In this document: one piece after another, positions 1 through 36,994 of the stretch | How the letters are laid out: every line of letters begins with the position of its first letter | How positions within the stretch are numbered: position 1 is the stretch's first letter | From: Deltaproteobacteria bacterium | GTDB taxonomy: Bacteria > Desulfobacterota > Desulfobulbia > Desulfobulbales > Desulfurivibrionaceae | Length of the DNA stretch: 36,994 nucleotides | Reading direction: 5' to 3' | NCBI GenBank assembly: GCA_026388735.1 | Contig: JAPLJG010000081.1 | Location: 1 to 36,994, forward strand | Position numbers and translations under genes: made by a program | The notes under the pieces: generated by a model | What the model saw: only the letters and a program-made list of their open reading frames with translations | The model's database searches: none | Told to the model about the DNA's origin: nothing

Positions 1-6
1 CGGCAG

Positions 7-51
7 CTTCACCCACCCCTCAATCCCCTCCCGTCAAGGGAGGGGAGGCAA
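7..51. repeat. G+C-rich palindromic repeat, family C copy 1
   Basis: A perfect 8-bp stem (CCCCTCCC at 25-32, GGGAGGGG at 38-45) with a 5-base loop, preceded by CTTCACCCACCCC. The same lead-in and a near-identical palindrome occur at 4014-4056. It lies just downstream of the 3' end of the leftward receiver gene, so it might also act as a transcript-end hairpin. There is no T-run, so a terminator role is only inferred. Confidence 0.7.
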
Positions 52-102
52 AATCCCACGCCAACCATACCAAAAGCCCATCCCCGGTCAAAGTAAAAAC
101 CT

Positions 103-471
103 TCACTGCCCCCCGGCCTCGTTGATCCTGGCGATCAATTCGCCGATGTCCACCGGCTTCATCAAATAATCGAATAGGCCGCGCTGCATACCGATGATGC
201 CGCTTTCCGTGGAGCCGTGTCCGGTGAGGATGATTACCTGGATCTTGGGGTCGTGCTGCTTGATCAGGTCCAGGGCGGCGAGGCCGTCTATCCCCGGCAT
301 CATCAGGTCAAGGAGGACCACGTCCGGTCGCCAGTCACCAGCGAGCACCGCCATCGCTTCCTGGGCCCCGCCCACGGCCTTGGCGGCAAAGCCCCGCAGC
401 TCCAAGCGCTCCGCCAGGGTGGTGCCAAAATCAAGTTCGTCGTCAACAATCAAAATTCTATGCGCGGTCAT
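103..471 (-). CDS. stand-alone response regulator receiver (122 aa)
   Basis: Single-domain CheY-like receiver with no output domain. The acidic pair D10-D11 (IVDDE), phospho-acceptor D55 (VVLLDLMMPGIDG), the conserved Thr in ILTGHGS and the Lys in YLMKPVD are all present, so it should accept phosphate. It is the last gene of a leftward operon, and its start overlaps the 3' end of the upstream kinase gene by 14 bases, indicating translational coupling and a cognate pair. With no DNA-binding domain it must act through protein contacts or as a relay. The sequence does not show the final output. Confidence 0.93.
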   Translation of the reverse strand: MTAHRILIVDDELDFGTTLAERLELRGFAAKAVGGAQEAMAVLAGDWRPDVVLLDLMMPGIDGLAALDLIKQHDPKIQVIILTGHGSTESGIIGMQRGLFDYLMKPVDIGELIARINEAGGQ

Positions 472-2149
472 TGCTCTCGCCCTCGCTGCCTTCGCTATAC
501 ACCGGAAAGGTGATGATAAAAGTGGTGCCCACCCCGACCTCGCTGCTCACTTCGATCTTGCCGCCCATCTTCTGCACAAGGCCATAGGTAATGGACAGGC
601 CTAGCCCGGTGCCCTGTTTCTCCTCGTTGCCCTTGGTGGTGAAAAACGGCTCGAAGATATTCTTCAGGACATCCGGGGCAATCCCCGGCCCGGTGTCGGA
701 GATGGCCACCATGACCGTTTTGTTATTTTCGCGGCGGGAGGTGATGTGGATCTCGCCATCGCTACGGATCGCGTCGATGGCGTTGTTGATCACGTTCAAA
801 AACACCTGCTGCAATTGGCCATGGTCCGCGCGGATGACCGGCAGGTTTTCCTGGAGTTGCAGGATAACATGGATGTTGCGGTAGGCTGCGTCTTTTTCCA
901 GAAAACTCAAGACCTCCTGGAGGATCTCGTTGAGCTGCACCAGGGTCAGGGAGGTTTCCATCCGCCGGGCAAAGCCCAGGAGCCGGTGGGTGATGGTCCG
1001 CGCCCGAACCACGGCATTTTGCAGGGAACCCAGCTGATCGAGAAACTTCTCCCGATGGCGGAAATCCTTGTCCAGCCCGACCAAATCCTGCATCAGCCCG
1101 GCCTTTTCCCCGATGATCGCCAGCGGGTTGTTGATCTCATGGGCAACGCCTGCAGCCAGCCGGCCGATGGAGGCAAGCTTGTTGGAGTGTTCGGTTTCGC
1201 TCAAGATCGCGTCCCGCGTTTCATCGGCCTCCCGAAATTTACCCGCCAGAAAGCGGGAGAGCCAAACAACCATCCCGCCCGAGGCAAGAAAACAGAGGCT
1301 GAGGGTCAGCAGCAGCCGAGCCTTGAAGGAATGCCAGATCTTCCGCGCCTCTGCCCCCTGCTGGTCCAGAACCAAGAGCCAGGGCGTGTTCTGAATCCGG
1401 CTCACGGCCCGGTAAAAAGTGCTGTCCCCGCGCATCTCCTCAATGGCCCCGCCATGGTAGCGGGAGGCGCTTTGCAACTTGCCGCTGTCGTTGATGAGAA
1501 AAATGTCCTCCAGGGCCTCGGTGTCGGCCAGAGCGAGAAACCTATCCAGGGTCTCGGTGTCGATGCTTGCTCTGAGCACCCAGTACTGCTCCGAATAGGG
1601 GTCCTTCTTGCTGGCGGCCACCACGAAATGGGGCACATTGCGGAATCCGGTGAACACCTCGCTCACATACATCCGCCGGGTCAGGGCCTTGTGGAACCAG
1701 AGGCTGTCGCTGTAATCCTTGCCCACCAGGTCGCCGTAGGGGCCGACATAGGCGCTCTGGATGCCGTCCGGCCCGACCACGCTCAGATCAACCAGGCCCT
1801 GATGCTCCTTCTTGAGCTGCCGGAATATCTGCTCCAGCTTCTTGCTGTCGGAGAGATCCTCGAAGGCGTAGGAATCAATAACCACGGTGATCGCCGCCTC
1901 CAGTTTTTCCAGATAGGCGCTGATGGTCGCCCTGGCGCTTTCCGCGTTCCAGCGGGCGTTGGCCTGGGAATCCTCGCGCAGGAGCTGCTGGTACTGGATA
2001 AAATTCAGGCCCGAGGTGATGGAGAGGGGGATCAGGGTAATGGCCAGCATCACGATGAGCAGGCTATTGCGCATGCAGCGGTAGCGGGCCTTGGGAGAAA
2101 GATCCCGGCTGGACGGGCCGCAGAACAGGGGAAACTTGGGTTTGCTCAT
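458..2149 (-). CDS. membrane-bound sensor histidine kinase (563 aa)
   Basis: Layout: a short cytoplasmic N-terminus, TM1 at about residues 28-50, a periplasmic dCache-like sensor (about 51-270), TM2 (about 280-303), a HisKA dimerisation domain with phospho-acceptor H337 ([13 protein letters not shown]), and a HATPase_c domain with an N box near 455, G1 DTGPGI (485-490) and G2 GTGLGL (513-518). The sensor motif SEVFTGFRNVPHFVVA is nearly repeated in the kinase at 6087-7766, so the two are paralogues. The start overlaps the stop of the NifX-like gene by four bases (ATGA), and the 3' end overlaps the downstream receiver. It has no attached receiver, so its partner is probably that receiver. The ligand is unknown; dCache domains commonly bind small organic molecules. 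Confidence 0.93.
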   Translation of the reverse strand: MSKPKFPLFCGPSSRDLSPKARYRCMRNSLLIVMLAITLIPLSITSGLNFIQYQQLLREDSQANARWNAESARATISAYLEKLEAAITVVIDSYAFEDLSDSKKLEQIFRQLKKEHQGLVDLSVVGPDGIQSAYVGPYGDLVGKDYSDSLWFHKALTRRMYVSEVFTGFRNVPHFVVAASKKDPYSEQYWVLRASIDTETLDRFLALADTEALEDIFLINDSGKLQSASRYHGGAIEEMRGDSTFYRAVSRIQNTPWLLVLDQQGAEARKIWHSFKARLLLTLSLCFLASGGMVVWLSRFLAGKFREADETRDAILSETEHSNKLASIGRLAAGVAHEINNPLAIIGEKAGLMQDLVGLDKDFRHREKFLDQLGSLQNAVVRARTITHRLLGFARRMETSLTLVQLNEILQEVLSFLEKDAAYRNIHVILQLQENLPVIRADHGQLQQVFLNVINNAIDAIRSDGEIHITSRRENNKTVMVAISDTGPGIAPDVLKNIFEPFFTTKGNEEKQGTGLGLSITYGLVQKMGGKIEVSSEVGVGTTFIITFPVYSEGSEGESNDRA

Positions 2150-2499
2150 GACGCTGCGCTCCTCTCGGTTTCCGGCCGGATAATAGCGCCCGGTCGCAGT
2201 TGTTTGGCCATGGCCAAGTCGATGGCCTGGGCTGCCGGGCCGATCACCCGGTCGATCACCTCGATTTTTTTCCAGACCAGATATTGAAAATGCGCCTCTT
2301 CAATGCCGCCGCAGATCACCAGGGAGGCCTCTTCGCGGATGATCAGACTGCACAGCTCATCGCTCCCCGGCCCCGGCAGCAGGACGGTGCGCGGCTCCCC
2401 CGAGATCTTGCCCCGGACGATTTTGGCGATGAGCACCTCGGTGGCCAGGTCGAAACGCGGGGCAATATCGTTATTCTGTAGGGTTACCAGGATCTTCAT
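2146..2499 (-). CDS. NifX/NifB-C-terminal-like (dinitrogenase Fe-Mo cofactor family) protein (117 aa)
   Basis: A small alpha/beta protein opening MKILVTLQNNDIAPRFDLA, which is the signature of the family typified by NifX, NafY and the NifB C-terminus. It continues through VICGGIEEAHFQYL and ends near residue 117, a normal length for single-domain members. NifX-type proteins bind metal-sulfur cofactor precursors; many free-standing members have no known role. It lies between a sigma-54 activator (6-base gap) and a histidine kinase (4-base overlap), with no nitrogenase gene in the window. A sensory or scaffolding role in this regulon is therefore more likely than nitrogenase maturation, but this is inference. 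Confidence 0.8.
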   Translation of the reverse strand: MKILVTLQNNDIAPRFDLATEVLIAKIVRGKISGEPRTVLLPGPGSDELCSLIIREEASLVICGGIEEAHFQYLVWKKIEVIDRVIGPAAQAIDLAMAKQLRPGAIIRPETERSAAS

Positions 2500-2505
2500 G
2501 CCGTC

Positions 2506-3906
2506 TTACCCAAGCTCATACTCCTTCATCTTCCGCCAGAGGGTGGTGCGGCCCCAGCCAAGCGCCTTTGCCGCCCCGGTCCGGCTGCCGCCGGTCTGCA
2601 TGAGCGCGGTGAGAATCTGCTTCTTTTCAATGGCGCTCCAGCTCGAAGCGTTGTCCGGGATCTCCGGCACCACCCCTCCCGCCGTCTTTTCAGCGGATTC
2701 CCGCGACGCCGCCGCACCCTTCCCCCGAGGCGCCTTGCCTGCATCGGCCAACACATAGGGGGGCAGATGCTCGACCTCAATGACCTCGCCCCTACAGATA
2801 TTGACCCCGTATTCGATGATATTCCGCAGTTCGCGGACGTTGCCTGGGTAGCGATAACTGTTCAGCAGGCGCAGGGCCTGGGCGGAAAGCCTTTTCACGC
2901 CTTTGCCGAAGCTGGTGGCAAACATCTGGAGAAAATGATCGATGAGCAGCCGCACATCGCCATCCCGCTCGCGAAGCGCCGGGAGATGCACCCGCAGGAC
3001 ATTGAGGCGGAAAAACAGATCTTCGCGGAATTTGCCCTCCTCAACCAGCTGTTTCAGGTCGCGGTGGGTGCCGGTGATCAGCCGCACATCGACCCGGACC
3101 TTCTTCTGGCTGCCCAGGGGGAAAAATTCGCGGTCGTCGAGAACGGTGAGCAGCTTTACCTGGAGCGGCAGGGGCAGATCGCCTATTTCGGTGAGAAAGA
3201 TGGTGCCGCCCTGGGCCAACTGGAACATGCCGTGCTTGTCGGCGTGCGCCCCGGTGAAGGCGCCGCGCATATGGCCGAAAAGCTCGGATTCGAGCAGGCT
3301 TTCGGGAAGCGCCCCGCAGTTGACCTTGATGAACGGATACTTGCTGCGCTTGGAGGCCTGGTGCACAGCCTCGGCCAGGAGATCCTTGCCGGTGCCGGTT
3401 TCCCCGGTGATCAAAACCGAGGAATCGGTGTGGGCGAGAACCGGCAGGAGCTCAAAGATCTCCTGCATCTTCGGACTATGCCCGAGAAGGCCCTTGGCCG
3501 GGCCCGCCTCCTTCTTGCGGTCGATCTCCTGAAAGACGGTGATGTCTTCCAGAACCAGAACCAACGCCTGCCGTCCCTGCCCGGATTCCACCACCGGGGT
3601 GGCCGTGAAACGCATGGGGATCTTTTTACGGTTCAGGCCGAGAATATCGCCCTCGGCGCTGCACGAAACCCCGGCCTCCAAGGCCTGACGGAAGACCTGA
3701 TCGCTTCTGCCGAAACTGCTGTGCAGCACATGGTCGCAAGATATGCCGCGGGCCTCCTCGCCGGAATACCCGGTAAGCGCCTCGAGGAAACGGTTCATCA
3801 TGATGATCCGCAGATCCTGGTCCACAAGGGCGATACCGTGCGGCACCCCATTGAGGATATCAATAAGATCGGGGCGGAAGGTGTTGGTTTCTTCGGTTTC
3901 TGTCAT
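2506..3906 (-). CDS. sigma-54-dependent transcriptional activator, PAS-AAA+-Fis HTH (466 aa)
   Basis: The order is an N-terminal PAS domain (about 12-130), an AAA+ sigma-54 interaction domain with Walker A GETGTGKD (168-175), the sigma-54 contact loop GAFTGA (215-220), and a C-terminal Fis-type HTH (about 425-466, GAAKALGWGRTTLWRKMK). There is no receiver, so control is presumably by ligand or redox sensing through PAS, or by partner proteins. In the Walker B region the usual FLDEIGD is FLTEIGD: the Asp is Thr (residue 229) while the following Glu is kept. It is the first gene of the leftward operon and is divergent from a near-consensus sigma-54 promoter at 4373-4388, its most obvious target. 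Confidence 0.95.
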   Translation of the reverse strand: MTETEETNTFRPDLIDILNGVPHGIALVDQDLRIIMMNRFLEALTGYSGEEARGISCDHVLHSSFGRSDQVFRQALEAGVSCSAEGDILGLNRKKIPMRFTATPVVESGQGRQALVLVLEDITVFQEIDRKKEAGPAKGLLGHSPKMQEIFELLPVLAHTDSSVLITGETGTGKDLLAEAVHQASKRSKYPFIKVNCGALPESLLESELFGHMRGAFTGAHADKHGMFQLAQGGTIFLTEIGDLPLPLQVKLLTVLDDREFFPLGSQKKVRVDVRLITGTHRDLKQLVEEGKFREDLFFRLNVLRVHLPALRERDGDVRLLIDHFLQMFATSFGKGVKRLSAQALRLLNSYRYPGNVRELRNIIEYGVNICRGEVIEVEHLPPYVLADAGKAPRGKGAAASRESAEKTAGGVVPEIPDNASSWSAIEKKQILTALMQTGGSRTGAAKALGWGRTTLWRKMKEYELG

Positions 3907-3944
3907 TTATCTCTGACCATTGAGTCTCTATACAAAAGCCCTAA

Positions 3945-3990
3945 AAGTCCCCTCCCCCCTGGCGGGGGAGGGCTAGGGAGAGGGGGAAAA
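3945..3990. repeat. G+C-rich palindromic repeat, family C copy 2 (inverted orientation)
   Basis: A 9-bp perfect stem, CCCTCCCCC (3950-3958) and GGGGGAGGG (3964-3972), with a 5-base loop, followed by a TAGGGAGAGGGGG tail. It lies just upstream of the sigma-54 activator start, 40 bases from copy 3 at 4014. Confidence 0.7.
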
Positions 3991-4013
3991 TAGCTACGAA
4001 TAGGCAGGTTGCA

Positions 4014-4056
4014 ACTTCACCCACCCCCCGGCCCCCTCCCGCCGGGGGAGGGGGAG
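4014..4056. repeat. G+C-rich palindromic repeat, family C copy 3
   Basis: The CTTCACCCACCCC lead-in matches copy 1. A 9-bp perfect stem follows, CCCCCTCCC (4032-4040) and GGGAGGGGG (4046-4054). Copies 1 and 3 have the same orientation and bracket the leftward operon 103-3906. Confidence 0.7.
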
Positions 4057-4086
4057 CAAAAAGGACTGGGGCTGCAGACCCCATAG

Positions 4087-4320
4087 TGTTTCATATTGTC
4101 CACACATGTTCCAGATACAACACCCTGAACCATGACGTCAATCTTTTTTTTCGCGGCCTGCGCTGACCATCATTCTCCCGCCACATAAACAACAACACCA
4201 TCAAACCTTTTTTCTTCCCGCCCCGAAGCCAGAGCAACGGGCACTCTCCGCGACGGCACTGTTTCACTCCAGGCCCGCATATGTTCCCAGTTGTTCCACG
4301 ATGTTTCCACCACCTGTTAC
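4087..4320 (+). promoter_or_regulatory. phased TGTTYC repeats, candidate activator-binding (enhancer) region
   Basis: TGTTYC hexamers occur at 4087, 4107, 4260, 4282, 4292 and 4302, with a related TGTTAC at 4315. The 4282/4292/4302 set is spaced exactly 10 bp and the 4087/4107 pair 20 bp, so they lie on one helix face. They end about 65 bp upstream of the -24 element of the sigma-54 promoter, the usual range for enhancer-binding proteins. Binding by the divergently encoded activator is inferred. Apart from these and the family C repeats, nothing else was recognised between 3907 and 4372. Confidence 0.45.
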
Positions 4321-4372
4321 GTCATTTGATCTGTTTTTTGACAACATCCTGTATTTACTAAGAATTATCCCA

Positions 4373-4388
4373 TGGCACGATCCTTGTA
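4373..4388 (+). promoter_or_regulatory. sigma-54 (-24/-12) promoter
   Basis: TGGCACGATCCTTGTA matches the RpoN consensus TGGCACG-N4-TTGCA at all positions except one (T for C in the -12 box). Transcription should start about 12 bases downstream, giving a leader of roughly 60 bases to the ATG at 4458. A divergent sigma-54 activator gene lies immediately upstream. Confidence 0.85.
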
Positions 4389-4457
4389 ATGCAACAGGAC
4401 AACAGCGCACGACCGTTCCGATGCGCGGGAAACATCTCACACTTTGCGGAGGTTGCC

Positions 4458-4757
4458 ATGAACACATCACTCAACGCCTTTCAGAAATGGATGACTGCCA
4501 TCACCTTTGCCGAGGCAGGCGAATGGGAAACTGCCAAAAACATGATGCCCGTCGGCATTCGGAGCAGGGCGATCAATCAATTCCAGAAAATCTTCATGGC
4601 AGCCGCCTTTGCCGAAGAGGGGCTCCATGCCGAGGCCATCCGTCTGGCCGAGTGCCCAGACCTTCAGGCCCCGAACGCCGATGAGTTCCTCCAGTCCCTT
4701 GGCTTGAGCGGCATCCGCATGACCTACGGCGTGTTCGCCACTGAGTCCGCCCGCTAA
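4458..4757 (+). CDS. small protein with two TPR-like FAEAGE motifs (99 aa)
   Basis: The start ATG at 4458 is chosen because GCGGAGG lies just upstream and the sigma-54 promoter is about 70 bases away; an upstream in-frame ATG at 4389 would sit on the expected transcription start. The protein is almost entirely helical in character. It holds two helix-turn-helix repeats of TPR-like pattern: FAEAGEWETAKNMM (about 18-31) and FAEEGLHAEAIRLAE (about 50-64). The same motif ends the next two proteins of the operon. It has no signal peptide, TM segment or catalytic motif. It is probably a soluble adaptor that contacts the tagged receivers. No named family was recognised. Confidence 0.8.
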   Translation: MNTSLNAFQKWMTAITFAEAGEWETAKNMMPVGIRSRAINQFQKIFMAAAFAEEGLHAEAIRLAECPDLQAPNADEFLQSLGLSGIRMTYGVFATESAR

Positions 4758-4782
4758 CGCCTTGAGTCCTGGCCAGGCAGCC

Positions 4783-5280
4783 ATGCAGGCAACCGCGCTC
4801 ATTGTTTCAAACGACGCAGGCTTTGCAAAAACAATGCAAACCCTACTGCAAGGCTGGGGGATGACGGTCGCCCTGTCCGAAGAATCGGCCCCGCAGCCTG
4901 GAACAGAGATTGTGTTGCTCGACATCCGGCAGACCGGCAACGAGGGTCCGCACCCGCTCCTGGCCATCCGGGAGAAAATGCCCGCAGCCGAGATCATCCT
5001 CATCAATCGACCGGACAATATCCCGCTGTCCATCGCCGGGATGCAGGCCGGGGCGGCTGATGAACTCATCGCCCCGTTTGACACCAGCACCTTAAAAAAC
5101 TCCATCTCCGCAGCCCTTGCGCGGTGGAAAAAACGGCAGGGGAAAAAAACGCTGTTCCAGCGCTTCGGAGATGCCATGGCTGCCGCGACCTTTGCCCAGG
5201 CGGGCGAGTTCGACACCGCCATCGCCATGCTGGACAGCGAAGAAGAAGCTCCCCGACCCTCCAACCGGGAAAAACCATAG
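4783..5280 (+). CDS. degenerate receiver-like protein with C-terminal FAQAGE motif (165 aa)
   Basis: The fold pattern is that of a response-regulator receiver: ALIVSNDAGF, then EIVLLDIR, then EIILIN, then ELIAPFD. D47, the phospho-acceptor position, is kept. The acidic Asp pair is Ser-Asn, the switch Thr is Asn, and the conserved Lys is Ala, so normal phosphorylation chemistry is unlikely. The C-terminus carries FAQAGEFDTAIAMLD, the TPR-like motif shared with both neighbours. ATG 4783 is preferred over an upstream in-frame TTG (4762) because the conserved strand starts immediately after it. It is probably a pseudo-receiver that binds partners constitutively. Confidence 0.75.
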   Translation: MQATALIVSNDAGFAKTMQTLLQGWGMTVALSEESAPQPGTEIVLLDIRQTGNEGPHPLLAIREKMPAAEIILINRPDNIPLSIAGMQAGAADELIAPFDTSTLKNSISAALARWKKRQGKKTLFQRFGDAMAAATFAQAGEFDTAIAMLDSEEEAPRPSNREKP

Positions 5281-5322
5281 GACAGCCGCCGACGCTGTCC
5301 CCCAACCGCGCATGAGGACATT

Positions 5323-5775
5323 ATGGACGACATCAAAATTCTGCTGGTAGATGACGAAGAAGATTTCATCAGAACCCTATCGGAACGCCTTGATCTGCGG
5401 GATATGGGCAGCAAGACCGCGCTCAACGGCGAACAGGCCTTGGGCTATGTGGGCGAGAAAGAGCCCGATGTCATGGTCCTCGACCTCAAGATGCCGGGCA
5501 TCGACGGCATGGAGGTGCTGCGGCGGGTGCGCCAGATCTACCCAAACATCCAGGTCATTATCCAGACCGGGCATGGCAACGATCTGGACGAGGCAGAGGC
5601 AAGACGGCTCGGGGTGTTTGATTATCTGAAAAAGCCCGTTGATATCGAGATCCTGGTGGAGCGGATCAAGGCGGCCCACCAGGCAAAAAAGAATCTGCTG
5701 GACAGCTCCGCCGCTGCTGCGGCCTTTGCCGAAGCGGGGGAATACGAAACCGCCAGGGATATGTTGAAACAATAG
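5323..5775 (+). CDS. response regulator receiver with C-terminal FAEAGE motif (150 aa)
   Basis: An intact receiver: D10-D11 (LLVDDEEDF), phospho-acceptor D54 (VMVLDLKMPGIDG), Thr in IQTGHGN and Lys in YLKKPVD. After the receiver, a short linker leads to FAEAGEYETARDMLK at the extreme C-terminus, the motif of the two preceding proteins. GAGGA lies 9 bases before the ATG. The gene ends in TAG, and the following HTH gene at 5788 is in the same reading frame only four codons later. A REC-HTH protein has therefore either been split, or is made in small amounts by readthrough. It is a likely partner of the kinase at 6087-7766. Confidence 0.9.
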   Translation: MDDIKILLVDDEEDFIRTLSERLDLRDMGSKTALNGEQALGYVGEKEPDVMVLDLKMPGIDGMEVLRRVRQIYPNIQVIIQTGHGNDLDEAEARRLGVFDYLKKPVDIEILVERIKAAHQAKKNLLDSSAAAAAFAEAGEYETARDMLKQ

Positions 5776-5787
5776 GGCCAGACAGAA

Positions 5788-6090
5788 ATGCACAAACAGA
5801 CCGCAGCCATAAACCGCCATTTCATCGTCAGCGGCGAAGGCATCGAAATCCGCCCCCTGCCTGGCACCGGTATACCCGAAGGATATCCGCCGGAAGGCAG
5901 CTTCCCCACCCTCCTGGAGGTGGAACAGGAATATGTGCAACGGGTGCTGGCCCACGTGGCGGGCAACAAATCCCGGGCAGCCCAGGTCCTGGGCATAGAC
6001 CGGGTTTCCCTGTGGCGGAAGCTGAAACGACTGGAAAGTCTCGCCCCCTCCGGTGCTCCCCCGCTTAAGGAATATTCCGCCCAGCCATGA
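5788..6090 (+). CDS. orphan Fis-type helix-turn-helix protein (100 aa)
   Basis: The C-terminal half matches the Fis-type DNA-binding domain seen at the ends of NtrC-like and RegA/PrrA-like regulators: a helix EVEQEYVQRVLAHV, then GNKSRAAQVLGIDRVSLWRKLKR (about 68-90). The first 45 residues match no recognised domain. It is in frame with the upstream receiver gene, separated by one TAG codon and 12 bases. Its stop overlaps the next kinase start (ATGA). It could be the detached output domain of the preceding receiver, binding DNA as a dimer, or a small nucleoid-type regulator. No strong ribosome-binding site precedes ATG 5788. Confidence 0.82.
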   Translation: MHKQTAAINRHFIVSGEGIEIRPLPGTGIPEGYPPEGSFPTLLEVEQEYVQRVLAHVAGNKSRAAQVLGIDRVSLWRKLKRLESLAPSGAPPLKEYSAQP

Positions 6091-7766
6091 AAATGTACAC
6101 CGCCACCATCCCCGGCAGCGCCCTCAAGGTCCGCTCGCGTGAATCGTATTATGCGCGACAGAAGCGGCTTTTTGTCCTGCTGGTCATTCTGGTGGCCATC
6201 ATCCCCCTGCTCTTCATCAGCTGGACCGCCTCGCATTTTTATCAGAAATCATGGCTGGACAAGACCACCGTTGAGCTGACCAGCCTGGCTAACAGTCGCC
6301 GGGAAATCATCGACCTTTTCCTCGACAGCCAGGAAAATATCCTGGCCGGCTACGCGGAGCTTTATGACCTTGCCTGGTTGAGCACCCCCGGCAATCTGGA
6401 AAAACTTTTTAAAGCCATGAACCACCAGGGCGTCATCGTTGATCTGGGCCTCATTGCCAAGGATGGCAGCCACCGCAGCTACACCGGCCCATTTGCCGCA
6501 GACCTGAAGGACAAAAATTACGCCGCGACCCGCTGGTTTGCGGAGGTCATGCAGAACGGCAGATACATCAGCGATGTGTTCACCGGCTACCGGGCCGTGC
6601 CCCATTTCATCGTGGCGGTGACCGATCCCACCCGCTCCTGGGTTCTGCGGGCCACGATCAATTCCGAGCTGTTCAATGCCCTGCTGGCCAGTGCCGAGGT
6701 AGGACCGGGCGGGGACGCCTTTATCCTCAACCGGCAGGACGAGTTGCAGACACCAAGCCGCCAGGGACTCACCGCGCTTCCGGCCGGAGAAAAAGGGCTG
6801 CTCGCCACGGGCGGCGGCCTGACCATCCACCATTCCCAGGGGGCACTGTACGCCACCACCGGCATGAAGAACAACGCCTGGACCCTGGTGCTGAAAACCG
6901 ACATCGCCACCTCGCTCGCCGATTTTTACCGGGCCAGGCAACGCGACCACCTGATCATCGCCTGCGCGGCCCTGCTCATTCTCGCCGTTTCCACCTTCCT
7001 GGTACGCTCCATGATGAACAAGGTGGAGGGCGCGGACCAGCAGCGGATGCTGCTCTACGACCGCATCCGCTATTCGGAAAAAATGGCCCTGATCGGCAGA
7101 ATGGCAGCCAATGTAGCCCATGAAATCAACAACCCCTTGCAGATCATCGGCGACCAGGCCGGCTGGCTGGACGAGCTGCTCAGCGAGGAAGACCCTGCGA
7201 ACCTGAAAAACACCGAGGAATACCGGATCGCCTTTGCCAAGATCAAAGCCCAGGTCAAACGGGCCAGCACCATCACCCACCGGCTCCTGGGCTTTTCCCG
7301 CAGCACCGACGGCTTGAAATCAGCGACCAAGATCAACACCTTGGTGGAAGAAACCGTCTCTTTTCTGGAAAAGGAGGCGGCCAATCACCGCATCGCCATC
7401 CGCCGCAACCTGGGATCAGGTCTGCCGGAGATCACCACCGACACCACCCAGTTGCAGCAGGTGTTTCTCAACATCTTGAACAACGCCTTCGACGCCATCG
7501 GCAACGACGGTGCGGTCACCATCAGCACCCGCCTGGATGGCAAGCAGCTGGCGGTGGAGTTTGCCGACAGCGGGCCGGGGTTGCCGGAAGAGGTTCTGAA
7601 AAAAGTCTTCGAGCCGTTCTTCACCACCAAAAAGGCAGGGAGTGGCACCGGCATCGGTCTGGCCATTTCCTACAGCATCGTCGAACGGCTCGGCGGCAGC
7701 ATCGAGGTGCGCAACGGCATGCAGGGCGGCTGCGTTTTCCGGGTCAATCTCCCGGTTGCCGCCTGA
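6087..7766 (+). CDS. membrane-bound sensor histidine kinase, paralogue of the leftward kinase (559 aa)
   Basis: TM1 at about 28-49, a periplasmic dCache-like sensor about 50-285, TM2 about 288-306, HisKA with H345 ([13 protein letters not shown]), and HATPase_c with DSGPGL and GTGIGL glycine motifs and EPFFTTKK. The sensor carries [17 protein letters not shown], closely matching the leftward kinase, so the pair arose by duplication and should sense related ligands. Translation is coupled to the upstream HTH gene by a 4-base overlap. A 25-base gap leads to a receiver gene, giving a kinase-receiver unit like the leftward one. Confidence 0.93.
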
Positions 7767-7791
7767 TAAATCCGGGAAAAGGAGAGCCGAC

Positions 7792-8163
7792 ATGAGCGAA
7801 TTTTCCATCCTGGTCGTTGATGATGAAGAGGAATTTGTCACCACCCTGGTGCAACGGTTGCGCAAGCGGGGTTGGGCCGGCGAGGGGGTGTTGAGCGGCG
7901 GCGCGGCCATCGCCAGGATCGCGGCCAGAGATTTTTCTGTGGTCCTGCTGGACATGCGCCTCCCGGACATGGACGGCGGCCAGGTTCTCCAGGAGATAAA
8001 AAAGATTCGTCCCGCAAGCCGAGTGGTCATCCTCACCGGCCACGCCTCGGCCAGCGAAGGTGAAGAAGGCATCCGAAACGGGGCCTTCGACTATCTGCTC
8101 AAACCGGTGGAATTTGAAACCCTGCTGGAAAAACTCCAGGCGGCCAAGGATTGCAGCCAATAG
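7792..8163 (+). CDS. stand-alone response regulator receiver (123 aa)
   Basis: A single receiver domain with D10-D11 (LVVDDEEEF), phospho-acceptor D54 (VVLLDMRLPDMDG), Thr in ILTGHAS and Lys in YLLKPVE; no output domain. ATG 7792 is chosen because AAAAGGAGAG sits just upstream and the receiver starts at once; longer in-frame extensions would overlap the kinase gene. It is probably phosphorylated by the kinase immediately upstream. The downstream gap of 81 bases holds a T-run (about 8204-8212) but no convincing hairpin, so transcription may continue into the permease gene. Confidence 0.92.
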   Translation: MSEFSILVVDDEEEFVTTLVQRLRKRGWAGEGVLSGGAAIARIAARDFSVVLLDMRLPDMDGGQVLQEIKKIRPASRVVILTGHASASEGEEGIRNGAFDYLLKPVEFETLLEKLQAAKDCSQ

Positions 8164-8244
8164 AAGCAAAGAGCTAGGAGCACTGTAACCAAGGGGAACC
8201 GAGGTTTTTTTTATTATTCAACCAAAGGAAGGAGGAGTACAACC

Positions 8245-9558
8245 ATGAATTTCTTCAAGCAGTTCAACCAGTTCTTGCTCATGGGCGCCCGCGCCCAGGC
8301 GAAGTGGGAGCTCGACATCTCAAACACCATCCTACAGGACAAGAAGCGGATAGGCATACTCTGCCTGTTGCTCATCCCCATCCTCCTCGGCGGCATCGCC
8401 TTTGCAGAGGATGTATCAGGTGTCATGCCCGCCATGCTGGGAGGCAAGACGGCCTACACTCCGGCCTTCTACACCCCCACCATCTTCTTTGCCTCCATCG
8501 CCGTCGGCGTGGTGGCAGGCTTGATCACCGGCTGCATCGGCGCAGGCGGCGGCTTCATCATTGCCCCTGCCCTGATGAGCGCCGGGGTCAAGGGTATCCT
8601 CGCCGTGGGCACCGACCTGTTCCACATCTTCGCCAAGGCGATCATGGGCAGCGTCCTGCACCGTAAACTGGGCAACGTCTCCGTGCCCCTGGCGGCTGTC
8701 TTCCTGATCGGCTCCGTGGGCGGCGCCACCCTGGGCGGCTGGATCAACCGCACCATTTATGAGACCAACCCGGTTTTAAGCGACGCCTTCATCACCACCA
8801 TCTACGTAGTCATGCTGGGCTTCCTCTGCTCCTACGCCCTGTACGACTGGTACCGCTCCACCAGGCCGGTAAAACAGACGGCTTCCGGCCCCTCCATCCA
8901 GACCGCCGGCACCCTGACCGGCCTGGCCCAGAAGCTCCAGGCTGTCAATCTCCCCCCCATGATCACCTTCGATGAGGGTGTCACTCCGGGCGGACGCAAG
9001 ATCTCCTGGATTTTTCTGGTCTTAAGCGGCGCGCTGGTGGGCTTGGCCGCGGCCATCATGGGCGTGGGCGGCGGCTTTTTGACCTTCCCGATCTTCGTCT
9101 ATGTGCTGGGTGTTTCCTCTGCCACCACCGTGGGCACCGACATCTTCCAGATCATCTTCACCGCAGGTTACGCGGGCCTCGGCCAATACGCCATCTACGG
9201 CTTCATCTTCTACACCCTGGCCATGGGCATGCTTCTGGGTTCCCTGGTGGGCATCCAGGTCGGTTCCCTGGTAACCAAAGTGGTGACCGGCCAGACCATC
9301 TGCGGCCTCTACGCCATCGCCACCTCGGCTGGCTTTATCAACCGGGCCTTTGCCCTGCCGCCCAAGCTGGCCAAGATGGGCTACATTGAAATGAGCAAGG
9401 ATACCGGGAAGATGCTGGACCTGGTGGGCAATCTCATCTTTTTCGTGGTGCTGGGCGCATTCGCCATCTGGGTCTTCTATATCTTCTTCTCCAATATCCG
9501 CACCCTCAAGGGTGAGGAGCCAAAAGCAGCCCTGCGGGCCAAGGAGGTGGCAGCATGA
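8245..9558 (+). CDS. TauE/SafE family anion permease (437 aa)
   Basis: A polytopic inner-membrane protein of the TauE/SafE (DUF81) family, proposed exporters of sulfite or organosulfonates. The two internal repeats are clear: GCIGAGGGFIIAPAL followed by AVGTDLFHIF, and GVGGGFLTFPIFVYVLGV followed by TVGTDIFQII. At 437 residues it is longer than the usual 250-300, owing to an N-terminal extension with a hydrophobic segment (about 34-52) and a cytosolic loop in the middle. A strong AAGGAAGGAGGAG precedes the ATG. It overlaps the next gene by four bases. Its place behind two-component genes suggests regulated export. The substrate cannot be read from sequence. Confidence 0.9.
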   Translation: MNFFKQFNQFLLMGARAQAKWELDISNTILQDKKRIGILCLLLIPILLGGIAFAEDVSGVMPAMLGGKTAYTPAFYTPTIFFASIAVGVVAGLITGCIGAGGGFIIAPALMSAGVKGILAVGTDLFHIFAKAIMGSVLHRKLGNVSVPLAAVFLIGSVGGATLGGWINRTIYETNPVLSDAFITTIYVVMLGFLCSYALYDWYRSTRPVKQTASGPSIQTAGTLTGLAQKLQAVNLPPMITFDEGVTPGGRKISWIFLVLSGALVGLAAAIMGVGGGFLTFPIFVYVLGVSSATTVGTDIFQIIFTAGYAGLGQYAIYGFIFYTLAMGMLLGSLVGIQVGSLVTKVVTGQTICGLYAIATSAGFINRAFALPPKLAKMGYIEMSKDTGKMLDLVGNLIFFVVLGAFAIWVFYIFFSNIRTLKGEEPKAALRAKEVAA

Positions 9559-10256
9559 TTGCCAATAAAAAAGAATTCGGCGGCGGCCTGGTGATGATGG
9601 CCGGTTTCTGGGTGGTTTTCGCGCTTCTTCTCTCGCCGCTGTACCCTGGCCAGGACAACAAGAAGGTGAACATGCTGGACTATATGGACAGCCTCTACAA
9701 CTCCATCTCCAAAAAGTCGGCCTACTACATTCCGGAAATAGTCAAGAAGGCCGACAAGCTTAAGGGGAGCAGCTTCTCTGTCACGATGAAGGTCGAGGAC
9801 AAAAACTCCGTTGCCAGAATCGCGACCATGCTCCGCACCTCCGGCGCCACTGTGGAGGAAGGTGCGAGCGAACTCAAGGTCAGCGGCGATCTGGGCGTGG
9901 TTCTGAACGCCGCCATGGCGGATACGGAACTAGCCTACGCCAACAACGGCGAAGCGCTCCAAGCGCGGCATGGCGCTGAGGCCAAACAGGTGATGTTCGA
10001 CTGGTGGAACACCCTTTCCACCATGGAGAAAAGCTTCACCAAGCAGGAGAAGTTCACCGAATCCACAACCCTCAACAAGGCCAAGACCAAGGCCGTGGAG
10101 ACTGCCTACAACTACTACGGTATCGAGGCGCAGTCCATCAAAGACAAAATGGTCATCGTCGTGCTCTCCCTTGCCGGCTACGTGATTTACACCATGTGGT
10201 TCGGTTTCTCCATCCTCTTCATGTTTGAGGGCTGGGGGCTCAAACTGGAGCATTAA
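9555..10256 (+). CDS. two-TM membrane protein, TauE-linked, unknown function (233 aa)
   Basis: Translationally coupled to the permease (ATGA overlap). It has one TM near the N-terminus (about 10-28, LVMMAGFWVVFALLLSPLY), a soluble region of about 165 residues, and a second hydrophobic stretch (about 197-225) before a short tail. The soluble part is Lys-rich and contains an alpha/beta portion (SFSVTMKVEDKNSVARIATM) like a small ligand-binding or ACT-like fold, but no family could be assigned. Tight coupling suggests an accessory subunit of the exporter, with the soluble domain probably periplasmic. Confidence 0.85.
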   Translation: MIANKKEFGGGLVMMAGFWVVFALLLSPLYPGQDNKKVNMLDYMDSLYNSISKKSAYYIPEIVKKADKLKGSSFSVTMKVEDKNSVARIATMLRTSGATVEEGASELKVSGDLGVVLNAAMADTELAYANNGEALQARHGAEAKQVMFDWWNTLSTMEKSFTKQEKFTESTTLNKAKTKAVETAYNYYGIEAQSIKDKMVIVVLSLAGYVIYTMWFGFSILFMFEGWGLKLEH

Positions 10257-10268
10257 TAGTCTTTCCCG

Positions 10269-10306
10269 CACAGGATGTTCTCGGCACACTCCGGGAACAT
10301 CCTGTG
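10269..10306 (+). terminator. stem-loop after the permease operon, possible terminator
   Basis: A perfect 12-bp stem CACAGGATGTTC (10269-10280) and GAACATCCTGTG (10295-10306) with a 14-base loop. A T-rich run (CTTTTTTTCT) follows only about 15 bases later, so it is not a classic intrinsic terminator; it may be a processing or partial-termination site before the next gene. Confidence 0.5.
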
Positions 10307-10370
10307 TTCCCCTAGCCCCCCTTTTTTTCTCCGTTGCCTTCCCTTCCCCTCTTCCGTTATGCTGGATGCC

Positions 10371-13004
10371 ATGAGCCATTTCCTTGACCGCCTGACCTCG
10401 TTTTTTCATGGCAAACCCAGGCTGACCCCTGCCGAATTGCAGGCCGCCTTTCGCGGCCATTACAAGGAATTCCGCGCCCTGCTCACCGCCAACAACAACG
10501 CCCTGGAGCTGATGGCCGAGATGGAACAGGCCCTCGGTCCGGGCCATCCCTTTGGCATGACCTTTGTCCGGGGCAACTGCACCGCCCTTTCCGTCAATAT
10601 CTACAAGATGATTCAGCACCTGACCAGATTGGCCGATGGCCGGTATGCCGAGCTGGACCAGCCATTTCGGGCCATCACCAAACAACTCGAACAGGTCATC
10701 GCCAGCCGCTCCGTCAGCACCGAGGGGGCGACCATCCTTTCCATGGCGGAGGTGGACGCCGGCTCCGTGGATCAGGTGGGGGAAAAAATGGCCAATCTGG
10801 GCGAGGTCAGAAACCGGGTCGGCCTCAGAACCCCGGATGGCTTTGTCATTACTGCCTCTGCGGCCCGAAAATTCATCGAGGCCAATGCCTTGCAGGTGGA
10901 GATCAATCGCCGCCTCAAAGGGTTGGATCTCGACAACCTGGAAGCGCTCTACACCGTCAGCGCCGGAATCCAGAGTCTGATCAGCAATGCCCCCCTGCCT
11001 GCGGAACTGGAAGAGGCGATTCTGGCCCACCACCACCAGCTCGACACCGACCCGCAGACCGAATTGCTGGTTGCCCTGCGCTCAAGCGCCCTGGGCGAAG
11101 ACAGCTCCAATGTCTCCTTTGCCGGCCAGTACCGGACCCAACTCAATGTCAGCCGCGAATTTGTCGGCCAGGCCTACAAGGAGATCGTGGCCGGCAAGTA
11201 CAAAAGCCAGGCCATTGTCTACCGCCAGCAGCGGGGCTACCGGAACCAGGACGTGCAGATGTGCGTCGGTTGCCTGCGCATGGTGGATGGGGCCATAAGC
11301 GGGGTGATGTATTCCCGGGCCCCGGATGATCCGCGCAGCCCATTTGTCATTATCCAGGCAGCACCCGGCCTTGCCAGCACGGTGGTGGACGGCAGCGGGG
11401 CCACCGAGCTGTTCCGAGTCAGCCGGACTGCGCCCCACCCGATCCTGCACCGGCAGGCTGCCCAGGAAATCGCGGACTCCCGCTTGAGCCTCACCGATAC
11501 CCAGGCTGCCGAACTGGCGGCAATCGGGGTGCGCCTGGAAGACCATTTCGGCACCCCCCAGGATATCGAATGGTCCATCGACCGCTCCGGCCTGCTCTAC
11601 ATTCTGCAATCCCGCCCCCTTGGCCATTCTGCTTCTGGAGAGGGGCAAGATAACTCTATAAGCGGTCACAGGGTGCCGCAGATCCGCGAAAGAGGCCTGC
11701 CCGCTATACACCAAGTATGCGGACAGGCCGATGACAAAGGAGATGCGGTGCCATGTGACCGCTTACCGCTTTTGGCCGGTGGGGTGTGCGCTAGCCAGGG
11801 GGTGGGCTGCGGCCCTGTGTTCACGGTGCGCTCCAGCCTCGATCTGCTGCGCTTTCCCAAGGGCGCGGTGCTGGTCATCGAAACGCCGTATCCGGACTGG
11901 GCCAGCCTGCTCAACAGGGCCGTGGCTGTGGTCAGCGAAACCGGCCAAATGGCCGCCCACCTTGCCACCGTGGCCCGCGAATTCGGGATACCTGCGATTT
12001 TCGGTCTGAACCAGGCCCTGGCAACCCTGGAAAATGGCAGCCTGATCACCGTGGATGCCACCGCAGGCAAGGTCTATGCCGGTAAAATCGAGTCCCTGCT
12101 GGCCCTGGCCGCGCCCAGGCCCAATCTCATGACCGGGAGCCCGGTGTACAAAATCCTCACCCAGGCCCTGGTCCACATCACCCCGCTCAACCTGACCGAC
12201 CCCACCTCTCCGTTTTTTAGGGCCGACGGTTGCCGGACCATGCACGATCTCACCCGCTTCTGCCACGAAAAGGCGGTGGTGGAGATGTTCACCTTTGGCG
12301 AGCGGTACGGCTTTGACGACAAGGCAGCCAAGCAGCTGGTGGTGGAAAATTCGCCGGCCCAGTGGTGGGTGATCGATCTCGACGACGGCTTTACCCCTGA
12401 TTTCAACCCGGAAAGCCGCTATGTCCATCTCGGCCACATCACCTCCGTACCCATGCAGGCCATCTGGCAGGGAATGATGGCCTTTCCCTGGGCCGGGCCG
12501 CCGCCGGTCAGCCTGGGAGGGCTCGGCTCCATCATCTTCCAGTCCACGAGAAACCCAAGCCTCGACCCGGCGGTGCGCTCGGCCATGACCGCCAAGAATT
12601 ACTTTCTCATCTCCAGAAACTTCTGCAACCTCAGCGTCCGGCTCGGCTACCATTTTGCCCTGGTGGAAGCCAACCTGGGGGAATTTCTCACGGAAAACTA
12701 TGTGAGCTTCCAGTTCAAAGGCGGGGCTGCGGACGAAAACCGCCGTCTGCTGCGCATCCGGCTGATCCGCGAGATCTTAAGCGCATTCGGCTTCCGGGTG
12801 GAGCAGAAGGTGGACGCCATGACCGCCCGAATCGAAAAAAAACCCGGCCCCTATCTGCTGGAACGCTTGAGGATTCTCGGCTACCTGCTGATCCACACCC
12901 GCCAAATCGACATGGTCATGGCCGACGAAGGCATGGCCGCAACCTACCGCGAGAAAATCATGGCCGATCTGCACACCCTGCTGGATACACCAACGGAGGG
13001 ATGA
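10371..13004 (+). CDS. PEP synthase-like protein: PEP/pyruvate-binding ATP-grasp plus phosphohistidine swivel domain, novel C-terminus (877 aa)
   Basis: After an N-terminal helical region (about 1-120) comes a PPDK_N/PEP-synthase ATP-binding domain: NLGEVRNRVGLRTPDGFVIT, then ALRSSALGEDSSNVSFAGQY, closing with DIEWSIDRSG and LQSRP. A swivel domain follows with the phospho-accepting His at about 530 (ETGQMAAHLATVAREFGIPA). The PEP-utilising TIM barrel of true PpsA/PPDK is missing; the last 280 or so residues match no recognised family. Residues about 430-465 are encoded by a palindromic repeat (11659-11765) in the linker between the two domains. ATG 10371 and an in-frame ATG 10359 are both possible, neither with a strong ribosome site. 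A receiver gene starts 2 bases after the stop. It may phosphorylate its own His and pass the phosphate to an unknown acceptor. Confidence 0.85.
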   Translation: MSHFLDRLTSFFHGKPRLTPAELQAAFRGHYKEFRALLTANNNALELMAEMEQALGPGHPFGMTFVRGNCTALSVNIYKMIQHLTRLADGRYAELDQPFRAITKQLEQVIASRSVSTEGATILSMAEVDAGSVDQVGEKMANLGEVRNRVGLRTPDGFVITASAARKFIEANALQVEINRRLKGLDLDNLEALYTVSAGIQSLISNAPLPAELEEAILAHHHQLDTDPQTELLVALRSSALGEDSSNVSFAGQYRTQLNVSREFVGQAYKEIVAGKYKSQAIVYRQQRGYRNQDVQMCVGCLRMVDGAISGVMYSRAPDDPRSPFVIIQAAPGLASTVVDGSGATELFRVSRTAPHPILHRQAAQEIADSRLSLTDTQAAELAAIGVRLEDHFGTPQDIEWSIDRSGLLYILQSRPLGHSASGEGQDNSISGHRVPQIRERGLPAIHQVCGQADDKGDAVPCDRLPLLAGGVCASQGVGCGPVFTVRSSLDLLRFPKGAVLVIETPYPDWASLLNRAVAVVSETGQMAAHLATVAREFGIPAIFGLNQALATLENGSLITVDATAGKVYAGKIESLLALAAPRPNLMTGSPVYKILTQALVHITPLNLTDPTSPFFRADGCRTMHDLTRFCHEKAVVEMFTFGERYGFDDKAAKQLVVENSPAQWWVIDLDDGFTPDFNPESRYVHLGHITSVPMQAIWQGMMAFPWAGPPPVSLGGLGSIIFQSTRNPSLDPAVRSAMTAKNYFLISRNFCNLSVRLGYHFALVEANLGEFLTENYVSFQFKGGAADENRRLLRIRLIREILSAFGFRVEQKVDAMTARIEKKPGPYLLERLRILGYLLIHTRQIDMVMADEGMAATYREKIMADLHTLLDTPTEG
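11659..11765. repeat. palindromic TIR element, family B copy 1, inside a coding region
   Basis: Terminal inverted repeats of about 26 bases: TAAGCGGTCACA...TGCCGCAGATC at the left, and GATGCGGTGCC...TGTGACCGCTTA at the right. An inner stem GGCCTG...CAGGCC surrounds a short centre. The segment CAGGCCGATGACA and the GATGCGGTGC block are shared with copy 2 at 13464. The host reading frame stays open through the whole element. Confidence 0.8.
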
Positions 13005-13005
13005 C

Positions 13006-13392
13006 ATGACCCAGGCGCTCAAGATCCTACTCATTGATGACGAAATCGATTTCGTGGAAACAACCGGCAAAAGGCTGGCGCGCAGGGGATATTTGGCAAA
13101 AACCGCCCTCACCTGCGCCGAGGGACTTACAATCATTGCCTCGGGCTGGCCCGAGGTGGTGGTGCTGGACGTGATGCTCCCCGACCGGGACGGCATGGAC
13201 TGCCTGCGGGAGATCAAGGAAAAATGGCCGACTCTGCCGGTCATCATGCTGACCGGGCACGCCTCCATGGAGAGCGGGCTGCACGGCCTGGAATGCGGGG
13301 CCAGCGACTACTGCCTCAAGCCCATCGACCTGGAAACCCTGGTGGAAAAAATCGCCATCGCCCATCGGGAGAGCCGAGCAGCTGGGGCCTGA
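13006..13392 (+). CDS. stand-alone response regulator receiver (128 aa)
   Basis: Receiver with D11-D12 (LLIDDEIDF), phospho-acceptor D55 (VVVLDVMLPDRDG), Thr in MLTGHAS and Lys in YCLKPID; no output domain. It begins two bases after the PEP synthase-like stop codon, so the two are co-translated. This coupling of a receiver to a histidine-phosphorylated enzyme suggests either control of the enzyme by the receiver or phosphate exchange between them (inference). A strong terminator follows 10 bases after the stop. Confidence 0.92.
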   Translation: MTQALKILLIDDEIDFVETTGKRLARRGYLAKTALTCAEGLTIIASGWPEVVVLDVMLPDRDGMDCLREIKEKWPTLPVIMLTGHASMESGLHGLECGASDYCLKPIDLETLVEKIAIAHRESRAAGA

Positions 13393-13396
13393 AACA

Positions 13397-13432
13397 AAAA
13401 AAGCCACCTGCCATGCGGCGGGTGGCTTTTTT
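13397..13432. terminator. strong Rho-independent terminator, probably bidirectional
   Basis: AAAAAAA precedes GCCACCTGCC, a loop ATGC, then GGCGGGTGGC followed by TTTTTT. The 10-bp G+C-rich stem (with one G-T pair or none, depending on register) is flanked by A-run and T-run, so it can stop transcripts in both directions: the rightward receiver and the leftward gene ending at 13554. Confidence 0.9.
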
Positions 13433-13463
13433 CATCAAAACCTATTCTTTCTGGAAACTATAC

Positions 13464-13556
13464 TAGCTGTTCAGCAGTGCCGCACACGAGCAGGCCGATG
13501 ACAGCTAAGCGAGCACAGCGAGACTGCGAAGCAGATGCGGTGCTGCTGGACAGTTA
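13464..13556. repeat. palindromic TIR element, family B copy 2
   Basis: The left arm CTGTTCAGCAGTGCCGCA (13467-13484) pairs with the right arm TGCGGTGCTGCTGGACAG (13536-13553), with small mismatches. The interior GCTAAGCGAGCACAGCGAGA and GACTGCGAAGCAGATGCGG is almost identical, in reverse complement, to the left part of copy 3 at 29606. Its right edge overlaps the stop codon of the leftward gene ending at 13554. Confidence 0.85.
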
Positions 13557-13997
13557 ATGCCCACTGACGGAAAGCACGCCACTGGCAGCCAGAGTCAGAA
13601 TAACCGCCTCGGCCATGGCCATGAACGCCATAGCTTTGTCTTTCCTGGCGAACAACCCCGGGGTGATGACGAGGTAGCAAAGGATGGTAACCCCGGACAG
13701 GATGGCCACCGGCAAGAAATTCAGAAAGTCGCCATAACCGAGAAGGTGCATCCAGGACCAGCCGGTGGGCAGGTGATCCCAGTGCAAGAAATTGGTGTTG
13801 ATGGCCACCAGATAGTCATGCACCGGCGTACTCCAATAGGTGGAAATCTCGTTCAACGGCACGACCGGCGGCAAAACGCCCAACACGTACAAGGCAAAAG
13901 CGATGATCATGAGGGCCAGGCCTGCGAACATGCCTTTTTCAAGAATGGCGGCGTACTGCACCTGCTCTTCGGTTGCTTGGGTATTATGATGTGACAT
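13554..13997 (-). CDS. small multi-TM membrane protein linked to TauE (147 aa)
   Basis: After a polar N-terminus come at least three hydrophobic segments (about 23-43, 92-112 and 122-142). The region between the first two is rich in Trp, His and Pro (TNFLHWDHLPTGWSWMHLL) and probably periplasmic. GGAGGA lies before the ATG. It is encoded 105 bases downstream of the second TauE/SafE gene on the same strand and so may be co-transcribed. Small TM proteins such as the DUF1634 family commonly accompany TauE permeases; membership is suspected but not certain. The stop codon TAA is contributed by the edge of a family B repeat, so the original C-terminus may have been different. Confidence 0.85.
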   Translation of the reverse strand: MSHHNTQATEEQVQYAAILEKGMFAGLALMIIAFALYVLGVLPPVVPLNEISTYWSTPVHDYLVAINTNFLHWDHLPTGWSWMHLLGYGDFLNFLPVAILSGVTILCYLVITPGLFARKDKAMAFMAMAEAVILTLAASGVLSVSGH

Positions 13998-14102
13998 GAT
14001 ACAATCCTCCGTGAAATAGCTTATGGCGCGTTACCAGCAACATACGCGGCACTGCTGCTGTTTTTCCCATCCAGATGATGACATTATTGGAGTGAAAACG
14101 GC

Positions 14103-15098
14103 CTAGCAAAAGTTAAACAGGTTTATGCCCATGGTGCTCAAGCCCTTTTGCACGGCTTTCAGACCGGCAAAGAGAAGAATGACGATAACCATCCAGCGGA
14201 TAAAGGTCGGCTTGGCAACTTTGAGCAAGCGAACCCCAACAAACGAACCCAGCATGATGCCAATGAGCGAAGGCACAACGATCATGGGGATCAAGCAGCC
14301 TTTGTTCAGGTAAATCCAGGCCGCGGAGGTATCGGTGATGGAGAGCAGGAACTTGGAGGTGGCCACGCTGATCTTAAGCGGCGCGCCCATCATGAGATTT
14401 AACACCGGCACGTTGGCCCAACCGGCGCCCAGACCGAACATGCCCGCCATGAAACCGATGATGATGAAGGTCAGCAGGCCGGGAATGGTGCGATGGATCT
14501 TCCAGTTGATCTCTTCCTTGGAGGTCGGCTCATAAAAAACACCGGTGATCCGCAGGGCGGTGGAAAGCGCATCCGCATGGGGAACAACCGGAACCGTTGA
14601 TTTCTTGGCAGTGAGCATGATGGCCACGATGCCAAGGATGGTGCCGCCCAAGGCAAGCTGAACAACGTGGGTGGGCAGAGCCAGGCCGACCATGGCGCCG
14701 ACAATGGCCATGGTGGAGGCGATAAGCGCCACCGGCAGGGCCAGACGCAGACTGGCGAGGTTGGCCTTCAACAGGCCGGGGCCTGCGGCAAGGGAACCGC
14801 ACAGCGCGACCAGCAGACCGGCGCCGCGAACAAAATCAAGGTGAAACGGGAAAAACCCGCCGATGATGGGCACGAACAGCACCCCGCCGCCAACGCCGCC
14901 AAGCACCGCGATGATGCCCATGAAAAAGGTGACAAACAGCAGAATCACCGGCCATTTCCACCAGCCCGGATCACCGGCAGCCGGAACCTGGGCCATCTCA
15001 ACCGCTTCGCTTGCCAGAGCCCAGGCCGGGCTCAACATGATGGCGCACATGCAGGAGACAAACAGCATCCCCGCCTTTTCCTTGATGTTTCCTTGCAT
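14103..15098 (-). CDS. TauE/SafE family anion permease, second copy (331 aa)
   Basis: It begins with a signal-peptide-like segment (MLFVSCMCAIMLSPAWALAS), then a short periplasmic part and about eight TM segments. The family repeats are GGVGGGVLFVPIIGGFFPF and, in the second half, MFGLGAGWANVPVLNLMMG followed by the helix ISVATSKFLLSITD. AAGGAGG is well placed before the ATG. It is only distantly similar to the permease at 8245-9558, which lacks this signal peptide, so it is a separate subfamily rather than a recent duplicate. The substrate is probably a sulfur oxyanion, as in the family generally; this is inference. Confidence 0.9.
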   Translation of the reverse strand: MQGNIKEKAGMLFVSCMCAIMLSPAWALASEAVEMAQVPAAGDPGWWKWPVILLFVTFFMGIIAVLGGVGGGVLFVPIIGGFFPFHLDFVRGAGLLVALCGSLAAGPGLLKANLASLRLALPVALIASTMAIVGAMVGLALPTHVVQLALGGTILGIVAIMLTAKKSTVPVVPHADALSTALRITGVFYEPTSKEEINWKIHRTIPGLLTFIIIGFMAGMFGLGAGWANVPVLNLMMGAPLKISVATSKFLLSITDTSAAWIYLNKGCLIPMIVVPSLIGIMLGSFVGVRLLKVAKPTFIRWMVIVILLFAGLKAVQKGLSTMGINLFNFC

Positions 15099-15405
15099 CC
15101 TTGTTTCCTCCTTGTCTTAACCGAAAGCCAAAAAAGTAAAAATATATGAAAAATGAACCAGCACTGTGAACGCTTGTATGCAACCGAGGGGTGATCTTCG
15201 CTGGACCCGGCAACTCGCCGTTTTCCCTTCCTCCCTGACGGTGGCTATTTCTAAAAATTTTCGGTATGCTTACTGCTCCCCAAAAGTGCTGTCAAGAAAA
15301 AACTGTTCCCCTTTGAAACATGGCTATTGCAATGTGCATCATTCGTGAAAAATGATGCGCGAGCACTTTTTCCCGCTGCATTGTGCAACATTTCCCCTGG
15401 GCCAA
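15099..15405. promoter_or_regulatory. divergent intergenic region with a short perfect dyad
   Basis: About 300 bases between the leftward permease and the rightward DNA-repair fusion; visibly A+T richer. It contains the perfect dyad GCATCATT (15336-15343) and AATGATGC (15351-15358) with a 7-base spacer; AATGATGC recurs at 15405-15412 over the start codon region. This could be an operator, but no regulator can be named. No clear -35/-10 pair was identified. Confidence 0.35.
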
Positions 15406-16860
15406 ATGATGCAATTTTCAATACCCGAAGTTTTGCAAATACTCCGCAAGGAGGTCGCCGGGTATGCCGTGCCCATTGTCGATCTCATTGCCGTGCAAAC
15501 CAAGGACCCGTACAAGATTCTGGTGGCCACCATCCTCTCGGCCCGGACCAAGGATGAAACCACGGCCAAGGCTGCAGCAAGGCTGTTCAAAGAAGCGCCC
15601 AATCTGGCCGCCCTGGCGGGCTTGAGCGAAGAGCGGCTGGCCAAGCTGATCTTCCCGGTGGGCTTTTACAAAAACAAGGCCGGGTTTCTTGCCCGGCTGC
15701 CCGGGGTGCTGGCCAACGAGTTCGGCAACCGGATTCCCGACGAGGTCGAGGCCCTCACCCGCCTGCCAGGGGTGGGCCGGAAGACCGCCAATCTGGTGGT
15801 GGCGGTGGCCTTCAAGAAACCGGCGATCTGCGTGGACACCCATGTCCATCGGATCATGAACATCTGGGGTTATGTGGAAACCCGCACCCCGCTGGAAACC
15901 GAGATTGCGCTCCGAAAAAAGCTGCCGTCTCAGTACTGGCTGACCATCAACTCCACCCTGGTCGCCTTTGGTCAGGGCACCTGCAAGCCGGTGGCCCCCC
16001 ACTGCGACCGCTGCGTCATCGCTCAGTACTGCCCGCAGATCGGGGTGAAGCCGAGAAAGGTGCCGGGCAAAAACAAAAAAACAATCGGGGATACCGCCAT
16101 GCGGAAATTCGTGTCGTGGAATGTCAACGGCCTGCGGGCCGTGGAGAAAAAAGGCTTTGTCGAGATCATCGTCGACCTGGATGCCGACCTGGTGGCCCTC
16201 CAGGAGATCAAAGCCCTGCCGGAGCAACTGTCGGAATCGATCCAAAACATCCCCGGCTACACCGCCTACTGGTTCTCCGCCCAGAAGAAAGGTTACGCCG
16301 GGGTGGCCTCCTACAGCAAAGCGCAGCCCCTTTCGGTGCTCTACGGCATCGACCACAAGGACCACGATTACGAGGGCCGGGTGCTGACCCTGGAGTTTGC
16401 CGACTTCTTCTTCGTCAACGCCTACTTCCCCAACTCCCAGCACGGCCTGCTGCGCATGGATTACAAGCTCCAGTTCAACAACGACCTGCTGGCCTTTGCC
16501 AAAACCCTGGCCGCCAAAAAATCGGTGGTGATCTGCGGGGATTTCAACGTGGCGCACAAGGAGATCGACCTAACCAACCCCAAGCAGAACGAGAAGAATC
16601 CGGGATTTTCCCCGGAGGAGCGGGCCTGGATGGACCAATTTATTGCCGCAGGATTCGTGGACACCTTCCGGATGTTCAACCAAGAACCGGGCCAGTACAC
16701 CTGGTGGAGCTACCGCTTCGACGCCAGAGCCAGGAACATAGGGTGGCGGATCGATTATTTCTGTGTGGATGAAAAAAGCAAAAAACGAGTGACCGAGGCT
16801 GGCATTTTAAGTGATATAATGGGATCGGACCACTGCCCGATTCTCCTCGGATTTCGCTAG
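15406..16860 (+). CDS. fused endonuclease III (AP lyase/glycosylase) and exonuclease III (AP endonuclease) (484 aa)
   Basis: Residues about 1-225 are endonuclease III: the helix-hairpin-helix with catalytic Lys (LPGVGRKTANLVV), the catalytic Asp (VDTHVHRI), and a 4Fe-4S site C-X6-C-X2-C-X5-C (CKPVAPHCDRCVIAQYC). From residue 232 (MRKFVSWNVNGLRA) it is exonuclease III/ExoA: the metal-binding Glu (ALQEIKA), GDFNVAHKEIDL, GWRIDYF and the terminal GSDHCP with catalytic His. There is no stop between the halves, so base removal, AP-site incision and 3' trimming would be joined in one polypeptide. Separate translation of the second half from ATG 16099 is possible, but the site upstream is weak. The start is uncertain: ATG 15406 or 15409 best fits the family N-terminus. 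Confidence 0.93.
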   Translation: MMQFSIPEVLQILRKEVAGYAVPIVDLIAVQTKDPYKILVATILSARTKDETTAKAAARLFKEAPNLAALAGLSEERLAKLIFPVGFYKNKAGFLARLPGVLANEFGNRIPDEVEALTRLPGVGRKTANLVVAVAFKKPAICVDTHVHRIMNIWGYVETRTPLETEIALRKKLPSQYWLTINSTLVAFGQGTCKPVAPHCDRCVIAQYCPQIGVKPRKVPGKNKKTIGDTAMRKFVSWNVNGLRAVEKKGFVEIIVDLDADLVALQEIKALPEQLSESIQNIPGYTAYWFSAQKKGYAGVASYSKAQPLSVLYGIDHKDHDYEGRVLTLEFADFFFVNAYFPNSQHGLLRMDYKLQFNNDLLAFAKTLAAKKSVVICGDFNVAHKEIDLTNPKQNEKNPGFSPEERAWMDQFIAAGFVDTFRMFNQEPGQYTWWSYRFDARARNIGWRIDYFCVDEKSKKRVTEAGILSDIMGSDHCPILLGFR

Positions 16861-16893
16861 TAGTGTTAAGGACTCATTGACGCGCACAATGGT

Positions 16894-17388
16894 ATGAGCA
16901 ATCTCAAAGTGGTGGGAATCGGTGGCTGGGCCGTCTCCAATAGTCCTGAAGATATATTGTGCACCTATGCCCTTGGCTCCTGTATTGCCTTGATTCTTCA
17001 CCATCCGAAAACAAACACCATGGGGCTTGTCCATATTGCCCTGCCAGATCCACTTTGCCATGCTGGGGAAAAGCACGGGGAAGGATATTATGCCACTTCG
17101 GCAGTCCCTTTGCTGCTGAAGGAAGTTCATGCCGCCGCAGGCCTTTATGCAGCAAATAATTCGGGGATTGTGGCCAAATTGGTCGGTGGTGCCGCTGTCA
17201 TAAAAATCAAGGATCCCTTCCACCTGGGAAAAAGGATTCTCGTAGAAATAGAGAATACCCTTCATCATTTTAATATCCCTGTAATGAAACAGGATACGGG
17301 CGGCACTGTTCCCCGCACCGTATCGATCTATGTTGGGAGCGGGGCTGTTTTGGTGAACTCGCCGGGTACGCAGGAAAAACCCTTGTAG
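16894..17388 (+). CDS. cheD: CheD chemoreceptor glutamine deamidase (164 aa)
   Basis: The CheD fold is clear: TYALGSCIALILHHP with the catalytic Cys (C30), and GLVHIALPDP with the catalytic His (H47), followed by KLVGGAAVIKI and a C-terminal GRTVSIYV-like segment (PRTVSIYVGSG). The length is typical. CheD deamidates glutamines of methyl-accepting chemotaxis proteins and interacts with CheC/CheY. No chemoreceptor, CheA or CheY gene is nearby, but the next gene is a receiver 23 bases downstream, which may be its partner. No good ribosome site precedes the ATG. Confidence 0.9.
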   Translation: MSNLKVVGIGGWAVSNSPEDILCTYALGSCIALILHHPKTNTMGLVHIALPDPLCHAGEKHGEGYYATSAVPLLLKEVHAAAGLYAANNSGIVAKLVGGAAVIKIKDPFHLGKRILVEIENTLHHFNIPVMKQDTGGTVPRTVSIYVGSGAVLVNSPGTQEKPL

Positions 17389-17411
17389 TCTGTATGCTGA
17401 AGGAGAAAACC

Positions 17412-18131
17412 ATGGTTGAGCCAGTGGACATGAGTCTCAAAATACGCGTGTTGGTCGTTGATGATGAACCCACTTCCCGTGAAGTCATCCGACTGGGATT
17501 GGAAAGACAAAACTGCGAAACCATGACCGCCCATGATGCGGCCTCGGCCATCGCACTTTTGCGTGAGCAGCAATTCCATGCCGTGGTGACCGACAAAAAC
17601 ATGCCCGGCACCGAGCATCCGAGGGAGGGTGGCCTTGATGTCATCAAATTCGCCAAGGAGTCCAACCCGGCCTGTGCCGTTATCATGGTAACCGCCTTCA
17701 GCACCGTGGAGTCGGCCATCGAGGCCATGCGCCTTGGCGCCTTCGATTATTTAGCCAAGCCGGTCCGGCCTGAACAGATCAAGGCAAAACTTAAACGAAT
17801 TTTTTCCTATCAACAGACCTTGAACCCCGCAAACACCATTTCATCCCACAACAGCTTCCGGGCAAAATTCCTCAATATTATCGAGGAGCAGAAGGGAGTG
17901 AGCCAGTGCCTAGGCATCGAAACCAAAGCCGCGCTTTTGCAGGTGGTGCAGGACAGTATCGATTCATTTTTTCATGAGCGGCGGGCCTGGGAAAATATCA
18001 TCCTGGAACAGCGTGATGCCTTGAGTCAAATTGCTGGCTGGGCCGAGCAGATGAAGGAGACGGCAGCGCAGGGGAGTACGGAGGAGGAGTTTTTGGATAA
18101 AATTATCACCGAATCCAGCCGGAGGCTGTGA
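17412..18131 (+). CDS. response regulator with receiver and helical C-terminal domain of unknown type (239 aa)
   Basis: The receiver covers about 10-130: D17-D18 (LVVDDEPTSRE), phospho-acceptor D61 (VVTDKNMPG), Thr in MVTAFS and Lys in YLAKPV. The remaining 105 residues are helical and Glu/Gln-rich (FLNIIEEQKGVSQCLGIETK, ILEQRDALSQIAGWAEQM); no HTH, GGDEF, HD-GYP or other output was recognised. ATG 17412 is chosen because AAGGAG lies 7 bases upstream. It is paired with cheD. It may be a protein-protein output regulator. Confidence 0.88.
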   Translation: MVEPVDMSLKIRVLVVDDEPTSREVIRLGLERQNCETMTAHDAASAIALLREQQFHAVVTDKNMPGTEHPREGGLDVIKFAKESNPACAVIMVTAFSTVESAIEAMRLGAFDYLAKPVRPEQIKAKLKRIFSYQQTLNPANTISSHNSFRAKFLNIIEEQKGVSQCLGIETKAALLQVVQDSIDSFFHERRAWENIILEQRDALSQIAGWAEQMKETAAQGSTEEEFLDKIITESSRRL

Positions 18132-18270
18132 TGGGCTATCATGGTTGGTTTTAGGCAACCCAAAAAAAGGAGAGGCCCGCCACAAAAAAACTGGGAAGTG
18201 TCCCGACTTTTCCCGATTGCCTCTTCGCCTTGATTAAGCATAAAATCTTGGGAGGAAAACGCCTTTTGTC
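18132..18270. other. non-coding spacer before the A+T-rich patch
   Basis: About 140 bases with short runs of A and purine-rich tracts. A 5-bp stem (GGTTG...CAACC, about 18143-18162) follows the receiver stop but is followed by A, not T, so it is not a convincing terminator. No gene or other element was recognised. Confidence 0.4.
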
Positions 18271-18370
18271 GTCGACAATTCTGCTAGTGAAGCCAGACTA
18301 TTGTTGCATATATCTCTGGCTATCATGATTTTCGGCATGATAGCCAAATTCACAGAATAACTTGTTAGGC
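18271..18370 (+). other. attC-like recombination site (candidate)
   Basis: It ends in GTTAGGC (18364-18370), an exact match to the integron core GTTRRRY, and an ATG follows 9 bases later, as in gene cassettes. The outer arms can pair (ACAATTCTG at 18276-18284 with CAGAATAACTTGT, bulged). Inside is a perfect 11-bp stem TGGCTATCATG (18317-18327) and CATGATAGCCA (18336-18346). The left core is not canonical and no integrase is in the window, so this is a candidate only. Confidence 0.45.
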
Positions 18371-18379
18371 CATTTACCC

Positions 18380-19336
18380 ATGCGCCACACATTTCATACT
18401 TATATCAAAAAATATCAAGCTGTCCGGCCTGAGCGCTTATACGGCGATTTCCGGGACTACACGGAGACTGCGTTTACAACTGATGACGCTAGCCTCTACT
18501 TCGTCGTAAAATGTATGGCCGCAGAATGGCTGCCACATACATTTGTCGTGAGCGACGACTATCGCCTTTCAGGTCTGATTCGCGTCGACCAGAAAGAGCA
18601 TGAGGTATTTCTTGATATGGCGGCCTTCTGGTTCGCAATGCCGAAGATGCAGGAGCTCTTTCAGACAAAGAGCGCCATGGCCGACTACTTCATGACGCGG
18701 TCGAAGGCATTAGCCGGACAATCATTACAAAATGAACAGAAGTACCGGCAAGCCACTTATATCAGCCTTGAGGCGTCTGACTCCGAAAAACTTGTCGTGG
18801 AGTGCGAACTCTGGCGAAACATGAACAAGGACCGCCAATCGCTGACCGAAATCTACGTGTATCAAGCGATTAACTTCTTTGACCTTCCTGGACCGAAGCT
18901 CAATGTCATTTACATCGGCTCAAGCATCACCAACACCTTCAAAAGGTTGTACAAACACGAGAAGTGGGGACGCATGCAAGCCGAGAAGAAACGAAATGAA
19001 GACATCCTTGTCTACTTCGCGGAGCTTGAGGGCGACGCTATTCAACATGAATCGGCAAACGGCCTCTCACTTCTTGCTCGTAATGAACATGGCGTGAGCA
19101 ATGAGGACGAAACACTCATTACCGAGATGGCGCTTATCAACTATTTCAAACCGCAATACAACTGGCTACACAAAGATCGAGATATAAGCTATTCTGAACG
19201 TGTCGAGAGAGCACTTAAGAAAGCAGACTTCAACGAAGTCACCGTTGAACTCATTCTTGAAGGCCCGCTCGGCGCGCTTGGCACACCTCACACGGGGACC
19301 TATGGCTCACATACAGCGATCCACAAAATTGCCTAG
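18380..19336 (+). CDS. GIY-YIG-like nuclease-domain protein (318 aa), cassette-like context
   Basis: The first 160 residues match no known domain. From about 175 the pattern LNVIYIGSSITNTFKRLYKH resembles the GIY-YIG nuclease core (the Y/YIGSS strand, then Arg and His). A late segment ETLITEMALINYFKPQYN fits the conserved Glu/metal site and the KPxxN ending of that superfamily. It is therefore a putative nuclease, substrate unknown. ATG 18380 lacks a ribosome site but lies 9 bases after GTTAGGC. It is richer in A+T and in AAA/GAA codons than its neighbours, indicating acquisition by transfer. The stop overlaps the start of a possible second attC-like site. Confidence 0.75.
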   Translation: MRHTFHTYIKKYQAVRPERLYGDFRDYTETAFTTDDASLYFVVKCMAAEWLPHTFVVSDDYRLSGLIRVDQKEHEVFLDMAAFWFAMPKMQELFQTKSAMADYFMTRSKALAGQSLQNEQKYRQATYISLEASDSEKLVVECELWRNMNKDRQSLTEIYVYQAINFFDLPGPKLNVIYIGSSITNTFKRLYKHEKWGRMQAEKKRNEDILVYFAELEGDAIQHESANGLSLLARNEHGVSNEDETLITEMALINYFKPQYNWLHKDRDISYSERVERALKKADFNEVTVELILEGPLGALGTPHTGTYGSHTAIHKIA

Positions 19337-19405
19337 TAGGTCAAAATACTACGCATTTTGGTGTCCTCCGCTTCGTTCCAGCACTGGTTACGTCCAACGT
19401 TATGC
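19331..19405 (+). other. second attC-like right end (candidate, weak)
   Basis: TTACGTCCAACGTTATGC ends at 19405; GTTATGC is a common variant of the integron core and is preceded by a box resembling the attC right arm. A GTG start with a good ribosome site follows 15 bases later. The left half (GCCTAGTAGGTC at 19331) pairs poorly, so only the right half is suggestive. Confidence 0.3.
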
Positions 19406-19420
19406 GCTTCGGAGAGTCTT

Positions 19421-19951
19421 GTGATTCATGCGTCCAGCTTTTGGAAAGATGACTTGCTCAAATTAGCTAACAAGCTTGAGCGCAGGCTTATTCAAACACG
19501 CTGGAGCGAAAAGTCATTCTTCGCTGTTGAGAAAGAAATATTCCTAGGTTTTTACTCCATCAGAAAACTAATTGAATCCAACAAGGTTTCAAAATCTGTC
19601 GCCCAAAAAATGTACAAAATTCACGAATTCCCATCCCAGGGAAAGCTAGAATTAATAACCAACAATTTCAAATCTGAACAATATGATTTCAACAGAGCAA
19701 GAGAAGCAAAAATTTCTATCGCTCTGCTGTGCAATCAATTTATTCATAGCCACTACTTTCTTCCCTTTTTCCCGACAGGAAAGAGCTTGCTTGGTTTCTT
19801 CATCTGCTCTGACCACAGGAAAAAAACCGGCATTTACCTGATAACGATATTTGATATAGTCAGCATCTACCGCCTAGTCGGCAACAACTATCCAAACAAT
19901 TACCGAGCCATGCGTCACGCCAATGGGAAAACAAGCACACATGTTGAATAA
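19421..19951 (+). CDS. hypothetical protein (176 aa), A+T-rich, cassette-like context
   Basis: GTG 19421 is chosen because GGAGAG lies 4 bases upstream. No catalytic domain could be assigned. The protein has an N-terminal helical half (KLANKLERRLIQTRWSEKSF, then FLGFYSIRKLIES) and a C-terminal half with LLCNQFIHSHYFLPFF and GFFICSDHRK, a pattern that from memory recurs in an uncharacterised family. Base use is clearly A+T-rich compared with both flanks, and composition changes sharply at its end (19951), consistent with a horizontally acquired cassette. Nothing points to a function. Confidence 0.7.
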   Translation: MIHASSFWKDDLLKLANKLERRLIQTRWSEKSFFAVEKEIFLGFYSIRKLIESNKVSKSVAQKMYKIHEFPSQGKLELITNNFKSEQYDFNRAREAKISIALLCNQFIHSHYFLPFFPTGKSLLGFFICSDHRKKTGIYLITIFDIVSIYRLVGNNYPNNYRAMRHANGKTSTHVE

Positions 19952-19972
19952 ACGCACACCAAGGAGGTCATC

Positions 19973-20584
19973 ATGAAGGTACTCATCGTCTATTACTCAA
20001 TGTACGGACACATCTACAAAATGGCGCAGGCTGTCGCCGAAGGAGCCCGCTTGGTCGAGGGTGCCGAGGTCGAGCTGCGGCGTGTCCCGGAAACGCTCCC
20101 CGAGGCGGTGTTGGAGAAGATGGGCGCTGTAGCAGCGCAGAAGCAGCAGGCGCAGGTGCCCATTTGCACAGTGGAGGAGCTGGGAGCAGCCGATGCGATC
20201 ATCTTCGGCACCCCCACCCGCTTTGGCGGCATGTGCGGACAAATGCGGCAGTTCCTTGATGCCACCGGCGGCCTGTGGGTAAATGGCGCCCTGGTCGGCA
20301 AGGCTGGCAGCGTGTTCACCAGTTCCAACACGCAGCACGGTGGGCAGGAATCCACGATCCTGGGCTTCCACACCACCCTGCTCCATCAGGGCCTGGTGAT
20401 CGTCGGCCTGCCTTACACCTTCCAGGGACAGATGACCTCGACTGAAATCAGCGGCTGCTCCCCCTATGGCGCCTCCACCATCGCCGGAGGTGACGGCAGC
20501 CGCAGCCCGAGCGAGAATGAGCTTGCAGGCGCACGGTTTCAAGGGCAACATGTTGCCCAGATCGCCAAGAAGCTGGCGGCGTGA
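19973..20584 (+). CDS. wrbA: WrbA-family NAD(P)H:quinone oxidoreductase (203 aa)
   Basis: A flavodoxin-like FMN protein that reduces quinones by two electrons. The FMN phosphate loop [13 protein letters not shown] (8-20), [18 protein letters not shown] (about 83-100), the WrbA-specific segment [14 protein letters not shown], and the C-terminal [15 protein letters not shown] are all present; the length is normal. AAGGAGG lies before the ATG. The next gene starts with a GTGA overlap, so it is co-transcribed with birA. Confidence 0.95.
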
Positions 20585-21414
20585 GCGGCTCAATCGAAGA
20601 CATCGTGCCTGACGATCTCTGGCAAACCATGATTCTTACCAGCGAGCTTGGCCGCCACCCGGTCCAGTTTTTCGACTGCACCGGCTCAACCAACGATCTC
20701 GCCCTGATCCTGAGCAATACCGGAGCACCGGACGGCACCCTGGTCGTGGCCGACAGCCAGAGCGCAGGCCGAGGCCGTCTTGCGGGCAGGGCTTGGCATT
20801 CGCCGCCCGGCACCGGGCTCTATTTTTCCCTGATCCTACGCCCGCATCTTGCCCCGGCGGATTTCCCCAAGCTCACCCTGGCCGCTGGCCTTGCCCTATG
20901 CAAGGCGCTAGAAAGCCACACCCATTGCCTGCCTGGGCTGAAATGGCCCAACGATCTTTTCCTGCACGGCAAAAAATGCGCCGGCATCCTTACGGAAACC
21001 CAAGCCGTGGCAGGAGCCGGGCAGACTGCGGTGGTGATCGGCATCGGCCTCAACGTGAACACCCCCGCGGAGGCATTTGTGGGTGAGATGCGCGCCAAAG
21101 CCACCTCGCTGCTGGCGGAAACCGGCATCCCTTACGACCGAGGCCCTTTGCTTGCGGCCATTCTCGCCGAGCTGGACCTTGTGGTGGCCCGGCTGGAACA
21201 AGCCGATTTCCCCGGTATCTTGGCCGAGTGGCGGCAACGGGATACCCACGCCGGACAGCTGGTCTCCTGGGTGAACACCCAAGGCCGCGTCGTCACCGGC
21301 ATCTTCCTTGGCCCGGACGAAGAGGGCTTCCTCCATATCCGGGATGGTCAGGGCCAAATCCATTCCGTTATCTCCGGGGATATCTCCCTGGCGCAGGAAG
21401 TAAATCTACCATGA
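20581..21414 (+). CDS. birA: biotin-[acetyl-CoA-carboxylase] ligase, no HTH (277 aa)
   Basis: Transfers biotin through biotinyl-AMP to carboxylase BCCP domains. The catalytic core is intact: CTGSTNDLA, the biotin/ATP loop [40 protein letters not shown] and [10 protein letters not shown], with the small C-terminal SH3-like domain (about 225-272). The N-terminal winged helix of the bifunctional E. coli protein is absent, so it is a ligase only, not a repressor. The start is GTG, overlapping the wrbA stop; the 3' end overlaps the next start (ATGA). Confidence 0.94.
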
Positions 21415-22094
21415 TTCCTCGCCCGATCCAGCGCCTGCTGCTGGCCACGCTCTATGATGCCTTTGCCGAGTGGGCCACCACGTTCGCCTTTGCCTGCCGC
21501 AAGGGATGCGCCACCTGCTGCACCCGAAGTGTCACCATGACCAGCCTGGAAGGCGATGAAATCTTGGCCTTTCTGGCCGAGGCCGATCGCCTCTCAGAAT
21601 TGGCTGCGCCCGCATTTCAACCTACGGCAACCCGGATGAAACAGTGCACCACCAACGCCTTTGTCGCCGCCCATCTCAGGGGTGAGGCCGTGGAAGAGGC
21701 AGAAAGCTGGGATCTGCGGCCCTGCCCGTTTCTCAAGGACGAGAGCTGTTCCATCTACCCGGCGCGGCCCTTTGGCTGCCGACTCTTTGCCTCCCTGGAC
21801 CCCTGCGCGGCAAGCGGCGCGGCAGACATGCCGCCGGGCTATCTCGCCGGGGCAACCGCCCTGCTGCAATATATCGAACACCTAGATACCGGCGGACGCT
21901 GGGGCACCATGGTGGAACTGCTGGCTGGACTGAACACGGGGCATGATGGCTACGGGGAACCCACCGCACCCATCCCCGGCTTCCTCATCGCCCCGAACGA
22001 ACTCGCCCTTGTCGAGCCGCTCCTCCATGGCTTGCTCGCCAGAGAAATCAAGGGCCAGACCTTTGCCCAGTGGCTTCAGGCATCACGCTCATAG
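21411..22094 (+). CDS. YkgJ-type cysteine-cluster protein (227 aa)
   Basis: ATG 21411 is used because it overlaps the birA stop (ATGA) and precedes the family core. Two Cys groups define the YkgJ/UPF0153 family: CRKGCATCC near residue 24, and RPCPFLKDESCSIYPARP then FGCR near 104-124. The family probably binds zinc or an Fe-S cluster; its role is unknown in general. It is third in a wrbA-birA-ykgJ-like operon. A family A repeat begins 31 bases after the stop. Confidence 0.88.
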   Translation: MIPRPIQRLLLATLYDAFAEWATTFAFACRKGCATCCTRSVTMTSLEGDEILAFLAEADRLSELAAPAFQPTATRMKQCTTNAFVAAHLRGEAVEEAESWDLRPCPFLKDESCSIYPARPFGCRLFASLDPCAASGAADMPPGYLAGATALLQYIEHLDTGGRWGTMVELLAGLNTGHDGYGEPTAPIPGFLIAPNELALVEPLLHGLLAREIKGQTFAQWLQASRS

Positions 22095-22125
22095 CCACCC
22101 CCCCAGAACACACCCTGGGAAAAAT

Positions 22126-22310
22126 TCCCATTGGCACGCAGCCGAGCACCGGAGAGGCTGCCGAAAAGGGGATTTGCACTGTTTGAGGCGAAGCCGAGTT
22201 TGCAAAGCCCCGGCAGCATCGAGGAGCACAGGGCACCCCGCCTTCGGCGGGACAAGGGACAGGGGTGCCTTTTTCTTGTTTCTTCTTTTGGGCAAGCAAA
22301 AGAAGAAAGA
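22126..22310. repeat. structured dispersed repeat, family A copy 1
   Basis: It starts TCCCATTGGCACGCAGCCGA, as do copies 2 and 3. The main stem is GCTGCCG (22157-22163) with CGGCAGC (22211-22217), plus an inner GGGGATTTGCA with TGCAAAGCCC (one mismatch). CCCGCCttcGGCGGG follows, and a perfect 12-bp hairpin TTTCTTCTTTTG (22279-22290) / CAAAAGAAGAAA (22297-22308) ends it. It lies between convergent genes. Confidence 0.88.
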
Positions 22311-22334
22311 GCAAACCGTGAAAAGCCCTTCCCA

Positions 22335-22370
22335 AAAACAAAAAAAGGGGCGCCGGAAACCCGGCACCCC
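22335..22370 (-). terminator. Rho-independent terminator for ahcY
   Basis: On the minus strand a stem GGGGTGCCGG / CCGGCGCCCC (with one mismatch) and a GTTT loop (22347-22370) is followed by TTTTTTGTTTTTGGG. It is placed about 25 bases past the ahcY stop. Confidence 0.85.
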
Positions 22371-22395
22371 TGTCACACACACTGTTTCCTAAAAA

Positions 22396-23859
22396 TCAAT
22401 ACCGGTAATGGTCTGCCTTGTAAGGCCCGCCCACCGGCACATCGATATACGCAGCCTGTGCCTTGGAAAGCTCGGAAAGATGCACGCCAAGCTTCTTGAG
22501 ATGGAGGCGCGCCACCTTCTCGTCCAGCACCTTGGGCAACACATAGACTTTTTTCTGATACTTCTTGGAATTGGCGAACAGCTCGATCTGGGCCAGCACC
22601 TGATTGGTGAAGGAGGCAGACATCACGAAGCTGGGATGGCCGGTGGCGCAACCCAGGTTCACCAGGCGGCCTTCGGCCAACAGGGTGATCTTCTTGCCGT
22701 CGGGGAAAACGATGTGATCGACTTGGGGCTTGATGTTCTCCCAGGTGTACTTGCGCACCGAGGCCACATCAATCTCCGAATCGAAATGGCCGATGTTGCA
22801 GACAATGGCCTCGTCCTTCATGGCCTTCATGTGGGCATGGTTGATGACCTTCTCGTTACCGGTGCAGGTGACGAAGATATCGCCATGCGCCGCAGCCTCT
22901 TCCATGGTCATCACCCGGTAGCCTTCCATGGCCGCCTGGAGCGCACAGATCGGATCGATTTCCGTAACCCATACCTGGGCACCTAAGCCTCGAAAGGCCT
23001 GGGCGCAACCCTTGCCCACGTCGCCGTAGCCGAGGATCACCGCGAGCTTACCTGCCACCATCACGTCGGTGGCGCGCTTGATGCCATCCATCAGCGATTC
23101 GCGGCAGCCGTAGAGATTGTCGAACTTGGACTTGGTAACAGAGTCATTGACGTTCATGGCCGGGAAAAGCAAGCCGCCGGCCTTTTCCATCTGGTAGAGA
23201 CGATGCACCCCGGTGGTGGTCTCTTCGGTCACACCGCGGATGGCCTTGGCAGCGGCGGTCCATTTCTTGTTATCTGCGGCAAAATCCTGCTTGAGCACAC
23301 CCAGTACGGCCTGCCATTCCTCGTTGTCGCTCTTCTTGGCGATGGGCACCTTGCCGGCCTTCTCGAACTCTGCACCCTTATGCACCAGCAGGGTGGCGTC
23401 GCCACCGTCGTCGAGGATCATGTTGGGCGGGTTGCCGTCCGGCCAGGTCATGGCCTTTTCCGTACACCACCAGTATTCCTCGATGGTTTCGCCCTTCCAG
23501 GCATAGACCGGCACGCCGGTCGCGGCAATGGCAGCGGCGGCATGGTCCTGGGTGGAGAAGATGTTGCAGGAGGCCCAACGCACCTGGGCGCCCAAGGCAA
23601 CCAGGGTCTCGATCAGCACTGCGGTCTGGATGGTCATGTGCAAGGAGCCGGAGATCCGTGCGCCCTTGAGGGGCTTCTTCTTGCCGAACTCCTCACGCAG
23701 GGCCATAAGCCCTGGCATCTCGGTTTCCGCGATTCGGATTTCCTTGCGGCCCCAATCGGCCAGAGCCATATCCGCAACCTTGAAATCGGTCTGTTTCTTT
23801 GCCGGAGCTTTTTTGACCGGGGCCTTCTTTACTGGTGCTTTTTTTGCTGGTGCCTTCAT
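22396..23859 (-). CDS. ahcY: adenosylhomocysteinase with basic repeat N-terminal extension (487 aa)
   Basis: Hydrolyses S-adenosylhomocysteine to adenosine and homocysteine, relieving product inhibition of methyltransferases. Family signatures: [30 protein letters not shown], the NAD-binding [17 protein letters not shown] and the C-terminal KADHYRY. The first 22 or so residues are a low-complexity Lys/Ala/Pro repeat ([18 protein letters not shown]) outside the usual catalytic fold. GGAGG lies before the ATG. It follows metK by 45 bases on the same strand, so the two form a SAM synthesis-recycling operon ending at the terminator near 22350. Confidence 0.96.
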
Positions 23860-23904
23860 CGTTGTTTCCTCCTGATTGCGCAGAACGCAGGACGGTCGTG
23901 ATTA

Positions 23905-25071
23905 TTATTTGATTCCGGCGGCATCTTTCAAGGCCTCGGCCTTGTCGGTACGCTCCCAGGTGAACTCTTCCCGCTCGCGGCCAAAGTGGCCGTAGGCTGC
24001 GGTCTTTTTGTAGATCGGGCGCAACAGGTCGAGATGCTGGATGATGGCCTTGGGCCGCAGATCAAAATGCTCGTTAATAAGCAGCCTGATCCGCTCATCG
24101 CTGATCTTACCGGTACCGAATGAGTTGACATTGATGGAAACCGGCTTGGAGATGCCGATGGCATAGGCGATCTGCACCTCGATCTCTGTGGCAATCCCGG
24201 CAGCCACCAGATTCTTGGCCACATAGCGGCCCATGTAAGAGGAAGAGCGGTCGACCTTGGAGGGGTCTTTGCCGGAAAAAGCACCGCCGCCATGGGAACC
24301 CATGCCGCCGTAGGTATCAACGATGATCTTGCGCCCGGTCACGCCGCAGTCGCCCACCGGCCCACCGATGACAAAACGCCCGGTGGGGTTGATGAAGTAC
24401 TTGGTGTTGCTGTCCACCATCTCGGCCGGAATTATTTTCTTGATGATCTCCTCCATCACCCCTTCCTTGAGATCTTCGTAATCAACCTCCGGGGAATGCT
24501 GAGTGGAGAGGACAATGGCCTCGACCCGCTTGGGCTTCTTGTTTTCATATTCAATGGTGACCTGGCTCTTGGCGTCCGGCCTCAGCCAGGGCAGAAGGCC
24601 TGCCTTGCGCACCTCGGCCTGCCGCTTCATGAGCCGGTGGGCATAGGTGATGGGCATGGGCATCAGCACCTTGGTTTGGTCGCAGGCAAAGCCGAACATC
24701 AGCCCCTGATCGCCAGCACCCTGGTCCAGATCAATGCCGGTGCCCTCGTTGACGCCCATGGCGATATCGGCGGACTGCTTGTCAATGCTGGTGAGCACGG
24801 CGCAGGATTGCCAGTCAAAGCCCATATCCGATGAGTTGTAGCCGATCTCCCGCACAGTTTCCCGCACCACCTGAGGCATGTCCACCCAAGCCGAGGTGGT
24901 TATTTCACCGGCGATGATGGCCATGCCGGTGGTGACCAGAGTTTCGCAACCGACCCTGGCGTGCTTGTCCTGGGTCAGGATGGCGTCAAGAATCGCATCC
25001 GAGATCTGGTCGGCAACCTTATCCGGATGGCCTTCTGAAACAGACTCCGAGGTAAAAAGATAATTTGACAT
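23905..25071 (-). CDS. metK: S-adenosylmethionine synthetase (388 aa)
   Basis: Makes SAM from methionine and ATP. The N-terminal [29 protein letters not shown] and [16 protein letters not shown] motifs are intact, and the length is normal. First gene of metK-ahcY. The 126-base upstream gap holds a candidate promoter and a foldable leader close to the ATG. Confidence 0.97.
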
Positions 25072-25087
25072 TTCAAGTCCTCATGAT

Positions 25088-25126
25088 TTTCGGTGGGGCA
25101 AAACAGGCTGCACGGCAACCACGAAA
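25088..25126 (-). promoter_or_regulatory. foldable leader of metK (possible regulatory RNA)
   Basis: On the transcript, UUUCGU (25126-25121) can pair with ACCGAAA (25094-25088) with one bulge, enclosing a hairpin GGUUGC-CGU-GCAGCC (25120-25106) and a single-stranded UGUUUUGCCCC. It ends about 17 bases before the start codon, where GAGGA lies. It matches no SAM riboswitch consensus known to me. Confidence 0.3.
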
Positions 25127-25132
25127 CTTAGC

Positions 25133-25161
25133 ATTTTTATTAAAATACAGGAAGTTGTCAA
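25133..25161 (-). promoter_or_regulatory. candidate sigma-70 promoter of metK
   Basis: TTGACA (25161-25156) is a perfect -35 box; 17 bases later AAAAAT (25138-25133) is a weak -10. The surrounding stretch is A+T-rich and lies 60-90 bases before the metK start. Confidence 0.35.
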
Positions 25162-25197
25162 GTATAATCACGACAAAAGCACGACGAAGGGCTTCCT

Positions 25198-26145
25198 TTA
25201 TCCCGGCAGATACTTTTTTTCCAAAGCCTTTACCGCAGCAAAAAGTTCCGCGTTGACCGGGGCCGGAATCCCCAGCCGCCGGGCCTCTTCCAGCACGGCG
25301 CCGTTGATGGCCTCGATTTCGGTGCGCCTGTTGCCCCGCACATCCTGGAGCATGGAGGAGATATTGCCTGCGGTGGCCTGGCAGACCGCGATGGTCCGGG
25401 CCACCGGCTCCGGGGCAATGGCAATCCCCTTGGCCTGGGCGACGCTGGCCGCTTCCAGCACGGCCGCCCGCATCAATGCAAGTGCCTCGCCATTCTCCAA
25501 AAGCGCGCCGTTTTCGCAGTTATGGAGAGCAGTGAGGGCATTGATCCCCACATTGACCAGAAGCTTGTTCCAAACCTGGGCCAGGATGTCGGCCTCAACC
25601 CGCACCTCCAGACCGGCCACGCGAAAAAGTTCCGCAGCCTCCTGCAAGGCCAGTTGTGCTTCCAGCGAAGCTTCATCAAGAAACCCAAGGCTGGTTGCGC
25701 CCGCGCCGCCGAAGCGAACCCGTCCCGGCCCCACCAGATGTGCGCCCAAGGAAGTAACCGCCAGGGCCACGGCACAGGGCAGCTCTGCGCCTGCGAGGAC
25801 CGGCAGATGACCGATCCCGTTTTGCCAGGCAAACAACAGGGTATTTTTTGTGAGCAAGGGGAGAAGAGAGGGGAGGGTCTGGCCAAGGGCCGGGGATTTG
25901 ACGCAAAGCAAAACCAGGGCCACCGGCCCGATTTCCTGGGCATCGGCCGTGGCCTGGATCGGGAAATGTTCAATACGCCCGGCACGCTCAAGGGTAAGAC
26001 CCGAGTACTGGAGCAGGGCAGCCCGTTGGCTGTCATGGTCCAGCACCCAGATATCTCCACGTATCCGACAGAGGGTGGTCGCCAACAGGCAGCCCAGGGC
26101 GCCCGGGCCAACGACGGCAACCCTCTTAGGGGAAGTGTCCGGCAT
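25198..26145 (-). CDS. panE: 2-dehydropantoate 2-reductase family protein (315 aa)
   Basis: Ketopantoate reductase, NADPH-dependent step of pantothenate/CoA synthesis. The Rossmann motif VAVVGPGALGCLLA (9-22), the loop LLCVKSPALG, the catalytic Lys in VWNKLLVNVGINALTAL, and the late SSMLQDVRGNRRTEIEAING motif are present. The length and start are normal. It follows the lipoprotein gene by 9 bases on the same strand. Paralogues with other 2-ketoacid substrates exist, so the exact substrate is inferred. Confidence 0.92.
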   Translation of the reverse strand: MPDTSPKRVAVVGPGALGCLLATTLCRIRGDIWVLDHDSQRAALLQYSGLTLERAGRIEHFPIQATADAQEIGPVALVLLCVKSPALGQTLPSLLPLLTKNTLLFAWQNGIGHLPVLAGAELPCAVALAVTSLGAHLVGPGRVRFGGAGATSLGFLDEASLEAQLALQEAAELFRVAGLEVRVEADILAQVWNKLLVNVGINALTALHNCENGALLENGEALALMRAAVLEAASVAQAKGIAIAPEPVARTIAVCQATAGNISSMLQDVRGNRRTEIEAINGAVLEEARRLGIPAPVNAELFAAVKALEKKYLPG

Positions 26146-26154
26146 GGCTGGCGA

Positions 26155-27063
26155 TTAGCGGGTGATGCTCACGTCTTCAACAATGACCGCATACTTGTAC
26201 CCGGCACCGAAATCTTTATCCGCGGCAAGCACGCCTTCCACCGTGACGATATCGCCCTTTTCCGCCTTGCCGGTCGTGGTCACCACCAAGTCATGGGTAT
26301 TCTTCAAGGGATCGCCGGTACCATCCTGGAGATGCAGCCAGTTTTTCCCCATGATCTCCGGAGAAAATTTGACCACCTGCGCCTTGATTTTCACCTTTTT
26401 ACCATTCAGGCTTGCGGCCTTGCCGAAGATATCCGCAACGGTGTAACCGTTCTCGCCACTGGCCTTGGCAATCTTGAGTTCTACAAAAGGCACCACGGCC
26501 TTGCCGCTGCCCGGAGCCGTTTCGCTAGAGGCGGCAGGCGCGGAAGCTGCTGGTGCTGCGCCGCCTTCCTTCTGCATGGCTGCACCGAAAGCACCCGCAG
26601 GCGCTGCGGCTCCAGGCGTTGCGGACTTCGCTACGGAAGCTCCTGCCGCAGGGGCAGCAGCTTCTCCGCCATGGGCGTCACCGCCTATCTCTGATTTTTT
26701 TCCTTCAATCCCTGGAGAAAAAACAATCTCAGCAAAGGTCCGGTTTAAGCTCTTGCTGGGAAAATTCTGCATGACTTGCCCTTCGGCAACGCTGCACACT
26801 TCGCCCACCGCAACCTTGGTCTGCGGCACCGCCACCCAGGTGTCTCCCTTTTCCGCAGCAATAAGCACATAGGTAAAGCCGCCGCCAGAAAGAACCTCCT
26901 TGGCCTTGCCCTTGATTGCCCCGGTAGGGTTCGCCGCCTGCTGGATTCCGCCTGCCGCCCCTGCCGCAGCCTTGGTCTCCGGCTTTTGCTTATTACAGGC
27001 AACCAGCGCCAACAGACATAACCCGCTCACCAGAAAATTCCGCCACTTCATTGCATCGCCCAT
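26155..27063 (-). CDS. lipoprotein with two OB-like/NrfJ-like modules joined by an Ala-rich linker (302 aa)
   Basis: A signal peptide with lipobox LVAC (LVSGLCLLALVACNK) places it on the outer face of a membrane. The first module has GGGFTYVLIAAEKGDTWVAV, then VAVGEVC and NFPSKSLNRTF, a pattern from the NrfJ-like family. The second has FSPEIMGKNWLHLQDGTGD, then KGDIVTVEGVLAADKDFGAG, an OB-fold-like motif. Between them is a long Ala/Pro/Gly linker (about 140-200). ATG 27063 has GGAGG about 10 bases upstream; ATG 27051, which begins MKWRNF, is the alternative. Function unknown; possibly a periplasmic redox or metal-related accessory. It is transcribed with panE. Confidence 0.85.
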   Translation of the reverse strand: MGDAMKWRNFLVSGLCLLALVACNKQKPETKAAAGAAGGIQQAANPTGAIKGKAKEVLSGGGFTYVLIAAEKGDTWVAVPQTKVAVGEVCSVAEGQVMQNFPSKSLNRTFAEIVFSPGIEGKKSEIGGDAHGGEAAAPAAGASVAKSATPGAAAPAGAFGAAMQKEGGAAPAASAPAASSETAPGSGKAVVPFVELKIAKASGENGYTVADIFGKAASLNGKKVKIKAQVVKFSPEIMGKNWLHLQDGTGDPLKNTHDLVVTTTGKAEKGDIVTVEGVLAADKDFGAGYKYAVIVEDVSITR

Positions 27064-27267
27064 ACGCTCAACGCTCCTCCCTCTACTCGTTCTTTCTGGA
27101 TATGAAAACAGCGCACCGCAGCCTTTCTGCAGTACGCCAACCCTTTTTTCAAGACAGCTCCCCTGAAAAAAAGTTCGCATTAGCCGTTATAATAATAAAA
27201 TAATGTCGCCATTTGGATGACCAGAACGGCATAACGAGCCGTAACCAAAGGATAAAAAAAGCACAGG

Positions 27268-29571
27268 TTATTTCGTAACGGCTCCTAATTTTCTACGGGC
27301 AGCCTTTTGCGGCTTCTCTTCCTTTTTTCCCTGACCTTTGCCCTCGTACAGATAGGTCAGCTTGTCGGCCTTAACCCCGATCCGCACGCTGCCCCCCTTG
27401 ACCAACCGACCAAAGAGCAGCTCTTCGGTCAAGGCATCCCCCACCTCTTGCAGGATAAGACGCCTCAGCGGCCGCGCCCCGAATTCCGGCTCATAGCCCT
27501 TGGTGGCCAGCCAGGTCCGGGCAGCGGGGCTGAGGCTGATCGTCACCTTCCGCTCCGCCAACTGAGCCTGCAGCTCCACGATCATCTTGTCCACGATCCG
27601 TTCCATGAGCACGGCATCCAGCGGGTTAAAGGTAATGGTCGCGTCCAGCCGGTTCCTGAACTCAGGCGAGAAAAGATTTTTCAAGGCGCGGTCGTTTCTC
27701 CCCCTGCTATCTCCGGTAAAGCCGATGGTCCGCTCGCTCAGCTCGCGGGCTCCGGCGTTGGTGGTCATGATCAGGATCACATTGCGGAAATCCGCCTTGC
27801 GCCCGGCATTGTCCGTGAGCGTCGAGTGATCCATGACCTGGAGCAGGATGCTGAACAGGTCCGGATGGGCCTTTTCGATCTCGTCGAGCAGAAGCACACT
27901 GTACGGATGCTTGCGGATGGCGTCGGTGAGCAACCCGCCCTGGTCAAAACCCACATAGCCGGGAGGCGCGCCGATGAGCCGGGAAACCGCATGTTTTTCC
28001 ATGTACTCGCTCATGTCGAACCGCTCAAAATGCACGGACATCGCCACGGCCAGCTGCTTGGCGACCTCGGTCTTACCGACCCCGGTGGGCCCGGCAAAGA
28101 GGAAGGAGCCGGTGGGCCCCTCCGTCTGCTTGAGGCCCGCACGGGAGCGCTTCACCGCCGTGACCAGGGCGTTGATTGCCTGATCCTGACCAAAAATATT
28201 CTTCTGCAAAACCGTGTCCAGCTCCCGAAGATGGGTCAGATCGGAGCCGCTAAGGCTTCTTGCCGGGATCCGGGCCAGACGGGAGACCACCTTTTCCACA
28301 TCACGCACCGTCACCGTGCGCCGCTTGTCCGTTGGCCGTGCAGCCAGACGGAAGGCGGCGCCGATCTCGTCCAGCACGTCAATGGCCTTGTCCGGCAAAA
28401 ACCGATCGGAGATGTACCGGCTGGCCAGTTCCGCCGTGGCCTTTACCGCCGCAGTCGAGTAGGTAATGCCGTGATGCTCCTCGTAGCGGGGCAGCAACCC
28501 TTGCAGGATGGCATAGGCTTCGGCCACGCTGGGTTCCTCGACGTCGATCTTCTGAAAGCGCCGGGACAGAGCGCGATCCTTTTCGATGTAGTTCTTGTAT
28601 TCCTCATAGGTGGTCGAGCCGATGCAGCGCAGCGACCCGGCCTGGAGAGCGGGCTTAAGCAGATTGGAGGCGTCCATGCTGCCGCCGCTGGTTGCTCCGG
28701 CCCCGACAATGGTATGGATCTCGTCGATGAAGAGGATGATGTGCGGCTCCTTTTCCACCGCAGAGATGACGGCCTTGAGTCGCTGCTCAAAGTCGCCCCG
28801 GTACTTGGTGCCGGAAAGCAGCCCGCCCATGTCGAGAAGGCGGATCTCCACCCCCTGCAACAAGTCCGGCACCTTGCCGTCGTGCACCTGCAATGCCAGG
28901 CCTTCGGCAATGGCGGTTTTGCCTACGCCCGGCTCGCCCACCAGCAACGGATTGTTCTTGCGCCTGCGGCACAGGGTCTGCATCACCCGCTTCAATTCAG
29001 AGGTTCGGCCGATGAGGGGATCAATCAACCCTTGGGCAGCCCGCTCGCTGAAGTTGATGGTGTATTTCTCCAGTGCCTCTTTCTCCTTGGTTTTCTCAAC
29101 GCCCTTCTCGTCAGCTTTCTTTTCTTCCTGGGGCTTTTCCTCCCCTTCCTGGCCATGGGAGAGATACTCGGTCACATCAAGCTTGCTGATCCCTTCGGAA
29201 TGGAGGAAATACACGGCAAAAGACTCGGCCTCGGCAAAGATGGCGGCCAGCACATCCCCGGCATCCACCTCTTTTTTGCCGCAACTCTGGACATGGGCGA
29301 TAGCCCGCTGCAAAACCCGGTTGAAGCCGAGGGTCTGGATGGGATCGTGGGGAAGGCCTTCCTTGACCATGGGCAGGTTGGAGGCGAAAAAATCCTCCAA
29401 TCGTTTCTTCATGCCCTCGGGATCGCCACCGCAGACCACAATGGCTCTGGCGGCAAGCTCGTCATCCAGGAGGCCGTAGAGGATATGCTCCACCGTGACG
29501 TGTTCGTGCCTGCGGATTTTTGCCTCCCGGATGGCTCGCACCAGGGCTATTTCCAATTTTGCATTTATCAT
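27268..29571 (-). CDS. clpA: ATP-dependent Clp protease ATP-binding subunit ClpA (767 aa)
   Basis: An AAA+ unfoldase that feeds substrates to ClpP. The Clp N-domain is at 1-140; after a charged Lys/Glu linker come D1 with GEPGVGKTAIAEGL and D2 with GPTGVGKTEVAKQLA, plus the ClpB-D2-like C-terminus. The ClpP-docking loop reads TIGFTG, i.e. IGF rather than the IGL of E. coli ClpA. GAGGAG precedes the ATG. The adaptor gene clpS lies upstream on the same strand, separated by a family B repeat that may uncouple the two. Confidence 0.96.
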   Translation of the reverse strand: MINAKLEIALVRAIREAKIRRHEHVTVEHILYGLLDDELAARAIVVCGGDPEGMKKRLEDFFASNLPMVKEGLPHDPIQTLGFNRVLQRAIAHVQSCGKKEVDAGDVLAAIFAEAESFAVYFLHSEGISKLDVTEYLSHGQEGEEKPQEEKKADEKGVEKTKEKEALEKYTINFSERAAQGLIDPLIGRTSELKRVMQTLCRRRKNNPLLVGEPGVGKTAIAEGLALQVHDGKVPDLLQGVEIRLLDMGGLLSGTKYRGDFEQRLKAVISAVEKEPHIILFIDEIHTIVGAGATSGGSMDASNLLKPALQAGSLRCIGSTTYEEYKNYIEKDRALSRRFQKIDVEEPSVAEAYAILQGLLPRYEEHHGITYSTAAVKATAELASRYISDRFLPDKAIDVLDEIGAAFRLAARPTDKRRTVTVRDVEKVVSRLARIPARSLSGSDLTHLRELDTVLQKNIFGQDQAINALVTAVKRSRAGLKQTEGPTGSFLFAGPTGVGKTEVAKQLAVAMSVHFERFDMSEYMEKHAVSRLIGAPPGYVGFDQGGLLTDAIRKHPYSVLLLDEIEKAHPDLFSILLQVMDHSTLTDNAGRKADFRNVILIMTTNAGARELSERTIGFTGDSRGRNDRALKNLFSPEFRNRLDATITFNPLDAVLMERIVDKMIVELQAQLAERKVTISLSPAARTWLATKGYEPEFGARPLRRLILQEVGDALTEELLFGRLVKGGSVRIGVKADKLTYLYEGKGQGKKEEKPQKAARRKLGAVTK

Positions 29572-29605
29572 CTCGCGCTCCTCACGGGAAACCCGTTAAT
29601 CCTTT

Positions 29606-29758
29606 TAACTATTCAGCAGCACCGCATCTGCTTCGCAGTCTCGCTGCTCTCGCTTAGCTGTCATAGGCCTGTTCGCATAGATTGTAAGCTCACAGGCCTA
29701 TTTGTCGGCACTTCTGCCGACGATTGACACGCGCATCTACGGCACTGCCGAACAGTTA
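29606..29758. repeat. palindromic TIR element, family B copy 3, between clpS and clpA
   Basis: Terminal inverted repeats TAACTATTCAGCAGCACCGC and (right end reversed) TAACTGTTCGGCAGTGCCGT, about 25 bases. The interior has GCTTAGCTGTCATAGGCCTG, an inner stem AGGCCTGT...ACAGGCCT, and a perfect hairpin GTCGGCA-CTTC-TGCCGAC. The left 75 bases match copy 2 (13464-13556) in reverse complement almost exactly; the rest is unique to this copy. Confidence 0.88.
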
Positions 29759-29802
29759 CAGTGGAATATTTCAGCCTGTTATTCGGATGTTGCCGAACAT
29801 TA

Positions 29803-30117
29803 CTACGCTTTTTCCATAGAACATTTCAAAGGGTACTCATTCTTGCGGGCCAGGTCGTACACCAAAATCACCTTGGTTTCCGCCACATCACGCGGATACA
29901 CTCCAGCCACCCCGACCCCCTGCTCATGGACATTGAACATGATCCGGGTGGCCTCTTCCCCGCTTTTATGAAAAACTGTTTCCAGCACCATCACCACAAA
30001 ATCCATGGTGGTATAGTCGTCATTGTGCAGCAGCACCTTGTACATGGAGGGCCGTTTGGTCTGCTGCTTTTTTTCGGTAACAACCGAACCTTCACTCTGC
30101 TTGCCCGCACTGCCCAT
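29803..30117 (-). CDS. clpS: ATP-dependent Clp protease adaptor ClpS (104 aa)
   Basis: The N-end rule adaptor that delivers substrates to ClpA. The core [19 protein letters not shown] with the ClpA-binding Asn-Asp-Asp, then the conserved [19 protein letters not shown], is intact. The N-terminal 20 residues are a flexible Lys/Gln-rich extension as in the family. The gap to clpA is 231 bases, unusually long for this pair, and is filled by a family B element. Confidence 0.95.
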
Positions 30118-30222
30118 ACTTCCCCTGCTCCCTTACAATCAATCCCAGCTCTTTCTTTTTGATAACAATAACCATCTTTTTTTGTTCCGCCTGCCCAACA
30201 CGCATTTTTAAAGCGGCACAGC

Positions 30223-31626
30223 CTATCCGGCCACAGCGCCTTGCCTCGACCGCTTCGGAGCCTGCAAGGCGGAGAACATAAAATTCTCCAGAATCAAATA
30301 TTCCGGCAGCCCGGAACCTTTCAGCCGATATTCCGCTTCGAGCAGATCGGTGCGGGCCTGGTTCAAGACCGCCAGGGTAAAGCGCTCGGCCTGCTGAAAG
30401 CTCTTGTATACGGCAAAGGGGTGGCCAAACAGCGCCTTCTGCTGGGGCCCAAGTGCCTCTTGCAACTGCGGCAGCAACCCCTTTTGAAAGGCGGCATAGG
30501 AGATGCCCTCGGGATAAGCATAGGCGGGATGCTCGATGATGGCCCGCACCAGCAACAGCTTGCGCAGGAAATTCCGCAGCCCTGCCACCACGATAAGCGG
30601 ATGCACCCCGTTTTCCTGTAACCGTTGGCAGATGGTCAACGAAGCGGCCAGATCATGGTTGCCAAAGGCCTCGTTCAGCTCGTACAGGGCCTCTTCCCGG
30701 GTCCGGCCGACCATGGCATTGAGGTCGTCCATGGTGATGGTCTCCGCCTCCCCCACGGACAGGGCCAGTTTCTCCGCCTCCATGGCCACAGCCACCGGAT
30801 GAAAGCCCACCCGCTCAAGGAGCACCGGCAAGGCCCGCGGTTCCAGCCTCTTGCCGAATCGGGCCAGGCTCTGCTGGACAATATCCTTGAGCAGGGCGTC
30901 CTGATCCTTACGCGCTGCGGAACTGGCCCCGGTATCCACCGAGAGATCAACCACCACGCAATTTTTTTCCAAATACTTGAAGAGCTTCTTGCGCTTATCC
31001 GCCGTCTCGGCCACCAAAATCAGAGTGTTGCCCGCCGGAATCCCCGTCTCCAGGGCCGCCATCAGCAGCTCCGCCCCGTCGGCCTTGGGCGCGGCTGCGG
31101 AAAACGCCCCGTCGCTTAGCGCACAGACCTCCTGCACCCAAGCAAGCTCATCGGGCTTGGCAAAACCAAACAGCTCCTGCCAGCGGACGGGGGTGCAAGC
31201 GGCCATCTCCTCTTTCTCCCAATCCGCCGGGGCAAGCTCGGCCAAGGCCAACATCTGGGTCAGGAAACGCAGGGCCTTTTTCGAATCTTTCCCTTCCCAG
31301 CCCTTACGTGCCTTGTCCCAGAGGACGCTGGCCACAATCTTGGAATAGAGAATCTGAGAGTCCATCACCCGAATAACCTGCCTGCCGCCGAATAGGCTGT
31401 AGGTCTTGAGCATATTGACCGTGGCGCCCACCTCTTCCTGGTCGCCATCAATGACCTTGAGGCTGCTTAAGCGGCGGGCCTCATCGGGCAGCAAGCGGCA
31501 GACCAAGTCGTTGGCGATCTCCTGGCAAAGATAGCGCTCGCCGAAGAGCAGATAGACCGGCGCGGTTTCCCCACGCTCCACGGCCTTGAGCAGCGTATGC
31601 ACTTCCTGTCGTTTATAAACCGCCAT
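30223..31626 (-). CDS. holA: DNA polymerase III subunit delta (467 aa)
   Basis: The clamp-loader delta subunit. PVYLLFGERYLCQEIANDLV (about 23-42) is the N-terminal AAA-like signature; the central segment has RVGFHPVAVAMEAEKLAL and ALYELNEAFGNHDLAASL, and the C-terminal collar domain follows. At 467 aa it is longer than the E. coli protein (343), with extra sequence around residues 120-200. AGAAGGA lies before the ATG. A family A repeat sits upstream of its start. Confidence 0.9.
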   Translation of the reverse strand: MAVYKRQEVHTLLKAVERGETAPVYLLFGERYLCQEIANDLVCRLLPDEARRLSSLKVIDGDQEEVGATVNMLKTYSLFGGRQVIRVMDSQILYSKIVASVLWDKARKGWEGKDSKKALRFLTQMLALAELAPADWEKEEMAACTPVRWQELFGFAKPDELAWVQEVCALSDGAFSAAAPKADGAELLMAALETGIPAGNTLILVAETADKRKKLFKYLEKNCVVVDLSVDTGASSAARKDQDALLKDIVQQSLARFGKRLEPRALPVLLERVGFHPVAVAMEAEKLALSVGEAETITMDDLNAMVGRTREEALYELNEAFGNHDLAASLTICQRLQENGVHPLIVVAGLRNFLRKLLLVRAIIEHPAYAYPEGISYAAFQKGLLPQLQEALGPQQKALFGHPFAVYKSFQQAERFTLAVLNQARTDLLEAEYRLKGSGLPEYLILENFMFSALQAPKRSRQGAVAG

Positions 31627-31643
31627 CCATTTTTCCTTCTCTG

Positions 31644-31923
31644 GTTACCAAGCAATCTCAGCCAAGTCTTTTGCTCTCATCGCAGTTAAAATCCCATTGG
31701 CACGCAGCCGAGCACCGGAGAGGCTGCCAAAAAAGGAGTTTGCACTGTTTGAGGCGCAGCCGAGTTTGCAAACTCCCGGCAGCATCGAGGAGCGCAGGGC
31801 ATCCCGCCAACGGCGGGACAAGAGACACAGGGTGCCCTTTCTTTGGTTCGTTTCTTTGGGCAAACAAAGAAATGAACAGAAGAACCAAGCGTATTTCTCT
31901 TGTTACCGAGATTGCTTGGTAAC
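31644..31923. repeat. 16-bp perfect inverted repeats flanking family A copy 2
   Basis: GTTACCAAGCAATCTC (31644-31659) and GAGATTGCTTGGTAAC (31908-31923) are exact reverse complements and bracket the repeat. The right copy is itself part of a 9-bp hairpin CTTGTTACC...GGTAACAAG (31899-31926). Confidence 0.7.
31692..31880. repeat. structured dispersed repeat, family A copy 2
   Basis: Same organisation as copy 1. The main stem GCTGCC (31723-31728) / GGCAGC (31778-31783) and an inner perfect 10-bp stem GGAGTTTGCA (31735-31744) / TGCAAACTCC (31767-31776). CCGCCaacGGCGG follows, then the end hairpin GTTCGTTTCTTTG / CAAAGAAATGAAC (about 31847-31878). Most of the 463-base gap between holA and the SDR gene is this element. 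Confidence 0.88.
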
Positions 31924-32089
31924 AAGATTTCCTTGAATGCCCATGGGCCAAATGCGCTTCCTGTTGACTGGTCAGACCCTTGTTGCTACTCCCAATAGTA
32001 AGTAATGTGTCTCGTTGCCCTTGTCACTGAAAAAATCCCTGACAAACCCGGCAGCCTTGATCAACAAACAATCCCCATAAAGACCCCCC

Positions 32090-33253
32090 ATGATCCCATC
32101 CGTAGCTGAAAAAACAGGGGTGCTCCTCGGCGGCTCGGGCCTGATCGGCGGCACCCTGCTGCACTATCTCAAAACCCAGGCCGAGGGGAGACTCAACGTC
32201 CTTGCCCCCAACAGCAAAAAGCTCAGCCTGCGCGACCCGGACGATATCCGCCGCTATTTTGAAAGGGCCAAACCCGCCTTCATCATCAACTGCGCCATTG
32301 CCGCCATTGACAGCGATCCGCAGCTTGCCTACGAGATAAACTATCAAGGCACGGTCTATCTGGCCAAGGCAGCCCAGGAGCTGGGCATTCCCTACATCCA
32401 CCTGAGTTCGGCTGCGGTCCTGCCAAATGGCCAGAACCTGGTCGAAGACGACCGCATGCCCCTGAGCCCGAACCTGCCCAACTACACCAAAGCCAAGCTC
32501 ATGGCCGAGCTGACCCTTGAACATCTGCGCAAGGTCGGGGGCCTTGACTACACCTGTATCCGGCTGGGCATCGTCTACGGCGCCCACGACCATAAAATAC
32601 AGGGCTTCCACCGGTTGTTTTTCGCCATTGTCGATCGGTCCATGCCGGTGCTCTTTACAACCCAGGGGGCCATGCACTCCTACTCCAACGCCCGGAAGCT
32701 GCCCTATTTCATCTCCCAAGTGCTGGACAACCGTGCCGAATTTTCCGGCCAGACCTACAACTTTGTCGACCCGAACCCCGTGTCCTTGAGCCAGCTCATC
32801 CTCACCATCAAGTCCTACCTTGAGCTGAAAACCCCACGGGAGATCTACCTGCCTTTTCCCCTGGCACAATTCGGCATGGGGCTCATGGCCCGGCTGGTGC
32901 GGCTGATAACCCGACTCGGCATCGAAGCCCGCATGCCGGCCGAGTTGATGTTTTTAAAAAATTTCTACGAAACCCAGACCTTGAGCGCTGCCAAATTGCG
33001 GCATTCAAGCTTTTCCGATCCCGACCCGGAGGCGACCATCTTCACCGAACTCCCAGCGCTTATTGAATATTACGTAACCCGTTGGGAACACCTGAATCTC
33101 ATCGAACCGTTCAACAAGGAGTTTTTTGATCCCCGCAGGCGAGCCGAGGAATTTCTGCACACCCCGGACCAGCTTCTGCAGGAAATCCATCAGGAAAGCG
33201 ACCAGCCTTTTCTCAAGCAATGCGCCCTGGTTGACCAGGCGGAGGGGAAATAA
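32090..33253 (+). CDS. extended short-chain dehydrogenase / NAD-dependent epimerase-like protein (387 aa)
   Basis: A Rossmann fold with the glycine motif GVLLGGSGLIGG near the N-terminus, a catalytic Tyr-x3-Lys in PNYTKAKLMAE (about 128-133), and the Ser in IHLSSAAVLP. This is the extended SDR layout of sugar-nucleotide epimerases and dTDP-rhamnose-type reductases. The C-terminal 130 residues (LARLVRLITRLG, HTPDQLLQEIH) match no specific subfamily, so the substrate is unknown. No strong ribosome site precedes ATG 32090. It stands alone between a repeat and surE. Confidence 0.85.
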   Translation: MIPSVAEKTGVLLGGSGLIGGTLLHYLKTQAEGRLNVLAPNSKKLSLRDPDDIRRYFERAKPAFIINCAIAAIDSDPQLAYEINYQGTVYLAKAAQELGIPYIHLSSAAVLPNGQNLVEDDRMPLSPNLPNYTKAKLMAELTLEHLRKVGGLDYTCIRLGIVYGAHDHKIQGFHRLFFAIVDRSMPVLFTTQGAMHSYSNARKLPYFISQVLDNRAEFSGQTYNFVDPNPVSLSQLILTIKSYLELKTPREIYLPFPLAQFGMGLMARLVRLITRLGIEARMPAELMFLKNFYETQTLSAAKLRHSSFSDPDPEATIFTELPALIEYYVTRWEHLNLIEPFNKEFFDPRRRAEEFLHTPDQLLQEIHQESDQPFLKQCALVDQAEGK

Positions 33254-33300
33254 CCGTGGATTTCAGATGGGTACCGGCATGGCGGAGATAGGGCCTTGCC

Positions 33301-34056
33301 TCAGATGCTTAGCTTCCATTCCGCGCCAAGTTTCCTCAGCGCCGCATGGTTGGTGAGATCAAGATGCAGCGGGGTGACGGAGACATACCCGGCGAGAATG
33401 GCCTGGGCATCAGTATCTTCGCCCTCGTCCCAGAACGGGGTGCCGCCGCCGATCCAGTAATGCTGCCGGCCCCACGGGTCAAAGGTTTCCTTGATCGCGC
33501 CGTCGTAAACCCGCCTCCCCTGCCTGGTAAAACGCACCCCATGTATTTCTTCCGGCCTGCGGTTCGGGACATTGACATTGAGGAGGGTGTCCTTGGGCAA
33601 CCCCTTGTCCAAGATGGTCCGGGCCAGGGTGACGGCAAAGGCGGCGGCGGTTTCAAAACAAAAGGGCTCTTCCCCGGCCAAGGAAACCGCCAGGGAGGGC
33701 GCGCCGAGCATGGTGCCCTCCACCGCAGCGGATACCGTGCCGGAGTAGCTGACATCATCGCCCAGATTCGGCCCGGGGTTGATGCCGGACACAACCAGTT
33801 GGGGTTTATGCGGCAAAATTTTGCCCAAGGCCAGGGTCACGCAATCGGTGGGGGTGCCGTCCACGGAATACCGATCCTGGCCCAGGTCTTTCACCCTCAG
33901 GGGCCGCTTCATGGTGAGCGAGTGGCTGGCCGCGCTGTTGTCCTGATCCGGGGCGACTATCACGACCTGGCCGATGGCCTGTAGGGCTTGGGCAAGAATG
34001 GCAAGGCCAGGGGCGCGGACCCCGTCATCGTTGGTCACAAGTATCAGTGGCGTCAT
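33301..34056 (-). CDS. surE: 5'/3'-nucleotidase SurE (251 aa)
   Basis: A metal-dependent phosphatase of nucleoside monophosphates and polyphosphate. The N-terminal ILVTNDDGVRAPG contains the metal Asp-Asp; APDQDNSAASHSLT, SVDGTPTDCV and SGINPGPNLGDDVSYSGTVSAA follow. ATG 34056 is chosen because AGGA lies just before it; a further in-frame ATG at 34068 lacks a ribosome site. The gene is convergent with the SDR gene and divergent from the tautomerase-ligA operon. Confidence 0.95.
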   Translation of the reverse strand: MTPLILVTNDDGVRAPGLAILAQALQAIGQVVIVAPDQDNSAASHSLTMKRPLRVKDLGQDRYSVDGTPTDCVTLALGKILPHKPQLVVSGINPGPNLGDDVSYSGTVSAAVEGTMLGAPSLAVSLAGEEPFCFETAAAFAVTLARTILDKGLPKDTLLNVNVPNRRPEEIHGVRFTRQGRRVYDGAIKETFDPWGRQHYWIGGGTPFWDEGEDTDAQAILAGYVSVTPLHLDLTNHAALRKLGAEWKLSI

Positions 34057-34157
34057 TTTTTTCCTCATTGCTTAAGCCCATAATCTAGTCATATTTTCAA
34101 AAAAACGGGGATTTTTCTTGGCCGCTGCCTTTAAAAAATCTGCCCCCACTCTCCTGC

Positions 34158-34186
34158 TTCATTTTTCCTGATGTGTACGGTATAGT
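34158..34186 (+). promoter_or_regulatory. candidate sigma-70 promoter of the tautomerase-ligA operon
   Basis: TTCATT (34158-34163) and TATAGT (34181-34186) are separated by 17 bases; the -10 is good and the -35 weak. It lies 56 bases before the first gene. Confidence 0.35.
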
Positions 34187-34241
34187 GGCAGAAACTTGTC
34201 CCCTGTGGGGGAGCATCCAGAATACAAAAAGAGGTATCGCC

Positions 34242-36475
<2,234 letters not shown>

Positions 36476-36517
36476 CCATGATCTGAATTATTGCGCAAGC
36501 TGAGAGAGGAGTGCGGT

Positions 36518-36799
36518 ATGGCAAGAAAACGGGTGGTGACAAGGGTTGAAGGGTTGGTGCAGGGCGTCTATTTCCGTGATTATGCCCAAAAGGAAGCCCG
36601 AGCCCTTGATTTGAGCGGCTGGGTGCGGAATCGGCCGGACGGCTCAGTGGAAGTCGTGCTGGAGGGCGAGGCCGAAAAGGTCGAGGCCATGATTGCCTGG
36701 CTGCACACCGGCCCGCCCCAGGCCGAGGTCAAGGAGGTGCAGGTGACAGAGGAGCAACCCCTGGACGACAAGACCGCCTTTGCCATCCGGTATAACTGA
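36518..36799 (+). CDS. acyP: acylphosphatase (93 aa)
   Basis: Hydrolyses acyl phosphates. The active-site loop GLVQGVYFRDYAQ supplies the phosphate-binding Arg (R20); the catalytic Asn is N38 in GWVRNRPDGSVE. ATG 36518 is chosen because GAGAGAGGA lies upstream. Length and fold are typical. It is probably the last gene of the tautomerase-ligA operon. Confidence 0.95.
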   Translation: MARKRVVTRVEGLVQGVYFRDYAQKEARALDLSGWVRNRPDGSVEVVLEGEAEKVEAMIAWLHTGPPQAEVKEVQVTEEQPLDDKTAFAIRYN

Positions 36800-36865
36800 G
36801 ACAGGGCCGCCCACGCCCCAACTTAATCAGAGCGGGCAGGGCATTTGCCTTGCCGCAGCCAAAAA

Positions 36866-36994
36866 ATCCCATTGGCACGCAGCCGAGCACCGCAGAGGCT
36901 GCCGAAAAAGGGCTTTGCACTGTTTGAGCGTAGCGAGTTTGCAAAGCCCCGGCAGCATCGAGGAGCGCAGGGCATCCCGCCAACGGCGGGACAA
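36866..36994. repeat. structured dispersed repeat, family A copy 3 (cut by window end)
   Basis: The main stem is GCTGCCG (36898-36904) / CGGCAGC (36950-36956), with a perfect 10-bp inner stem GGGCTTTGCA (36910-36919) / TGCAAAGCCC (36940-36949). The loop reads CTGTTTGAGCGTAGCGAGTT, slightly shorter than in copies 1 and 2. The tail CCCGCCaacGGCGGGACAA runs to the window edge. Confidence 0.88.

Follow-up and report, generated by a model that had tools for sequence, protein, structure and literature searches.

Why do neighbouring proteins of different folds carry the same short motif? The question is raised by a small operon in a contig from a deltaproteobacterium of the Desulfurivibrionaceae (GenBank assembly GCA_026388735.1, contig JAPLJG010000081.1, positions 1 to 36,994 of the forward strand; this whole stretch of 36,994 nucleotides is called the window below). 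Here, we show that a TPR-like helix-turn-helix of ~30 residues, hereafter the tag, is common to neighbouring proteins of different folds. We put at about 0.55 the probability that this compact TPR-like hairpin is used as a docking tag.

Four copies of the tag in one operon

The features of the window are collected in Table 1. An earlier note on this DNA had described a FAEAGE motif in four copies on three proteins. The four copies are real; however, the second copy of P0001 is degenerate, with EG in place of AGE and the TA absent, and the copy in P0002 reads FAQAGE. The same note's notion of a half-TPR-like tag common to adjacent proteins of different folds is borne out.

Table 1. Features of the window in and around the tag operon
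Feature	Position	Strand	Evidence
Sensor histidine kinase of divergent arm	458..2149	-	HisKA and HATPase_c above cut-off
PAS, sigma-54 activator, divergent from tag operon	2506..3906	-	Pfam Sigma54_activat, 230.5 bits
Sigma-54 type -24/-12 promoter-like site, TGGCACGATCCTTGTA	4373..4388	+	Pattern scan; ahead of tag operon
P0001, 99 aa: two tag hairpins and conserved C-terminal motif, DEFLQSLGLSGIRMTYG	4458..4757	+	ORF, profile A2, alignment
Tag copy 1, P0001, FAEAGEWETAKNMM	4470..4550	+	Profile A2, E 9.3e-14
Tag copy 2, P0001, degenerate, FAEEGLHAEAIRLAE	4575..4628	+	Profile A2, E 5.1e-4
P0002, pseudo-receiver with C-terminal tag	4783..5280	+	Response_reg below cut-off; alignment with P0003
Tag copy 3, near P0002 C-terminus, FAQAGEFDTAIAML	5152..5235	+	Profile A2, E 6.2e-10
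P0003, intact receiver with C-terminal tag	5323..5775	+	Pfam Response_reg, 94.1 bits
Tag copy 4, end of P0003, FAEAGEYETARDMLKQ	5698..5772	+	Profile A2, E 2.9e-10
Fis-type HTH protein	5788..6090	+	Pfam HTH_8, 51.3 bits
Sensor histidine kinase with dCache-like part	6087..7766	+	HisKA and HATPase_c above cut-off
Receiver protein without tag	7792..8163	+	ORF; receiver HMM
TauE/SafE (TSUP) transporter	8245..9558	+	PF01925, 114.7 bits at 8497-9324; cut-off 32.6, exceeded
PPDK_N and PEP-utiliser enzyme, untagged	10275..13004	+	Pfam

P0003 is a receiver by Pfam score (cut-off 30.2 bits) and by its DD/D/T/K residues, and D10, D11, D54, T82 and K104 are invariant in the 27 rows of alignment A5. P0002, whose frame spans 4762-5280 with the ATG at 4783 as the likelier start, scores 27.3 bits against the same cut-off and thus falls short of receiver membership; in the alignment with P0003 its DD is SN and the Thr and Lys are replaced, with the acceptor Asp retained. 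In the AF2 model of P0003 (pLDDT 87, pTM 0.80), receiver alpha5 and the first tag helix form one continuous helix (108-137), followed by the second tag helix (141-149). Since the tag helix continues alpha5 in this model, phosphorylation could change the geometry of the tag. The model of P0001 is of moderate confidence (pLDDT 66, pTM 0.47) and consists of two hairpins and a short helix, with helices at 3-19, 23-29, 41-53, 57-64 and 74-80. Foldseek gave no match to it at E<=0.001; among the best 50 matches listed, many are TPR proteins, all at E>2.

P0001-type proteins (window 4458-4757 and the relatives in alignment A4) also share a conserved C-terminal motif, DxFLxxxGLxGIRxTYG, the F[LM]xx[VIL]GL core of which is found in 20 of the 32 tag-only ORFs with several tags; L099 and L101 are of the P0001 type and lack it. 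Another relative of P0001, L127, has three repeats.

Both kinases in Table 1 match dCache_1 below its cut-off of 45 (40.9 bits for the divergent-arm kinase, 39.7 bits for the other). Between the divergent-arm kinase and the sigma-54 activator sits a small Nitro_FeMo-Co-like protein (2146-2499, minus strand; 24.2 bits, under the cut-off of 26.3). The window holds a second TauE/SafE gene at 14103-15098 on the minus strand, opposite to the tag operon (PF01925, 119.9 bits). Similar frames (RLPKRGFAL...QSPGSIEEHRA...) at window 21943-22499 and L007:11134-11691 look like a repeated intergenic element.

A conserved core and no named family

Profile A2 has 30 positions and was built from 73 divergent tag copies. 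A15 is invariant, and A11, F14, E16, A17, G18 and A23 are each present in at least 90% of the copies; the AEA core is strictly kept (A15 73/73, E16 70/73, A17 68/73). Searched with this profile at E<=1, the 2.97 Mb assembly of the source organism contains seven tag places, confined to two gene clusters: the four in the window and three more on contig C111, in a second cluster (locus L007). An independent DNA pattern matches the same assembly three times, versus none for the reversed control. Given the profile places and this control, the tag lies far above chance.

The TPR consensus has small, F/Y, G, acidic, A and L residues at positions 8, 11, 15, 16, 20 and 24, and the tag, by column counts and AF2 helices, is a helix-turn-helix in which such residues recur with this spacing. 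There are differences: the tag is ~30 residues long, usually occurs as one copy rather than an array, has a short second helix and keeps its AEA, which to our knowledge is no TPR signature. Profile scores are low. P0003 reaches 12.9 bits with TPR_6 against a cut-off of 26.3, P0001 and P0002 have no TPR match in Pfam at E<=1, and hhalign of the tag against consensus TPR gives a probability of 7% (E 0.0049). Nine of the 73 tags touch Pfam TPR_4 (best E 0.003).

The C-terminal domain of FimV/HubP (TIGR03504), which we take to be a single TPR-like motif at the protein end, is matched weakly by 9/73 tags (best E 0.016), short of NCBIfam membership, and as weakly as the unrelated EIIA-LAC (10/73 tags, best E 0.011); FimV/HubP, moreover, is a polar landmark protein. 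Other library matches to the 73 tags are a few single ones. Such weak matches to TPR_4, FimV_Cterm and EIIA-LAC are to be expected of a tag of 30 residues, and they do not make it a member of any of the three. A parallel of another kind is offered by the encapsulation peptides of microcompartments, short helical recruitment motifs on unrelated proteins of one gene cluster. The tag resembles them in being a single short helical element shared by unrelated proteins of a cluster; it differs in that it is a two-helix TPR-like hairpin and is also found in internal loops.

For the tag, no Pfam or NCBIfam cut-off was reached by any of the proteins and tags scanned, in keeping with the earlier view of an undescribed module. 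Solved structures yielded no match to the tag profile (best E 1.5), and PHROGs none to 17 P0001-type proteins. Nor was a description of the tag found in the literature searched, including for the string FAEAGE, within a coverage that largely leaves out subscription journals. There is thus no named protein family that we found for it.

The tag sits at different places on unrelated hosts

Host proteins were surveyed in 182 loci, made up of the window, L007, 120 loci with the exact DNA pattern (of at least 120 that exist) and 60 sampled loci; among the exact-pattern loci, some are parts of a single contig and some duplicate sampled loci. Gene maps combined stop-to-stop frames with HMMs grown from single seeds, and an ORF was counted as tagged at 15 bits or more to the tag profile. 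This gave 370 tagged ORFs, 360 of them distinct in sequence. A universal stress domain is present in 119, a receiver in 80, a small membrane protein in 17 and a PPDK-like enzyme in four. Another 150 are tag-only, with no other recognised domain, a class defined by the absence of matches to the single-seed HMMs rather than to curated models; they carry one copy (118/150), two (30/150) or three (2/150). The link to receivers that the earlier note had drawn therefore holds in part: receivers are tagged, but most hosts are something else (80/370 receivers, as against 119 stress proteins and 150 tag-only ORFs), and the idea of a receiver-only tag was rejected on this count.

Position depends on the host. 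How often the tag ends a receiver can now be stated, at 78 of the 80 tagged receivers, with one N-terminal and one mixed case. In universal stress proteins the tag is N-terminal (88) or inside the domain (31); all 31 internal tags start 39 to 61 residues into the matched domain, and in the 12 sequences examined the tag follows the apparent second strand. All 17 small membrane proteins have it at the N-terminus. In the four PPDK-like proteins, alignment reveals a loop insertion of ~30 residues; eight of nine untagged relatives that cover the insertion place, among which is the window enzyme, lack those residues, and the ninth, L144, aligns differently there. Altogether the tag is internal in 35 ORFs of the 182 loci. 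Ordinary paralogy was rejected, because the hosts have unrelated folds and differ in where the tag is placed. Descent from a shared ancestor would leave the different folds unexplained, and an output domain of receivers explains neither the tagged stress proteins nor the tagged enzyme. Because the tag is found at the N-terminus, at the C-terminus and inside loops of unrelated folds, a docking module is the reading that we favour, and the common docking surface envisaged earlier would fit this distribution.

Could the tag instead be a passive leftover of domain shuffling within a gene cluster, with no common role? Untagged relatives exist for all host types and occur in such clusters (membrane, stress, PPDK and receiver proteins), as this explanation would have it. 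A11, F14, A15, E16, A17, G18 and A23 are, however, strongly conserved across phyla and hosts, and the tag is placed differently on different folds, which makes such an origin very improbable.

Some hosts are also found fused. In L086, a pseudo-receiver-tag protein is joined to a receiver-tag protein in one chain; its use as a stand-in for the complex was dropped, alignment A3 placing the relatives on its second half. Six untagged fusions combine a universal stress domain with the membrane unit (L028, L059, L161, L169, L185, L196); in other genomes the stress protein and the membrane unit, tagged (17) or plain, are separate genes. Tagged genes are present in the loci of all six fusions as well, and the tag system is therefore not replaced by fusion. 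Natural fusions of this kind indicate that the proteins act together, but not that it is the tag that joins them.

Tag genes lie in two-component clusters, often with transporters

The 60 sampled neighbourhoods (L138-L197) were hand-picked from the own-phylum matches listed and represent 42 of the 53 positive genomes; several come from one genome, so these loci are not independent. The absence of any link to receivers, which would have counted against the reading of the earlier note, is not what these loci show: an untagged receiver is found in all 60, a histidine kinase in 57 and a sigma-54 activator in 48; next in frequency are TauE (39), universal stress (35) and receiver-Lon (22) genes. 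Receivers are, however, common elsewhere too, in that they make up most of the 116 matches to a receiver-Lon query in the assembly of the source organism. TauE lies within 2 kb of a tag gene in 23/60 loci and within 5 kb in 30/60, and is absent from the fetched stretch in 21/60. Twenty tag-bearing genomes hold 142 TauE matches, 5 to 9 per genome or 7.1 genes per 3.0 Mb; at this density chance would place TauE in about 2 of 60 loci, versus the 39 observed. Tag genes themselves cluster: 42/60 loci have at least two, and 38/60 have tag genes of different host classes if tag-only is counted as one. Of the 67 pairs of neighbouring tag genes in 62 loci, 66 have both members on the same strand. Sigma-54-like sites, counted if no more than 460 nt upstream of the first tag, precede 21/62 tag operons, versus 87/12400 random windows of the same loci.

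Three layouts recur. Layout I, that of the window, runs from sigma-54 activator, kinase and receiver to tandem tag, pseudo-receiver-tag and receiver-tag genes, then often to a kinase, a receiver and TauE. A short (~230 aa) kinase-like protein is recurrent in layout I (L142:3042-3752, minus strand); a Pfam match is absent in the one scanned. Beside one layout I cluster, at L164:4862-7163 (minus strand), are an LCIB-type carbonic anhydrase and a sodium:sulfate symporter. Layout II, that of C111, has a kinase and a receiver-sigma-54 regulator adjoining genes for a tag protein, a tag-stress protein, a membrane protein, TauE and a stress protein. On C111 itself, three successive genes carry the tag near the N-terminus: a 59-aa protein (L007:7818), a universal stress-like protein and a third protein with two hydrophobic stretches, both in its C-terminal half. 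Downstream lie TauE/SafE and then a tandem universal stress protein; the kinase and sigma-54 regulator are divergent, and in a pattern scan the first tag gene is preceded by a -24/-12 type site (L007 7731-7746). In layout III (Pfam for L141 and L171), a receiver-AAA-Lon gene, in many cases divergent from a small tag gene, is accompanied by genes for a tag-stress protein and a CitMHS/TrkA_C transporter.

A further possibility is that the tag is a recognition handle, or degron, for the receiver-Lon protease encoded beside many clusters. In its favour, each of the 22 sampled loci with a receiver-Lon gene has a stand-alone tag gene, often divergent (Pfam confirmation for L141, 5388-7421, minus strand). 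The other 38 of 60 fetched stretches are without receiver-Lon, so the protease is not seen wherever the tag is. It was likewise not seen in the assembly of the source organism (91.6% complete; 150 of 165 candidates scored), where Lon matches lack the receiver part. A terminal degron also does not explain internal insertions, and in the P0003 model the tag continues a receiver helix. We regard a degron as improbable.

Distribution across genomes

The tag extends well beyond the source organism. A profile search of evenly drawn genomes of its own phylum, along lines proposed earlier and run with the 73-copy profile, found it in 53/395 at E<=0.001. At the same threshold it is present in 62/198 genomes of the phylum of L012 (titled Thermodesulfovibrionia) and in 14/398 of that of L057 (titled Thiotrichaceae), four of these 14 at E above 1e-4. 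The exact DNA pattern occurs in at least 120 stretches of named genomes, metagenome bins in most cases among the matches listed. Titles among these matches are mostly Nitrospirae/Nitrospirota/Thermodesulfovibrionia or deltaproteobacterial (Desulfobulbaceae, Desulfobacteraceae and others); rarer ones are Magnetococcales, Thermoleophilia, Gaiellales, Actinomycetes, Ignavibacteriaceae, Melioribacteraceae, Latescibacterota, Deferribacteres, Chromatiales, Thiotrichaceae and Alphaproteobacteria.

Some genomes hold a single tag at E<=0.001, namely 15/53 positive genomes of the own phylum and 13/62 of the L012 phylum. Eleven near-complete f43 genomes, which we guess to be Desulfovibrio-like, illustrate the point. 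All eleven have the receiver tag. At E<=0.001 eight have one match, and G076, G190 and G372 have two; relaxing the threshold to E<=1 adds a second tag, degenerate and on the membrane protein, in G109, G335 and G165. With G076, G190 and G372, where it is already present at E<=0.001, the degenerate membrane-protein tag is thus found in 6/11. In G277 a second place appears only at E 0.235, on another ORF, and G213, G256, G353 and G391 (4/11) retain a single tag even at E<=1. When fetched loci were scanned more finely, G187, G106 and G334 also proved to have a second copy, at 13.6 to 20 bits; G058, G213, G277 and G391 had none. In the one f43 locus checked for it (L203), TauE follows the membrane protein.

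Discussion

What might the tag dock to? On its own, a TPR hairpin makes a poor domain, and packing against another hairpin is therefore plausible. That the partner of one tag is another tag is nonetheless the least certain point of our reading, a tentative proposal to which we give less than even odds. Single-tag genomes are at odds with docking of tag to tag between different proteins; self-association is possible in these genomes.

The single-tag genomes would sit more easily with one common untagged partner, for example the cytoplasmic part of TauE/SafE or a kinase domain, which tagged proteins would share or compete for. The strictly kept AEA could be the contact face, and the most constant neighbours of the tag (receivers, kinases, sigma-54 activators and TauE, in that order) include such candidates. 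Yet TauE, the most specific of them, is missing from about a third of the fetched stretches (the 21 of 60 given above), and tandem-tag and tag-only proteins would be easier to understand as bridges. On balance, we consider a common untagged partner rather unlikely.

Under the docking reading that we prefer, the tag would mark members of two-component-linked, often sigma-54-controlled clusters rich in anion-type transporters (TauE/SafE, sometimes CitMHS-type), and would gather tagged receivers, universal stress proteins and the small membrane protein in a single assembly. Stand-alone and tandem-tag proteins, such as P0001 with its two repeats or relatives with three, may act as bridges. Going further, hairpins from receivers, stress proteins, membrane protein and enzyme might stack into a mixed TPR-like solenoid, a complex built at anion transporters with tandem-tag proteins as adaptors; this picture is less likely than not.

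Clusters of similar layout have been studied in Desulfovibrio vulgaris. According to passages of PMC3333781, DVU3303-3305 (receiver-Lon, kinase and regulator) control DVU3302-3298, some of which have universal stress domains, and expression of these operons goes up under several stresses. Passages of PMC10102598 report that DVU3303-3305 are cofit at >0.9 and that the anion transporter DVU3299 is important under chlorate. They also describe DVU0539-0545, which respond to molybdate and comprise a kinase/regulator pair, two universal stress proteins, a transporter and a 133-aa membrane protein. With kinase and regulator, universal stress proteins and an anion-type transporter in each, DVU3298-3305 (with its receiver-Lon regulator) resembles layout III and DVU0539-0545 (with its 133-aa membrane protein) layout II, a likeness by layout, not sequence. 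There are differences: these passages of the two papers do not mention the tag, and the DVU0539-0545 transporter is named there as PSE-family, not TauE. In D. magneticus, a passage of PMC4287615 states, tauE is required for magnetosomes. By analogy with the D. vulgaris clusters of like layout, and from the transporters themselves, we infer that the tag may have a role in anion (sulfate-analogue) stress.

It has long been asked how single-domain receivers, and universal stress proteins that lack an output domain, are directed to their targets; the tag could provide an explanation. If the mixed solenoid were true, the tag would amount to a transferable homotypic assembly code of bacterial signalling. 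It also provides an annotation handle for many small hypothetical proteins of sulfate reducers and related bacteria.
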